Source of the DNA: Methanotrichaceae archaeon
GTDB lineage: Archaea > Halobacteriota > Methanosarcinia > Methanotrichales > Methanotrichaceae
Length of the DNA: 58,294 nt
NCBI GenBank assembly: GCA_013178225.1
Contig: JABLXE010000020.1
Span: 1 to 58,294 of the forward strand
Reading direction: 5' to 3'
Every line of letters starts with the position of its first letter. The stretch's first letter is position 1. A program made the translations under genes and the position numbers. Positions 1 through 58,294 of the stretch are shown one piece after another. The notes under the pieces are model-generated. The model did no database searches. It worked only from the letters and a program-made list of their open reading frames with translations, and was not told the DNA's origin.

Positions 1-1
1 A

Positions 2-124
2 GAACTCAGCAAGGTTTACCTGATCCAATTAAATGATTGTAATATTATCTCAGAAGTACCTAAAAAATTAGAAAGGATAAATGAAAAAATGGGATTGGAG
101 TTATTCCCTAAAAACCGGAGTTAA
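2..124 (+). CDS. 3' end of a truncated gene, unknown product
   Basis: The reading frame is open from the window edge and closes at TAA 122-124, leaving 40 C-terminal residues. The tail is charged (…KKLERINEKMG…) and has no motif I recognise. The start lies outside the window. The base composition is AT-rich compared with the core genes further right, so it may belong to an accessory region. It is called coding only because the frame is open to the edge and the residues look like a normal soluble C-terminus. Confidence 0.45.
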   Translation, partial: ELSKVYLIQLNDCNIISEVPKKLERINEKMGLELFPKNRS

Positions 125-807
125 GGTTATAAATCTTATGATATTTAGATAAATGTGCGAGAGTCTTATCCCCACTACCAGCCTATCTCAAAGAAGGAGA
201 TTGCCCTGCTCTTTTTGAGAGAGTGCCTCTTTTTCAGGCCACCTAGTTTTAGACATCATGCAGCAGAGTGAGTCAGGCAGCGCCGCCAGACCTGCAGGGA
301 CGCGCGCCATCCCGGAGCATGGATTGGGGGCAGGCCTTGCCGAGCCCGCGAGCGGCAATTCGAGGTCCTGGACGGAGCATCGTGGGAAGGCCGGTGTGGA
401 GGCCGATAGTCAGCGAGGGGGCAAGGATGCGTGTTTTGCATGCAGTTAAGGGGGCTGGATGGAAGGGCAAGTGCAGGCCGACCGGCAATTAACAGAGGAC
501 GGGCCGGGCATTAGGCTGCAAAGGTGATTCTGGCCGAAATCTTTCGATTGCTGGTGGATGAGGTGGAGGAAATGATACGGATGTAGGTTGGATGCCATTG
601 AGAAAAGGTATCCGATTAAATAAAAGGGCATAACCTGCGACCTTCTGCGTGTTCGAATAGCCTATGGCCGAAGCTTCAAGAGCGTGAGGATCGGCGTGAA
701 GGCTCTTTGCAAAGTGGCTGGAAGGCATCCAATGCTGCTTAAAAATAAGGGATTGCTTTCATGGTAAAAGAGCTGGGGTATTCGTTAATACCCCGGTTCA
801 TTTTCCC
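125..807. other. long intergenic region without a convincing gene
   Basis: Several short overlapping frames are open here on both strands, but none has a credible start signal or a recognisable product. The main content is one copy of a diverged repeat (about 283-492) whose partner lies near 2466-2765. The rest shows no RNA gene or terminator that I can support. Confidence 0.5.
283..492. repeat. diverged long repeat, copy A
   Basis: Blocks here recur in the same order near 2466-2765. Examples are cgcgccatcccggagcatgg against gcgccatcccagaccatgg, gggaaggccggtgtggaggc against ttggaaggccagtgaatgg, and a shared catgcagtt…agg block followed by a gcaggcc…ggcaatt block. On the minus strand both copies can be read as short frames sharing a GLPTM core, so they may be remnants of one old coding element. 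Copy A is more compact and lacks an insertion of about 90 bases present in copy B. Confidence 0.55.
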
Positions 808-2292
808 TTAATCCTTTGGATCGAACTTTATGGCCCTATCGTACACGATCTCCGAGTAGGACGGCCCGGTCTTTGTAGCCTCTTCCAGATACAGCCTCCA
901 GGCAATGAAAAGCGGTTGATCCAGATCTATGCCATAGCCACCCATACCATAAGGAAGCTCATAGCAGTGTGGATCGCCTTCACAATTCCTGGCGATCTTA
1001 TAGACGTAGAGGTATTTCGCATTAGGATTATCAGGGAGGTACTCCTCAGCAGTTCCATTGAAATCCACTTCAGTGATCATACCAACGCCATTCCATATAT
1101 CCGCACCGTATGGGACGAAGTTCTCGTACGTTGCTTTTCCTGTGGCTACATGGTTAACCCCATAGACGATTATGAACTCATTGGTGTCATTGCCCAAAGT
1201 AATTGGTGAATCTTGCAAGTAACTATAGTACAATGAGAGATCAGGGAATGGAGGTGTCGGCGAAGCTACCGTTTGGTTTGCCGTCCATAGATAGATAGCA
1301 TCGTTGGTTGGGCCATAGCCGTCGAATCCTCTTTGAACATAATCGCTCCCTGCAAAGAGAGATATGCTAGTTGGAAGCTCCGTGGGATTCGAATCAGTAT
1401 ACTTTTCAAGAATCGCAATCCTAAGCTCTTCGAGATCGTCAACAAGGTCAAACTCTGTTGTTCCCGTTCCACGTACTCTTAGCTCTGGCATATCATACGG
1501 ATCTAGTTCCGCAGATTCATTGGGAGTTATGCGGAAAACGGTAGCTGGTTTATTATCTATGTAATCGTCGCCGGCTTGGCTATCTGCGAATAGAGATCCA
1601 CGGATGAATACAGCAAATGTATCGGAGTTGTTCTCCACACCCATGTTCAACATAGCCGAGGGAAGCACCAGGGTGTTAATTATGCCATCTGAATATCCCG
1701 CAGATTGGGCAGCCGCACGGATGCGTTGATCGATGCCTTTATCGGCTGTGCTAACTACTATGGTGGTTTGATTGTAGGGATTTCCCGGTGATCCATCAGG
1801 AGTTCCTTCAGTTTTTATAACCAGGTTGTTCACTGTATCGCCGAAAGGTGAAAAGATCCATCGTGTCTCATTTCCATATGTCCTCTCCATCAAAAATTGG
1901 TCAAGACTGAGGTATCTGCATTCGGGAGGTGTTCTTCCAACGAATACAACGGCTTCATCCGGGCGAAGACTCCAGAAAGGAGTTACCTTTGCAGTTACTC
2001 CAAGAGCTTGAATTATCTCAGCAATTTGTCCGGTGACCTCATGACCTGATGCTGGTGGAACTAGATACACCAAATATTTTGTAGCGGGGTTGTTTCCGTA
2101 TGCAGAAGGCAGCACTCCTTCATTATACAACCTCATAAAATCAAAGTAACCCAGTCCACCTTTCTGTACTGTGAACCCATCCTGCTCTAAAGCCTGTTGA
2201 AAAGCCTCAACATCGCCTGTTTTCACGTTCTGTGCAAGACCTGTTCCTATTGAAATGGCGAATAAAACTGCCAATATTAGATATATTTTCAT
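808..2292 (-). CDS. exported protein of unknown function (494 aa)
   Basis: The N-terminus is a clear signal peptide (MKIYLILAVLFAISIGTGLAQ), so the protein is exported. The mature part is acidic, rich in Asn, Tyr and Pro, and carries several N-x-S/T sites, as is usual for surface proteins of methanogens. I see no catalytic motif and no transmembrane segment after the signal. The start is supported by a gagggg sequence just upstream of ATG 2292. It stands alone: no gene lies close enough on the same strand to form an operon. It could be an S-layer-associated or binding protein, but nothing in the sequence decides this. Confidence 0.8.
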   Translation of the reverse strand: MKIYLILAVLFAISIGTGLAQNVKTGDVEAFQQALEQDGFTVQKGGLGYFDFMRLYNEGVLPSAYGNNPATKYLVYLVPPASGHEVTGQIAEIIQALGVTAKVTPFWSLRPDEAVVFVGRTPPECRYLSLDQFLMERTYGNETRWIFSPFGDTVNNLVIKTEGTPDGSPGNPYNQTTIVVSTADKGIDQRIRAAAQSAGYSDGIINTLVLPSAMLNMGVENNSDTFAVFIRGSLFADSQAGDDYIDNKPATVFRITPNESAELDPYDMPELRVRGTGTTEFDLVDDLEELRIAILEKYTDSNPTELPTSISLFAGSDYVQRGFDGYGPTNDAIYLWTANQTVASPTPPFPDLSLYYSYLQDSPITLGNDTNEFIIVYGVNHVATGKATYENFVPYGADIWNGVGMITEVDFNGTAEEYLPDNPNAKYLYVYKIARNCEGDPHCYELPYGMGGYGIDLDQPLFIAWRLYLEEATKTGPSYSEIVYDRAIKFDPKD

Positions 2293-2465
2293 ATAATATA
2301 CCCCTCACAACAGTTAATCCTTAATTAATTGTCATAAAACTACAAAAATCTTTGCTTTGTATGGGGAATCACTATACTCGCAAGACAGCTGCGCCATGAT
2401 GTCTTGCTAAAGCAGCGGCGTCAGGCCTTCTGACCAGTTAGCTCTCCGTCCCGTTCATCCCGGCA

Positions 2466-2765
2466 GCCTGCAGCGCGGGCGCCATCCCAGACCATGGATT
2501 AAGCAGGCTTCTCCGCACCTCGGGGGTCCGTGCCGTGCCGCCGGGATACGATGCCGCAAATGGCAGCCTGGCTGATGAGACCCATCCTCTACGGCCGGCC
2601 GGGGTCTTGGGAGGGCTCGCCGACCCGCTCGCGGTCTTTGGCGGGCATTGTTGGAAGGCCAGTGAATGGAGGGCGATCGTCAGTTATGGGCGGGAGATTT
2701 ATCCTCATGCAGTTGAGGAGGGTGAACCGCGGGGCAGGTTCGAATTGCAGGCCCGGGAATTTGCG
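2466..2765. repeat. diverged long repeat, copy B
   Basis: This is the partner of the repeat at about 283-492. It lies immediately upstream of the 808-2292 gene in that gene's reading direction, so the two copies bracket that gene. An extra segment of about 90 bases separates the first shared block from the second. The copies are in the same orientation and strongly diverged, which suggests an old duplication. Confidence 0.5.
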
Positions 2766-2769
2766 ATTC

Positions 2770-3065
2770 GATGAAACTGACAAGCATATTGCACGGCGAA
2801 CTGCCTGGCAGCCGGACCCTGGAAGGTGCTCATCTCCAGGCAGTCGACATCTGCGAACCGGACGGTTTCCAGACCCTGCGCCTCGATGGTGCCGCCACCA
2901 ATCACTCTGGTTACGACTCATGAGAACTCATTCGGGGGTGGATTTCCGTCAGCGACGAAAGCCGCAGGATCGGTAGAGCCAGTAGAGCCTGAACCGGTTA
3001 CGACAAACGAAAAAGCTTTTGGATTGATTGGGAACTGGCATGGAGGTGTAGAATCGGAATTCCTC
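2770..3065. other. gene-free stretch with possible coding relic
   Basis: Short open frames exist on both strands (for example 2826-3086 plus and 2705-2905 minus), but none has a ribosome-binding site or a recognisable product. It reads like decayed coding DNA between the repeat copy and the exported protein gene at 3066-3488. Confidence 0.35.
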
Positions 3066-3488
3066 TTACTCATTATTTGTAGATAACTTCACATTGTTCG
3101 TTGCACTCCCCATGCCCAGTGCCTGAGCATATTGATTTCCTATTTGAGAGCTGCCGCCGTTCGCTTGAATAGAGGTTAGATCGATAAGCTTTGCATTTGA
3201 GGTGACATCTTCGTCAAACGGTCTCAAATCGATTGTGCAGTTGGCAGTTACTTCATCGGGAAAATCATACACGGATTCCAGAGCAACTATTGTTAGGTTT
3301 GAATTTCGGCTGGAATTATCGCTCTCATTTGCGAAAATCTCAATTGGGCTTTCGTTGTTGAGAGAATAATTCTCCGTCAGACCATCGAAGATAACGGGAT
3401 GGGTCTCTTTTATGGCGTCAGGATCTGAAATTCCAATAGCTACCAAAGAAGTCATTAGCAAAAGCATAAATGCCGCGTTCAATCTCAA
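3066..3488 (-). CDS. small exported protein, unknown function (140 aa)
   Basis: The protein begins with a short basic residue pair and a hydrophobic stretch (MRLNAAFMLLLMTSLVAIG) typical of a signal peptide. The mature part is about 120 residues, dominated by Asn, Ser, Thr, Asp and Glu with multiple N-x-S/T sequons, suggesting a glycosylated surface protein. No domain is recognised. Low-complexity composition and lack of cysteines argue against an enzyme. It is transcribed alone on the minus strand. Confidence 0.6.
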   Translation of the reverse strand: MRLNAAFMLLLMTSLVAIGISDPDAIKETHPVIFDGLTENYSLNNESPIEIFANESDNSSRNSNLTIVALESVYDFPDEVTANCTIDLRPFDEDVTSNAKLIDLTSIQANGGSSQIGNQYAQALGMGSATNNVKLSTNNE

Positions 3489-3563
3489 TCATCCCCAATC
3501 TTTTTAAGATACATATGAGACATCCATAGATAAAAATTTTTTGGTTGTAAAAGTAATATCACA

Positions 3564-3866
3564 TTAATTCAACCGCGTGAATTCTAATCCCGTTAGTCTC
3601 TCCGGATTTGAAGATCGAACTCGGGCGTGGATTCGAATTCCATGGGGGCTCAATCGATATTCTTGAGATGGTTTTGGAACTCTTCTTTGGTCTTGAAGGT
3701 CTTGACCCACGCCCGCATCGGCCTGCTCAATGCTCCAAACGACCCCCGCTTCAAACCTCTGGAGGGCGGCCTCGTTTGCATCCTGGATGACGGTCTCATC
3801 TTTTGTGCCGGCTATGGTAGTTACCGCACTGCAAATGGGATATAGGTTTTCGAGGGGCAAGGTCAA
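3564..3866 (-). pseudogene. possible frameshifted small gene
   Basis: The minus-strand frame gives 100 residues whose first half reads like a folded protein (…NEAALQRFEAGVVW…), while the second half is Arg- and Pro-rich. Moving to a neighbouring frame near 3720 gives a Lys-rich tail (VKTFKTKEEFQNHLKNID) that ends at a stop, which looks like a natural C-terminus. I infer a small gene broken by a frameshift. The family is unknown, and chance cannot be excluded at this length. Confidence 0.3.
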
Positions 3867-4035
3867 GCGTCAGCTCTGATGAAAAGGAGCAAATAGCCGC
3901 GCCATATTAGTTAGCAGAAGAGCAGGTGCCTTGGCTGTAGCGCATCAGACCGGACCACGAATTAGTCGATGTACCTCTCAGCCTTCTGAGTTTGTGCCGC
4001 TGGGACGCATGCGCAAACAGCATCCTTGCTCTCCC

Positions 4036-4776
4036 TCACACCGTTATCACCATATCATCCTGGGCAACGATCAGGTTCTCGAAGTTGCGCACGGTTTTGG
4101 CCGCCTCGATGCGGTCCTGAACCGTCCTGTACCTGGCGGCATCGAAGTGGACCAGGGCCAGCTGCCGGGCCCGGGCGGCTATCGCTATATCTGCCGCATC
4201 CTGGGGATTCAGGTGCGGCCATTCCGGGCTCCTTTCGCCGGGGAGATGGGCGCATTCGGCAATCATCAGGTCCACGTCAGCTGCCAGCTTAAGAGCGTTT
4301 TCGCACACGTCGGTATCGGGAATGTAGGCTACAGCCTTCCCGTCAAGCTCGAAGCGGTAGCCCATGGTGGGAGAGGCGTGGTCCAGGAACTGGCATTCCA
4401 GGGCAAAGGGAATCTTGTAGGGCCCGCTTGAAAGCTCATGGACCTCCACCGGGAACGGCAGCCGGGCCAGGGGAACGGTGAAGGGCTCGTTCACGATGGT
4501 GTCCAGAACCTTCCGCGTTCCCTTCTGGCCGTAGATTCTCAGCCCCTGGTCGAAGCGGAACTTGTTCAGAACGTGAAGCCCCTCGATGTGATCCAGGTGG
4601 AAGTGGCTGAGCAATAGATAGACCGGCTTATCATCCTGGATATATCGATCGGCTTTGTAGATGCCGTTTCCCGCATCCAGGATTACGTGACAGTTCCTGC
4701 TGTTTACCAGGACGCTGATGGTGTTTCCGGCAGCGGTATCATACCAGCCGTTAGTGCCCATGAAGACAATTTCCAT
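4036..4776 (-). CDS. MBL-fold metallohydrolase (RNase Z-like fold)
   Basis: The protein is 246 residues and has the metallo-beta-lactamase signature SHFHLDHIEG at about residues 57-66, which supplies zinc ligands H-x-H-x-D-H. Further candidate ligands follow in LDHASPT, in IPDTD and in the LVHFDA segment near the end. Overall order and length resemble ribonuclease Z/phosphodiesterase-type members rather than lactamases or glyoxalases. The enzyme should be cytoplasmic because it has no signal peptide. The substrate cannot be read from the sequence; tRNA 3'-end processing is possible, but single-gene context does not support it specifically. Start ATG 4776 is chosen because the fold begins immediately (MEIVFMGTNG). 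Confidence 0.85.
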   Translation of the reverse strand: MEIVFMGTNGWYDTAAGNTISVLVNSRNCHVILDAGNGIYKADRYIQDDKPVYLLLSHFHLDHIEGLHVLNKFRFDQGLRIYGQKGTRKVLDTIVNEPFTVPLARLPFPVEVHELSSGPYKIPFALECQFLDHASPTMGYRFELDGKAVAYIPDTDVCENALKLAADVDLMIAECAHLPGERSPEWPHLNPQDAADIAIAARARQLALVHFDAARYRTVQDRIEAAKTVRNFENLIVAQDDMVITV

Positions 4777-4983
4777 CTGCTCGCCTCTTTTCCGGAGAAG
4801 GCCATTTGAGCCTCACGGCTTAAGCTTTTCTTTCAGGCTTCCGGATCACCATCGCTCGGGTCATCGCTTAAGATCGTCGCTTAACATTGTTAATTTGCCA
4901 AATATTAATGTAAATAGTATTAAGAATAATAGTAAAATTCTTAAAGGAAGGGGACAAAGCACAAGGTCGTAGGAGCAAATAAA

Positions 4984-6084
4984 ATGACTGTTAAGCGATA
5001 TCTGACTGCCGCCCTGCTGCTCTTGGCGTTGATGCCGGGGCTGGCATTGGCGGACAACGCGGTATTCGAAGAGCTGGGCTCCAAGGCGGCCCGGGCGGCC
5101 ATGGAGCAGCTCAATGTCGAGAAAGGCGGTTCCAACCTCCTGATACTGACTGATGCCGGACACGCCATGGTCGACGGCCAGACCACCCAGGCGGCCATCA
5201 AGGGTCTGACTGAGGAGAGCGGAAACAGCATCGGTGACGGCAACCTCTTCCAGGTGCTGCGAGCCTACTGGAAGCCTCTGTGGTTCTACTTCTTCAACAA
5301 GGCTACCGGCGAGGCGGTCTTCATGCAGGCCAACGACCAATCGCTGAACAAGACACCTGAAGAGTTCAGTGCCCTCTCTGATGACCAGATCTTCAGCAAG
5401 ATCTCCAAGGCCAACGTGAACCTGAACTACATGCTGAACCACACCGACGAGGGCAATGCCACCTTTGCCGACGCTTTCAACGGCAATGAGTTCGCCCTGG
5501 TGGGAATGTCCAACGTCTGGGCTGAGGGTGGAAGCTTCGACTTCCTGCAGGCCACCTGCTTCCACGACCACCTCTGCCCCGGCGTGACCAGCGGCTACAT
5601 GCTGGCCAGGTACGTGGAGGATAAGCTGCCCATTACCAGCAGCAGCGAGAGCTACAAGGTCATCGCCTGCCGGCCCTGGTGTAAAGATGATATGCTGCAG
5701 ATGCGCTGGGACGCCACCCCCGGAAAGAGCGGCATGTTCGTGATGGCTCTGACAGATGCCGAGGTTAAGGCACTGGCAGAGAAGTACAACCAGAGCGATG
5801 TGGCCGGAGTCTACATCCGCTGGAATAGCACCGCCAATCAGGGAGACGCTATGGTGCTGACGTTCAACTGGACAAAGGTCTACGAGCTGACCGGCACCGG
5901 TGCAGGTGTCTGGACCGGCCCGTCCTGGGGCTCCAAGCTGGTTATGGACATGGAAATGCTGCCTTACTGGAACCAGCCCGAGGACTTCGTCACCACCATT
6001 AAGGAGTTCGCCGTGGACCAGGCCACCCTCGCCAAGCTGCAGAACGCGGGAATGCACCCGCTGAAGGTAGCGGGAGTGATGTGA
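4984..6084 (+). CDS. exported FmdE-domain protein
   Basis: The 366-residue protein starts with a signal peptide (MTVKRYLTAALLLLALMPGL…LA) and carries the FmdE-family core CFHDHLCPGVTSGY at about residues 197-210, with a second Cys pair in ACRPWCKDD. In the family the HDHLCPG segment binds a metal, probably zinc. The name comes from the molybdenum formylmethanofuran dehydrogenase operon, but the classic FmdE is cytoplasmic, so an exported version must act outside the membrane. A ribosome-binding site (taggagc) precedes ATG 4984. The gene is followed by a probable terminator at about 6156-6187. Function is unknown; a metal or redox-cofactor carrier at the cell surface is an inference. Confidence 0.85.
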   Translation: MTVKRYLTAALLLLALMPGLALADNAVFEELGSKAARAAMEQLNVEKGGSNLLILTDAGHAMVDGQTTQAAIKGLTEESGNSIGDGNLFQVLRAYWKPLWFYFFNKATGEAVFMQANDQSLNKTPEEFSALSDDQIFSKISKANVNLNYMLNHTDEGNATFADAFNGNEFALVGMSNVWAEGGSFDFLQATCFHDHLCPGVTSGYMLARYVEDKLPITSSSESYKVIACRPWCKDDMLQMRWDATPGKSGMFVMALTDAEVKALAEKYNQSDVAGVYIRWNSTANQGDAMVLTFNWTKVYELTGTGAGVWTGPSWGSKLVMDMEMLPYWNQPEDFVTTIKEFAVDQATLAKLQNAGMHPLKVAGVM

Positions 6085-6120
6085 AAAGCGTGGCATGAAA
6101 TAGAGCCCAGGCAAATAGGG

Positions 6121-6150
6121 TAATGCAAAATAGAGTGATGCAAAATAGTC
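6121..6150. repeat. short direct repeat upstream of terminator
   Basis: The 10-base string tgcaaaatag occurs twice, 17 bases apart start to start (beginning about 6123 and 6139), after a related ggcaaataggg. It lies in the 3' untranslated stretch of the FmdE-domain gene. No role is evident. Confidence 0.4.
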
Positions 6151-6155
6151 GTCGG

Positions 6156-6187
6156 AAGGCTCTCCCGAACAGGGAGGCCTCTTTTTT
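6156..6187 (+). terminator. hairpin plus T-run terminator
   Basis: An imperfect stem (ctccc against gggag, extended by gg/cc) closes over the loop gaaca and is followed by six T residues at 6182-6187. It sits about 70 bases after the FmdE-domain stop codon and fits transcription termination for that gene. Archaea need mainly the T-run, which is present. Confidence 0.55.
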
Positions 6188-6292
6188 CAATCGAAATTAG
6201 CTGAATTTCTCTGCGGCTTACTATTCAATATTCATTGATGCTGCGCCATGCTGCGCGGGCCAATCGACAATCGACGAGCTGGCCAACAGCCC

Positions 6293-6961
6293 CTATGCAA
6301 AGTGTCTCCAGGCCTCCTCGATGTGCATGGCCTTCATGCCCAGCCCGCGCGAGGGATGGATATCGTTGTCCCATGAATCGCCGATGTAGAGGATGTTCTG
6401 AGGCGACATTCCCAGATGGCCGGCACCGGCCAGAAAGATCCTGGAGTCCGGCTTCTTGTAACCGAAGTCGGAGGAGAACAGCACAAAATTGAAATAGCCG
6501 TGAAGGCCAAGCTGCCGGAGTTCCAGCTCGGAGAAGACTCGCTGGCCGTTGGAGACGATTCCCAGCGGATATCCCCTGAGCTTTTGCAGCAGCTGCACGC
6601 TCTGAGGGAACGGTCGCAGACGCCGGATGGACGCCGCCCGGAAGAGACGCGCCGCTTCAATTCCAACTGTGGCATCGTTAATGGGCCAGGAAGCGCGCTC
6701 CCGACATATCCGGCTGAAGATCTCCTCCACCTTCAATTCAGAGTGCCACTCTCCCCGCCTCTCCAGCTCATCCTTGCACCGCCACCGGTACTCGTTCATC
6801 AGATCCTGCGGGGAGATGTTGACGCCGTGATACTTGAGCCACTTGCTAACGGGCTCATAGCTCTTGATGTCCCTTTCATTCGTCTTGATGTCGATCAGCG
6901 TGTTGTAGCAGTCGAAGAGCACGCCCTTGACACCATAAAAGCCGTCTCTGTTAAACATCAT
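6293..6961 (-). CDS. HAD-superfamily hydrolase
   Basis: The 222-residue protein shows haloacid-dehalogenase motifs in order. Motif I is LFDCYNT with the nucleophile Asp at about residue 17, motif II is GIVSNGQ, and motifs III/IV are the lysine in GYKKPDSRIF and the acidic pair in YIGDSWDNDI. The helical cap lies between motifs I and II, as in the phosphatase/dehalogenase-like subgroup I. It should be a cytoplasmic phosphatase acting on a small metabolite; the substrate is unknown. The +2 residue after the nucleophile is Tyr instead of Asp, as in haloacid dehalogenases and some phosphatases. Met1 and Met2 are both possible starts. Confidence 0.85.
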   Translation of the reverse strand: MMFNRDGFYGVKGVLFDCYNTLIDIKTNERDIKSYEPVSKWLKYHGVNISPQDLMNEYRWRCKDELERRGEWHSELKVEEIFSRICRERASWPINDATVGIEAARLFRAASIRRLRPFPQSVQLLQKLRGYPLGIVSNGQRVFSELELRQLGLHGYFNFVLFSSDFGYKKPDSRIFLAGAGHLGMSPQNILYIGDSWDNDIHPSRGLGMKAMHIEEAWRHFA

Positions 6962-7061
6962 CTCCCTCCCGCAGTTCCGGAAGACAATCGCCCGCCATGA
7001 TGCTGAGAAGCCTCACAAACCAGATCAACAACCTCAAATCCCTGCAAACTGAACCGCATGG

Positions 7062-7312
7062 GCGAATTATCACCGTTTGATTAATATATAGCTTGGCAAT
7101 TTAAAAACAATATCTCTATTCATTTTACCAGATCTATATAGATGGAAACAGGGCAGGACACAATTAGATAGGATTATAATTATATAGATAATCATAAATT
7201 AGATTGGCTGCAACGATCTAATTATATAGATTAGATAGAGCTGCAACCGGTGAGAACTTAATGAGAACTTATTTGAGAAGCGACTGATTTGCCGAACTCA
7301 ATATTTTTTAAC
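7062..7312. other. AT-rich intergenic region with imperfect repeat
   Basis: No gene is seen. Two imperfect copies of a unit of 30 to 40 bases (taattatatagat…tagat…gctgcaac) lie head to tail at about 7160-7242, followed by gagaactta repeats near 7250-7275. The TATA-rich units could be duplicated promoter elements, but no adjacent gene points away from them in the correct direction, because the neighbouring gene ends at 7313. Confidence 0.45.
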
Positions 7313-8251
7313 TCAATATTTTAACTTCATGCAAGCCAGGGCCTCCTTGAGAATGTAGGACGAGTTGAATCCCAGCCTGGCCATCCTGAAAAGACCCATG
7401 CTCATGAAGAAGGGCAGGGCCTGGGTGATCCTTCTGAATTCGTCGAGGTTCCGGCTGTAATGCCAGATGAAATGGCCTATATACGGCTCAGCCCTCTGGT
7501 CGTTCCCCTTATAACGGGCAAAGCTGTGCTTCAGCTCTGCCGCCACCACTCCCAGGTCGTGCACGAAATTGGCCCCTTCCCAGGAGCTTTCAAAGTCGAG
7601 CAGCACGATCCTGTCGTGGTCAAAGACAATGTTCACCGGATTGGGGTCGTTGTGTATCCTGCAGCCGTATGCCTGGTCGATCAAAGTGCTGTACCACCAG
7701 TCGCCCAGCAATTTGTTGATCTCCAGCCGCCTATTCGAGCCCAGGCTCAATTGGTCCAGGAGCTTATGAAAGTGGGCAAACTCATCCTGCTTTCTGTAAT
7801 CGGTCTTGGTGCAGTCGTGAAGCCTTCTCAGGGTATGGGCGGTGAGGGTGAGTTTGTCGTATAGACCGTGTTCGCTCTTCATGAATTTGAAAAGCGGCCT
7901 TCCTCTGACGTGTTCCGTCACCAGGACGCAGTGATAATCCTTATGAGTGGCAATTGGCCGGGGTACATTCACTATCTTCTCCATCTTCCTCAGAACATCG
8001 AACTCTCTCTGCATGGATTGGACTGGATTGTACTTGACTAGGCGTCCTGTTGGTTCAGCGTAAAATTTGGCCACCACGCTGAAGTTCTCGCCCTCAAATT
8101 CATATCTGCAAACGGTATGCGAAGCCGGAGCTATCTTATGAACAGCCACATTGCATCTCTTGTTCCTTATCCGATCTCCGACGACATCGGTCAGCCAATC
8201 TCTGAACGGATTGCCGGGTTTTAGGGTATCGACACGGTTCTCTGAAATCAT
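7313..8251 (-). CDS. APH/choline-kinase-like phosphotransferase
   Basis: This 312-residue protein has the catalytic core of aminoglycoside-phosphotransferase-like small-molecule kinases: the loop HNDPNPVNIVFD at about residues 200-211, with catalytic Asp and metal-binding Asn, followed by LLDFESSWEGA, the counterpart of the DFG motif with DFE. An N-lobe strand pattern with VVAKFY may supply the ATP-binding lysine. It is cytoplasmic. The phosphate acceptor is not evident; candidates in the family include sugars, choline and protein serine. The gene is single and followed by an AT-rich region. A TATA-like tatata element lies upstream near 8290-8350. Confidence 0.8.
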   Translation of the reverse strand: MISENRVDTLKPGNPFRDWLTDVVGDRIRNKRCNVAVHKIAPASHTVCRYEFEGENFSVVAKFYAEPTGRLVKYNPVQSMQREFDVLRKMEKIVNVPRPIATHKDYHCVLVTEHVRGRPLFKFMKSEHGLYDKLTLTAHTLRRLHDCTKTDYRKQDEFAHFHKLLDQLSLGSNRRLEINKLLGDWWYSTLIDQAYGCRIHNDPNPVNIVFDHDRIVLLDFESSWEGANFVHDLGVVAAELKHSFARYKGNDQRAEPYIGHFIWHYSRNLDEFRRITQALPFFMSMGLFRMARLGFNSSYILKEALACMKLKY

Positions 8252-8488
8252 AGATCTGCACTATCTGGTCCAAAAACCCATTTTGGACATTATATAGTTT
8301 TTCTCAATTCAATCGTTATCGATACGATGGGAATGGAAACTATATATTTCTGGGTATTTCTGGCAGAGCGCAGGCTTTCAAAGATTCAGGTCTTTCGTTT
8401 AGTGAAAGCTTTTCTGAGATCCGGAAACCCGCAGAACCTTCGATTCGATATACCAAACTTTCCCAACGATATGAAATGTTTTAGCAGC

Positions 8489-8797
8489 TCAGATTAGCGA
8501 AGAATCGGTGACCTGAAGCGGGACCGTGACAGATCCATCCGAACCCCGGTATCTGAAATACAGCCCCAGGGCGACTATTAAGGTCGCAAGCGAGATAAAG
8601 TTGGACACAATCAATATGCTGTTCCTCAGGTACAGCCCGTAAATCAGCCACAGCAGTACACCTGTGCTGAACTGGAGGAGCATGGGAAGGCTTACATCCT
8701 TCACCGATCTGCACCTGTGAATCTTCAATATCTGCGGCACAAATCCGAACATGGTGAGCATTGCTGCTACGGACCCAACTAACTCCCACACGATCAC
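8489..8797 (-). CDS. SemiSWEET-type sugar transporter
   Basis: The 102-residue product has three transmembrane helices and the PQ-loop motif FVPQILKIHRCRSVKDVS between helices 1 and 2, which marks SemiSWEET half-transporters. These dimerise in the cytoplasmic membrane and move small sugars. An ATG-initiated frame extends up to 9043 but would overlap the next gene by about 150 bases. I therefore chose GTG 8797, which begins just before helix 1 (VIVWELVGSVAAM). GTG 8791 is an alternative. The physiological substrate in a methanogen is unclear. Confidence 0.75.
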   Translation of the reverse strand: MIVWELVGSVAAMLTMFGFVPQILKIHRCRSVKDVSLPMLLQFSTGVLLWLIYGLYLRNSILIVSNFISLATLIVALGLYFRYRGSDGSVTVPLQVTDSSLI

Positions 8798-8895
8798 TAA
8801 AGATCTTTCCCAATGAAAGGATGCATTTGCAAGTATATCAATTGATCCATCATTTGATCCTCCAATTGATCCTCTATTGATCCTCGGATGGCCTT

Positions 8896-9504
8896 TCAGT
8901 CCAGCAACAGCAGCCCAAAAAGCTCCACTTTCTGGCTGTAGTCCGTGATCACCCTGGGGCTGTAGCCAGCGTTTTCCAGTGTCTTGAAGACATCTATTCC
9001 GCAGGCCTCCATGGAGGGACGCATGATATCCCGGTGCCTGCACTTGAGGGCGTCAAGCTCGGATATCGCCTCGTTGCGGTCCAGCTTCTCTTCGATTACG
9101 CAGGTCTCGCACAGCGTACAGGGCATGGCCCCCAGGGCAAAGGCACGGTAGCAGCCGCAGAGAAAGGCTCGTCTCTCCAGGTCGTACATGGCTCGATGCA
9201 TCCTGGAAACCGGGTCCCACATGGCGTGATGAGTGTGTCCCGGAAGCCGGCTCCGGTCCGGCTCGGCCTCGAAGCGGGCCAGCAATGCATGGCGGTATTC
9301 GGATAGCACCTTTCTAGTCTCGTCTGGCGCTGGGGCATAGGGCGGGCAGCACAGGTGGCGGCCGTATCCGGGGCAGCCGTAACGGCACTTGAGCCTCACC
9401 CAGTCGGCAACCACTATTATGCTGGTGGAGATAGGCTTTAGATCTGGATGGATAGACTTAAGCTCGGAGATGAGAGCGTCACGAGTCTGTTTCATAATAT
9501 CCAT
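8896..9504 (-). CDS. DUF2284 predicted metal-binding protein
   Basis: The 202-residue protein is Cys-rich with the arrangement typical of DUF2284: LKCRYGCPGYGRHLCCPPY near residues 37-55, then FLCGCYRAF, MPCTLCETC and a later MEACGID. These twelve or so cysteines suggest one or more Fe-S or zinc sites. Methanogen genomes often carry several paralogues, but no reaction is known to me. The protein has no signal peptide. It lies about 100 bases upstream of the SemiSWEET gene on the same strand, so co-transcription is possible. Confidence 0.85.
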   Translation of the reverse strand: MDIMKQTRDALISELKSIHPDLKPISTSIIVVADWVRLKCRYGCPGYGRHLCCPPYAPAPDETRKVLSEYRHALLARFEAEPDRSRLPGHTHHAMWDPVSRMHRAMYDLERRAFLCGCYRAFALGAMPCTLCETCVIEEKLDRNEAISELDALKCRHRDIMRPSMEACGIDVFKTLENAGYSPRVITDYSQKVELFGLLLLD

Positions 9505-9576
9505 ATAGTATTGGCGTGGTCGAGAATTAGATCTTTTGCCTGGAAACGTTTAGGTCTGGTTTCTCAGAGGATAATG

Positions 9577-9749
9577 TTATAAGAGCTTGAAAATATCTCT
9601 GATGTCCAGCGTACGGCCTGCAAGCGGATCTTCCTGCATTTGCTGAGAAATTTGAGATCTGCAGTTATCATGCGACCTTCCAGTAGCTTGGCCAATGCCA
9701 GATAAATGCAATCATTAATGTTGCGCTCGATTTCTATGATCGCAATCAA
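9577..9749 (-). pseudogene. vapC: decayed VapC-type PIN-domain toxin fragment
   Basis: Only the C-terminal half of a PIN domain remains. It begins right after the antitoxin gene (INDCIYLALAKLLEGRMITADLKFLSK), with the family's D-x2-Y-L-A-L-A helix and the T-A-D metal-binding segment. About the first 70 residues, including the first catalytic Asp, are missing. Near 9630 the frame shifts by one base; restoring it gives a natural tail (MQEDPLAGRTLDIRDIFKLL) ending at TAA 9577-9579. The toxin must therefore be dead through both an N-terminal deletion and a frameshift. Confidence 0.65.
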
Positions 9750-9868
9750 CGTTCTCTGTCTTCATGAATGAGTTCAACCAGGTCAGGAAAATCTCTTCCC
9801 TTCAGCCTCTTTCTGATATCGATGGCCATTTGGCGAGCTGCAACGATGTCTAATTCTGCTGATTGCAT
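9746..9868 (-). CDS. vapB: VapB-type antitoxin, probably orphaned
   Basis: A 40-residue frame from ATG 9868 to TGA 9746 reads MQSAELDIVAARQMAIDIRK and onward. This is a short amphipathic helical protein with the composition and position of a VapB antitoxin, directly upstream of and overlapping the vapC remnant. Codons before the ATG (…ETISP) also read well in frame, so the true start may be a few codons earlier at a non-ATG codon. Because the toxin partner is destroyed, it may have no partner or may have lost its function. Confidence 0.5.
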   Translation of the reverse strand: MQSAELDIVAARQMAIDIRKRLKGRDFPDLVELIHEDRER

Positions 9869-9927
9869 TGGCGAAATGGTTTCATAAAAATGAACAAAAA
9901 TATAAAATAGATTGGCCCTCTAAAGGC

Positions 9928-10380
9928 CTAAATACCTCCCAGATACTCTCCACCAATCGGAGTACCATCGGGATAAGTCTCAAGCCTATTTATCGTGCCG
10001 GCGGGCAGCAGATTCATGTCGTTGGTGGTGTAGGTCGGACCGGCGCCCACTCCGCCATCGATCTCATGGACTATTCCGCTTCCTGAGGTGGTGTTTGATA
10101 CCAGAACCGGTTTGCTGAGATCGGCCGGTGCGTTTATCTTGGTCATCAGCAAATTGGGGTTCTCCCCGAAGTTCTGCCTGACCCAGGCGTTGTAGATGTC
10201 GACCTCGGCATTGAAGCCGGTGATATTGATCCCGTTATTGGCGTTGGCAAATGCTTGTCCCATCTTGAAGCCGTACTTCAGGCCTTCGAGCGCTCCCTGC
10301 TGCCATTCGGTATATCCTTGAGCCATGGCCAGGCCGGCCAGGCATAGAAATATAGCAATGTACTTTGTCTTAACCTTCAT
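9928..10380 (-). CDS. small exported protein, unknown function (150 aa)
   Basis: A signal peptide (MKVKTKYIAIFLCLAGLAMA) leads a mature protein of about 130 residues. It begins with an aromatic/glycine helix (WQQGALEGLKYGFKMGQAF) and continues with an Asn/Thr/Gly-rich part. There are no cysteines and no known domain. ATG 10380 is preceded by ggagtggtgaaag. It is the last gene of a same-strand series of exported proteins (12351 to 9928) and may be co-regulated with the three paralogues upstream, although it does not share their WG-PKG signature. Confidence 0.7.
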   Translation of the reverse strand: MKVKTKYIAIFLCLAGLAMAQGYTEWQQGALEGLKYGFKMGQAFANANNGINITGFNAEVDIYNAWVRQNFGENPNLLMTKINAPADLSKPVLVSNTTSGSGIVHEIDGGVGAGPTYTTNDMNLLPAGTINRLETYPDGTPIGGEYLGGI

Positions 10381-10495
10381 CTTTCACCACTCCTTCATGC
10401 TTTGCCATTTAATAATATGGAGAACTGCGGTCACCGAAATAATTGCGAATATCCTAGGCTCATCACTTCAAACAGCATCGTCAACCCTTGTGCGC

Positions 10496-11023
10496 CTAAC
10501 GAAATATCGGGGGCAGCGAATAGCTCGACCCCATGCTTGTACTGCCTGTACTGCCTGTGCTGCTCGCGCTTTCTGCAGTTCCTGCGGCAACAGGCTCGGT
10601 CATGAGGCTGCTCTCCTCCACATAAACCGGCTTTTCCGTGTAGTGATCTAGGTAGAAGTATCTGGTCACCCCGGTTGATGGAACCACATAGGAATAGATG
10701 GTGTTGCCAGTGAAGACATCGACGCCCACCGGCTTCATCAGGCTGGAATAGTCACCCATGCCGGAAATGAGGGCGCTGAAGGGATCTTCCACCAGAGTTC
10801 CGTCCACGATTATGCCGCCCTTGGGGACACTTCCCCAGTTCCAGAGCGTATTGTTGCCGTCAGTGTCTTCGGCGGCTTGGGTTTGGTTGGCGGATAAAGT
10901 GCTGAGCACATTTCGTCCGTAGTCTCCGCTCAAACTCTGAAAACGGCTCGCACTATCAGCACTGCAATTAACTGCCAAGAGACAAGCTATCGTTAAAGCC
11001 ATTACTGCTAATGCAGTTCTCAT
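10496..11023 (-). CDS. exported paralogue 3 of a tandem family
   Basis: This is the third member of a tandem family. After the signal peptide it shows FQSLSGDYGRN, then LWNWGSVPKGG, VDGTLVEDP and a tyrosine-rich tail ending SLPPIFR. The upstream paralogue ends NLPSIFR. ATG 11023 (MRTALAVMALTIACLLAVNC) is chosen because the signal peptide starts there and it is preceded by ggggtcagt, matching the site before the next paralogue. The frame itself is open further, to 11077. The Ser/Thr/Gly-rich stretch before the C-terminus is low complexity. Function is unknown; a surface or matrix role is inferred from export and composition. Confidence 0.7.
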   Translation of the reverse strand: MRTALAVMALTIACLLAVNCSADSASRFQSLSGDYGRNVLSTLSANQTQAAEDTDGNNTLWNWGSVPKGGIIVDGTLVEDPFSALISGMGDYSSLMKPVGVDVFTGNTIYSYVVPSTGVTRYFYLDHYTEKPVYVEESSLMTEPVAAGTAESASSTGSTGSTSMGSSYSLPPIFR

Positions 11024-11083
11024 ACTGACCCCACTGGCGCTTAATTGGTGCAGAGCCATAAAAGGCTTTCGCATCATTTTTCA

Positions 11084-11647
11084 TTATCTGAAGATCGAGG
11101 GCAGATTAAACGTTCCCTGATCTTCTTGCCCGGCATTCGCGGAATCGGATGCAGGAGCAAAGGCTGTGCGGGTTGGAACTCCTGTAAGCGGATTGAAGTA
11201 GACGTAGAGCAGCTTTCCGGACAGCGGATCCGTATATTTGTAATAAGATTCGCCGGTGGTCGGGTCCACATAGGTTGGGACCACTTCACCGGTAACCGAA
11301 TCGGTATAGGTATATGCGGATGCCTGCGAGTAGGGGTTGTACGGGTCCATGAAAGACTCATCCAGATAGTTTTCGACCACATTCAGCTTATTCAGGGCGT
11401 ACCTGGGATCTCCGATGAGACTACCGTCCAGCACCATGGTCCCCTTGGGCGTGCCCCCCCAATCCCACAGGGTGTCGCCGGAATCGCTTTCGTCTGCGCT
11501 CTCCGTCTCATCGGACTTCATGCTGCTAATAAACGCCCGTCCGTAATCTCCGCCCACGCTCTGGAAGCGGCTGGAATCACCGGCAGAGCAGATCGCAATC
11601 ATCAGGCCTGCCATCAGAAATAGCGCTAACACCAATGCTTTTTTCAT
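11084..11647 (-). CDS. exported paralogue 2 of a tandem family
   Basis: The 187-residue protein has a signal peptide (MKKALVLALFLMAGLMIAIC), then FQSVGGDYGRAF, LWDWGGTPKGT, LDGSLIGDP and a series of repeating units of the type Y-x-D-x2-T-G (TDSVTGE, VDPTTGE, TDPLSGK, FNPLTGV). These repeats suggest an extended, possibly calcium-binding or adhesive, beta-structure. The protein ends LPSIFR. A ggggttaga site precedes ATG 11647. It is flanked by paralogues on both sides, with the downstream one starting 60 bases after its stop. Confidence 0.75.
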   Translation of the reverse strand: MKKALVLALFLMAGLMIAICSAGDSSRFQSVGGDYGRAFISSMKSDETESADESDSGDTLWDWGGTPKGTMVLDGSLIGDPRYALNKLNVVENYLDESFMDPYNPYSQASAYTYTDSVTGEVVPTYVDPTTGESYYKYTDPLSGKLLYVYFNPLTGVPTRTAFAPASDSANAGQEDQGTFNLPSIFR

Positions 11648-11697
11648 TCTAACCCCACCCCATCACGAGTTTAAATTGAGCCATAAAGCCTTTTGGA

Positions 11698-12351
11698 TCA
11701 GTACCCTCGCTGGTACAGGCCGCTTGCCAGGGCATTTATGACCTCAAAGGGCTTGGATACGGAATGGACCTCCTCTCCCGTGACCGGGTCCACGTAGACG
11801 TAGATCGTCTGGCCGGTCGAGTCATCCTGATAGGTGTAATAGCTGAAAAAGGATTCGCCTGTAGAAGGATTGAGATAGCGGTAGTACTTTCTTCCTGTCT
11901 TGGGATCTATGTAAGTGTCCACAGGAAGGCCGCTGTCCGAGTCCGTGTAGCTCTCGTCCAGCCAGTTGCTGGAGAGGTTCCAGAAAGGCCGCAGATAATT
12001 GGGGTCTATTACCAGCTCGCCGTCCACGATCTCGCTGCCTTTGGGAGCACCTCCCCAGCTCCATAGGTCGTTTTCGTTCTCTGAGCTCCCGTTTGCCTCT
12101 GAGCGACCGGCCTTGTCCACTGGATCAACCGAATTGTCCGGGTCCATTGCCTCATTCGCCTTCTTGAATTCCGCGATCCAATTCCGGGCGAATTCACCGC
12201 TCACGCTCTGGAAGTCGGGGGCCCCCTGGCTGCTGCCGATTGAGACGAGAAGAGGCAGGGAAACGAAGATAGCCGCCAAGCTCAAGGCTGCAAAGGCTTC
12301 AGGGACTTTGGGGATCGCTATCATTCGATGTCGCTTTAATTCCTGATTCAT
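11698..12351 (-). CDS. exported paralogue 1 of a tandem family
   Basis: This member contains a hydrophobic export segment (FAALSLAAIFVSLPLLVSIG), FQSVSGEFARNW, LWSWGGAPKG, VDGELVIDP and tyrosine-rich D-P-x-T-G repeats (IDPKTGRKYYRY, LNPSTGE, VDPVTGE). It lacks the LPxIFR ending of the other two. The frame is open to TTG 12438, which would overlap the regulator gene by a few bases. ATG 12351 or ATG 12324 better suits a signal peptide, and I chose 12351 with limited certainty. The close succession with 11647 and 11023 argues for one transcript of three paralogues. Confidence 0.65.
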   Translation of the reverse strand: MNQELKRHRMIAIPKVPEAFAALSLAAIFVSLPLLVSIGSSQGAPDFQSVSGEFARNWIAEFKKANEAMDPDNSVDPVDKAGRSEANGSSENENDLWSWGGAPKGSEIVDGELVIDPNYLRPFWNLSSNWLDESYTDSDSGLPVDTYIDPKTGRKYYRYLNPSTGESFFSYYTYQDDSTGQTIYVYVDPVTGEEVHSVSKPFEVINALASGLYQRGY

Positions 12352-12430
12352 CCGAGGTCGCTTCAAGGTCGGAAATACCTGGGCCTTCAACTTATTCAAC
12401 CGGTTTTTTCCAGTTCTTCGCAACTTCAGG

Positions 12431-12958
12431 CTATTCAATCTTTCTGGCAGCCACCTCGATTGCCCGGACGACGCTGTCCCTGGGAATAATCGTGGCCACA
12501 GGAATGGTGAGAAGCTTCTCTACGGTGGGGCTGACGATGGGGGCGCACACCAGAGCTGAAGCCCCGTCCCGCTCGGCACGAATGGCAGCGATGATGGCCT
12601 CCTCGATGTTGGTGGCAGAGTACTCCCGCAGCGTCATCATCTTATCGCCGATCTTCATCTTCTTCTCGCTGATCTTGTCCAGAACAGGTCGGGCGGCGAT
12701 GATGGCGATGAAATTTCCTTCCGAGCCCTCCATGTGACGGATGGTTTTCACGATCTGGCGGAGGGTGGTGATATTCGGCTCCCGGTGGCCGGATAAGATC
12801 TTGTAGAGGGTGCTCTGGGGAATTCCTGAGATATGGCTGAACTCCCTGGCAGAAAGCCCTAGATCGCCCAGAACCTCCTTGAGGGTATCCCGGAGACTCT
12901 CGTCGGAGATGAAGGCAGATCGCATCACCTTGTCCGCATTAGACATGACTATTGTCAT
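12431..12958 (-). CDS. HTH transcriptional regulator (COG1709-like)
   Basis: The protein has an Xre-type helix-turn-helix (LGLSAREFSHISGIPQSTLY with following LSGHREPNITTL) in its first 75 residues. A C-terminal alpha/beta domain of about 95 residues follows and contains IEEAIIAAIRAERDG and PVATIIPRDSVVRAI. This layout matches an archaeal regulator group I recall as COG1709. It is divergently oriented to the cysteate synthase operon with only about 180 bases between, so it is a strong candidate regulator of that operon and of itself. Starts at 12958 and 12946 both fit the TATA element at 13011-13020; the upstream frame to 13009 would start inside the promoter. Confidence 0.7.
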   Translation of the reverse strand: MTIVMSNADKVMRSAFISDESLRDTLKEVLGDLGLSAREFSHISGIPQSTLYKILSGHREPNITTLRQIVKTIRHMEGSEGNFIAIIAARPVLDKISEKKMKIGDKMMTLREYSATNIEEAIIAAIRAERDGASALVCAPIVSPTVEKLLTIPVATIIPRDSVVRAIEVAARKIE

Positions 12959-13010
12959 CACATGCCTTGATATTTGTACTTTTGGGAAGATTCGCCGTTT
13001 GAGGCACATA

Positions 13011-13021
13011 GTTTATACCTC
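13011..13021 (-). promoter_or_regulatory. TATA box of the HTH regulator gene
   Basis: Read on the minus strand the sequence is aggtataaac. An archaeal start site would be expected about 25 bases downstream, near 12988, giving a leader of about 30 bases before ATG 12958. The bases between this box and the opposing promoter form the shared regulatory region. Confidence 0.5.
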
Positions 13022-13098
13022 ATAAGGGAATATCCTGGTCCAAACGTATTCCGCATTCTATTCTACTGTACAATAAGGAAACATATTGGCCTAAAATA

Positions 13099-13112
13099 GA
13101 AAAAGTTATATG
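13099..13112 (+). promoter_or_regulatory. TATA box of the cysteate synthase operon
   Basis: The sequence aaaaagttatatgc lies about 25 to 30 bases before ATG 13135. This predicts transcription starting at or a few bases before the start codon. No ribosome-binding site is visible, so a leaderless or nearly leaderless mRNA is likely. Confidence 0.5.
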
Positions 13113-13134
13113 CTCTTATTCAAAGGTTAGTTTC

Positions 13135-14361
13135 ATGGGCGAATATTCGGTCAGGTGCGTGAGCGACGGATCGGAGCAGCCGGCTTACGCCCTGAGCTGT
13201 CCGGAACACAACTCACTTCTGCGGGCCTACTACAAAGCGAGGCGGCTCCTGATCAGAGACCTTCCAGGCATGTGGAAATTCTTCGACTGGCTGCCGGTTG
13301 ATGGAATAATCGAGGGGACCGGCGAGGGCTCGGTTACCTATAAGAGCCGTAAGAGCCGCGGCCTGGCTGCCGAGCTGGGGCTGAAGAACCTCTACATCAG
13401 CTTCAGCGGCTACTGGCCGGAGCGGAGAGCAAGGATGCCCACCTGCAGCTTCAAGGATCTGGAAGCTCCTGCAACTGTGAGACGCCTGAAAGAGATGGGA
13501 GGCTCTCCAACGCTGGTAGTGGCCTCAGCCGGAAACACCGCCCGGGCCTTTGCCCAGGCAGCCTCAGTGGCAGGTCAGAGGCTTGTCCTCTTTGTACCAC
13601 AAAAAGCTCTGCAGCGAATATGGATTACCGCGGACCGGGGTCCGGTCACCCTGATCGGCGTAAAAGGCGACTATTTCGATGCTATTGGCGTGGCAGACAG
13701 GATTTCATCCCTCCCCGGTTTTGTCCCTGAGGGCGGGGCCAGGAACATTGCCCGAAGAGACGGCATGGGAACGGTGATGCTGGAAGCGGCTCTCTCCATC
13801 GGCAAAATTCCCGACCACTACTTCCAGGCGGTGGGTAGCGGGACCGGAGGCATATCGGCCTGGGAGGCGGGAATTCGGCTGATTGCCGACGGCCGTTTCG
13901 GATCGAAGCTTCCGCGCCTTCACCTGGCCCAGAACATTCCCAACGCTCCGATTTATTATGCCTGGACCGGGAAGGAGCAGGAGCCCTTTGCAGCCGAGAT
14001 GTTCGACGATGTGCTCTTCAACCGCAGGCCGCCTTATGCCGTGGTCGGCGGGGTGAAGGACGCTCTGGAGAAAACGGACGGGCAGGTCTACGGCATCTCC
14101 GATCAAGAGGCCGCCCGGGGAAAGAGGCTCTTCGAGGAGACCGAGGAGATCGACATTCTCAACGCTCCCGGGGTGGCAGTGGCGGCGCTGGAGCAGGCGG
14201 CAAGATCAGGAGACGTCTTGCCGGATGATATCGTACTTTTAAACATCACCGGAGGAGGCGTGGCCAGGCTGCGAGAGGAGTTGAGCCAAAATGTGCTTTC
14301 CTGCGATGCAATCGTCTCCGATGCCCAGGAGGCGGAACAGTTCCTGGAGGGCAGAATATGA
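13135..14361 (+). CDS. cysteate synthase
   Basis: The 408-residue PLP enzyme belongs to the threonine-synthase fold. The PLP lysine lies in [10 protein letters not shown] at about residue 107, the phosphate-binding loop is [12 protein letters not shown], and [14 protein letters not shown] contributes to the substrate site. In Methanosarcinales this paralogue converts O-phosphoserine and sulfite to L-cysteate, feeding sulfopyruvate and coenzyme M synthesis. Length and N-terminal region ([18 protein letters not shown]) fit cysteate synthase better than threonine synthase. It is the first gene of a four-gene operon and overlaps the next gene by four bases (ATGA). The gene for the next pathway step (sulfopyruvate decarboxylase) is not in the window. 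A threonine synthase relative of other function cannot be fully excluded. Confidence 0.85.
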
Positions 14362-15110
14362 AAGAGCTAACGTTAACCATCAGAGGCGGTGTGGACAAGG
14401 ACGGACGTCCCGACCACATTAAAGAGATCGAGATACACAGCGGCGAGATCGTGGCCATCGTGGGGCCGACGGGCTCAGGAAAAAGCTCGCTCATAGCCGA
14501 CATCGAGCAGTTTGCCCAGGGAGACACGCCCTCCGGCAGAAGGATTCTGATCGACGGCAGGGAGCCGGATCTACAGATGCGATCCGATCCCAGGAAGAAG
14601 CTGGTGGCTCAGGTCTCGCAGAACATGCATTTTCTGGCGGACATGTCGGTGGAGGAGTTCCTGCGGATGCATGCCAAGTCGAGGGGAAAGGACCCGGCTC
14701 TCGCTGGGAGGGTGATCGAGCTTGCCAATACCCTGACCGGCGAGCCGGTGCGGCCTGATTATCCGCTGACCATCCTGAGCGGCGGCCAGTCGAGGGCGCT
14801 GATGACCGCCGACATTGCGGTGATCAGCGACTCGCCGATAGTGCTGATAGACGAGATTGAGAACGCCGGCATCAAGAAACAGGAAGCTCTGCACCTGCTG
14901 GCCGGTGAGGGAAAGATCGTGGTGGTCGTGACTCACGACCCCATGCTGGCTCTGATGTCCTCCCGCCGCCTGGTGATGAAGAACGGCGGCATGACCAAGG
15001 TGATCAGCACCACTGCCGAGGAGCACCGGGTGTTCAAGGACATCGAGCGGGTGGACAGCTGGCTGACAGGCTTGAGAGAGACCATCCGCCAGGGAGAGGT
15101 CGTGGCTTGA
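14358..15110 (+). CDS. soluble ABC-type ATPase
   Basis: The 250-residue protein is a single ABC nucleotide-binding domain. Walker A GPTGSGKS lies at residues 36-43, the signature LSGGQSRAL near 140, Walker [12 protein letters not shown] near 160, and the switch histidine in VVTHDP. No permease gene is nearby and the protein has no membrane segment, so it is unlikely to drive ordinary transport. It sits between cysteate synthase and a metallo-GTPase, overlapping both by four bases (ATGA and TTGA), which implies translational coupling. Soluble ABC proteins are known in methanogens as the A2 activator of methyl-coenzyme M reductase, but A2 has two domains. A role in assembly or activation of a metal centre is an inference. 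Confidence 0.8.
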
Positions 15111-15805
15111 AGCTGGCGGTGGTGGCCGGTACACCCGGCTCGGGAAAGACCTCGGTGCTGATGCATACCGTGCGGGACCTGAAGAAGGGCGGACACTCCC
15201 CTGCCCTGATCAAGATCGACTGCATGTGGACCGAGGATGACGCTCGCTTCCGGCGCCTCGAGGTGCCGGTGACAGTCGGGCTTTCCAAGGACATGTGCCC
15301 CGACCACTTCGCCATCTACAACGTGGACGAGATGCTGAGCTGGGCCGAGGAGAAGGGGGCAGACGTAGCCATTGCCGAGACCGCGGGCCTGTGTCTGCGC
15401 TGTGCTCCCTATCCCGACCAGTGTCTGGCGGTGTGCGTGATAGACGTGACCGCCGGGCCCAACAGCCCGCTGAAGGTGGGGCCGCTCCTTACCACCGCAG
15501 ACGTGGCGGTGATGACCAAGGGCGATCTGGTCTCCCAGGCGGAGCGGGAGGTGTTCCGGGAGCGCATCCTGGAGGTCAATTCCAGCTGCCGGATCGTGGA
15601 GGCCAACGGGCTGACCGGCAAGGGGGCAGCAGAGCTGGCGGAGATCATCGCCGGCTGGCCGGAGATCTCGGGGGAGATGGTGCTGCGGCACAACCCGCCC
15701 CTGGCCATCTGCACTCTCTGCACCGGCGAGCTGCGGGTTTCCAAGAACCACCACCGTGGAGTGCTGCGACACTTGGACGGCTTCACGGAGTACACCGGTG
15801 AGTAG
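15107..15805 (+). CDS. HypB/CooC-like metallocofactor GTPase
   Basis: The 232-residue protein has a P-loop GTPGSGKTS at residues 8-16, a switch-like segment [11 protein letters not shown], and TKGDL as the base-recognition motif (compare NKxD). It is a SIMIBI-class NTPase like HypB, which delivers nickel. Cysteine pairs in [10 protein letters not shown] and in ICTLCTGEL could bind a metal. The start is TTG 15107, inside the stop codon of the ABC gene; no other start fits the P-loop at the N-terminus. The stop at 15805 directly abuts the next ATG. The gene order suggests it works with the ABC ATPase and the Fe-S protein. The metal and client are unknown. Confidence 0.75.
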
Positions 15806-16432
15806 ATGAAAGACATCGAGCGGCTGCTGCCGGGGTTCAACTGTGGCGAGTGCGGCCTTCGCAGCTGCCGGGAGTTTGCCGAGGCGCTGGTGGACGTGGA
15901 GGGCCTCAAGAGATGCCCCATCCTGCAGCAGGAGAGGTTCTCAGACCGGGCAGCGCAGATTGCGGAGCTGCTAAAAGTATCGGAAGCCCGGGAAGAGATA
16001 ATCGGAGTTCTGGACGGGCTTTCTGCCGACTTTGCCCTGGCTCCGCTGAAGGGTGAACCCTCCTGCCGGGAGGACCTGCACGCCTTTGATCCATCATTTT
16101 GCCCACAGCCGGGAGAGGTGTTCCGCTACCGGCCTTTAGGCTGTCCCATCACCCACTTCGCCCGGGTGCTGAGCTTTTCGCACGGCATCGCCACGGTGCA
16201 CCTGATCGGGCCGGTGCACCTGCTGGAGGGAAGGCCGGTGCCTGAGGACATAGGCATCTGTCTGGTGACGGCCTTCGAGGGAACGGTCTGCCGGGGCCGG
16301 AGGCCGGAGGTGGGCGAGACGGTGCGATTTTTGCCCGAGCACTGCATGATGCAGAAGGTGCACTCCGGAGTGATAGTGCACTCTGAGGGGGACATGGTGA
16401 GGATCGAGGGCGTGGATCTGAAGGTGTGGTAG
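15806..16432 (+). CDS. Fe-S protein with PF04060-type cluster motif
   Basis: Residues 8-38 carry LPGFNCGECGLRSC and a later RCPIL, giving C-x2-C-x4-C-x16-C. That is the spacing of the 4Fe-4S domain (PF04060) found in RnfB and in the corrinoid protein of the CO dehydrogenase complex. The rest, about 165 residues, is a beta-rich domain with scattered Cys/His (PSCRED, GCPITHFARV, EHCMMQKVHSG) and no family I recognise. It is the last gene of the operon, starting right after the stop of the GTPase. It could be a scaffold or the electron donor for the cofactor handled by its partners; this is inferred only from context. Confidence 0.7.
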   Translation: MKDIERLLPGFNCGECGLRSCREFAEALVDVEGLKRCPILQQERFSDRAAQIAELLKVSEAREEIIGVLDGLSADFALAPLKGEPSCREDLHAFDPSFCPQPGEVFRYRPLGCPITHFARVLSFSHGIATVHLIGPVHLLEGRPVPEDIGICLVTAFEGTVCRGRRPEVGETVRFLPEHCMMQKVHSGVIVHSEGDMVRIEGVDLKVW

Positions 16433-16743
16433 TGGTGGAAGGCGTTTCATATTAATATAATATTAATCTATAAAATGTTCTTACGTTTTGAGCCACGCTA
16501 TTGAGAAATTAAAGAGCCTTGCTAAAATGGCCTCAATATAACTATATTCTTATATATAAATAAACGTAATTACAAGAATGAGGCTGTTTATATAATATAT
16601 GTCCATTAGGTCGACTCTGATCCTCCAGCCAAATTTAGCCGTTATGATACAGGGTCTAACGAGCTAAGGTATAAGTATTGCTTTAATCAATTAAATCAAA
16701 ATGCTGGGTCCAATTATAAATCTAGGAGGGTCACGATTATAAT
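16433..16743. other. AT-rich intergenic region
   Basis: No gene is seen. The stretch is strongly AT-rich with several tatata strings (for example tttatataatatatg near 16588). An aggaggg sequence lies at 16724-16730, 13 bases before the start of the PIN gene. The change in composition at about 16440 marks the edge of an accessory insertion. Confidence 0.5.
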
Positions 16744-17958
16744 ATGAAGTTTGTGCTTGATACCAATGTATATATTCATTATAAAAATTTTCTGGAATGT
16801 GATTGGAATAAGTTTTTCGGGGAGGACAATCTAACACTAATCGTCCCACAAACAATAATAGGAGAGCTAGATGAAAAGAAATATGATGCAAGAGATCATA
16901 TAAGGAAAAAGGCGCAATACGTTATAGCTAAATTCCGAGAGATTAAGAAGGACCAGTCAAACTGGGAAATTAAAACAGAGTTTACCCCAGGTATAGGAGA
17001 AGAAATCGAATGGAAATCAGTTGGCCTAAATCAAACGAATAATGATGATAGAATCATTGCAGAATTATTGAAAATGAAAAGTCAAGAAAATGAAGATATT
17101 TGCATTGTTACAGGAGATTTCAACTTTGAGCTTAAGGCCGAAAATTATAATATTAAAGTTTTTAACCCTCCCGACGAATGGCTTGTAAAAATAAAAGATC
17201 CTAGAGATGAAAAACTAGACAAACTAAAAAGAACTCTACCGAAAGTTGAGCTATATATATTAGATGAAAAAAATGAGTCATTTCAAAAAAATATTCAGAT
17301 ATCCCTAAAATTAAATGATGCGTGTCTTCTAAATGAAGAATACTTTGAAAAGGAGATATCTCAAATTAAAGAATATGTTAAAGCCAAAACAATAAACCAA
17401 AAATTTGGCTACCTTACCCTCCGAGATCACATCTTGCTATATAGGGAGCGCATGAATGACTATGTGTGTGACTATAAGGAATATCTTCAAAATTTAGCAA
17501 AATTTCAAGATTGGCATCATTCAGCCATAAAGATCTCATTAGTGTTGAATAATACTGGAAATTTGCCCGCAGATGATATTGATATTTGGATCAAATTCCC
17601 AAAAGATCTTGATATCCTTGAAGAACTACCAGAAAAGCCAATTAAACCACGTGAGCCCGAACCACCAAGAGAATACGATTCAACGTATGGTATCCATTTA
17701 GGCTTGGCACCTAAAATAGATCTAAGTAGTATTATAGGGAATAAAGAGATTTGCGGGCCGGATATTGAGCAAACTCAAAAATGCATTTTAATTCACTATT
17801 GGAAAAAGAAGTTGAAGCAAGGTCTTGACTGGCGTATGCCATTATATATTAAATTTAAATCTGTCGAGAAGATTCATCCAATCCATATATATTATTCCAT
17901 CAAGATAGGGAACCTACCAGGAGAATTAAAAGGAAGATTAGTGGTGGATATTCTTTAA
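16744..17958 (+). CDS. PIN-domain protein with unknown C-terminal region
   Basis: The first 140 residues form a PIN nuclease domain with acidic positions D6 (FVLDTN), E41 (IGELDEKKYD), the DD pair in NNDDRIIAELL and D in IVTGDFNFELK, so the catalytic site appears intact. The remaining 260 residues include a long charged helical region and a beta-rich segment (ALVLNNTGNLPADDIDI-like) that I cannot assign. At 404 residues it is three times the size of a VapC toxin. There is no small partner gene next to it. Codon choice is much more AT-rich than in the neighbours, which points to horizontal acquisition. A defence or RNA-cleavage role is plausible but not shown. Confidence 0.75.
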   Translation: MKFVLDTNVYIHYKNFLECDWNKFFGEDNLTLIVPQTIIGELDEKKYDARDHIRKKAQYVIAKFREIKKDQSNWEIKTEFTPGIGEEIEWKSVGLNQTNNDDRIIAELLKMKSQENEDICIVTGDFNFELKAENYNIKVFNPPDEWLVKIKDPRDEKLDKLKRTLPKVELYILDEKNESFQKNIQISLKLNDACLLNEEYFEKEISQIKEYVKAKTINQKFGYLTLRDHILLYRERMNDYVCDYKEYLQNLAKFQDWHHSAIKISLVLNNTGNLPADDIDIWIKFPKDLDILEELPEKPIKPREPEPPREYDSTYGIHLGLAPKIDLSSIIGNKEICGPDIEQTQKCILIHYWKKKLKQGLDWRMPLYIKFKSVEKIHPIHIYYSIKIGNLPGELKGRLVVDIL

Positions 17959-18088
17959 TTTGGCATTGTTTCAACCATTATAATCATTATTAAATTGCTT
18001 TTTAATGTCTTACATGATCTGCTCCATTGAGGAAAAGCCGATCCATCAAGAACGAAAAAATAAAGAGGGTACAACTCTCCCCCTCAAC

Positions 18089-18392
18089 TCAAGGGCTGAG
18101 GAAGGTGATGCGTCCCTCCTCCCCCTGGCTGGACGAGTATCTTGCGACCGGCACCCACTGTGAGCTTCCATTGATGCTCTCCGGAGTCAAGAACTCATAG
18201 CTCATGAATTCCCGATCGCCCGCTTCGTTCATGGCCAGGCTGCCGTAGCTGCCGTCTAGCGATGCCGCAACCCGTGGAAGCCTGCTCTTGAAGGCATCAG
18301 TTTCGTTCGAACCCGCCGCTGCAAGATCGGTCTGAGCTACGGGCCACAGTGCATCGTAGGAGTCATCGGACAATGTTATTATCAGAGCACTT
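18089..18392 (-). pseudogene. C-terminal fragment of a substrate-binding protein
   Basis: About 100 residues remain: SDDSYDALWPVAQTDLAAAG, then LPRVAASLDGSYGSLAMNEA and GDREFMSYEFLTP. These match the end of branched-chain-amino-acid-type periplasmic binding proteins of ABC transporters (Y-D-A-x-W; G-x2-G-x-L-x-x-N-E-A-G-D-R). The frame upstream of about 18392 is closed, so the signal peptide and the N-terminal lobe are lost. It lies at the edge of the AT-rich PIN island, and the deletion may date from that insertion. Confidence 0.6.
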
Positions 18393-18407
18393 ACTTAATA
18401 ATTGATC

Positions 18408-19262
18408 ATGAGAAAGACCTTCTTAAGTTCCACCTCTATCGTCATCATAGCCGTCTTAATTCTCGCCGCCAGCGTAGCAGCAGAAGATGAAGCCACACTT
18501 GCAGATGAGGCTACCCCTGTCACGCCCTACAGCATGCCATTCACCCTGCTCCAAATCCAGTCCGAGGTGCAGGAAAGCCTGGACGATACGGCATCGATGG
18601 TGGAAAATGCCACTCTGAGCCTCTTGGCCGCAGGCCTGACCGGATCGGAGGCCCAGGAAATCCTCGCCAGGGTCCTGGAGTCCAGCCCGAACCTGGTTGA
18701 GGTCGTAACCTTCAGCCGGGACGGCCGGATCCTGGCCGCAGAATGCGAGGGATGCCGGGGCGCTGTGGGAGCTGATATCAGCAGCCAGGAGCACATCGCC
18801 CATGTCCTGAAATACAGGACTCCAACTCTCAGCGGCGAGTTTCTGGCCGTGGAAGGATACAACGCCACTGCACTTGCATACCCGGTATTTTCCCCGCAGG
18901 GCGAGTTCCTGGGAGGAATCAGTGCGCTGCTCAAGCCTGAAGAGATGTTTGCAGCCCTGGTCGGCCCCCGGCTGAACGGTACCGATTGCAGCATCTTCGT
19001 CATGCAGATCGACGGCCGGGACATCTATTCCAGCGACCCCAACCAGATCGGAAACAACCTTCTCACGAGTGCCCTCTACCAGCCATATCCCGGTCTCATT
19101 GCTGTGGCCAGGAGAATGGTGGACGAGAGATCGGGATACGGGACCTATGAGTTCCAGGTCAATGCGACCGATAACAAGGTCGTGACCAAGGAGATCTACT
19201 GGACTACAGCCGGGCTGTACGGCCGGGACTGGAGGCTGGCGCTTTACCGGATAATGGAGTAA
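18408..19262 (+). CDS. exported Cache-domain sensor-like protein
   Basis: The 284-residue protein begins with a signal peptide or anchor (MRKTFLSSTSIVIIAVLILA). It continues with a helical stretch and then a Cache-type ligand-binding fold (VVTFSRDGRILAAECEG, ISSQEHIAHVLKYRTPTLSG, ALAYPVFSPQGEFLGGISAL, GRDIYSSDPNQIG). It has no kinase or methyl-accepting part, so it would bind a ligand outside the cell without its own output domain. ATG 18408 is preferred over TTG 18402. A similar Cache protein, decayed, lies at 57466-58190. The Cys pair in AECEGCRG is unusual for the fold. Confidence 0.75.
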   Translation: MRKTFLSSTSIVIIAVLILAASVAAEDEATLADEATPVTPYSMPFTLLQIQSEVQESLDDTASMVENATLSLLAAGLTGSEAQEILARVLESSPNLVEVVTFSRDGRILAAECEGCRGAVGADISSQEHIAHVLKYRTPTLSGEFLAVEGYNATALAYPVFSPQGEFLGGISALLKPEEMFAALVGPRLNGTDCSIFVMQIDGRDIYSSDPNQIGNNLLTSALYQPYPGLIAVARRMVDERSGYGTYEFQVNATDNKVVTKEIYWTTAGLYGRDWRLALYRIME

Positions 19263-19392
19263 TCATCCTTTTTTGGCCTGCGGATCGGCTATGGCCCCCA
19301 ATCTTTTTTTGAGGCAAACTGCCTGAATTGCCGTGGCCAGTAAATGGTCACCCAATGGCCTCATCAGCAGTCTTGATTTCTCTGATCAGCCA

Positions 19393-19560
19393 GGCCTCTT
19401 CGAGGAGGATGGCAAAGTCAGGCGCCGCCCCTTCCCCTGGAGGATGTTGGTATTCACCTTAGCCATGCGGCCATCGAGACTGCATTTAAATCTACCCACC
19501 TAAATCAGGGAAGAGCCATAATTGAAGCTGTCCTTTTAGGATATGAGGTACACCCCCAAT
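19393..19560 (+). pseudogene. frameshifted coding relic
   Basis: Two neighbouring plus-strand frames read like one protein: LFEEDGKVRRRPF near 19396-19436, then EDVGIHLSHAAIETAFKST followed by LNQGRAIIEAVLLGYEV from about 19440 to 19548. A one-base shift separates them. There is no start codon or known family. The relic runs into the 3' end of the oppositely oriented EamA gene. It is probably the remains of a gene lost before or when the present arrangement formed. Confidence 0.35.
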
Positions 19561-20429
19561 ACAATCAAAAAAACTGCCGCCAGCTTCAAGGACAGAGTCT
19601 GCGGGGTCATCTCCTCTCTTATAACTCCGGGAAATGACAGGCTCAGCATCATCACGTAAATCAAAGTTATAAAGGGCTGCAGGGCGGCAACGCTTGAAAC
19701 CAGTGCCACCGACCCAGCCGCATAGGCGAAGATCAGCGCTCCTCTTCCCAGAAAGTCAAAGATCTCATCTGCGATTAAGGCTGAGGTCAAGAGCCTACCG
19801 TGCCGGAGATACCCGAATGCCTCCTCCCTGACTCTCCTAAGCGTGAGGAAGGGCAGGACGGCCAGGAAATTTCCGGCCGATGACCACATGATCAGATGCC
19901 ATTCGTCCATGTAGGAGAGCAAATATTTCGCAGCCACGGCATACAGAGCCGAGAATATCCAGAAGACGAACATGTACTTCAGCGCCGGAGACAGAATCAA
20001 TGGCTCTCCTCTGGCCGGAGGCCTGTAGGACACCAGCAGCGCGCTTATCACCAGGATGAGGCCTCCGGCATAGTCCCTCAGGCTTAAAGTTTCCCCTAAA
20101 AAGAAAAACGCAGCCGGGAAGACGAATATCGGGTACACGTAAACCATGGCTGCTATCCGGGAGGTCTCCTCGACCTGCAGGGCCCGGAGGTATGATACCC
20201 AGAGCACGGCCTGCAGTCCACCAATTGCTATGGCGAAAAGGGAATGAGGATAAACGAATCCGTGCCCAAGGTAGAGGTAGATTCCCAGGGCAAAGGCCTG
20301 CTGCAAAATTATGAGCGTGATTAAGTAGGCGCCGCAACTTCGTATATATTTATCCAGAATGAACTTGTCAATCACTCCGGTAACAGCCAGGGAGGAAGCG
20401 CCAATGAGGGAAAAAATGAGCCAATCCAC
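19536..20429 (-). CDS. EamA/DMT-family transporter
   Basis: The 297-residue product has ten predicted transmembrane helices in two five-helix halves. The family's proline- and glycine-rich segments are present (VYVYPIFVFPAAFFFLGETL and SVAALQPFITLIYVMMLSLS, each ending in an EamA-repeat turn). It is a drug/metabolite-type permease of the cytoplasmic membrane; substrates in the family include amino acids and nucleotide precursors, and none can be assigned here. It is a single gene. Confidence 0.85.
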   Translation of the reverse strand: MDWLIFSLIGASSLAVTGVIDKFILDKYIRSCGAYLITLIILQQAFALGIYLYLGHGFVYPHSLFAIAIGGLQAVLWVSYLRALQVEETSRIAAMVYVYPIFVFPAAFFFLGETLSLRDYAGGLILVISALLVSYRPPARGEPLILSPALKYMFVFWIFSALYAVAAKYLLSYMDEWHLIMWSSAGNFLAVLPFLTLRRVREEAFGYLRHGRLLTSALIADEIFDFLGRGALIFAYAAGSVALVSSVAALQPFITLIYVMMLSLSFPGVIREEMTPQTLSLKLAAVFLIVLGVYLIS

Positions 20430-20625
20430 GAAGCCATTCTCGCCCTGGGGATATTATACCTTTCGCATTAACGAAAACATTAATGAATCGCCTTTGGCCG
20501 AGGACTGGCAGGGTATTAAAATGCCGCCGGCCTTTGCCCCTTCTTCAGTAGCAAAAGATTCGCATACCCTGTTAGCAGGAGGAGTGAATCGAAATGTGTT
20601 CGGATTCGAGCCTGTCGACCGTATT

Positions 20626-20685
20626 TCGATCTGCTGCATGTCGATCTGCTGCATGTCGATCTGTGGTATATCGATCGTCTGCTAA
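20626..20685. repeat. four tandem 15-base units
   Basis: The unit tcgatctgctgcatg occurs exactly twice (20626-20655), then as tcgatctgtggtata and tcgatcgtctgctaa. The plus-strand frame through it reads SICCM repeats. It lies in a non-coding stretch between the EamA gene and the COG4315-like gene. It could be replication slippage or a set of operator sites; nothing decides this. Confidence 0.6.
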
Positions 20686-20813
20686 GTCTGCTAACTCTCC
20701 CTTTGGAAGCTCATGGTTTTGGCCTCCCAGGGTCTATGGCCGTCCGGGATTTGAGACGCAAATCTGTACAAAATCTTTTAATCTTTTAGCTCACTATATT
20801 TATTGGTGGTTGG

Positions 20814-21236
20814 ATGTCATACAAGCTCTTGACGTTAATTCTGGCTGCTTTGCTCCTGTTCCCTGGAGCAATTGGGGTCGATAGCACCTATGCCGTGAAC
20901 ATGGTGAACAGTGAGCAGTTTGGGGCTTACTTAACAAACGAAACCTTCTTTACGCTTTACAGATACTTGGGCGATCCCCAGGACGATAAAATTAGCACCT
21001 GCTACAATAGCTGTGCTGTGGTCTGGCCTCCTTTTTACGTGGATGACCTAACTGTTGATCCTGAACTCAGATCCAGAGATTTCGATGTCATCGACAGAGA
21101 TGATGGAAAGAAACAGCTCACCTACAAGGGATGGCCGCTGTACCTCTACTCTGGCGATAATAGAGCCTTTGAGACCAACGGACAGGCAAAGAACGGAGTC
21201 TGGTTTGTGGTCAATCCCATGAACCTCACAAGGTAG
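20814..21236 (+). CDS. exported COG4315-type Y-x4-D repeat protein
   Basis: The protein has a signal peptide (MSYKLLTLILAALLLFPGAI) and then two copies of the pattern typical of the secreted-repeat family PF03640/COG4315: LYRYLGDPQDDKISTC near the start and LYLYSGDNRAFETNGQ near the end. A central CYNSCAVVWPPF and a terminal NGVWFVVNP also match the family. These are small surface proteins, known mainly from bacteria as lipoproteins of unknown function; here no lipobox is seen. A TATA-like tatatttat lies just before the ATG. Confidence 0.8.
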   Translation: MSYKLLTLILAALLLFPGAIGVDSTYAVNMVNSEQFGAYLTNETFFTLYRYLGDPQDDKISTCYNSCAVVWPPFYVDDLTVDPELRSRDFDVIDRDDGKKQLTYKGWPLYLYSGDNRAFETNGQAKNGVWFVVNPMNLTR

Positions 21237-21296
21237 CCTCACCAGATAGCCTTTCTCTGTCTTTTTTAATTTAAATAGGGTCTCTTCGCAAAGGGA

Positions 21297-22391
21297 TCAA
21301 GAGCCCAATTGGCCCGACGAAATCCCCCTAAATCTCTCTCCCAGATCGGCCAGTGTTTCTTTCCCGATGATCTGCTGGTTTACCAGTATTCCCCCGTAGC
21401 TGTCAAATATATCTCTTAATTTCTTTGCCCAGATATGCTCGAAGATCAGGATCATGGCCGAGCTATTTGCGGGCATCATATCTCCAATTTTCATTATATC
21501 CTCCGCCTGCAATCCGAAATCCCCTTCGGAGGCAGCCCGGACAGCTTCTAGAGCTCTGGATTTGGCCCTCGACCGTCCACCCAGGCGAAGTCCCGCGATC
21601 GCGGCCATCAGGGCGTCAATTTCGATGATCTCTTCTTCATCCTGCAGGTTGCTGCCCTCAGCAGCGCTAAGCCTGCCGTCTTTGTCTTTGCGCAAGAATA
21701 TGAATGCATCCGGCCTGATCAGCCCGGTCTCAATGATTGGCCTGGCAGCCTGCAGGATGTCGTACGGCAGTATCTCTCCCTCGAATTTCACCACGATAAT
21801 ATGCAGAGGGCCGATCTTGTCAAAGTTGAGTTTACTGGTGTCTATTTCCTCTGGAGATTGGGGCTTGGCCGGTCTCTCTCCTCTAATGAATATTCCGATA
21901 TGCATCTGCTTGGATGAATCGTCCGAAGTCCTTCCGCCTATGTTGTGCCATCTCTCTTCAAACGCCTGCCTGGGAACAAAGCCTTTGCCCATTCTCAGGT
22001 AAGGGTCTTCGAAGTACACATAATCCGGGTCGACATCGAGCACGACCGTATAGTGGCCGTCCTCCCAGTCCTCAGAAAAGGCCTTATCCGATTCTTCCCG
22101 GCTCTTCCAGGCCTGACCGAGCACGATCACCGGATACCCTTTCTCGGTGGAATTTTTTACGTCATCGAGCGTCAGGTTCTCTCTGACATCGGCCTCAAAT
22201 CCCAGCTTTCGGGCAACTCTGACAATGTCCTCCGGATAGGTGCCGGTCTCCGGGGTGGTGTGAAGCAGCTCCATCAGCTCCTTCTCTTCCAGATCTTTTC
22301 CCCAGTAGCTTAATACCGCCTGCAGAGCAGATGCTCCGCAGGAGTACTCAGTGCTCTGGCGGGTGTCCATCAGCAGACGAAATTTTTTCAT
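21297..22391 (-). CDS. C39-like peptidase domain protein
   Basis: Residues 1-150 form a papain-like C39 domain. The active-site Cys lies in STEYSCGASALQAVLSYWGK at about residue 18, the His in EDGHYTVVLDVD and the Asp in FEDPYLRMGKGF. C39 domains normally cleave double-glycine leader peptides, but free-standing archaeal versions have no known substrate. The last 200 residues are a separate alpha/beta part (LHIIVVKFEGEILPYDILQA, then MILIFEHIWAKKLRDIF) that I do not recognise with certainty. It may resemble DUF1269-like or membrane-protein-associated domains. No transmembrane transporter part is present, so it is not a bacteriocin exporter. Confidence 0.75.
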   Translation of the reverse strand: MKKFRLLMDTRQSTEYSCGASALQAVLSYWGKDLEEKELMELLHTTPETGTYPEDIVRVARKLGFEADVRENLTLDDVKNSTEKGYPVIVLGQAWKSREESDKAFSEDWEDGHYTVVLDVDPDYVYFEDPYLRMGKGFVPRQAFEERWHNIGGRTSDDSSKQMHIGIFIRGERPAKPQSPEEIDTSKLNFDKIGPLHIIVVKFEGEILPYDILQAARPIIETGLIRPDAFIFLRKDKDGRLSAAEGSNLQDEEEIIEIDALMAAIAGLRLGGRSRAKSRALEAVRAASEGDFGLQAEDIMKIGDMMPANSSAMILIFEHIWAKKLRDIFDSYGGILVNQQIIGKETLADLGERFRGISSGQLGS

Positions 22392-22613
22392 ATATATTAG
22401 CCGCCTTCCTGGCGTTTATATTCTACGATGGCCCTGGTTTTGGGAGGACAATTCTCTGAAAAGCAAGCAGAAAATTTCAGCATCCGCCCAAATCAAATGC
22501 AAGACAGTAAATGGGCAGTTCGGGAAAGCAGAAAGCCCTCCTAAAAACCTAAAGCAGCTCATGTCCGGGTCCCATCTTGGGTTGTGATGCCGTTATCCTG
22601 GCTTCTGATGCAG

Positions 22614-23672
22614 CTATCCAGGCTTTTGGCCTTTGATAAAAACGGTTCTGATAGGATATGGTATATCTATGCCTTCCTGGCCATAGCGCTTGAACAATCT
22701 CTTTATGAATTCATGCTTGATTGGGAACTGCTGGCCGTATTCCGAGGCCCGCAGAATCACCGTGAAATCAATGCTGGAATCTCCGAAATTCTTGTATCTG
22801 AGCGTGGGCTCAAATTCTGGAACGCCTCCGGCAGCATCTCTCATCACCTCTCTTGCCACCTCTAGGGTCACCCGTTCTACCAGATCAAGATCGCTGTCGT
22901 AGCTTACGCCCACGTCCACCGTAACAGAAGTCTCCTTCTCCCGCAGATGGTAGTTGGTGACAATTGCCGAGGCCAGAGTTTTATTCGGAACCAGAATTAT
23001 ATTATTGCTCGGAGATAGCATAGAGGTGCTGCGCCAGGATATATCCGTGACCACGCCTTCGTCACCCGAATCCAGCTTAAGATAGTCTCCGGTGCGGATC
23101 TGTGATGAGGCGATTATGTGCAGCCCGGAGAAGAAATTGCCCAGGGGTTCTTGTATGGCCAATGCCACAGCGATGCTGCCGACGCCCAGGGCTGCCAGTA
23201 TGGGCGTGATATTTATCTCCAGAGCCTTCAGGATGACCAGAATGCCAATTATCAATGCCGCGGCGTTGATCATTAGCTTGAACATGGAGGTTGCCTGGAA
23301 GGCACATCCCTGTTTTCTGGCGTAGTTGGTCACCATATCCCTGGCTATTCCGGCCAGGGCCAGCGTGACCGAAAGGGCGGCGATGACGAGAAGGCCGGTC
23401 TTGAATGCAGACGCGACGCTCTCCGAAAGCGGTGCTGAGACTACGGCCAGATAGAATCCGGCCAGAGAAAACCAAAGAACTGCATACTTGGAGATCGCGG
23501 CAAAGACTATGTCCCCACCCATTCCCCTGGTGTGATCTGCCAGCTTCTCCAGCCAGTGAATAACGAACTTTTTAAATATAAGTCCTGAAATCAATCCGGA
23601 GACGGAGAATATCACCGGCCAGAACCAGTTGCTTTCAAGCAATGCTTCAAATGCCACTCTCTCTATCTCCAT
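22614..23672 (-). CDS. mscS: MscS-family mechanosensitive channel
   Basis: The 352-residue protein has four or five N-terminal transmembrane helices, the glycine/alanine-rich pore helix ILAALGVGSIAVALAIQEPL, and the beta-domain motif FSGLHIIASSQIRTGDYLKL with NNIILVPNKTLASAIVTNYH following. These are hallmarks of the small-conductance mechanosensitive channel. It opens under membrane tension to release solutes on osmotic downshift. The length is slightly greater than the E. coli protein owing to an extra N-terminal helix pair. It is a single gene. Confidence 0.9.
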   Translation of the reverse strand: MEIERVAFEALLESNWFWPVIFSVSGLISGLIFKKFVIHWLEKLADHTRGMGGDIVFAAISKYAVLWFSLAGFYLAVVSAPLSESVASAFKTGLLVIAALSVTLALAGIARDMVTNYARKQGCAFQATSMFKLMINAAALIIGILVILKALEINITPILAALGVGSIAVALAIQEPLGNFFSGLHIIASSQIRTGDYLKLDSGDEGVVTDISWRSTSMLSPSNNIILVPNKTLASAIVTNYHLREKETSVTVDVGVSYDSDLDLVERVTLEVAREVMRDAAGGVPEFEPTLRYKNFGDSSIDFTVILRASEYGQQFPIKHEFIKRLFKRYGQEGIDIPYPIRTVFIKGQKPG

Positions 23673-23794
23673 GATCTTAGCTGGCCCTTAGTATCGAGCT
23701 ATGCCTTAAGACTTTTCTGGTGGTGAGTGCTATGTCGGTAATTTCCATTTTTCCATGATGAAAATCTTCAAAATTTTTAAGAAGTCGAACTGCA

Positions 23795-24017
23795 CGCGGC
23801 CACCCCACACTAAGGGATGGGGTATGCTTCGGCCCGCGCGCCTCGGTTAGCCGGAATTAGGAAATTATCGAGTCTTTTCTGACCGTACCTCATGATCGGT
23901 CCACCAACACTCTGCTTTTGGTTCCCAAAGTTCCTTTGTTAACCAATCTGAGAAAATGGAAACCGGGCGAGGGTTCACGGGCATCCCGACCACAAGGCCG
24001 GGGTGTTCGTGGCCCTC
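23795..24017. other. pair of strong palindromes, possible IS200/IS605-type MITE
   Basis: Two imperfect palindromes bracket about 130 bases without a gene. The first (23795-23838) has acccca against tggggt inside an outer ggcc/ggcc stem. The second (23969-24017) has gaggg/ccctc, cacg/cgtg and catcccg/cggggtg. Subterminal hairpins with little else between them are typical of IS200/IS605-derived non-autonomous elements, but no transposase or TnpB frame is present and the ends are not defined. A structured RNA is the alternative. Confidence 0.3.
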
Positions 24018-24080
24018 CGCACTCCCGATGTAATATAAGCTTCATGATCGAACAGGTCATAACTCCACCTGAGGGTTCTG

Positions 24081-24236
24081 ATGAAAGGAGCTAAACACGT
24101 ACAATTCGCCGAATCTTTGAAAGGTCAACGATTAGCTGAGATACGAAAAGGAGGTACTATGGAAGATAAATATGAAGATCATCATAAATGTCCAGCAAGG
24201 TTGAAAAGGAGAGCTGGCTCAAATGAAGTACGTTGA
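24081..24236 (+). CDS. small ORF upstream of DUF1428 gene (51 aa)
   Basis: An open frame from ATG 24081 to TGA 24234-24236 encodes 51 charged residues (start MKGAKHVQFAESLKGQRLAE). A second in-frame ATG at 24159 has a strong ribosome-binding site (aaaaggaggt) and would give 25 residues. The frame overlaps the start of the DUF1428 gene by 14 bases, so translation of the two could be coupled. It could be a real small protein or a leader peptide; no family is recognised. Confidence 0.35.
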   Translation: MKGAKHVQFAESLKGQRLAEIRKGGTMEDKYEDHHKCPARLKRRAGSNEVR

Positions 24237-24588
24237 TGGATTTGTAATACCGGTGTCGAAAGAAAACTTAACCGCTTACCGTGAGATGGCGAAGATGGCA
24301 GGGGACGTCTGGAAAAAGCACGGTGCTCTTGAATACATCGAAAGTGTTGGTGATGACCTGAATCCTGATTTAGGCGGAATCAATTTCCCCCAAGCAGTCA
24401 AAGCCGAGCCTGGCGAGACAGTTATCTTTTCATTCATAGTGTTCAAGTCACGCGCGCATCGTGATGAGGTGAATGCCAAAGTGATGAAAGATCCGATGAT
24501 GAATGATCCCAAATATAAGGACAAACCTATGCCTTTCGATATAACGCGCATGGCATACGGCGGATTTGAAGTCATTGTCGAAGCATAA
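24223..24588 (+). CDS. DUF1428 family protein
   Basis: The 121-residue protein reads MKYVDGFVIPVSKENLTAYR, with later DDLNPDLGGINFPQAV, VIFSFIVFKSRAHRDEVNAK and MPFDITRMAYGGFEVIV. This is the DUF1428 (YbaA-like) alpha/beta dimer family, which belongs to the ferredoxin-like dimeric alpha-beta barrel group. Function is unknown. The family is mainly bacterial, so lateral transfer is likely. A ggagag sequence precedes the ATG, and the RibD-like gene follows 12 bases after its stop, suggesting one transcript. Confidence 0.85.
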   Translation: MKYVDGFVIPVSKENLTAYREMAKMAGDVWKKHGALEYIESVGDDLNPDLGGINFPQAVKAEPGETVIFSFIVFKSRAHRDEVNAKVMKDPMMNDPKYKDKPMPFDITRMAYGGFEVIVEA

Positions 24589-24600
24589 AGAGATAATAAA

Positions 24601-25371
24601 ATGACAAAACTCATTGTACTTGCTTTCGTAACCCTTGACGGCGTTATGCAAGCCCCAGGCGGACCTGAAGAGGACACGACCGGCGGCTTCAAGTACGGCG
24701 GGTGGATTGCCGGTTACTGGGATGATTTTCTTGACGTTGTTTTGGGCGAGCAGATGGCAGGGCCATTTGATTTGTTGCTCGGAAGGAAGACATACGAGAT
24801 CTTTTCGGCATACTGGCCTTACGTAAAAAGCGATAACTCCGATTACCAGATAGCAGACAAGTTCAACAGTGCCAAAAAATACGTCGCCTCAAGGACGTTG
24901 AAGGAGCTTGAGTGGAGCAATTCCAGGCTCATCAAAGGCGACGTAGTTCAGGAGGTTAAAAAGCTAAAAGAACAGAACGGACCTGAACTGCATATCTACG
25001 GCAGCGGCAATCTCATTCAAACGTTCATGAAGCACGACTTGGTTGACGAGTTCCGCTTGAAGATCTTCCCGATCACTCTCGGCACCGGCAAGCGCTTGTT
25101 TGCAGAGGGCACTATTCCAGCGAGCTTCAAACTCATTGACAGCAAGACTTCAACCACGGGAGTTATAGTTGCCACTTATGAGCGTGCAGGAAAGGTCAAA
25201 ACCGGGTCACTTGCCATGGAAACGCCGACTGAGGCAGAACTCGCTCGCTGCGAACGGATAAATAGGGAAATAAATGCTGAGCAGCTCGCTTCCCTCAGCA
25301 GGATAGTTTTGTCATCACGAGAAAATAGAGTTCGTTCGGGCCGGATTACTCCCCGAAAAATACCTCATTGA
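24601..25371 (+). CDS. RibD-C/dihydrofolate-reductase-fold protein
   Basis: The first 215 residues match the small RibD C-terminal-like reductase family. LIVLAFVTLDGVMQAPGGPE opens the protein, then FDLLLGRKTYEIFSAYWP, LHIYGSGNLIQTFMKHDLVD with the NADPH-binding GSGNL, and LKIFPITLGTGKRLFAEGT. Homologues normally end soon after the ETPTEAEL segment. Here about 40 further residues of poor quality follow and run 26 bases into the oppositely oriented gene at 25346. The natural stop was probably lost by frameshift near 25250, so the C-terminal extension is likely non-native. The substrate is unknown. Confidence 0.8.
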   Translation: MTKLIVLAFVTLDGVMQAPGGPEEDTTGGFKYGGWIAGYWDDFLDVVLGEQMAGPFDLLLGRKTYEIFSAYWPYVKSDNSDYQIADKFNSAKKYVASRTLKELEWSNSRLIKGDVVQEVKKLKEQNGPELHIYGSGNLIQTFMKHDLVDEFRLKIFPITLGTGKRLFAEGTIPASFKLIDSKTSTTGVIVATYERAGKVKTGSLAMETPTEAELARCERINREINAEQLASLSRIVLSSRENRVRSGRITPRKIPH

Positions 25372-25759
25372 ATACCTTCATGTTCTCCGGCGTGATCTGA
25401 TAGCTCTCATCTCCCAATGCCTGTGCCACTCTCAGAATCAGACTATCAGAGGCGTCCTGTATGTACTTTGGATAGGCGGGCTCGCCCTCCTTGAAATTTC
25501 CGGCGTCAACGGCTCGCTTTATTACGTCGAGGTCGTTCTTGCCAAGCTCGATCTCAAAGTTCCTGGAACCGTCGATCTCCTCTTCGAACAAATTCGGTCT
25601 CGGGATTTTGTCTTCGGAATAGTCTATCTGCATTTTGTCCATCAATTCCTTTATTAATTTGTAGAGAAAATCTCTGACAATGAACCTGGGCAAGAAATAT
25701 TCATCGAAATCCCATAGCGCGCTGAGCATCACATGACCTTCCACGTAATCAAAGATCAT
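25346..25759 (-). CDS. conserved-looking acidic protein, unknown (137 aa)
   Basis: The protein is soluble, acidic and helical (FIVRDFLYKLIKELMDKMQI, FEIELGKNDLDVIKRAVDAG), with no signal peptide, membrane segment or known motif. Its base composition and clean frame support a real gene. It is convergent with the RibD-like gene, whose extended 3' end overlaps it. No family is recognised. Confidence 0.55.
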   Translation of the reverse strand: MIFDYVEGHVMLSALWDFDEYFLPRFIVRDFLYKLIKELMDKMQIDYSEDKIPRPNLFEEEIDGSRNFEIELGKNDLDVIKRAVDAGNFKEGEPAYPKYIQDASDSLILRVAQALGDESYQITPENMKVFNEVFFGE

Positions 25760-25866
25760 TTCGAACCTCCTGTTCTATATCTTGTAACTGTATCGGTTAA
25801 TACTCTTTTGCTTTTCAAAGTAAGATCCATTGTCTTACATCCCGGCGGAAGCTACCGGAAATGGGT

Positions 25867-26043
25867 TCAAATTTCGTTAATGCCTTTCTCCAGGAGATCT
25901 ATTGAAAGTCTCTCTTTCGCGAATTGTCGGGCCATATCCCGGAAAGTTGGATTTGGGATATCTCTTTTCCGTATAAGATTTCTACTGTCTGGAAGTGCTG
26001 CAATCAACGCCGCCTCAACACTCCAGTTGCCAAGGGTCAACAT
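25867..26043 (-). CDS. small protein (58 aa) with strong RBS
   Basis: A 58-residue frame starts at ATG 26043 behind a ribosome-binding site (gaggag two bases before the ATG) and a TATA-like tgtataacat further upstream. It reads MLTLGNWSVEAALIAALPDS, then RDIPNPTFRDMARQFAKERL, and ends with a Glu/Lys/Ile-rich tail at TGA 25867-25869. Size and composition are compatible with an antitoxin or small regulator. No toxin-like partner is adjacent. It lies in a region that otherwise looks intergenic. Confidence 0.5.
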   Translation of the reverse strand: MLTLGNWSVEAALIAALPDSRNLIRKRDIPNPTFRDMARQFAKERLSIDLLEKGINEI

Positions 26044-26149
26044 CACTCCTCAAAATGTTCGAATTTATGTTATACAATTGTTAGAAATTTTTCTTATGTC
26101 AGAAAGTTTAATAAGCAATTAAATCTTAATTTTGCTTAGAGGTGATAAC

Positions 26150-26656
26150 TTGAGCGATTTAGTTGTGCTGGCATTCGACAACGTGACGGATGCCGGAATG
26201 ATGAGGGATGATCTCCTTAAAATGCAAAAGGAACATCTCATAGGATTAGATGATGCTGCCGTGGTAGTGAGGAACCAGGAAGGAAAAGTCAAAGTGGATC
26301 AGATCGCCAGCCTGACCGGAGCTGGTGCACTGGGCGGAGCCTTTTGGGGATTGCTGATCGGCCTCATTTTCTTCGTGCCCATATTCGGACTGGTAGTCGG
26401 TGCTGCGGCCGGAGCCCTAGCTGGCAAGTATGCAGACGTAGGTGTGGATGATAAATTCATAAAAGAAGTAGGAAATACCATCCAGCCGGGATCCTCAGCT
26501 CTATTCCTCCTGGTTCGTGAGTCCACTCCGGACAAGGTCATGGAAAACATGAAGAAGTACAAGAACGTCAAGGTTCTCAAGACCTCTCTTTCCAAGGAGC
26601 AGGAGGAGAAGCTCAGGGAGGCCTTTGCAGGAGAGAACGTTCAGGCTTCTCTTTGA
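26150..26656 (+). CDS. DUF1269 family membrane-associated protein
   Basis: The protein reads LSDLVVLAFDNVTDAGMMRD, followed by a long glycine/alanine-rich hydrophobic hairpin (GALGGAFWGLLIGLIFFVPI and GLVVGAAAGALAGKY) and a C-terminal alpha/beta half (GSSALFLLVRESTPDKVMEN). This is the DUF1269 pattern, in which a ferredoxin-like domain is interrupted by a glycine-zipper membrane insert. Function is unknown. TTG 26150 is chosen because gaggtgat lies just upstream and homologues start at this point; TTG 26132 would place the ribosome-binding site inside the gene. Confidence 0.85.
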   Translation: MSDLVVLAFDNVTDAGMMRDDLLKMQKEHLIGLDDAAVVVRNQEGKVKVDQIASLTGAGALGGAFWGLLIGLIFFVPIFGLVVGAAAGALAGKYADVGVDDKFIKEVGNTIQPGSSALFLLVRESTPDKVMENMKKYKNVKVLKTSLSKEQEEKLREAFAGENVQASL

Positions 26657-27034
26657 AATTCAATTGCCGAAAGAAATTGGCGCTTTTCACCCAACTGCCA
26701 ATTTCCTCAATTATTTTTGAGAGAGAACGGGATGAGCCAGGTTGTACTGGTGCTTCTATATTCTGCAAAGTGCCTATATTTCAGCAAGGTGCCCCTTCAT
26801 TTCGAGTCCTGACCTTTGACCATTTAAAAATATATCCAAAATCTGATAGAATCTGAAACATCTGAAACTGGAGAAAATGCTTTAATACCTGCAACGCAGC
26901 ACATTATTATCAGCAAAAATCCGAGGTTCTGCTGCAGATCGAAACCTCTAATGCTCAATCACCTTAATTGGCATCGCTTTGATGAGGCCGGAATGATCCG
27001 ACAAAATAACTTCTCTTTCTATCTTGAAGGGCGA
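26657..27034. other. intergenic region before the ion channel gene
   Basis: No gene is supported. The channel frame is open upstream to 26951, but the residues there do not resemble the family and the signal peptide starts at 27035. A tttaaaaatatat stretch near 26823-26835 and tgctttaata near 26879 are possible promoter elements. Confidence 0.4.
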
Positions 27035-28888
27035 ATGAAAGCCATGCTTCTGTTGGTTCAACTCCTGGCCGTACTGGCGATGGGCACATCTACGGCTTTT
27101 TCCGTAAGCTCAATTGAGGATATTCAGGGGCATATCGATCCCGGAAGATCCAATTTTTATACAATTCCCGGCCTGCAGAAGGGAGATACTCTCTATCTTT
27201 ACGGGAGAGGGACTTCCGGCAATCTGGACCCTTTCCTGGCAGTGGCAAACTCCTCCCTGAACAAGAGCCTTCTGATAGCTGATTTTAAGGCGGAAGTAGA
27301 GCAAGACATAAAAGAAGGTCAGGATCCTCTGGACGCTATTCCCGAGATCGCTGACAGATACTTCCTGGCCTGGGATGATGACGGAGGTGGCGGCTATGAT
27401 GCCGCTGTAAAGTTTCAAGTGCCCGCCGGCGGCGATTACGGGCTGCTTTTCGGCAGCAGCCCTGCTGAAATGACTTTTGGGGACTATCTGCTGACCGTTG
27501 GAGTAAATGCGCCTTCTGTCCTCACCGGAAAGTCTGTGGCCAACCGGGATGGTCTGGCACTGCTGGATAAAAACCTCTCCGGGATTGGCTATGCCGTTCA
27601 GGAGATCCGCGGCAACTTGTCCGCCAATAAGACTTCAACCTTTTATAACCTCAGAGCTTTGAGCGGAGGAGACACGCTCTACGTCTATATCGAGGCTGAA
27701 TCGGGAGACCTAAAGCCGGTATTGATGCTGACGGATTTCGGCAACAAAACGCTTGGCACCGGCAACTGGGGCGGACTTGCGAATAGCGCCAATCTGCTCC
27801 ACACCTTCGAGCAGGGAAGCAAAGGCAATCGCATAATAATTAAGGGCGGAGAAGAAAACGGCAGCTCTACCACCGGGAGCTACAGACTTCTCCTGGGAAT
27901 CAATGCACCCGAAGTATTAGCCGGAAAGGCAGAGGCTGCCGGTCAAAGTATTGCTGCCGAGCCCATTAAGGTTAAGGCAGGGGTAGAACTGGACCAGATA
28001 ACCGCCATCAACCAGCTGGACCAGAACTTCAACGTGGTGGCCAATATCTGGATGCAGTGGGAAAATCCGGAGCTGGCCTTCAGCCCGCAGGAGTGCAACT
28101 GCAGCTTTAAGGTCTATCGCAGCATAGAACAGTTCACGCAGGAGTACGGCTCGAATTTTCCGGAGTTCACCATCTTCAATCAGCAGGGGAATCGCTGGAC
28201 TCAGAACCGGGTAATTGTGGTGCGACCGGATGGAACTGCTACCTATTTTGAACGTTTCTGGGTAACACTGCAGGCCCCGGATTTCGACTTCCGCAGATAT
28301 CCGCTGGACAAACAGGATTTCTACCTGCTCATCGATTCGCTCTATCCTGAAGAATATTATATCTACCAGATCTGGCCCGAGAAGACCGAGATCGGACGGC
28401 AGCTGGGAGAGGAAGAGTGGTACATCACCTCCTCGGACACAAACGTCAGCAGCGTCAAGATCACGGATGTCAACTCTCGCTTCTCGTTTCACTTTCAGGC
28501 GCAGAGACATCTGTTATATTATGCTTTTCGCATCCTGCTTCCCATATTCGTAATAGTGTTCATATCTTGGGTGACCTTTTTCTTAAAAGACTACGGAAAG
28601 CGCGGCGATATAGCAGGCGCCAATCTGCTGCTGTTCATAGCCTTCAATTTCACCATCGGATCAGATCTGCCAAAGCTCGGCTATTTAACTCTGCTGGACT
28701 GGTTCATGTTCTTCACCTTCGTCCTCACCGCATTGATTTTCGTGTATAATCTATCACTCAAATTGCTTGAAGTCCGCGATAAAAAAGCACTGGCTGAGCG
28801 GATCGACAGGATAATGATCTGGATTTATCCCCTGCTTTACATCATGGCCTTTATCATAGCTCCATGGATTATATATAAATCCCAATGA
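27035..28888 (+). CDS. pentameric ligand-gated ion channel with extra N-terminal domains
   Basis: The 617-residue protein has four parts. First is a signal peptide (MKAMLLLVQLLAVLAMG). Second are two tandem beta-sandwich domains with matching segments (GRSNFYTIPGLQKGDTLYLY and KTSTFYNLRALSGGDTLYVY, each followed by a DP- or KP-type LxxLxN/T strand). Third is the ligand-binding domain of the Cys-loop superfamily (AINQLDQNFNVVANIWMQWE, then YPLDKQDFYLLIDSLYPEEY). Fourth are four C-terminal transmembrane helices, M1 with the conserved Pro (FRILLPIFVIVFISW) and M2-M4 after it. Prokaryotic members such as GLIC, ELIC and DeCLIC are cation or calcium-modulated channels, and DeCLIC also carries two extra N-terminal domains. 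The ligand is unknown. Such genes are rare in archaea. Confidence 0.85.
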   Translation: MKAMLLLVQLLAVLAMGTSTAFSVSSIEDIQGHIDPGRSNFYTIPGLQKGDTLYLYGRGTSGNLDPFLAVANSSLNKSLLIADFKAEVEQDIKEGQDPLDAIPEIADRYFLAWDDDGGGGYDAAVKFQVPAGGDYGLLFGSSPAEMTFGDYLLTVGVNAPSVLTGKSVANRDGLALLDKNLSGIGYAVQEIRGNLSANKTSTFYNLRALSGGDTLYVYIEAESGDLKPVLMLTDFGNKTLGTGNWGGLANSANLLHTFEQGSKGNRIIIKGGEENGSSTTGSYRLLLGINAPEVLAGKAEAAGQSIAAEPIKVKAGVELDQITAINQLDQNFNVVANIWMQWENPELAFSPQECNCSFKVYRSIEQFTQEYGSNFPEFTIFNQQGNRWTQNRVIVVRPDGTATYFERFWVTLQAPDFDFRRYPLDKQDFYLLIDSLYPEEYYIYQIWPEKTEIGRQLGEEEWYITSSDTNVSSVKITDVNSRFSFHFQAQRHLLYYAFRILLPIFVIVFISWVTFFLKDYGKRGDIAGANLLLFIAFNFTIGSDLPKLGYLTLLDWFMFFTFVLTALIFVYNLSLKLLEVRDKKALAERIDRIMIWIYPLLYIMAFIIAPWIIYKSQ

Positions 28889-29089
28889 GCCAAAAACTGG
28901 ACGAGGTAGTAGAATGAATACCCAATTTATACAATATGAATTTCCAATTTATATAACCATCCACTCAAAATATTCTCCATTAACCGCAATGGGCGGTGCA
29001 TAACTCTCTTTTCCATTCCCGCTCATATTGAGGATACAGCAGTCAACCGCTGATGCAGGTAACGAATCGGCGGATGGGATGAGGACATC

Positions 29090-29497
29090 TCAAATTTCCC
29101 AGGTGGAGTTAATGACGATATGCCGGTCTTCATTCAGAATCGAAGATATGATCCAGTCTATCAACTCAGGCATCATTGAGATCTCGCGTCCTATGTTTGC
29201 AGAGATCGGGCGTTCTTCAAAACAGCTCCTATTTTCATAAGCTGGCGAAGGCTTCATGTCATCATCGAGTAGCTCCTGAAGTACTGGAGTCAATAATCCT
29301 TCAGAATTGGCTGAAAAACATTCTACAATGTGCTCTGTTACGTCTTCTCCCTGAGAATTGCAGGTCCGTATGCAGAGCAATGGTCTGCTGTCGACTATTA
29401 ACATAAAAAAATATCTAGAGGGATTTAAGAGAAGGTCGCTGTGCAGCTCTCTCCGGCTGGATTCGATCCCAATTTTGATCAGCGTCCTACCTCCCAT
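29090..29497 (-). CDS. hypothetical protein, possibly interrupted by an in-frame TGA
   Basis: The frame from ATG 29497 gives 135 soluble residues (LHSDLLLNPSRYFFMLIVDS, GLLTPVLQELLDDDMKPSP) and no known motif. After TGA at 29090-29092 the same frame stays open for 46 more codons to TAA 28949-28951. That extension reads like normal protein (AVDCCILNMSGNGKESYAPP then a GEYFEWM segment). The gene may therefore be a 182-residue protein broken by a nonsense mutation. The alternative is that the extension is chance. Confidence 0.45.
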   Translation of the reverse strand: MGGRTLIKIGIESSRRELHSDLLLNPSRYFFMLIVDSRPLLCIRTCNSQGEDVTEHIVECFSANSEGLLTPVLQELLDDDMKPSPAYENRSCFEERPISANIGREISMMPELIDWIISSILNEDRHIVINSTWEI

Positions 29498-30155
29498 GAT
29501 TTTTCCTGCTTTTTTAGAATCTACCGCTGGCCATTGCCGGAACCGTGTCTACCATTTAGATGGTATAGGGCTAATGATTTTAACGATGATTCGCCGCCAG
29601 CGAGAATTTATAACTTAAAATAGTGATATTATGGAATAAAGTTTTTTTGGTCACCGAATGAAAACGCAGGGTTCTCAAGGCTTGGTATCCCTAATTGGCA
29701 TCCGTAATTGGCATCCATATTTGGCATCCATATATCCCCCACGACCGTATGGCGCAAGAAGTGCGGAGGAACAGGTCTTGAAACTGCATCCTGCCACGGT
29801 CAATATCATGAAAGGAAAAAGCAATGGCTTTCCTCTTAGGATAATAGCGATTGAGATGAAAGTGAGTGCTCAAGAAATTCGTCAGTCCCAAGAAAAACCT
29901 TCAAGGGCCAAAGGTTCTTCTCTTGTGCAAACCGGGCCTATTTCTAATCCTCTGAATCTGAACTCAATTTATCAGGCTGGCAGATAAGGATGAAATTTGC
30001 TATCTCAATAGCCGGGTATTTTCGGCCAGATCATGCTCCAGAAGCAATTGGTCAGGTTTCTGCCCAAATTAGTTTTAGGTTTCGTAAGTATTAAACAGGA
30101 CAAAAAAGATTATAACCTAATATGATAGTATTATTCAGAAGGTGGGAAGGAAATT
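29498..30155. other. gene-poor stretch upstream of hsp20
   Basis: A plus-strand frame at 29658-29987 is open, but it contains the tandem repeat and has no ribosome-binding site or family resemblance. Near 30105 the string gattataacctaa is a probable TATA element for hsp20. Nothing else is supported. Confidence 0.4.
29692..29730. repeat. three tandem 13-base units
   Basis: The units taattggcatccg, taattggcatcca and tatttggcatcca follow each other without gaps. They lie within a weak 109-codon open frame (29658-29987) that I do not regard as a gene. Their role is unknown; slippage is the simplest explanation. Confidence 0.6.
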
Positions 30156-30662
30156 ATGCACAATATGATATGTGAAGGATTGAAGGGCATCACTACCTCC
30201 ATGTATATGGTAGCGGATGATCTTGGACTTATTGATACAGAGTCCATGTATGCTCGCGAGATGAGGCATATCCAGGAGAAGATGGGCAAGCTTACCGAGG
30301 CCATGCCTCTTCCCTCAGCAAGCGTGAGAAGGCCGCTGGCAGATGTGATGGAAACTGATGACGAAGTGATCGTGACCCTGGAAGTCCCCGGCGTCGAAAA
30401 GGAGGATATAGACATCTCCCTCACCGATGATGAGCTTTATGTCCGCGCCAAAAAGGCAGCCGAATCCGAAGAGGAGACGGAATGCGTTCACAAGATGGAG
30501 CGCTCCTACGAGGTGTTCAAGAGGACCATCAAGATGCCGGTCGCGGTCAAGGGAGAGCAGGCCAAAGCTACTTTGAATCGCGGTGTTCTCAAGATAGTCT
30601 TCCCCAAGGAGATCGTGGCCACTCGAACCAAGATACCGGTAGAAGAGACGATCTGCGAGTGA
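30156..30662 (+). CDS. hsp20: Hsp20/alpha-crystallin small heat shock protein
   Basis: The 168-residue protein has an N-terminal helical arm of about 60 residues. The alpha-crystallin domain follows (RRPLADVMETDDEVIVTLEV, VPGVEKEDIDISLTDDELYV, FKRTIKMPV), with the closing LNRGVLKIVFPK signature and a short C-terminal extension with the anchoring T-K-I-P-V motif. It forms oligomers that hold unfolding proteins. A ribosome-binding site (ggtgggaagg) precedes the ATG. The N-terminal arm is longer than in some archaeal Hsp20 proteins. Confidence 0.92.
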   Translation: MHNMICEGLKGITTSMYMVADDLGLIDTESMYAREMRHIQEKMGKLTEAMPLPSASVRRPLADVMETDDEVIVTLEVPGVEKEDIDISLTDDELYVRAKKAAESEEETECVHKMERSYEVFKRTIKMPVAVKGEQAKATLNRGVLKIVFPKEIVATRTKIPVEETICE

Positions 30663-31018
30663 AGGCTCGGGAAGGCAGAGATCGAATCTCCTTTCTTGAA
30701 GGACGGTTTCGGGTCTGCTTAGCTCATGTCTGCCTCCGCAACGGGGTATTTGACATTAGGCTTTGCAGCCCAGGAGGAATGGCCGGAGTGAATTCTCATC
30801 TATGGCCGCTCCTCCTGCTGGTGACCCCCGTCCCAGGAGACTAATCCTGATGCCAGGACTTTAGCCAATCCAAATGCAGCTATCCCCGGAGAGTGACTAT
30901 ATCAATAATTAAACAAATATTTTATAAGAGATTTCCAAGCATTAAATCGAATAGGACCCGTATCCTGGCAGATATGGGGATTTGCTGACGATATCCAGTT
31001 TAAGTTCCGACCTGAAAT
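30663..31018. other. intergenic region between hsp20 and the ABC1 kinase
   Basis: No gene or RNA is seen. AT-rich strings near 30900-30930 (aattaaacaaatattttataag) could hold the promoter for the kinase gene. Confidence 0.4.
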
Positions 31019-32752
31019 ATGGATAATGGCTGCAAGCACAAAACGACTAAGATACAGGTGTCAGAGTTAGCCTGTGCTGAAGAGCCAAAGAGGCCCCGGG
31101 CCACCTATGAAATATACGACGAAAGACAGCCCACGGGGATTGTAAGGCGGTTCTTCGGAACGCTGAGACAGCTCCTGGCTCTCTTGATAGGGGCCGGTTT
31201 TTCCTACTCCAAGGAGATGGGCGAGAAGGGCAAAGGATGGAGCCTCAGGGTGATCATGCTCCGCTTCATCCTGGCCTTCACCTGGCCGTTCATGAACAAG
31301 GACATCATAGGCCAGCCGTTCCCGGTCCAGTTCCGGCGCAGGCTGGAGCTCATGGGTCCCTCGTACATAAAGCTGGGGCAGATCCTGAGCCTGCGTGAGG
31401 ATGTACTGCCGAAGTCAATTACTGAGGAACTCAAAAATCTGCTCAGACAGGCTCCGGTGGTGTCGTTTGAGAGGTTCAAGCAGCTGATCGAGTCCGACCT
31501 CAAGCGCCCGACTGAGGAGATGTATGACTGGATCGATCCCGTTCCCCTGGGGTCCGGCTCCCTGGCCCAGATTCATCTGGCCAGGCTGAAGACCCGGGAA
31601 GAGGTGGCAATCAAGGTCCTCAAGCCCGGCGTTCGCAAGATGGTTGAGACCGACACCATGCTTCTGAACCTGTTCGGCCGGGTGTTGCAGGTCTTTTTAT
31701 CGCGCTTTCAGCCCTATCAGCTAACCCGCGAGTTCTCGCGCTACAGCAGAAGAGAGGTCGATCTGCGAATCGAGGCCGATAACGCTGAGATATTCGCGGC
31801 AAACTTCATGGAAGAGCCCAAAGTGCGGTTTCCCGAGATTTACCGCCAGTTCAGCAACCGGGAAGTCCTGACCATGGAGTTCATGCGCGGAAGGGAGATT
31901 AACGATCCGACGATTCGAAACCTCAGTTCGGCCAGGAAGACCCGGCTGGTCGATCTGGGAATTGACGCCATAATTCAGATGATCTTCAAAGACGGGTTCT
32001 TTCACGCCGACCTTCACCCTGCCAATCTGCTGGCGCTGGACGATGGCTGTGTAGGCTTCATAGATCTGGGGATGGTGGGCCAGTTCGACAGCAGCCTCAA
32101 GAGAAGGCTGTTTTATTACTTTTATTCCTTGGCTGAAGGCGATGCCGGAAACGCGGCCCGCTACCTGACCGCCATGTCCAGGGCAGGAAGAGGCGGAGAT
32201 CCGGACGGATTTAGGCGGGCCGTGGAGGATCTGAACCGGCGATACCTGAGGCACCCAAGCTTTGAGGACTTTTCTCTGGGGCAGCTGGTGCTCGAGTCGG
32301 TGAAGCTGGCAGGCACCTACCGCATCCAGTATCCGGGAGAGATCATTCTGATGGTGAAGGCCCTGGTCACAGTGGAAGGAGTCGGCAACCAGCTGCTGCC
32401 GGGAATAAACGTGATGACCGTCTCCCAGAAACACATCAAGAACATGCTGTACAAGGAGTTTAACCCCATAAAGATCGCCAAAGACAGCATCCTGCTGGTG
32501 CCGGAGATCCTGGATACCCTGAAGCAGAGCCCGCTCTACATAAACGACCTGAAAGTCTTGCTGGAGGATCAGGTAGAGACCGACCGGCCTCCTTTGCTGG
32601 TGGAGATCATGGGCACCATCTTCGGGAGCGTATGCGTTATCACCGGCGCAATCCTGGCCGCTTTCGGGCTTCCCTGGTGGCTGTGGGTCTTTTTCTTCTT
32701 CACCGGATTCTCGATAGCGGGCTATGATCTGTTTACCAGAGGCAGATATTGA
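31019..32752 (+). CDS. ABC1/UbiB-family atypical kinase
   Basis: The 577-residue protein has the UbiB/ADCK signature. GPSYIKLGQILSLREDVLP carries the K-x-G-Q motif that covers the active site, GSGSLAQIHLARL stands in for the Ala-rich loop, VAIKVLKPG has the ATP lysine, FFHADLHPANLLAL is the catalytic loop, and FIDLGMVGQFD is the metal-binding motif. Two C-terminal hydrophobic helices (VCVITGAILAAFGLPWWLWV and following) anchor it in the membrane. Family members support isoprenoid quinone synthesis in bacteria. Methanosarcinales use methanophenazine, so a role in polyprenoid or lipid handling is an inference. It is a single gene. Confidence 0.9.
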   Translation: MDNGCKHKTTKIQVSELACAEEPKRPRATYEIYDERQPTGIVRRFFGTLRQLLALLIGAGFSYSKEMGEKGKGWSLRVIMLRFILAFTWPFMNKDIIGQPFPVQFRRRLELMGPSYIKLGQILSLREDVLPKSITEELKNLLRQAPVVSFERFKQLIESDLKRPTEEMYDWIDPVPLGSGSLAQIHLARLKTREEVAIKVLKPGVRKMVETDTMLLNLFGRVLQVFLSRFQPYQLTREFSRYSRREVDLRIEADNAEIFAANFMEEPKVRFPEIYRQFSNREVLTMEFMRGREINDPTIRNLSSARKTRLVDLGIDAIIQMIFKDGFFHADLHPANLLALDDGCVGFIDLGMVGQFDSSLKRRLFYYFYSLAEGDAGNAARYLTAMSRAGRGGDPDGFRRAVEDLNRRYLRHPSFEDFSLGQLVLESVKLAGTYRIQYPGEIILMVKALVTVEGVGNQLLPGINVMTVSQKHIKNMLYKEFNPIKIAKDSILLVPEILDTLKQSPLYINDLKVLLEDQVETDRPPLLVEIMGTIFGSVCVITGAILAAFGLPWWLWVFFFFTGFSIAGYDLFTRGRY

Positions 32753-32836
32753 GGGAAAAAAGGTGAAGGCCACGTCTTCCGGCCTTCACTTGGGGAACGC
32801 GTCGCAAGTCGGGCTGGGCTTTTGCTCACCAGTCCA

Positions 32837-33334
32837 TCAGGCTGGCATCTTGGTCTTCCCCATTATCTCGTAGCTGTCCTTGTGCGGATTGATGAGCAGA
32901 CCCTCGGCAATCTCTTTGGCCACTTGCTCCTGGTTTTCGCCTTTCAGGTACAGCTTCCACACCGTGGCCTTCTTCACTTCGACCACGTTCGAGAAGCCCA
33001 GGCGGTTTCTGAGCCGGTCGCGGGTGGATACGGCCTCGCCATCCTCGATATGCAGGGCCACCTTGACCGGCACATACCCCTCCTCGAAGGAGAGCCGGTC
33101 AAAGAGGACCTTGTGGCTCTCTTTGTTCTCGTTTACCAGTTCCCTGGCAAAGGACCGGGCCAGCTTTTCCGGATCTCCGGAGTCGACGATGATTGAGAAC
33201 AGCCGCTCCTTCTTCACGTCCTGCAGAGAATCTGCAAAGCCCATCCTCCGGATCAGGGTGTTCTTCACCGTGGCCGCCTCGGCATCGGGGATCTTCAGCC
33301 AGACCCGCAGATTGATGGTGCTGGTGGTGCTCAT
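32837..33334 (-). CDS. purS: PurS, tandem-duplicated (FGAM synthase subunit)
   Basis: PurS is normally 80 to 90 residues, but this protein has 165. It contains two PurS-like halves. Half one runs from INLRVWLKIPDAEAATVKNT to about residue 82 (RRMGFADSLQDVKKERLFSI). Half two runs from VPVKVALHIEDGEAVSTRDR onward (RNRLGFSNVVEVKKATVWKL). Each half has the G-F-x3-L/V-x-x-V-K-K-x-R core. PurS dimers bridge PurL and PurQ in formylglycinamidine ribonucleotide synthase, so a fused dimer could do the same job as one chain. ATG 33334 overlaps the purQ stop (ATGA); longer upstream frames are not needed. Confidence 0.85.
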   Translation of the reverse strand: MSTTSTINLRVWLKIPDAEAATVKNTLIRRMGFADSLQDVKKERLFSIIVDSGDPEKLARSFARELVNENKESHKVLFDRLSFEEGYVPVKVALHIEDGEAVSTRDRLRNRLGFSNVVEVKKATVWKLYLKGENQEQVAKEIAEGLLINPHKDSYEIMGKTKMPA

Positions 33335-34125
33335 GCCCTCACCTCGATGAAGCGCTTCATGGATTCGAAGACCATTCTGCCCGGACCGGGATCGTCCGGC
33401 CTCGCCTTGCGGGGATCGTAGGCCGGAAGCTGCCAGGCGAAGAAGGCCCTTTCTGGATGGGGCATCATTCCCAGCACGTTTCCCTCCGGGTTGCAGATGC
33501 CGGCGATGCTCTCCGTGCTGCCGTTCACGTTCACCGGAAACTCGTTTACCACCTGGCCTGCCGGATCGCAGTAGCGGAAGACCACCTGGTCCTCGTCCTT
33601 GAGCCGGTCGACGAGGCCCGGTGTGGTGGTGACCAGGTTTCCCTCGCCGTGGGCTATTGGTATCTGCAGGATGGCCTTCTTGTCGATCATGAACGATCCG
33701 CTGCACCTCTTGGGAAGCGCATCATGGCGCAGGTTGACCCAGTCGCAGTAGTAGCCGCGCCGCATCACCCGGCCCCCGGAGACCATCACGTTCTGGGCCA
33801 AGGCCATGTCGATCTTGCCCGTTCCGGGAAGAAGCCCGGTCTCGACCAGGATCTGAAAGCCGTTGCAGATCCCGATGATGGGCTTTCCACGCTCGGCCTC
33901 TTCTCTTAACGCGTCCATCACCGGCTCCTTGGAGGCGATAGCCCCCGCGCGTACCCGGTCCTGGTAGGAAAAGCCGCCGGGAACTATGAAGCCGTCAAAG
34001 CCGGAAAGTTCAGCTGCCGGACGGTTCCAGCGGAAGATCTCTCCTTTCATCCCGACAGCATTTACCGCCACCAGGGTCTCGTGCTCGCAGTTCGTTCCCG
34101 GAAACTGCATCACTGCTATCTTCAT
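33331..34125 (-). CDS. purQ: PurQ, glutaminase subunit of FGAM synthase
   Basis: The 264-residue class I glutamine amidotransferase has the oxyanion/nucleophile segment IIGICNGFQILVETGLLPG with the catalytic Cys at about residue 88. The catalytic His-Glu pair lies at the C-terminus (MMPHPERAF). It supplies ammonia to PurL for conversion of FGAR to FGAM, the fourth step of purine synthesis. Start ATG 34125 overlaps the purL stop (ATGA), and its own stop overlaps purS, so the three subunits are translationally coupled. Confidence 0.95.
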   Translation of the reverse strand: MKIAVMQFPGTNCEHETLVAVNAVGMKGEIFRWNRPAAELSGFDGFIVPGGFSYQDRVRAGAIASKEPVMDALREEAERGKPIIGICNGFQILVETGLLPGTGKIDMALAQNVMVSGGRVMRRGYYCDWVNLRHDALPKRCSGSFMIDKKAILQIPIAHGEGNLVTTTPGLVDRLKDEDQVVFRYCDPAGQVVNEFPVNVNGSTESIAGICNPEGNVLGMMPHPERAFFAWQLPAYDPRKARPDDPGPGRMVFESMKRFIEVRA

Positions 34126-36443
34126 CTCATCGCCTCCGCAAGTCCGTTAGTCCAGACCGCTCTGGCCTGGTCCAGGTCCAGGTCGATCAACGCTTTGCCC
34201 TTCCTTCTCACAACCATCTTTCTCGCCTCAGTCACCCGGCCGACCTCCATTGCCTCCAGGCTGAAGCCCTCGAGAACCGCCCGCAGCTTTTCCTCACAGC
34301 CCTGCCTGGCCTCTATCAGGAAGCCGGCAGACTCGGAGAAGAGCACCTTGTCGGTCCTCAGGCCCGGCTCTGCCGCTCCGTCCAGGTCCAGCTCAAATCC
34401 CAGCCGGGCGGGCCTGACCAGGGCCATCTCGGCTGAGGTGCAGGCCAGGCCGCCGTTGGAGATGTCGTGACATGCGGCCACCAGGCCCTGATCGATGGCC
34501 TCTATGACTGCATAGATCATGTTCCTATCCAGATCGAACCTGACCAGAGGCACATTTTTGCCCGTCACTCCGAAGATAGTCCGGTAGTACTCCGAGCCGC
34601 CCAGCTCGTCGAACCTGGGGCCGATCAGGAACAGCCTATCGCCGGCGGCCTTGAGGTTCTGGGTCACGGCCTTGCCCACGTCCTTGATGATGCCCACGCA
34701 GGCCACCACCGGGGAGGGGTCCACCGAGCCCTCCGGAGATTCGTTATAAAAGCTAACATTTCCGGAGACTATCGGCACCGGCTGGTTGGGATAGCCTTTG
34801 AGCCAGATCTTCTTGCAGGAGTCGGCGATTCCCTTCACCGCCTCTCTGAACTCCCAGAAGGCCTCCGGCTTCTCGGGGTTGCCGAAGTTGAGGCAGTCGG
34901 TGAGGGTTGAGGGAACGGCTCCGATGGCGGCCACGTTTCGCATGGCCTCGGCTACAGCTGTGGCTCCGGCCCAGTAGGGGCTGATCCGGCCGTAGAAGGG
35001 ATTGGAGTCCACGGCCAGGGCCACGCCGAACTTCTCGCCCCGCACCGGAGCAATTAGGCCTGAATCGGCCTCGCCCGGACGAATGACGGAGTTTCCCATC
35101 ACCTCGGTATCGTAGTAGCGGTAGACGTGCTCCCGGGAGGCGATGTTCGGAGAGCCCAGGATCTTCAGCATGGTCTGGTTATAGTCCACAGGCTCCTCGA
35201 TTACCGGCTCGGCCAGGCTTCTTAAGCGGGGCTTTTCTTCTCGCTTGTAGCGGATGCCGCCGGTCAGGTGCTGGATGGGCACGTCGCAGACCATCACACC
35301 CTTGTGGGTGACCCGGAACCTGTCGCCGGTGTTGATCTTTCCGACCACGCTGGCTCTGGCTCCCTCGTAGACGTTGGGCAGGTCCCAGTGCTGGTTGTAG
35401 ATCTGAAGTATCCTCTCCCGCAGCTCGGGAGGTGAGACGATCAGGAAGCGCTCCTGGGTCTCAGCGATGGAGAGGATCTCTGGGGGAAAGTCTGCGGCCT
35501 TGTGCATGTCGTCCAGGTTGATCTCCATGCCGTAGTTTCCGGAGGCACCCATCTCCGAGGTGGCGCAGGTGAACCCGCCGCCGCCCAGGTCCTTGAAGCC
35601 GATCACGATTCCTGATTCCCGCACCAGGCGAAAGAGGTCGTCGTTGGCCTTGAAGAGCACGTTCTTCAGGAAGGGGTCGGGGATCTGCACTGCACCGCGG
35701 TTGGCCTCCTCGTCCTCGGCCCGCAGGGCCTCTGAGGCGAAGGTTACGCCGCCAAGGCCCGAGGAGTCGGTGGGCTTTCCGACCAGGATCACGTCGTAGC
35801 CCTTCTCACCTGCTCCCTGCGGAGCGCGGGAGCGGATGATCTGGTCGCGCCGGACGATGCCGATAGAGACCACGTTTACCAGGCAGTTGTCGTCAAAGCT
35901 CTCGTTGAAGACTATGTCGCCGCCCATGTTGGGAACTCCCAGGGCGTTTCCGTACTGCCAGATGCCGTCCACCACGCCTTCCGCTACCCAGCGGACTTTG
36001 GAGGCCTTGGGGCCGTAAGGGTCGCCGAAGCGCAGCGGGTCTGCGGAGGCGACGACTGTGGCTCCCATGCAGTTCACGTCGCGGACGATTCCGCCGATTC
36101 CCGTAGCCGCCCCCTCGTTGGGCAGGATTTGGCTGGGGTGGTTGTGGCTTTCGTGGGATATGACCACGCACCACTGGTCGTCTATGGCCACGATACCTGA
36201 GTCCTCCACCGGCCCCATGACCACGTTGGGGCCCTCAGTGGGCAGAAACTCCTTCAGTGTGGCGCGGCTGCTCTTGTAGGAGCAGTGCTCCGACCACATG
36301 GCGTCGTAGCAGAACAGCTCCGTTAAGGTGGGGTCACGCCCCAGGATTTCCGCGATGGAGCGGGCTTCGGCCACAGACATGCCGATTCCAGCGCCCCTGA
36401 GGTTGGCTTCGACATCCTGATCGGCCAGACCGATTATCTTCAA
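34122..36443 (-). CDS. purL: PurL, FGAM synthase large subunit
   Basis: The 773-residue protein is the small-type PurL, which needs separate PurQ and PurS, unlike the fused bacterial enzyme of about 1300 residues. Visible motifs are MWSEHCSYKSSR, ISHESHNHPSQI with the catalytic His, GGVTFASEALRAEDEE, FKDLGGGGFTCATSEMGASG and SCKKIWLKGYP, plus the second-half repeat (VAACHDISNGGLACTSAEMA). It hydrolyses ATP and amidates FGAR. It is the first gene of purL-purQ-purS. A divergent small zinc protein gene starts about 150 bases upstream. Confidence 0.96.
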   Translation of the reverse strand: MKIIGLADQDVEANLRGAGIGMSVAEARSIAEILGRDPTLTELFCYDAMWSEHCSYKSSRATLKEFLPTEGPNVVMGPVEDSGIVAIDDQWCVVISHESHNHPSQILPNEGAATGIGGIVRDVNCMGATVVASADPLRFGDPYGPKASKVRWVAEGVVDGIWQYGNALGVPNMGGDIVFNESFDDNCLVNVVSIGIVRRDQIIRSRAPQGAGEKGYDVILVGKPTDSSGLGGVTFASEALRAEDEEANRGAVQIPDPFLKNVLFKANDDLFRLVRESGIVIGFKDLGGGGFTCATSEMGASGNYGMEINLDDMHKAADFPPEILSIAETQERFLIVSPPELRERILQIYNQHWDLPNVYEGARASVVGKINTGDRFRVTHKGVMVCDVPIQHLTGGIRYKREEKPRLRSLAEPVIEEPVDYNQTMLKILGSPNIASREHVYRYYDTEVMGNSVIRPGEADSGLIAPVRGEKFGVALAVDSNPFYGRISPYWAGATAVAEAMRNVAAIGAVPSTLTDCLNFGNPEKPEAFWEFREAVKGIADSCKKIWLKGYPNQPVPIVSGNVSFYNESPEGSVDPSPVVACVGIIKDVGKAVTQNLKAAGDRLFLIGPRFDELGGSEYYRTIFGVTGKNVPLVRFDLDRNMIYAVIEAIDQGLVAACHDISNGGLACTSAEMALVRPARLGFELDLDGAAEPGLRTDKVLFSESAGFLIEARQGCEEKLRAVLEGFSLEAMEVGRVTEARKMVVRRKGKALIDLDLDQARAVWTNGLAEAMR

Positions 36444-36597
36444 TTGGGTACACCTCTTTTTTCAGTGGGCTAATACCATAACTGGACCGTTATGAATTTA
36501 TCGATTAAAGGACTGAATTATATTCGCCTGCTGCAGACGCGGTCTTTAAAAGGGCCGGTTCATAAAAGTTCATAAAGGGCGGGCGGACACTGGCAAG

Positions 36598-36750
36598 ATG
36601 GTAGTAGTAATATGTAATGACGGCGAGATCGAGATCCCCGACGGGGAGGTCTGCCAGATCTGCGGCCTGGAGCTGGAGGAGTTCGACGAGGTCACCGGGA
36701 CGGGGATGTTCGGGTACTATCACTGGACCTGTGTTACCCACGTTGATTGA
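36598..36750 (+). CDS. small zinc-binding protein (50 aa)
   Basis: The frame from ATG 36598 to TGA 36748-36750 encodes 50 residues with C-x2-C (VCQICGLELEEF) and a later H-x2-C (YYHWTCVTH), a treble-clef-like zinc site. It is short and acidic, with no signal peptide. It is divergent from purL and lies 93 bases before a tRNA gene. Such small zinc proteins are common in archaea and are often missed by gene callers. Function is unknown; nucleic-acid or protein binding is possible. Confidence 0.65.
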   Translation: MVVVICNDGEIEIPDGEVCQICGLELEEFDEVTGTGMFGYYHWTCVTHVD

Positions 36751-36843
36751 AATGGGGCCCGGCCCGGGGGCTGCCGGACAGGAACATTCTTAAACCAATA
36801 GTTTCTCTACATATTCCCGGTCTGCGTCAAGCGGACGGAGATC

Positions 36844-36928
36844 GCGGGGATAACCAAGCCAGGCCAACGGTGATAGACTCAAGATCTATTCTCGCAGGAG
36901 TTCAAGGGTTCGAATCCCTTTCCCCGCA
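36844..36928 (+). tRNA. tRNA-Leu(CAA)
   Basis: The 85-base gene folds as a class II tRNA. The acceptor stem gcgggga pairs with tccccgc, with discriminator A at 36928. The anticodon stem-loop ataga-ctcaaga-tctat has CAA in the loop. A long variable arm follows (ctcgcaggag), then the T-arm with ggttcgaatcc. The long variable arm and anticodon give leucine. No intron is present and no CCA is encoded. The AT-rich accessory region starts directly after it, which makes it a candidate integration site. Confidence 0.95.
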
Positions 36929-37431
36929 TATTATTTAATTCTTTTTCGGCGGTGGCTTTACTTTTCGCGGATTTCTTCTATGGGACAGGTAGCATGTTGC
37001 TAATTTTGGTAACTAACCGAGTATTTGCGCCTCTGCAAATTCCCTTATAAAGGCCAGGGCTCATTCTACTTAAGTTTTCCCGGCGATTAGAATTTTATCT
37101 ATCACCCCAAAAATAGATTAGAAAGTTAGATTCAAGGACACTAAATAATCATTAAAACTACAATATTTAATTAACGTATGAATTAGGTAAGCCTTCATAT
37201 CTGTTATTGCTCATTCTTTTCGGTTATCAATACTACGAGAGATATGCTAGAATTAGCATATAAGAGATGATTAAAGATATTCATATTACCTCCATTCTTA
37301 TATTACGTGCTCTTAAGAGTGGCTATGTTTGACATTAGAAAGTTCAGATAGAAATAAAGGACAAGATATTTACCGAAAAGAATTGAATGTATAAATTATT
37401 AATAATCAGAAAGTATTCAATTATGTAGATT
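36929..37431. other. AT-rich stretch after tRNA-Leu
   Basis: No gene is seen over about 500 bases. A short T-run (attctttttc) lies within 25 bases after the tRNA and may terminate it. The abrupt change to AT-rich sequence fits the boundary of integrated DNA. I found no second copy of the tRNA 3' end in the window. Confidence 0.45.
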
Positions 37432-39345
37432 TTACATATATATACCCTTCAAGAGACCATAATGAATTCTTAAACTCGCATCAGGATCAAACTTGGTACC
37501 TGGATTACGATATCGAAAAGTTATTCTTTCTTTTCCTGTAGCATTAGATCTCGCGCAGCCAACTGCACTGCAATTGTACAAAGCTTCAACAGCCTTTTTC
37601 AAATCGAAATCAGCTAAATTTTCGTCATGATCTTTTTTGGCCTTTAATTCATTGAACCTAAACTTCATAGAATTCATTCGATATAATAAACTGATAATTT
37701 TATCGAATTCGTCTGAAGTGAGAAACCCAGCGACTTCATCTTTAATCTCTGAGAGAAAATAATTATTAGAATATAATTTTATACTATTTTTAATTTCACT
37801 CTTGGTTGGTGCTGATCCTTTTGTATTATCCTTTATATAGTTCAATAGCATAATTATATCTCTGGGTCTGCATCGCGTATTATCTAACAGCGTTTTAACC
37901 GTTGGATCATCCCATACGGTCTCAGGGAAGAACTCATGGAAGATATCAATATCTCTTTTTAGGGAATTTTTAGCCCTTAAATTGATTAATTTAATTAAAT
38001 TTGAAGATAAAGGATCTTCATTATTTAAGTACCAATTTAATTGAATTTTATAATCTTCCTTTATTTTATTTAAATTTGGATTTTCTAACTTAGAATATAA
38101 ATCATCCCTGCATAAAATTATAATTTTTGCTTTGATATTATTCTCCTTAAATGACCTATTTATCTTATCTGCTGCAAGAATTAATGATGCCAATAAATCA
38201 AACTGCATATTAAGCTGTTTTCCCCGCTTTGTCAACACATCATCAAGTTTATCTATAATAAATAGATAGCTTGAGGTAGAATCAATTGAATAGGTAACAT
38301 TTTGCAAATTATTGAGAATAACGTTTATCCCATGAATTATTTTCTCTTGCTCTGAATTTCTATCATGGACATGATCTGTTATTTTTGACTTGAAATCCCT
38401 GCTATTCATAGTTTGCGCTATTTCCATTAACGTTTTCCCAGGAAATACTCCTAATTCTTGGAGCCCGTTTTTCAGCGCCCCAAATTTTCCCTTGAACCTA
38501 CAATTTTTATCCTTTGTAAAATTATCAAATAAAGATATCAATAGTAGAAATTCCCATTGAACTGTATATTTAACCTCAGGTAATTCATCACTTGGAAAGC
38601 TTTTACTGAATAAACTATACGGGAAATTTTCCAATTCATTTAAACTTACATTAAGGCCTTTATCCGAATCAGAAATTAATTTCAATTTTGAAGCGATAGC
38701 TGTCTTTCCCGATCCCTTTGGGCCTAAAACTAGGAACACATATCCCTTCAATAGCTTATCAACATATTCTAATTCATCAAAAAATCCTTCCAAAAGTAGA
38801 TATGGATGGTATATTCGCTCTGTTTGAGCATCTGCTTTACCAAACTCAATATCCTTAAATGATCCAAAAGGGCGCGATATTGCCATTAAGTTTTCTGCTT
38901 TTTGCTTCTGCTTCAGTGATTCAACTTCAGGATTGCTCTTTAATGTTGAAAGTATTTTTTGTAAGCCATCCTCCCAAATGGGGAACATATTTGCCCAATG
39001 AAGTTCTCCCATTTTTTCGTGTGATGGCCTACAATCATCAAGCCTGATAGGTATAATAAAGATTTCAGATTCTGGAAATTCATCCAGGATGTTAAGTGCA
39101 TCAGCCACTTCTTTTTGTACGTATCCTTTCCTACCTACAGAATTTGTGGATAAAACTGCGATAAAATATCGACTTGATCTTATGGCCTTCTTAATTTCGG
39201 TTCTCCAATTTTGGCCTGGAAGTAAATTTTCCTTATCAATCCAAGGGTTTACCCCTGCCTTCTTTAAATCATGGTAGAGTCTTACTGCAGCTTCATCATC
39301 CTCGTGAGCGTAACTAATGAATACTATCGGTAGACTTGAAACCAC
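37432..39345 (-). CDS. TIR-domain P-loop ATPase, probable defence protein
   Basis: The 637-residue protein starts with a TIR domain at residues 5-135 (IVFISYAHEDDEAAVRLYHD, NPWIDKENLLPGQNWRTEI, RYFIAVLSTNS) and keeps the conserved Glu at about residue 79 (YVQKEVADAL) used by NAD-cleaving TIRs. A STAND-like ATPase follows, with Walker A GPKGSGKTA near residue 208 and an acidic strand LFIIDKLDDVL as Walker B. It resembles the Sll1717-type P-loop ATPase group. TIR-ATPase fusions are known antiviral NADases in bacteria and archaea. The gene is AT-rich, stands alone behind tRNA-Leu and has no partner nuclease or sensor, so the ATPase and C-terminal part probably sense the trigger. Confidence 0.85.
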   Translation of the reverse strand: MVSSLPIVFISYAHEDDEAAVRLYHDLKKAGVNPWIDKENLLPGQNWRTEIKKAIRSSRYFIAVLSTNSVGRKGYVQKEVADALNILDEFPESEIFIIPIRLDDCRPSHEKMGELHWANMFPIWEDGLQKILSTLKSNPEVESLKQKQKAENLMAISRPFGSFKDIEFGKADAQTERIYHPYLLLEGFFDELEYVDKLLKGYVFLVLGPKGSGKTAIASKLKLISDSDKGLNVSLNELENFPYSLFSKSFPSDELPEVKYTVQWEFLLLISLFDNFTKDKNCRFKGKFGALKNGLQELGVFPGKTLMEIAQTMNSRDFKSKITDHVHDRNSEQEKIIHGINVILNNLQNVTYSIDSTSSYLFIIDKLDDVLTKRGKQLNMQFDLLASLILAADKINRSFKENNIKAKIIILCRDDLYSKLENPNLNKIKEDYKIQLNWYLNNEDPLSSNLIKLINLRAKNSLKRDIDIFHEFFPETVWDDPTVKTLLDNTRCRPRDIIMLLNYIKDNTKGSAPTKSEIKNSIKLYSNNYFLSEIKDEVAGFLTSDEFDKIISLLYRMNSMKFRFNELKAKKDHDENLADFDLKKAVEALYNCSAVGCARSNATGKERITFRYRNPGTKFDPDASLRIHYGLLKGIYM

Positions 39346-40101
39346 TTTATGACCTCTATTTCATGGGATGTGCGAAGTGTTATTAGAATTCTTTCATAGA
39401 CCACTTCTACCTTATTTATATAAGATATAATATGTAATTAATCCTTTAAAGCCCCTCTATACGAATTCTAATATCTCCTGTAAATCTATTCCTATTATGT
39501 GGTTAATTTATATATTGAAATCTCTTACTACTGAAAAAGTGTGATATACTATAAGTTATCTGCATTGAAGGTAGAGTGCAGATATTTATAGCTATATATA
39601 ACCTTGAAATTATATATCTTCAATTTATGCTAGCAGGCCTTAGGATCAGAAGGTTTAACAGGATATACCCTGGCTTAGTATCTTGCAAGCTATCATCAAA
39701 CTTCTTTTTTAAGGCAAAGACAAGCGTTATGGCTCGTTTTTCTTTGTGCGCGATATCTTGTGTTCATCGGTTTCATCCTTCTGACGTATTAACCGCTATC
39801 ATTAATGGTGCTATAGCTGCTAAATCTCCAGATGAATCTCAGTATCCTCAAGAGATAAAACTGCCTCAGGGAGGCTAAGGCTCATAAATTTCCCAATTAG
39901 CAAAGGCTCTAGCTGCAAGACCAACATCCTATGGGGGTAGATAACTAAGATCAGTTCTATCATTGAGGTATACTTCTGAGATGCCAGCACCTCCAGGGCT
40001 AGATAGACTTTGTATTAGGTCTGTAGTTTTTCCTTATTTCAAATTAAATGAGGGATAGAAAAGCTTATTGATTAAACGATAAGAGAGTAAAAAAGACCCA
40101 G
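39346..40101. other. AT-rich intergenic region with a weak open frame
   Basis: Over 750 bases I see no convincing gene. A plus-strand frame at 39576-39878 encodes 100 residues without a family or ribosome-binding site and is more likely chance or relic. Strings such as tatataacctt near 39593 could be promoter-like. The region separates the TIR gene from the block of unknown genes. Confidence 0.4.
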
Positions 40102-40476
40102 CTAGCTTCCAAATCTCCTTTTTGCCTCCAGCATTAGAGCCATCATCTCCTGTTGAAGAAGGATCTCTTCTGTGCCCTCATCACAGGCCTGCATAAAACT
40201 AATGGTGACATCCTTCTCCATGCCCTGGCCTGTAATGCCCTGCCATCTCAGGCGATATTTTGCCTCTACCATTGCCATGCCAGAGTCATCCTCAGGCTCC
40301 ACCCTGGTGACCTCAGTGGCAGTAATAGTCATCTGTAGGGTTCTTTGTCCTAACTTGAAGCCATAAGCAGTTTTGTCACCCTGTAATAGGGCTCTACCTT
40401 CTATCTTGGATAGGCCACAGCCTTCTTTGGATAGGCAGGCTACTTCAGGCCCCTTCTTCCTATCATTTCCACTCAT
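40102..40476 (-). CDS. hypothetical protein of the mobile block (124 aa)
   Basis: Start ATG 40476 (MSGNDRKKGPEVACLSKEGC) is preferred over ATG 40509, because an upstream short frame ends two bases before it. The protein has a beta-rich central part (TAYGFKLGQRTLQMTITATE, AKYRLRWQGITGQG) and a Met/Glu-rich helical tail. No known domain is seen. It is the last gene of a minus-strand series running from 44925 and is probably co-transcribed with it. Confidence 0.55.
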   Translation of the reverse strand: MSGNDRKKGPEVACLSKEGCGLSKIEGRALLQGDKTAYGFKLGQRTLQMTITATEVTRVEPEDDSGMAMVEAKYRLRWQGITGQGMEKDVTISFMQACDEGTEEILLQQEMMALMLEAKRRFGS

Positions 40477-40477
40477 A

Positions 40478-40591
40478 TCAATCATCCTCTTCCTTCGCGA
40501 TCTCTTCATGAATCTCCAGCATTTCCATAGAATCCATGGAATTAATGGCTCCTTCTTTTTGCTCTGGATCTCCTGGGGTTCGCTGTAGCAC
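40478..40591 (-). CDS. possible small overlapping ORF (37 aa)
   Basis: From GTG 40591 to TGA 40478-40480 an alternative frame encodes 37 residues ending in a strongly acidic tail (MEMLEIHEEIAKEEDD). It overlaps the end of the 40542-41030 gene and stops two bases before ATG 40476, which fits dense packing on a mobile element. The acidic tail looks like real protein, but the length is too short for certainty and there is no clear ribosome-binding site. Confidence 0.3.
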   Translation of the reverse strand: MLQRTPGDPEQKEGAINSMDSMEMLEIHEEIAKEEDD

Positions 40592-41030
40592 CAGCCCTAA
40601 TCAGCTCTAGCCCTGGGAGAGCTTCCTGGACCTCTTTCTCCAGGGGATTCCTGCCAGTCTTATGTATCAGCTCCACAGCCTCCTGGACTGAAGGGCCTTT
40701 CTTTTGGGGCTCAGACTTCTTCCCATTCCACCATCCCTCCCTAGCTTTCAGAGCTGCAGCACTGACACATCGACCACCCCTCATAATGATCTCTCTGGCA
40801 ATGGTTTCAGAATTAGGCTCCTGATCAGCTCTAAGAGTGATCTCCATGAACCTCCGGGAAAGCATCCCAGGCTCTTCTGGAATATCCTGATCCATGAACC
40901 TGATTTCGTACTCCACTCCCCAATGGACCATAGGCGTATTCTTCCTATAGCCCACTTCCTTGAAGTATGTCCTGAAATCCTCCAGGATTTCTGCCTTCAC
41001 TATCTCAATGCTGAAGGAAAAGTCATTCAC
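40542..41030 (-). CDS. hypothetical protein of the mobile block (162 aa)
   Basis: The start is GTG 41030, abutting the stop of the gene before it and preceded by caggaggcc. The first 90 residues look folded (FSFSIEIVKAEILEDFRTYF, VHWGVEYEIRFMDQDIPEEP). The rest is basic and low in structure, ending in an Arg/Lys-rich tail that may bind nucleic acid. No family is recognised. Confidence 0.55.
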   Translation of the reverse strand: MNDFSFSIEIVKAEILEDFRTYFKEVGYRKNTPMVHWGVEYEIRFMDQDIPEEPGMLSRRFMEITLRADQEPNSETIAREIIMRGGRCVSAAALKAREGWWNGKKSEPQKKGPSVQEAVELIHKTGRNPLEKEVQEALPGLELIRAGATANPRRSRAKRRSH

Positions 41031-41240
41031 TTAGGATGGCCTCCTGTTGCTGACTTTAATTTTAACTCCATCCAGCTCCAGCTGATCATCCTCCACCAGG
41101 GACTGAATAGCCTTGGCTATATCTGTCACCTCATATCCCTCAGGCAGGAGGGCCTTAAAAATATCATTGAAGGTGATAGGCTCCAGTGAGCCATCTACCG
41201 TCTGTTTCACTCTGCAGCTTAATCTGGTATCGATATCCAT
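41031..41240 (-). CDS. small hypothetical protein (69 aa)
   Basis: ATG 41240 (MDIDTRLSCRVKQTVDGSLE) is chosen because an aagggagtg site lies upstream and the preceding gene stops at 41257. The product (ITFNDIFKALLPEGYEVTDI, AIQSLVEDDQLELDGVKIKV) looks like a winged-helix-type small domain, since a helix pair is followed by a beta-hairpin. This is a weak inference. It may be a small regulator of the mobile block. Confidence 0.55.
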   Translation of the reverse strand: MDIDTRLSCRVKQTVDGSLEPITFNDIFKALLPEGYEVTDIAKAIQSLVEDDQLELDGVKIKVSNRRPS

Positions 41241-41256
41241 AAGATTCACTCCCTTA

Positions 41257-42237
41257 TCAGCTGCCCTCATCTGGCTGTCCATCTTCCCCCTCTCCATAAT
41301 CAGGCCCTACCAGCTCAGCAGGAAGATCCTTAATCTGGAACCCAGCAGCCTTCCTATGGCCTCCTCCACCAAATTGCCTGGCCAGGGCTGATAGATCCAG
41401 GTCATCCCTGTCTGTCCTCATGGAGACCCGCCAGAAGTTTCCTTTTGTGTTCACATAGCCCAGGACCCCTTGGTGGATAGTAGGATCAAAAGCTGAGGTC
41501 TCTTTGGCAGAATTGATTCCTCCCCCGTTCATTACCAGCCAGGTGATACCATTCCAGGTGGTGGTAAAAGCATGCCCATTGATGAAGTTCTTAAGCTGTT
41601 TATCTGCATACCTCTTCACAGCCAGTCCCTGTAGGATAATGCTGGTCACTGCAGACCTCAGAACCTCATTATCCTTGATCTCCAGGAGATGCCTCCAGCA
41701 TTCATAGCCTTCATCAGTGGCTGGATCAGTCTCTCTGGCCTTCATCCCAAACTGAAAAGGAAGGACCATATATTCCCAGAGCCCCATATCTCTCTGATCC
41801 CACCTGTCATAGATGCCTATCCACTGGACGAAGTTAGGCATAGGATAGGTCACCAGGGTCTCGGGGTGATGCCAGAAGTATCTCCAGACCAGCTCACAGG
41901 CAGCTCCTTCTGCAGACCTGATCCCCTTAATGCCCTCCATCCAGCTATGGCCTTTGTCTTTAGGATCAGCCAGACTTGTCTGGTGGTGATCAATCCAGTG
42001 AAGGTGGCACAACTCATTGAGATTCACCATTTCCTGGACGGGCTGCAGGGCAAAGTCCACCATGAAAAGTATGTCCTCTGGCCTGATTATCTCATAGGGA
42101 AACGGCTCTCCATGGTTGATTGGCAGCATCTGAATGGGCTCTTTTACCTTCTCCCTCTCCTCCAGCCAGTATCTGACCAGGGCTCCAGAGAGATGGCCAT
42201 CCAGGTCTGCAGAATGATAAGCTATGATGAATTTCAT
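41257..42237 (-). CDS. DHH-superfamily phosphoesterase (NrnB-like)
   Basis: The 326-residue protein has the DHH motifs in order: YHSADLDGHLSG (motif I), MVDFALQ (motif II), HLHWIDHHQTSL with DHH at residues 83-85 (motif III), and the C-terminal DHHA1 glycine-rich motif FGGGGHRKAAGF. These enzymes degrade short oligonucleotides or cyclic dinucleotides with manganese. COG2404 (NrnB-like) members most resemble this length. On an integrated element it could remove cyclic-nucleotide alarm signals or recycle nucleotides; this is inference. Its start overlaps the stop of the 56-residue gene before it (ATGA). Confidence 0.85.
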   Translation of the reverse strand: MKFIIAYHSADLDGHLSGALVRYWLEEREKVKEPIQMLPINHGEPFPYEIIRPEDILFMVDFALQPVQEMVNLNELCHLHWIDHHQTSLADPKDKGHSWMEGIKGIRSAEGAACELVWRYFWHHPETLVTYPMPNFVQWIGIYDRWDQRDMGLWEYMVLPFQFGMKARETDPATDEGYECWRHLLEIKDNEVLRSAVTSIILQGLAVKRYADKQLKNFINGHAFTTTWNGITWLVMNGGGINSAKETSAFDPTIHQGVLGYVNTKGNFWRVSMRTDRDDLDLSALARQFGGGGHRKAAGFQIKDLPAELVGPDYGEGEDGQPDEGS

Positions 42238-42404
42238 GAAAATCCCTTCCCATAAACAAAGTTAAACCTGACTCTCTGAGCCACCTCTATTAAAATGGGC
42301 AAGGTCTCCTTTGTTATGGACAGATTATAAGTGCCCGCCCTGATGTACTCCTTACCGTCAGAGATCTCCACAAACTTGATATTAAGCTCTGTTATCTCTG
42401 CCAT
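42234..42404 (-). CDS. small hypothetical protein (56 aa), coupled to DHH gene
   Basis: ATG 42404 to TGA 42234-42236 encodes 56 residues (MAEITELNIKFVEISDGKEY then a beta-rich TYNLSITKETLPILIEVAQR). The stop overlaps the DHH gene start by ATGA, and the start lies inside the end of the zinc protein gene, so it is embedded in a translationally coupled chain. Clean frame and overlap structure argue that it is real. No family is recognised. Confidence 0.6.
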   Translation of the reverse strand: MAEITELNIKFVEISDGKEYIRAGTYNLSITKETLPILIEVAQRVRFNFVYGKGFS

Positions 42405-42981
42405 TCACTACCAGACTCCTTCCTGCCCTGTTGAACGCTGCAGCCCTGACAATGACCTGGCCTTTAGAGGCTTTCGTTTTCTTCCGTCCATCCTTCTTTG
42501 CAGGTCCAGCCTCTCCTGCAGGCTCACCAGGATCTGCCTCTCCTCCCTTTTCTTCCAGGCCCAGAGCTTTATCCACATCATCCAGCAGCTTCTTCTCTGC
42601 AAATCTTCTCTGAGCATCAGTTGGCTCAGGGTCCTTCCTGGCCATTTCTTCCTGCCAGGCTTTTTCCAGTGCTGCCCTCTTATCAGCTTTCTTTATCTTA
42701 GGATCAGGAGCCCTGTCCTGCCTGGAGCCTTCACGAAGGCCGCTAGTATATTGGTCAGCATCTGCAGGTAGAGCCATGTCTGCTGCAATGGACCTCTGGG
42801 GCAGTCCCAGCTCCTCCCCCTTTTCTGGATCTCCCAGAGTCTGCTGGCATTCCTGGCAATGCTTTGCGTAGCACTTTTTACCAAATCCCAGCCTTCTCCA
42901 CCTGAGGTTTTTCAGTGGCCTGTGGCACCTCAGACACTTATCATGATCAATGTGATATGCAGGAATGACCTCTATCTCCAT
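42382..42981 (-). CDS. zinc-finger protein (DUF6011-like)
   Basis: Residues 15-50 carry a treble-clef-like zinc site (CLRCHRPLKN, RLGFGKKCYAKHCQEC), with the C-x2-C…G-x-G-x-x-C-x3-H-C pattern I associate with DUF6011 proteins of phages and plasmids. The following 150 residues are a highly charged, probably disordered or coiled region rich in Lys, Glu and Ala, with a basic end. This type of protein is typical for mobile elements, and the gene supports a viral or plasmid origin of the block. Confidence 0.65.
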   Translation of the reverse strand: MEIEVIPAYHIDHDKCLRCHRPLKNLRWRRLGFGKKCYAKHCQECQQTLGDPEKGEELGLPQRSIAADMALPADADQYTSGLREGSRQDRAPDPKIKKADKRAALEKAWQEEMARKDPEPTDAQRRFAEKKLLDDVDKALGLEEKGGEADPGEPAGEAGPAKKDGRKKTKASKGQVIVRAAAFNRAGRSLVVNGRDNRA

Positions 42982-42984
42982 TGT

Positions 42985-43263
42985 CTATCCCTCATTATGG
43001 GCAGGGGCCTTCTTTGTCTCAGCATCCACTTCCCGATGTATGATTCTCTTTCTGGTCTCTCCCTGAGCCCTATTCTTCACCAGCCAGGCCCTGGTCTCTT
43101 CAGGCCAGCCTATAAGGAGCCCTATACATAGCGTAATAGTGCCAAAGAACCAGGCAATAATGCCAGGGAGAATGAACGCCATGGAAACCAGTACGCCCAC
43201 AATGGCAGCCAGGCATCCTATAAGGATTAGCAGTGTACCTATAGCTTTCGCTATTCTAGACAT
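42985..43263 (-). CDS. small membrane protein (92 aa)
   Basis: Two hydrophobic helices (AIGTLLILIGCLAAIVGVLV and FILPGIIAWFFGTITLCIGL) are followed by a charged cytoplasmic tail (EETRAWLVKNRAQGETRKRI). It is consistent with a virus- or plasmid-encoded membrane protein. No family is recognised. It lies immediately upstream of the zinc protein gene, separated by three bases. Confidence 0.6.
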   Translation of the reverse strand: MSRIAKAIGTLLILIGCLAAIVGVLVSMAFILPGIIAWFFGTITLCIGLLIGWPEETRAWLVKNRAQGETRKRIIHREVDAETKKAPAHNEG

Positions 43264-43342
43264 ACTTTTAAGTCCTCCTATGGCATCTATAGGGACTATG
43301 GTATTTAAGGGTTATGCCAAAATAGAATAGACTAAGGGAGAT

Positions 43343-43825
43343 TCAGCTTGCACTTCTCTCCTTTCTCATAGCTACGTAATCAGATGCTTTGATCCTCTTA
43401 GTCCTCACTCCACCTAGGGATTGGAAAATCTTCTCCAGGATCTGGACCCAGGCATCTCTCTTATCTAGGTAGGCCTCTCTGAGAGATTCCTGCCTTTCAA
43501 GGATATCCAGAATCCTGATGGCATCCTCAGCTAGCATAATGTTCACCAAGCCTCCTGTCCAGATATATGTCCAGACAGTATCTCCCTCTGGCTCATGAGC
43601 AGTCATGGTGACCTGCTCCTCATCCTGGTAGATGATTTCCACAATAAGGGTCCTGCCATTGATCTCCACAGTTTTTGTCAGTCCCAGAACATCTGTAAAG
43701 TAGCATCCAGAGGATTCCCCATAGATGAGGGCAGTCTCCAGCAGCTTCAGAATCCTGTCTCTCATCATCTGGTAAATCTTATTGTGAATTTGTGCGTTAT
43801 CTCCTAACAAATCTTCATGCTTCAT
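43343..43825 (-). CDS. hypothetical protein of the mobile block (160 aa)
   Basis: The protein starts with helical sequence (KIYQMMRDRILKLLETALIY) and continues into beta strands (VEINGRTLIVEIIYQDEEQV, TVWTYIWTGGLVNIMLAEDA). Its middle resembles that of the next upstream protein (43822-44400), where GGFVNLPVLQEGLQVL stands in place of GGLVNIMLAEDAIRIL. The two are probably distant paralogues. The start ATG 43825 overlaps the upstream stop (ATGA). Function is unknown. Confidence 0.6.
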   Translation of the reverse strand: MKHEDLLGDNAQIHNKIYQMMRDRILKLLETALIYGESSGCYFTDVLGLTKTVEINGRTLIVEIIYQDEEQVTMTAHEPEGDTVWTYIWTGGLVNIMLAEDAIRILDILERQESLREAYLDKRDAWVQILEKIFQSLGGVRTKRIKASDYVAMRKERSAS

Positions 43826-44400
43826 GGTAGTACATCCTCCTTTTCTGTCCTCTGCATAAGAGCAGCCTGCTCTGCCTTAGTGACCATTTTTATATCGAAT
43901 CCACAACCTATGGCTCCCTTCACTGCATGGTGCTCAGTGGTGCCATCTATCTCCAGGAACTTCTTCTCCATCTCTGTTAACATCTTTACCCTTCTCTCCC
44001 TTAGGATTCTGATCGCCATTAGCGATCCTTTTACTTCCTGGTCCCAGTCCTTCCCCATCACCTCTGGATCTGCAGGTGATTCTAGGACGGTCTTCCAGGC
44101 AGTTTCCAGGACCTGGAGCCCTTCTTGCAGCACTGGCAGATTTACGAAGCCTCCCCTTAGCAGATAGTGGGTTCTTGTAGGCCTGCCCTCCCACTGAGCT
44201 GACAGCTCTATTCTCTGCTCTGTTATAGCCAGGAATGCTATGACTGAAGCCTCACCAACAAAACAGGGGATCTCAAATCCCAGGCAGTCAGTGTCCTTAT
44301 TGATGCATTTAAACCTTAGAAGGTCCAGAAGGTCTTTCACTTCCTGGGCTAAGAGACTGGAAAGGTGTCTCTCCTTTGCCTCAAAAGATTGCATGTCCAT
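43822..44400 (-). CDS. hypothetical protein of the mobile block (192 aa)
   Basis: The 192-residue protein contains a beta-rich middle (IAFLAITEQRIELSAQWEGR, HYLLRGGFVNLPVLQEGLQV) and a helical C-terminal third. It shares a layout and a G-G-x-V-N turn with the following gene product, suggesting duplication within the element. There is no signal peptide or known domain. The four-base overlap with the next gene implies coupled translation and possibly a complex of the two. Confidence 0.6.
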   Translation of the reverse strand: MDMQSFEAKERHLSSLLAQEVKDLLDLLRFKCINKDTDCLGFEIPCFVGEASVIAFLAITEQRIELSAQWEGRPTRTHYLLRGGFVNLPVLQEGLQVLETAWKTVLESPADPEVMGKDWDQEVKGSLMAIRILRERRVKMLTEMEKKFLEIDGTTEHHAVKGAIGCGFDIKMVTKAEQAALMQRTEKEDVLP

Positions 44401-44426
44401 CCAGACTCACTCCCTTAGATAATCGT

Positions 44427-44765
44427 CTATAACTTGCCAAAGCTCCTGGGCACCTGGATCTTGAATGGATCTCTTATGGGTTTGATTGCCTTTATCCCCA
44501 TCAGTTCCATCTCCAGCTGCTGAGAAATAGCTTCAGTAGCATTCATAGAGACATTCTGGCCATTGACCTGGGACATATAGACCAGGCCTTCTGGAGAGAG
44601 GGCTACAAACTGGTCATGTAAGTTTGTCTTTGTAGTTTGCACTTCTGTATAGACAGTCCCATTCCCTTTGGCCACAATCTCTGATATTACTTGCACTTCT
44701 CCCATGCCAGGCCAGATAGTGAAAATAGCCAGACATAATGCCAAACAAAGAATAATGCTCTTCAT
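44427..44765 (-). CDS. small exported protein of the mobile block (112 aa)
   Basis: A signal peptide (MKSIILCLALCLAIFTIWPG) precedes about 90 residues with beta-rich sequence (VQVISEIVAKGNGTVYTEVQ, LSPEGLVYMSQVNGQNVSMN) and N-x-S/T sites. On a virus this could be a virion or surface protein. No family is recognised. The start lies two bases after the stop of the truncated gene upstream. Confidence 0.6.
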   Translation of the reverse strand: MKSIILCLALCLAIFTIWPGMGEVQVISEIVAKGNGTVYTEVQTTKTNLHDQFVALSPEGLVYMSQVNGQNVSMNATEAISQQLEMELMGIKAIKPIRDPFKIQVPRSFGKL

Positions 44766-44767
44766 TT

Positions 44768-44925
44768 TTAGATCATCTCCTGGTAGTGCTTTTCACAAAG
44801 CCACAAACCAAAATCTGGCCTCCACTTTGAGGAACTCCCGCACCTAAGTCCCTGGATCACAAAGGCAGCACAGCGTCCTTCTATGATAGGCTCCTCTACT
44901 ATGGTCTCCTCTGGGACGTTTGCAG
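44768..44925 (-). pseudogene. gene truncated by the IS21 element
   Basis: Only about 52 C-terminal codons remain (ANVPEETIVEEPIIEGRCAA, IQGLRCGSSSKWRPDFGLW, LCEKHYQEMI), with a Cys pair and C-x2-H suggesting a zinc site. At 44925 the frame enters the left end of the IS. The N-terminal part is not found to the right of the IS, where atpB begins instead. The residues read further upstream come from IS sequence. Confidence 0.65.
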
Positions 44926-44975
44926 TGTCATAGGCGGTCAAAAAGTGCTCAATTTCGGCGGGATAAAAATGCCCA
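44926..44975. repeat. IS21 left terminal inverted repeat
   Basis: The sequence contains two units, gcggtcaaaaagtgctcaat and gcgggataaaaatgcccacc. They match, inverted and in swapped order of the tgccc/tgctc variants, the units at the right end. Confidence 0.75.
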
Positions 44976-45014
44976 CCTCTACAGCTTTTGATTTTCAAAT
45001 CAAAGGCTGTATTG

Positions 45015-46259
45015 ATGCTGAAATGGGAGGAGTTTCTCATGTTAAGAGAACTACACGAGCAGGGATTGAGCATCAGCGAGATTGCCAAGGAGACCGGATA
45101 CAACCGCAGAACCGTGCGCAAGTATATCAATTCGGATACCCCTCCAGTCGCCAAAAAGAGATTGCCTAAGCCAAGTAAGCTGGATGATTACAAGGATTAT
45201 ATCGCTCAGAGGCTGAACAGCTATCCATTAACCGCTTCGAGAATCTATCGTGAGATCCAGGAGATGGGATTCACCGGGAAATACACGATAGTCAAAGACT
45301 TCGTTCGGAAGGTCCGGCCCAAATCCGGAGTCTGCGCCATATATCGTTATGAGACTCGCCCTGGTAAGCAGGGTCAGGTAGACTGGGGCGAATGCGGCTA
45401 TATCGAGATTGATGATAAGATCCTCAAGCTCTATTGTTTCACGATGGTTCTCGGATACTCGCGTATGAGGTACGCAGAGTTTACCTTATCGATAGATGCT
45501 GCCACGCTGATTCAGTGTCATTTGAATGCCTTCAACTACTTTGGAGGTTATCCAGAGGAGATCCTTTACGATAACATGAAGCAGGTTGTTTTGAGAAGAG
45601 CGTCGAAGCCTGCCAATTCCGAATGGAATCCTGAGTTCGAGCAATTTTTCAGGCATTTTGGTTTTATACCCAGGCTCTGTCGGCCTTATCGTCCTCAGAC
45701 GAAAGGCAAGATCGAAAACACTGTGGGTTTTGTCAAACGCGATTTCTTCAAAGGCAGTTCCTTTAGCTCTTTCTCAGATCTCAACAACCAGGTCCAGATA
45801 TGGCTTAAGCGCGTCAACTCAAGCATTCACGGAACCACTCATGAAATCCCGGTTGAGAGACTGAAGCTAGAAGGATTGAATCCAGTCGAGGTCATTCCTG
45901 CATATGTCGTCAACAGAGAGTGCACTAGGAAGATTTCAAGAGACGCATACCTGTCTTACAACGGCAACCGCTATTCGGTTCCTTATCGGTTTGCAGGAAG
46001 AGAGGCCAGGGTTCGGATAGGAAACAATAGCATCAAGGTCTATGTTGGTTCAGAGCTGATCTGCGAACATGCGATCCTAACCGGCAGTGGTAGGATATGC
46101 CGAGATAAAGATCATTTCTCGGGTCTTCTTTCAGAGGTTCTTAAAGAGAACAAGGCCAGGCTGAATCAATCTCCTTCAGTACTGAGATTTAGCGAAGTAA
46201 TGGTTGAGACAAGACCGCTAGACGTTTATGATAGGTTCAGTGAGGGGATAGAGAAATGA
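45015..46259 (+). CDS. istA: IstA transposase (IS21)
   Basis: The 414-residue protein starts with a helix-turn-helix (HEQGLSISEIAKETGYNRRT), then has the DDE catalytic core: GQVDWGECGYIEID (first Asp), EILYDNMKQVV (second Asp) and TKGKIENTVGFVKRDF (Glu). The C-terminal part is typical of IstA (ISRDAYLSYNGNRYSVPYRF). ATG 45015 is preferred, because homologues begin with a similar MLxWEE segment; the frame is open to 44988. It cuts and joins the IS ends together with IstB. The gene looks intact. Confidence 0.92.
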   Translation: MLKWEEFLMLRELHEQGLSISEIAKETGYNRRTVRKYINSDTPPVAKKRLPKPSKLDDYKDYIAQRLNSYPLTASRIYREIQEMGFTGKYTIVKDFVRKVRPKSGVCAIYRYETRPGKQGQVDWGECGYIEIDDKILKLYCFTMVLGYSRMRYAEFTLSIDAATLIQCHLNAFNYFGGYPEEILYDNMKQVVLRRASKPANSEWNPEFEQFFRHFGFIPRLCRPYRPQTKGKIENTVGFVKRDFFKGSSFSSFSDLNNQVQIWLKRVNSSIHGTTHEIPVERLKLEGLNPVEVIPAYVVNRECTRKISRDAYLSYNGNRYSVPYRFAGREARVRIGNNSIKVYVGSELICEHAILTGSGRICRDKDHFSGLLSEVLKENKARLNQSPSVLRFSEVMVETRPLDVYDRFSEGIEK

Positions 46260-47023
46260 GCAACTTCGCTTACGAGCGGCTTCATCATAACCTTCAGGTG
46301 ATGAAACTCGATACCATCGACTCAATCCTCGATAACTTCCTTGAAATCGCCGCTAAAGATGGTAAATCTACCATCGAGATTCTGGATTATTTGATTGACC
46401 AGGAGATGAAGAACAAAGAGGCTCAATCTCTGGCAATGAGGACCAGGATCGCTGGATTTCCGTCTCAAAAGAGGCTTGGAGATTTCGATTTCGAGTTTCA
46501 ACCGTCTCTGGACAAAGCAGTGATCAGGGATCTAACCAGTCTAAGGTTCATCAAGAATTGCGAGAACGTCGTCTTCCTCGGACCGCCAGGTGTTGGCAAG
46601 ACTCATCTGGCCATTGCATTGGGATTGGAGGCGGTAATATCAGGGTTCAGAGTTCATTTTACGAACGCTGCAACTCTTATCGAGAGGTTAGTCGATGCCA
46701 ACAAGCAGGATAGGCTTGAGCAGAAGATTAAAGGTTTATCCAAGTTTCAGCTATTGATTGTGGATGAGATCGGATATCTGCCGTTCACTTCTGACGGTGC
46801 TCATGCTTTCTTCCAGCTGATTTCAAGGTTCTATGAGACCAGGTCTATCATTTTCACCTCAAACAAGTCATATGGTGAGTGGGGCGAGATATTCAGAGAT
46901 CACGTGATCGCATCTGCGGTCCTTGATAGGATACTGCACCACTGTACTACCATTAACATCAAAGGCGATAGCTACAGGCTTAAGGAACGCAGAAAGCATG
47001 GTCTAATAACACAGAATCGCTGA
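46256..47023 (+). CDS. istB: IstB ATPase helper (IS21)
   Basis: The 255-residue AAA+ protein has Walker A GPPGVGKTHLAIALG and Walker B LLIVDEIGYLPF, then the sensor segment SIIFTSNKSYGEWGEIF. IstB resembles DnaC and organises target DNA for IstA. The start overlaps the istA stop by ATGA, the usual IS21 arrangement. It appears intact, so the element may be active. Confidence 0.93.
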   Translation: MSNFAYERLHHNLQVMKLDTIDSILDNFLEIAAKDGKSTIEILDYLIDQEMKNKEAQSLAMRTRIAGFPSQKRLGDFDFEFQPSLDKAVIRDLTSLRFIKNCENVVFLGPPGVGKTHLAIALGLEAVISGFRVHFTNAATLIERLVDANKQDRLEQKIKGLSKFQLLIVDEIGYLPFTSDGAHAFFQLISRFYETRSIIFTSNKSYGEWGEIFRDHVIASAVLDRILHHCTTINIKGDSYRLKERRKHGLITQNR

Positions 47024-47073
47024 GGGTGGTTTCTTTGAGAATCAAATGGATAAGGGGTAACTACTTATAGGCA

Positions 47074-47123
47074 TGAGCACTTTTATGCCGCCATAATTGG
47101 GCATTTTTACACCGCCATTGACA
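47074..47123. repeat. IS21 right terminal inverted repeat
   Basis: Read on the minus strand from 47123 the sequence is tgtcaatggcggtgtaaaaa and then a second unit with ggcggcataaaagtgctca. It pairs with the left end at 44926-44975. The outermost five bases, TGTCA, are identical at both ends. Confidence 0.75.
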
Positions 47124-47136
47124 CCCTGATCAATCA

Positions 47137-47814
47137 GTGCTCTGGAAATGGGATATGATTGCCATCAATGATACTATAGTCTTCACCTGGATAGCTATGA
47201 TCCTGCTCGTGTCCCTGGCTTGGTATTCTACCCGCAACCTGTCTGCAACTCATCCTGTTTCGCAAAGACAGATCTTCCTCGAGACGGTTATAAACTATAT
47301 GAAAAGTGAAATATCGGAAATTGCTAGGAGGAATCCCGAGCCGTATTTGCCTTTCTCAGGCACACTGTTCCTGTTCCTGTCCATGTCCAGCCTGCTTGGT
47401 ATAGTGCCTGGATACCGATCGCCAACCAGCTCTTTGTCCACGACCGCTGCACTAGCCATCTGTGTCTTCTTTGCGATACCATTCTACGGTATTATGCACC
47501 AGGGCTTTTCCAATTATTTCAGGCGTTACGTTCAGCCCACAGTGCTGATGCTACCCTTTAACATTATAGGTGAGGTCTCGCGGACTATAGCATTGGCTTT
47601 AAGACTTTTCGGCAACATGATGAGCCAGACACTTTTGATCGCGGTTATAGTCTCCATTGTACCACTTTTCCTGCCAGTGGCAATGGACTTTTTCGGTCTG
47701 TTAATCGGCCAGATACAGGCCTACATCTTTGCCGTTCTGGCTACGGTCTACATTGTCTCAGCCAGTACCACTTCTAGAAAAGAAGACGAAAACCAAACCG
47801 AAGGAGAACTTTGA
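47137..47814 (+). CDS. atpB: N-type ATPase subunit a, 5' end cut by IS21
   Basis: The 225-residue membrane protein has the subunit-a hallmarks: NDTIVFTWIAMILLVS, the conserved Arg helix RTIALALRLFGNMMSQTLL and the C-terminal IGQIQAYIFAVLATVYI. The reading frame continues upstream of GTG 47137 through codons for P-D-Q-S to the IS boundary at 47123, matching the usual M-x(2-3)-P-D start of this subunit as I recall it. So the IS has removed the start codon and the first few residues. GTG 47137 is the only remaining start, without a ribosome-binding site. The protein could still be made with a shorter tail, but the promoter and upstream genes are gone. Confidence 0.85.
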   Translation: MLWKWDMIAINDTIVFTWIAMILLVSLAWYSTRNLSATHPVSQRQIFLETVINYMKSEISEIARRNPEPYLPFSGTLFLFLSMSSLLGIVPGYRSPTSSLSTTAALAICVFFAIPFYGIMHQGFSNYFRRYVQPTVLMLPFNIIGEVSRTIALALRLFGNMMSQTLLIAVIVSIVPLFLPVAMDFFGLLIGQIQAYIFAVLATVYIVSASTTSRKEDENQTEGEL

Positions 47815-47815
47815 T

Positions 47816-48082
47816 ATGGCTTCTGTAGATTTGATTGGAGTGGCCTCTATAGTTGTATCAGGATTGACCATCGCCATTGGATCGATCGGTCCGGCAATAG
47901 GTGAAAGCTGGGCGCTTTCCCGTGCTCTTTCTGCGATAGCCCAGCAGCCCGATGAGGCCAACACCATAACTCGAACTCTGTTCGTGGGCCTGGCAATGAT
48001 AGAATCCACTGCCATCTATTGCTTCGTAATATCGATCATCCTGATCTTCTCCAATCCGTTCTGGAACTACGTGGCCACCTGA
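47816..48082 (+). CDS. atpE: N-type ATPase subunit c, two-Glu ion site
   Basis: The 88-residue subunit is a two-helix hairpin with the loop AQQPDEAN. It has carboxylates in both helices, E30 in GPAIGESW and E63 in LAMIESTAIY. A double Glu set is described for the N-ATPase rotor and has been linked to sodium translocation. ATG 47816 follows the atpB stop by one base; the frame is open further upstream but is coding for atpB there. The ring is embedded in the cytoplasmic membrane. Confidence 0.92.
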   Translation: MASVDLIGVASIVVSGLTIAIGSIGPAIGESWALSRALSAIAQQPDEANTITRTLFVGLAMIESTAIYCFVISIILIFSNPFWNYVAT

Positions 48083-48098
48083 GGAGGACGGCTCTCAA

Positions 48099-48914
48099 AT
48101 GAACGGATTAGAGATAGGTGGATTGCAGATCGATCTGTTTACAACTGTTGCTCAGATAATAAATTTTATCATATTGATCTACCTCCTGAGGCACTTTCTC
48201 TACAGGCCGGTCCTCAAGCTAATGAAAGACCGGGAAACGTTGATCTTCTCTGGGCTAAAGGAGGTTGAAGAGAAGAAGCAGGAAGTCGAAAAAGAAGCCG
48301 AGTCTTACCGCCAAAAGAGAGAGGAAATCTCTTCCGAACATGAAGAGCTGCTCATTAAGGCCAAGGAGGATGCCAAGAACTTCAAATCAGATCTGATAAA
48401 GGAGGCTCGGGAAGAGATAGAAGAGAACAAGGCCGAATGGTACAAGGATGTCTTGCGCGAGAGAGAAGAATTTCTTGACGATTTGAGAACGCACATTGGG
48501 GAACAGATCTATGCCATATCCCGGCGTGCTCTCAAGGATCTGGCCAATGAAGATCTTGAGACTCAGATTATTGAAACATTTATCAAACGGCTACAGAACT
48601 TAGAGGAACCAGAAAAAGAAACTCTAAAAGAATTCTACGGAGATCTTGAACAGCCGATCACCGTCAGGAGCGCCTTTGTTCTTTCTGAGAAACGACAGGA
48701 TGAGATCAAAGATGTGCTTCGAGATCAATCAAACAGCGAGCTGAGGGTCACGTTTCAGGTCGATGAAGGATTAATCTCAGGAATTGAGATGAGTGCACGA
48801 AATCTTGAGATTTCTTGGAACATAGCCAGCTATCTTGATTCTTTAGAGGCGGATTTTTCTCGAATGCTGGAAGAGAGGACCCCAACCATCACTACCACCG
48901 GAAAAGCGGGTTAA
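48099..48914 (+). CDS. atpF: N-type ATPase subunit b (with delta-like part)
   Basis: The 271-residue protein has one N-terminal membrane helix (IINFIILIYLLRHFLYRP), then about 110 residues of continuous charged coiled coil (EVEEKKQEVEKEAESYRQKR) and a C-terminal alpha/beta part (RSAFVLSEKRQDEIKDVLRD, FQVDEGLISGIEMSARNLEI). That last part resembles subunit delta/OSCP, explaining why no separate delta gene is present. It is the peripheral stalk. A gaggaggac site precedes ATG 48099. Confidence 0.9.
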   Translation: MNGLEIGGLQIDLFTTVAQIINFIILIYLLRHFLYRPVLKLMKDRETLIFSGLKEVEEKKQEVEKEAESYRQKREEISSEHEELLIKAKEDAKNFKSDLIKEAREEIEENKAEWYKDVLREREEFLDDLRTHIGEQIYAISRRALKDLANEDLETQIIETFIKRLQNLEEPEKETLKEFYGDLEQPITVRSAFVLSEKRQDEIKDVLRDQSNSELRVTFQVDEGLISGIEMSARNLEISWNIASYLDSLEADFSRMLEERTPTITTTGKAG

Positions 48915-48917
48915 AGC

Positions 48918-50435
48918 ATGGCCAATGAGGCGAAAGTCAAGGACATAAGAGATGTTTTAAAGCAAGCCGTTTCAGCAGCAGATCGTTCTCTTTACATCCG
49001 CCAGCCTCAGCTTAAGTTTGAGGAAATCGGAGTGATCTCTTTTGTGGGAAGCGGCATCGTCCGAATCAAGGGGCTGCCGCATGTGAAATCAGAGGAACTT
49101 ATTCGCTTTCCTGGAAATTTGCTGGGACTGGCCTTCAACCTTGACCAGGAAGAAACTGCAGTAGTTATGCTCGATAAAAGCAGCGATATCGAAGCGGGTC
49201 AAGTCGTAAGACGCACGGGAAGGATATTAGATGTTCCCGTGGGAGCGGAAATTCTGGGCCGGGTGGTCGATGCTTTGGGAAGACCTATTGATGAAGGCGA
49301 GAGCATCTATGTCCGAGAGAGAAGGCCCATTGAACGCCGGGCTCCAGGGATTATGGACCGGTCGCCAGTGACCGTTCCCCTTCAGACTGGGATTATGGTA
49401 GTGGACGCCATGATTCCCGTAGGGCGTGGCCAGCGTGAGCTAATATTAGGTGACCGGCAAACGGGTAAGACGGCCATCGCTTTAGACACCATAATCAATC
49501 AGCGAGACAAAGATGTGATATGCGTTTACTGCTCAATTGGGCAGGAGAAATCCGAGGTAGCCAAAATCGTGGCTAACCTGCGGAAAAACGAGGCCATTGA
49601 ATACTCAATCATCGTTGTTGCCTCCGGTGAGGACCCTGCAGGTCTCAATTATGTGGCCCCCTATTCCGCTACTGCGATGGCCGAGTACTTCATGGAAAAA
49701 GGGAACGACGTATTAATAGTATATGACGACCTTACTCGGCACGCCCGTTACTACCGGGAACTGGCCCTGCTGCTGCGCCGTCCCCCGGGCAGGGAAGCTT
49801 TTCCTGGAGATATTTTCTATATCCATTCGAGGTTGCTGGAGCGGGCCACCAATCTGCGTGAAGGCGGATCGTTGTCCGCCCTTCCCATAATTGAAACTCA
49901 GGCTCAGGACATCTCTGCCTACATTCCCACCAACCTCATCTCCATCACCGACGGTCAAATCTACCTCTCTCCAGAGCTTTTCAGAAAAGGCATACTGCCA
50001 GCCGTGGATGTGGGTCAGTCAGTCTCTCGGGTGGGTGGGAAAAGCCAGCTTCCTGCTTATGCCGAGGTAGCTGGCGATCTGCGTTTGATCTATTCGCAGT
50101 TCGAGGACCTGGAAGCCTACACCAGGTTCGGAACCAGGCTGGATGAGGAGACCCGCAGAACTCTGGCACGGGGGGAGCGTATTCGAGAGGTTTTAAAGCA
50201 AGCACAGTACGAACCCATTCCCGCCCCGGAACAGATCGCTGTCCTTCTGGCAATAACCGAAGGACTACTGGACAAAGTTCCATTGGACGAAATTGCATCC
50301 TCCAAAGAGAAAATTAGAAAAGCGTTTAGAGAAAAGCTACCGGATTTATACGAACAAATTAATTCCGGGCAGAAGCTTAGCCCACAAGATCGTGAAAGCC
50401 TGGTCAAGATACTGATAGGCCTGCTGAGAAAATAG
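48918..50435 (+). CDS. atpA: N-type ATPase subunit alpha
   Basis: The 505-residue protein has the alpha-subunit order: N-terminal beta barrel, Walker [13 protein letters not shown] at residues 178-189, [12 protein letters not shown]-like strand ([16 protein letters not shown]), the segment [20 protein letters not shown] and the conserved [10 protein letters not shown]. It is the non-catalytic nucleotide-binding subunit. Its partner beta (atpD) is missing from the window and would normally be at the head of this operon. It follows atpF after three bases. Confidence 0.96.
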
Positions 50436-50444
50436 AGGATCAAT

Positions 50445-51329
50445 ATGGCAGAGCTTGAAAGGCTGAAGGCTAAGATCAATAACGCCAGAGACTTGCAGTC
50501 TATCGTCAAAATTATGAAGGCGATCTCTTCTACAAATATGCATGAATACGAGTTGGCCGTAAAGTCGCTGGGAGAATACAGCAAGACCCTCGAGAGGGGA
50601 CTGCAGATCGTATTGATGACCCGGAAAGATCTCCTGGGCACCAGGTCTGTTGCCGAAAAGAGATGCCTGGGGGCGGTGATCTTCGGTTCGGAACAGGGGC
50701 TATGCGGGAATTTCAATGAGCGGATAGCACGTTTTGCAATTGATAATATGGATGAGATGGCATGCGAAGACCGAAGAGCATTGGCGGTTGGGGAGCGTGT
50801 TATCGACCGTCTGGAAGAAGCGGGGCTTCCAGTAGAGGCCCACTTTTATTTTTCAGGGGATTACATAGGCATTTCTGAAGTCATGGTCGGAGTTCTAGAG
50901 AGGATAGAAGTATGGCGCCTGGAAAAAGGAATAGATGAAGTAGTGCTCTTTTATAACAGGCCTGTCTCGGGTTTATCATCGGCCTTCACCCCGCACATGA
51001 CGCAACTTTTCCCCCTCGATTTAAGCTGGCTGGTCGGCCTTTCGGAAAAAAGATGGCTATCGAGATCGATTCCCACTTATTCGATGGATGCAAACATCCT
51101 CTTTTCCTCTCTGGTGAAGGAATATTTATTTTTCTCTCTTTATAGGGCATTTGTCGAGTCGCTAGCCAGCGAAAATGCCAGCAGACTGTCTTCCATGCAG
51201 GCTGCAGAGAGAAATATAGAAGAGCATCTTATCGAACTTACCACAGATTTTCGCAGGCAGCGTCAGGAAGCTATCTCTTCCGAGCTGCTGGATGTCATTA
51301 CCGGATTTGAGGCACTATCTTCTCAGTAG
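50445..51329 (+). CDS. atpG: N-type ATPase subunit gamma
   Basis: The 294-residue protein starts and ends with the long antiparallel coiled coil of the rotor shaft (MAELERLKAKINNARDLQSI, and RNIEEHLIELTTDFRRQRQE). The middle has the alpha/beta fold with IFGSEQGLCGNFNERI, which matches the family's G-S-D/E-x-G-L-C-G-x-F-N motif. It is the last gene of the operon, 9 bases after atpA. It is the usual final gene of N-ATPase operons. Confidence 0.93.
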   Translation: MAELERLKAKINNARDLQSIVKIMKAISSTNMHEYELAVKSLGEYSKTLERGLQIVLMTRKDLLGTRSVAEKRCLGAVIFGSEQGLCGNFNERIARFAIDNMDEMACEDRRALAVGERVIDRLEEAGLPVEAHFYFSGDYIGISEVMVGVLERIEVWRLEKGIDEVVLFYNRPVSGLSSAFTPHMTQLFPLDLSWLVGLSEKRWLSRSIPTYSMDANILFSSLVKEYLFFSLYRAFVESLASENASRLSSMQAAERNIEEHLIELTTDFRRQRQEAISSELLDVITGFEALSSQ

Positions 51330-51577
51330 AACGCTGATGGATAGCATAGGCCTGGCTAACTATAGTTGTGAGGATTCCGATTTTGTCCAAACGCACCAAG
51401 CCTAAAGACGACTTGTCAATCGTTCCTGTATAGATACAGTCGAATTAATCCAAATTAGCTCCTAAACCCATCTATATCTATTTATTTTTCAAGATCTCCT
51501 GCTGCGGAAAATTTAAATCACAGTAAATCAAAGTTTCCAGTGCTCTTTGCATTAGACTTATCTCGGAGACCTCCATT

Positions 51578-53272
51578 GTGAACCCTAAAGAACAGACTAA
51601 CGGTATCGATAAACTTCTTACAGGTGTACCTGGCTTCGATGAGATAACAAATGGTGGCATACCTAAAGGCCGCACTACACTCATCCAGGGTGAAGCAGGT
51701 TCGGGCAAGACCGTCTTTGCCCTGCAAACGCTAGTAAACGGAGCACGTATGCTTGGCGAAGCAGGGATCTTTGTGGCTTTCGAAGAGAACTCGCGACAGA
51801 TAACCGAAAATGCTGCAACTTTCGGCTGGGATCTTCCTGCTCTGGAAAAGGAAAAACTGTTCTTTCTCGACGCCCGCATGTCTCCTGACATGGTCATGTC
51901 CGGCGGATTCGATCTGAACGGTATGCTGGCCAGCATAGTCTCCAAGGCCGAAGAGATCGGAGCCACCCGGGTAGTCTTTGATTCAATCGACGTGCTTCTG
52001 ACTTTGCTGGACGATCCGGTAGCAAAGCGTCGGGAGCTTTACCGGATTCGGGATTGGCTCTCGGAGACCGGGCTCACCGGAATCATGACCCTCCGGGCAA
52101 GCAATGATACGAAATATATCGAAGACTACGGTTTCATGCAGTTTATGGCCGATTGCGTCATAGTCCTGAATCATAGCCTGGTGGACCATGTTTCGCTGAG
52201 AGGAGCCCGGATTGCAAAATACAGAGGTTCGCAGTTCTCTGAGAACGAATTTCCGATGATTATAGGTCCGCGAGGCATAGAGATCGCCAAAATGGATCTG
52301 TCCGAGCCGGACTATGAGGTATTCACGGAGAGGGTGTCAACAGGCGTAGAACGCCTGGATGCCATGCTGAATGGGGGCTATCTTAGGGGCAGCAGCATAT
52401 TGATAACCGGTGCTCCCGGCACAGCCAAATCCTCGCTGGCAGGGACCTTCATAGAGGCGGCCTGCAAACGGGCTGAGAAGGCTCTATATGTGAGCTTCGA
52501 TGAATCCGCCAATGAAATTATCAGAAACATGACCTCCATAAACATCCATCTGCTGCCTTATGTCAGGTCGGGTATCCTGAGAATGTACTCCGCCCGAACC
52601 GAGTCCCGAAGCGCGGAGGAGCATCTGATTAACATCAGGAAGGTGATCGAAGAGCAGCAGCCCGGGTGCATGGTCGTAGATCCGTTATCGGCCATGGTCA
52701 AGGCCGGCGGGCACATAACCGCTCTGGGAGTGGCCCAGAGGCTGATCCATCTGGCCAAGAGCAAAGGCATGACCCTGCTCTGTACCAGCCTTCTCGAATT
52801 TCGAGGCGAACCCTTCTCTGAGGCTACAGAGATCAGGATCTCCACCGTTGCCGATACCTGGATCAACCTGTCCTATATTGCCAAGGGCGGTGAGCGGAAC
52901 AGGGCTCTATCCATAGTCAAATCCCGGGGCACGAGGCACTCCAACCAGGTCCGGGAGATGATTCTAAGCGACGAGGGCATCACATTGGCAGACGTCTATA
53001 CCGCAGGAGGCGAAGTCCTCATGGGAACTCTGCGCTGGGAGCGAGAGAAAGCCGAGAGACGGGCAGAGGAGCAGAGGCAGATGGATGCCGAGCGCAAGAG
53101 GATAGAGCTGGAGTTAGCCGATTCCGAGATCAACGCCAGGATACAATCCCTGAAAAGAGAGCTGGAGGCCAACAGGACCGAGTTAAAACGCCTCTCCGTA
53201 GACGAAGCGGCCTATGAAAGGGATGAGACTCAGAGGCTAGCAGATCTGCAGGGCCTGCGCAGGGCGGATTGA
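51578..53272 (+). CDS. kaiC: KaiC-like double RecA ATPase
   Basis: The 564-residue protein has two RecA/KaiC domains and a C-terminal coiled coil. Domain 1 has Walker A GEAGSGKT (38-45) and Walker B VVFDSID. Domain 2 has GAPGTAKSS (278-286), in which the usual Gly before Lys is Ala. The segment EIRISTVADTW at about 418-428 aligns with the cyanobacterial KaiC phosphosite segment ISTITDT, with the Ser-Thr pair kept (S422, T423), so autophosphorylation is possible. The coiled coil (from about 490) is absent in cyanobacterial KaiC and may bind partners. The start is GTG 51578 behind ggag. It is the first gene of a three-gene unit with kaiB and a hybrid kinase. Confidence 0.88.
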   Translation: MNPKEQTNGIDKLLTGVPGFDEITNGGIPKGRTTLIQGEAGSGKTVFALQTLVNGARMLGEAGIFVAFEENSRQITENAATFGWDLPALEKEKLFFLDARMSPDMVMSGGFDLNGMLASIVSKAEEIGATRVVFDSIDVLLTLLDDPVAKRRELYRIRDWLSETGLTGIMTLRASNDTKYIEDYGFMQFMADCVIVLNHSLVDHVSLRGARIAKYRGSQFSENEFPMIIGPRGIEIAKMDLSEPDYEVFTERVSTGVERLDAMLNGGYLRGSSILITGAPGTAKSSLAGTFIEAACKRAEKALYVSFDESANEIIRNMTSINIHLLPYVRSGILRMYSARTESRSAEEHLINIRKVIEEQQPGCMVVDPLSAMVKAGGHITALGVAQRLIHLAKSKGMTLLCTSLLEFRGEPFSEATEIRISTVADTWINLSYIAKGGERNRALSIVKSRGTRHSNQVREMILSDEGITLADVYTAGGEVLMGTLRWEREKAERRAEEQRQMDAERKRIELELADSEINARIQSLKRELEANRTELKRLSVDEAAYERDETQRLADLQGLRRAD

Positions 53273-53287
53273 GCGGCGGTGGCTTAA

Positions 53288-53578
53288 ATGAATTGCGAGA
53301 ATGGATCAATTGCTCTGAAGCTGTACGTTGCGAGCGGCACTCCCAATTCCGTCCTGGCTCTGCGGAATCTTCAAACCATCATAGATGATTTTCTTCAAGG
53401 CCATCACACCCTGGAGATAATTGACGTGTTCAAAGAGCCTTCGAGGGCTATCGCCGATGGGATTCTGGTTACACCTTCTTTGGTCAAGTTATCCCCTCCG
53501 CCCAGGATAAGCATAATTGGAAACCTCAGCGACCGAGAAGCAGTGCTCGTTGCACTGGACCTGGGGGAACCGAGATGA
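53288..53578 (+). CDS. kaiB: KaiB-like protein
   Basis: The 96-residue protein has the KaiB thioredoxin-like pattern: [20 protein letters not shown] at the start, then [20 protein letters not shown] and [20 protein letters not shown] with the conserved cis-proline region and the G-N/D-L/F motif. KaiB binds KaiC and changes fold in cyanobacteria. It sits 15 bases after kaiC and overlaps the kinase gene (ATGA), which argues for a joint function. KaiA is absent from the window, as is normal outside cyanobacteria. Confidence 0.88.
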
Positions 53579-56500
53579 TTGAAGAGAACATGCCCGCCAA
53601 CATCGAAGAGCTGATCAGGCGGCTTTCCGAGATAGAGGATGCTATTAGAGAATCCGTTTCGGATCAGGTGGATGTACTGGTTGATCCCCGGACCGGTGCG
53701 CCCCTGCTGCTCAGGCATGCCCAGAAGGCTTTGATTGCAGCAAAGGAAAATCTTGAGGCCCAGGTCCAGGAGAGAACGGCAGAGCTTGAGAAGACGGTTG
53801 AGGATCTCAAAAAAATCACTGGACGCTATGAGCTGGTCATTGCCGGCTCTTACGCGGCCATCTGGGACTGGGACGTGCCCAACAACAGGGTCATGTTCTC
53901 CCCGCAGTGGAAGGCGATGCGCGGCTATGCCGAGCATGAGGTGAGCGACAGCGAGGAGGAATGGAGCCGCAGCATCCACCCGGAGGATAAACCACGCGTT
54001 CTCGCTGCAGTAGAAGCTCATTTTGCGGGATTAACGCCGGTCTTTGCCGAGGAGTATCGCATTAAATGCAAGGACGGCTCGTGGAAATGGATCTTTGACC
54101 GTGGGATTGCCCAGCGCGATGCTGAGGGACGAATAGTCCGCATGGCCGGGTCAGAAGAGGATATAACCGATCGCAAGTGCCTGGAGAAAAAGCTCATTGA
54201 CGCTGTGCAAAAAGCAGAAGCTCGTGCTGAGGAAGCGGAGGAAGGAAAATCCATACTAAATGCTCTGCTGGAGTACATCCCAGAGGGGATTACTATCGCT
54301 AGTGCCCCCGATGTCACCACCCGGGCTACCAGCAGGTATGGCGATGAAATCCTTGCACGTGATTGGAATGAGCTCAAAGGTCTCTCGATGGAGAGCTGGC
54401 TGTCGAAGATAGAACATTACCTGAGCGATGGCACTACACTGGCTGGACCAGAAGACCTCCCGCTCTGGCGAGCGGTGAAATACGGCGAGACGGTCATCGG
54501 GGAGGAGCTGAACCTTAGGAGACCTAACGGAGACTTTCTCTCGGTTCTCTGCAATGCAGGACCCATCCTGGACAAGGGGGGGAAGATCGTAGGCGGAATT
54601 GTGGCCTGGAGGGATATCACTGAGCGAAAAAAGCTGAAAGAGGAATTAAAGCGGAACAGCGAACGTTTCAGGATACTGTCGGATACTTCCAGCCGTTTGC
54701 TTGCGAGCGATAATCCACAGGAGATCGTGGAAGAGCTGTGCTATAAATTGATGGCCTTCCTGGATTGTCATGCTTTCTTCAATTATATCGTTGATGAGGA
54801 AAAGGGACGTTTGCACCTGAATGCCTTGGCGGGCGTGCCTGATGAAGCCGCTAGGGAGATCGAGTGGCTGGATTATGGCGTTGCGCTATGTGGTTGTGCG
54901 GCACGAGATGGCTGCAGAATCATAGCTGAGAATATCCCCGATACGTCCGATCCACGGACGGAGCTGGTGAAATCCTTCGGAATAAAGGCCTATGCCTGCC
55001 ATCCGCTAATAGCTGAGGGTCATGTGATCGGGACGCTCTCATTTGGCACTCGTTCCAGAATCGAATTTAGCGACGATGATCTGGCAATGATGAAGGCGGT
55101 GGCGGATCAGGTCGCCATTGCCATGGCTCGAACCAAGGCCAAAAAGGCACTGCAGAAGGCTCACGATGATTTGGAGCAGAAAGTGCAAGATCGGACTGCA
55201 GAACTTCTACAGGCCAAAGAGGCTGCAGAAGCCGCAGTCACGGTCAAATCGCAGTTCATGGCCAATATGTCGCACGAGCTGAGAACGCCCATGAACGCAG
55301 TGATCGGCATGACCAGCCTGCTGCTGATGGAAGATCTGACCGACGAGCAGAAGGACTACGTGGAGACCATCCGCAGCGGAGGCGAAGCGATGATGACCCT
55401 CATCAACGAGGTGCTAGACTTCTCCCGAATTGAACGGGAGAAGCTGGAGTTGGAAGTCCATCCTTTCGATCTGCGCCAGCTGATTGAAGAGGCATTGGAT
55501 CTGGTGGCCCACCAGGCAGCAAAAAAGGGTCTGGAGCTAGTCTACGTTTTTGAGAAATCTGCTCCTGAGGCTGTCGTAAGCGACCCAGCCAGGCTGCGAC
55601 AGGTGCTCGGCAACCTGCTCGGCAATGCTGTGAAGTTCACCGATCGGGGAAGTGTGTTGCTCTCCGTTTCCGGAACCGACGAAGAGGTCCACTTTGCAGT
55701 CCAAGATACGGGCATAGGCATTCCCCAGGGGCAGATGCACCGCCTCTTCCAGCCTTTCAGTCAGTTGAACATGTCCATTTCGCGGGGCTATGACGGAGCA
55801 GGTTTGGGTCTGGCGATCTGCAAAAAGCTGGTCGAGCTGCTGGGCGGCCGGATCTGGGTGGCAAGCGAGGTTGGGCAGGGAAGCACATTTTTCTTCACTA
55901 TCAGGGCTAAAGAGGCTCCTGCCGAGCCTAAGCCTTTCCTGGTTTCCTCCCAGCCGCTGCTCCAGGGCAAGACCGTCCTGATTGTGGCCCCCAGCCTGAT
56001 CGTCAGGCGAATATTGGGGCATCAGGCTCATCTCTGGGGCATGACACCTCTTCTGGCAGAATCTGCCCAGGAAACATACCGGCTTCTCCTATCCGCAAGA
56101 TCATTTGACCTGGTTGTAGCAGATTTTAGTACACCTGACGCCGATTCCATGTCAACAGAGATCCGTGGATTCAATGAAGATCTGCCGCAGGTGGTCCTGT
56201 TATCTGCGGGCCAGAAGGTCCCTTCGGATATCTCGGACACTGTTGTAAGAAAGCCCCTCAAGCCAGCCGATTTACACAAGGCCCTAATTGAAGTGCTTTC
56301 AGAGCGGGAACAGGAGCCTGCCGAAATGGGTGAACTCTGGGATGAGAGCGAGTATAGCTCTTTGCGTATCCTGCTGGCAGAAGACAACATCTCCAACCAG
56401 AAGATGACCCTATTGATGCTCAAGAAGCTGGGCTACCGTGCCGATGCGGTGACCAATGGAGAGGAAGCTCTGCAGTCCCTGGAAAGGCAGCCCTATGATA

Positions 56501-56745
56501 TAATTCTCATGGATGTGAAGATGCCGGTGATGAACGGCCTGGAAGCTACCAGGGCCATACGCAAGAGATGGCCGGAGAACGGTCCAAAGATCATAGCCCT
56601 GACCGCCTACGCGCTGCCGGGCGATGAAAAGAGGTGCCTGGCTGCCGGCATGGATGCATACCTGAGCAAACCAGTGCAGATGTACGATCTGGCGGAGATG
56701 CTCAGCAATTTCAAGCAGATTCGCTCGTTGCAGGTTGAGCCATAA
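53575..56745 (+). CDS. hybrid sensor histidine kinase with two receiver-like domains
   Basis: The 1056-residue soluble protein has, in order: a coiled-coil N-terminus (1-80), two PAS domains (about 85-200 and 220-350), a GAF domain (about 370-520), the dimerisation helix with phosphorylatable H567 ([19 protein letters not shown]), an ATPase domain (to about 790), a degenerate receiver lacking the first acidic pair, and a full receiver with D980 ([13 protein letters not shown]). It has no membrane segment, so it senses an internal signal. Overlap with kaiB suggests it is the output or input kinase of the KaiBC unit. No separate response regulator is in the window. Confidence 0.92.
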
Positions 56746-57465
56746 AGCCGTAACTAACTAAAAGATCGATGCTTGATCAGCCAATGGGCTGTCTGGGACC
56801 AGCAACGTCCGCCAATTCTAAATAGTTATAAGTGATAGTATGGATCGAGGCACGGATTGAGATTAGACCGTCACCGATCGAGAAACGGTCGAATGATGAC
56901 GGGTTCCTGTTAAAAGGGCGCTGAGAAAAATGGCCGGCGCTGATTTCGCCTGTGCCTCACTTGGCTTTTAAGGAGAATAATTGCTCCGAGAGTTGCTTTG
57001 CTTTTCTTCGTCCAACCTTTGGATTGAACTTAATTAGGAGCCAGAAACTTATCAAGCCAAAACTAGCCGGAGATTTATATATATGAATAAATCCGACTTA
57101 AAAACTTGGGTCCAAGATTTCCGACCTGGTGATCTCGGATGCCAATTGGTACTTAGCCGAAAACCTGACAGATTATTAAATTATATAACTCATGCTGCTC
57201 AAAAAGGTTGTTTTAAGGGGGGCCATCCGATTTATGTGCGGGCGATACGGCGAATTGCTGCAAATGCGTGGGAAGTGAAACAATCATCCACTTCCAATGC
57301 AGTCATCACTTCGGGTGGGGGCGGCGGGCAAGGATCTACTGTCATCCACAGGATTCAGATGTTAATTTATTGGCCGATTCGATGATAAAAGAGCTGGAAG
57401 AATCTTAAGCCTGCGATTCTTCCGAATAATATAATCTCCTTTTATACTATTACTCAACTTCCGAC
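56746..57465. other. gene-poor stretch with one weak open frame
   Basis: The plus-strand frame 57083-57385 (100 codons, MNKSDLKTWVQDFRPGDLGC) follows a TATA-like tttatatatatg, but it lacks a ribosome-binding site and ends in a low-quality Gly-rich segment. I regard it as a possible relic only. A stretch with gatga and ctga boxes near 56893-56925 was considered as a C/D RNA and rejected. Confidence 0.4.
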
Positions 57466-58190
57466 TTAGGGCCAGTATAGTCCGGATCCTAAGAGCCATT
57501 CATCATTTACCTTCGTCACATACACCAGTTTGAGCTCCGGGGTCCAATTCTCTGCAGGATCAGGGAGAATGCCGTAAACGAATCCATCACCTCTCTTTGC
57601 CGTATCGGAAAACTCCTGAATTACGTACACGCCATTGGGATCTTGGTACTGATTGATGTTGGTCCCAATCTGATCAGGATATAACGGCATAGCCAACCGC
57701 TCCCCGTCGAAGTCATCGGCGAAGATGTATCGATCTCCTTTAACAAATTCTCCATTTCTATCATTAAAGGCTTTCAGGGACTCATCTTTGGTATGGTTCA
57801 AGGCAAAATCTCTAGCACTTTCTACAAAAGCTACAAGATCTTCTCTGGATTCATTGCTGAAGATAGGAGCAGAGCCAGGCAGATACATGCCCGATGCCAG
57901 CCACAATTCTTCGTCTACTTTGAGAACATAGGTCAACTTAAGCTCTTCTACATTAGAATGCGCAGGATTGGGCCAAATGTAATATGTGAATCCGCCTCCC
58001 CTTATGGCCATATCGAGCATGTTCCTGACCTGAGCAACGCCATTAGAATCGGTCACATTGAGTACATTTTCGCCTATTCCTTCGGGCTGATACGGATGGG
58101 CCAAGCGTGTCCCATTGAAGTCGTAGGCAATTATGTAGAGTTCTCCTTTCGAGAACTTCCCATTGGGAGGCAGTGTGCCGAATCTTCTGT
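57466..58190 (-). pseudogene. exported double-Cache protein, N-terminus lost
   Basis: Two tandem Cache units are visible: FSKGELYIIAYDFNGTRLAH with RGGGFTYYIWPNPAHSNVEE, and FVKGDRYIFADDFDGERLAM with RGDGFVYGILPDPAENWTPE. Each ends in a W/L-L-x-S-G-x-Y-x-P strand. The frame runs upstream of the first Met (58104) to a TAG at about 58192 without any start or signal peptide. Between this stop and the TATA box at about 58236 there is room for only a few codons. So the signal peptide and start were probably lost by deletion and frameshift. If translation from an internal Met occurs, the product would not be exported. Confidence 0.6.
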
Positions 58191-58230
58191 AATTTGAATG
58201 GCCCTACAATCCCAAGTCTCATTCTATATC

Positions 58231-58246
58231 CATATATAAGTACTTT
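58231..58246 (-). promoter_or_regulatory. TATA box upstream of the double-Cache pseudogene
   Basis: On the minus strand the sequence is gtacttatatatggat, a good archaeal TATA element. A transcript would start near 58210, next to an ATG at about 58212 that opens a frame different from the Cache frame. This fits a gene whose 5' end is damaged while its promoter remains. Confidence 0.4.
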
Positions 58247-58294
58247 CTAGTCGTCATCCATTCTTCATTTATATCTATCAGTATCGATACTCCT

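Follow-up and report, generated by a model that had tools for sequence, protein, structure and literature searches.

A predicted DeCLIC-type channel in a Methanotrichaceae archaeon with a glutamine at one extracellular calcium site

The window, a stretch of 58,294 nucleotides from a Methanotrichaceae assembly, holds an open reading frame that a sequence-only reading had taken for an archaeal pentameric ligand-gated ion channel (pLGIC) with two additional domains in front, and this raises the questions of whether the gene encodes such a channel and what would gate it. Archaeal pLGICs were reported in 2004 in Methanosarcina (PMC549065), and a 2016 study reported 24 archaeal sequences (PMC4795631). 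DeCLIC is described as the only superfamily channel bearing N-terminal domains (NTDs) that has been characterised so far (PMC12664993). Archaeal members of the superfamily, known since 2004, and the solved DeCLIC architecture are therefore not new; the only parts that a specialist may find new are a glutamate-to-glutamine change in one calcium site and the breadth of these channels in methanogens. Our literature search found no paper on DeCLIC-type channels in methanogens; an earlier listing in the supplement of PMC4795631 is possible.

Domain architecture

The frame is intact over 617 residues (Table 1). Its start at 27035 gives a standard signal peptide, and an in-frame ATG at 26951, which would add 28 residues, is also possible. 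In a phmmer search of PDB sequences, DeCLIC was the best match (E 1.4e-127, 38% identity), followed by sTeLIC and then GLIC. The DeCLIC match covers residues 51-635 of the longer frame read from the upstream start and spans both NTDs, the extracellular domain (ECD) and the membrane domain (TMD), and its E value excludes a chance resemblance. The Pfam model Neur_chan_LBD scored above its cut-off (38 bits, E 1.6e-9), and the Pfam membrane-domain model fell just under its cut-off of 28.1 (23.6 bits, E 7.3e-5). An AlphaFold monomer model based on 49 homologues (mean pLDDT 87.0, pTM 0.78) contains three beta domains and four C-terminal helices, and in a Foldseek search with this model the first 20 PDB places were all occupied by DeCLIC chains (lowest E 2.7e-65; TM 0.81 to 9ev1 across 603 columns), with sTeLIC and GLIC next. 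Pfam, the model and Foldseek all place in this protein the pLGIC hallmark fold, a ligand-binding-type beta sandwich joined to a four-helix membrane domain. The Pro-loop proline P423 and the M1 proline P503 are invariant in alignment A2, and the cysteines of eukaryotic Cys-loop receptors are absent on either side of RRYPLDKQDF. The M1 proline, the four helices, the YPLDKQDF segment and the two beta domains in front that the sequence-only reading had described were all found in the sequence or the model, and its comparison with the two-NTD arrangement of DeCLIC is borne out by phmmer, AlphaFold and Foldseek together. The predicted monomer has both the channel fold and the M2 features, whose absence from a model had been named as the result that would speak against a channel.

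Repeated DTLY[LV]Y strands had also been read as the trace of a duplication. These strands are the equivalent strand in NTD1 and NTD2, and an hhalign comparison of the two domain profiles gave a probability of 99.6 (E 4.6e-24), as against 0.2% for a control comparison of NTD1 with the ligand-binding domain. The DeCLIC lobes are both jelly rolls and are described as largely homologous (PMC12664993). Pfam found no domain in the NTDs of the window's channel; among the NTDs of homologues, a PPC domain was found only in one (L063), at threshold (E 1.8e-5). Two homologous jelly-roll NTDs before the ECD, as in DeCLIC, are indicated by phmmer, hhalign, the model and Foldseek, and we put the probability that the gene product is a DeCLIC-type channel at about 0.93.

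Compared with DeCLIC of Desulfofustis (PDB 6v4a, 6v4s, 9ev8), the protein has the same signal-NTD1-NTD2-ECD-TMD order, fold and pore residues, the same calcium site 1 in NTD1 and EEE in loop F, and the same beta4-beta5 constriction with N and W (GNRW); it differs in overall sequence, in having Q330 where DeCLIC has E347, in a shorter late-NTD1 loop and in its archaeal host. sTeLIC of a tubeworm endosymbiont (PDB 6fl9) shares the ECD and TMD, with 46% identity in the aligned part and a nearly identical M2, but lacks both NTDs. GLIC has an ECD and a TMD of the same pentameric channel fold (E about 1e-26), is about 25% identical and has no NTDs. The Methanosarcina pLGIC is likewise an archaeal superfamily member with N-terminal additions, but these were described as MCP-N and Cache domains, not as duplicated jelly rolls (Tasneem et al. 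2004, PMC549065).

Table 1 Features of the predicted channel gene and of its upstream neighbour (positions in the window)
Feature	Position	Strand	Evidence
Gene for a DUF1269 (PF06897) protein that may be functionally linked	26132..26656	+	Pfam; lead only
Predicted DeCLIC-type pentameric ligand-gated ion channel subunit, 617 aa	27035..28888	+	ORF, Pfam, phmmer, AlphaFold, Foldseek
Signal peptide, residues 1-22	27035..27100	+	sequence MKAMLLLVQLLAVLAMGTSTAFS; helix 2-16 in model
NTD1 (residues 26-157), a jelly roll into which two helices are inserted	27110..27505	+	model; alignment to DeCLIC NTD1
Ca site 1 residue D65 (= DeCLIC D76)	27227..27229	+	kept in 46/46 NTD rows
Ca site 1 residues D115-D116 (= DeCLIC D123-D124)	27377..27382	+	alignment; site from PMC12664993
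NTD2 (residues 180-297), the second jelly roll, a homologue of NTD1	27572..27925	+	hhalign, model
Canonical extracellular ligand-binding-type domain (ECD), residues 303-492	27941..28510	+	Pfam PF02931, model
Q330 replacing DeCLIC E347 (ECD interface Ca site 3)	28022..28024	+	alignment
Pro-loop core PLDK	28301..28312	+	sequence; Cys-loop cysteines absent
Loop F EEE, residues 459-461 (= DeCLIC E479-E481)	28409..28417	+	invariant in 49 rows
M1 helix, residues 493-516, with P503	28511..28582	+	alignment, model
M2 pore helix, residues 520-542: D525 (2'), L532 (9'), A536 (13'), F539 (16')	28592..28660	+	DeCLIC register
M3 helix, residues 553-580	28691..28774	+	model
M4 helix, residues 584-615	28784..28879	+	model

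Host, distribution and a decayed relative

The window corresponds to one contig (C13) of a 2.98 Mb genome assembly that is 99.8% complete. Relatives of the channel are frequent in Chloroflexota, as might be expected if the contig were a bacterial contaminant in an archaeal assembly. However, PurL encoded on the same contig is 72-84% identical to its counterparts within Methanotrichaceae and about 40% identical outside the family, which rules out this origin and demonstrates that the contig is genuinely Methanotrichaceae; moreover, the closest relatives of the channel are from methanogens (support 100/99), and another member of the family, Methanotrichaceae PFL3, holds a remnant that is 75% identical to the channel. 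Contamination is accordingly given a negligible probability. No relative of the channel was found in viral contigs. Near PurL, only the PurS/PurQ stretch is common to the relatives, indicating that the channel gene lies in a region specific to its lineage.

When the genomes of 84,980 species were scanned with our first alignment as the query, 66 loci were obtained, in Chloroflexota, Methanomicrobiales, cyanobacteria (Xenococcus, Pleurocapsa), Nitrospirota, desulfobacteria, and gamma- and alphaproteobacteria; the shorter matches among them are without NTDs. Within the Halobacteriota sample, full-length DeCLIC types occurred in 18 of 393 species (window included), most of them in Methanomicrobiales-like families, and a distant short type in 8 more. 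The DeCLIC architecture is thus widespread in methanogens and is not a bacterial oddity. Neur_chan_LBD was found in 20 of the 393 species, about 5%, 18 of which carry the full-length DeCLIC type, so that the description of such channels as rare in archaea was fair, although the presence of archaeal members was reported already in 2004 and 2016. Any match was found in only 6 of 238 members of the window's own class, and the Methanotrichaceae genomes searched yielded no more than two copies, one of them intact and the other broken. This sporadic occurrence suggests that the channel gene is dispensable.

The broken copy, that of PFL3 (L041:3596-4452), supports dispensability. Its match spans only query residues 324-614, with both NTDs missing, and a frame shift and a stop (TAG) within the loop F motif interrupt it; its 5' half is gone, with 3.6 kb of unrelated DNA upstream. 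Since PFL3 is a metagenome assembly, some of these lesions could be assembly errors, which would not easily account for the missing 5' half.

In the maximum-likelihood tree, the sister group of the window's protein consists of 16 methanogen proteins (100/99), of which three come from named Methanomicrobiales, and one archaeal family (f11) groups with Chloroflexota. A single archaeal clade was rejected (p-AU 0.011, for a group named after the tree was seen). The separate placement of the archaeal groups makes two or more transfers into archaea likely, in agreement with the several independent transfers proposed in PMC4795631; as to donor and direction, we infer that the genes probably came from bacteria. 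Two loci (L116:4982-6790 and L117:6092-7885) form a second archaeal DeCLIC-type group, placed with Chloroflexota and outside the main clade of methanogen channels. Other methanogens (L004, L092-L099), one of them in Methanotrichaceae, have distant short pLGICs that are about 22-26% identical, and the length of the open frame in L099, 527 aa, suggests another N-terminal addition.

Pore, calcium sites and gating

The M2 register was anchored on L554 (9') and F561 (16') of DeCLIC (PMC9897478). With this register, L532 and F539 correspond to the 9' Leu and 16' Phe gates of the DeCLIC type, A536 to 13' and D525 to 2', the latter forming the acidic inner mouth with D519, and these residues are conserved in the alignment. 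The same segment reads LLLLLLFSFT and LLLLVLFSFT in two Methanolinea types (L009, L010), as against LLLFIAFNFT, and the replacement of 13' Ala by Leu points to an altered pore in that branch. The sporadic distribution and the decay in PFL3 would also fit a non-conducting surface receptor or former channel; this is very improbable for the window's protein, which has an intact frame and conserved gate and pore-lining residues.

Calcium inhibits DeCLIC and stabilises its NTD (PMC12664993, PMC9897478), and the conditions under which DeCLIC itself opens are still uncertain (PMC9897478). Site 1 of DeCLIC consists of D76, D123 and D124 (PMC12664993). The corresponding acids are all present here, D65 and D115 being found in every NTD-bearing row of the alignment and D116 in most, and E460 takes the place of the loop F residue E480 of site 4. 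E347 of the ECD interface (site 3), in contrast, which is among the main calcium ligands of DeCLIC, is replaced by Q330; the position is occupied by E in 53 of 54 aligned sequences and by Q only in the window's protein. We treat the glutamate as a property of DeCLIC itself and not of the architecture, and Q330 as variation within the family. The PFL3 remnant reads NQKDQNF at this position, likewise with Q, and the change therefore probably predates the split between the two lineages. The earlier suggestion that the channel senses calcium is thus supported at NTD site 1 and weakened at the ECD interface, where the main acid has been swapped.

By analogy with DeCLIC, the protein is likely a cation channel kept shut by extracellular calcium. 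Five copies of the gene product would form a homopentameric channel in the cell membrane, probably selective for cations, with both jelly-roll domains and the ligand-binding-type domain pointing outward. Calcium bound to NTD1 would make the outer ring more rigid and favour a closed pore, and loss of calcium, or some other signal, would loosen the ring and allow the gates at 9' Leu and 16' Phe to open. Since the interface glutamate is a glutamine, control by calcium would depend chiefly on the sites in the NTD and in loop F, and the response is expected to differ from that of DeCLIC. We give even odds to calcium being the main gating signal. A DeCLIC-type channel gated chiefly by another signal, such as pH or an organic ligand, with calcium sites that are structural, has a substantial but somewhat smaller chance of being the correct description: the interface glutamate is lost, PDB titles list the relative sTeLIC as gated by alkaline pH and an open form of DeCLIC as solved at pH 5 with calcium, and PMC9897478 states that it could not tell whether the role of the calcium site in the ECD is functional or structural. 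On the other hand, the acids of NTD1 site 1 and loop F are strictly kept, apart from D116, which is kept in most rows. The methanogen homologues, one of them with a natural change in one calcium site, offer ready tests of which site controls gating.

Neighbouring genes

A gene for a DUF1269 protein lies 378 bp upstream of the channel gene on the same strand. DUF1269-type genes also neighbour the channel in Chloroflexota (L006, L008) and lie near it in the methanogens G319 and G521 (about 0.5 kb), G531 (5 kb), G424 (7 kb), G448 (10 kb) and G343 (11 kb); these methanogens have two or three copies per genome and the Chloroflexota two to four. A rough calculation for four of ten lineages with a DUF1269 gene within 12 kb gave P about 6e-6, with grouping, distance and subtype pooling chosen post hoc and with bacterial loci whose flanks of about 5 kb show no DUF1269 left out. 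A strong DUF1269 gene is present in 13 of the 18 DeCLIC-type genomes of the phylum sample, and also in many channel-less members of the window's class. A search of the DUF1269 literature found nothing useful, and we regard the association as a lead. It is conceivable, if doubtful, that the Methanotrichaceae branch lost the ECD interface ligand and kept the NTD site, that calcium control thereby shifted to the NTD, and that the neighbouring DUF1269 membrane protein, recurring in methanogens and Chloroflexota, is a partner of the channel.

In four methanogen loci (L101, L102, L105, L037), a gene resembling AI-2E family transporters lies directly upstream of the channel gene. In the window, a C39-type peptidase domain protein with a DUF1269-like tail is encoded on the minus strand at 21297-22391, and a gene for an MscS-type mechanosensitive channel at 22614-23672, also on the minus strand, lies 3.4 kb from the pLGIC gene.
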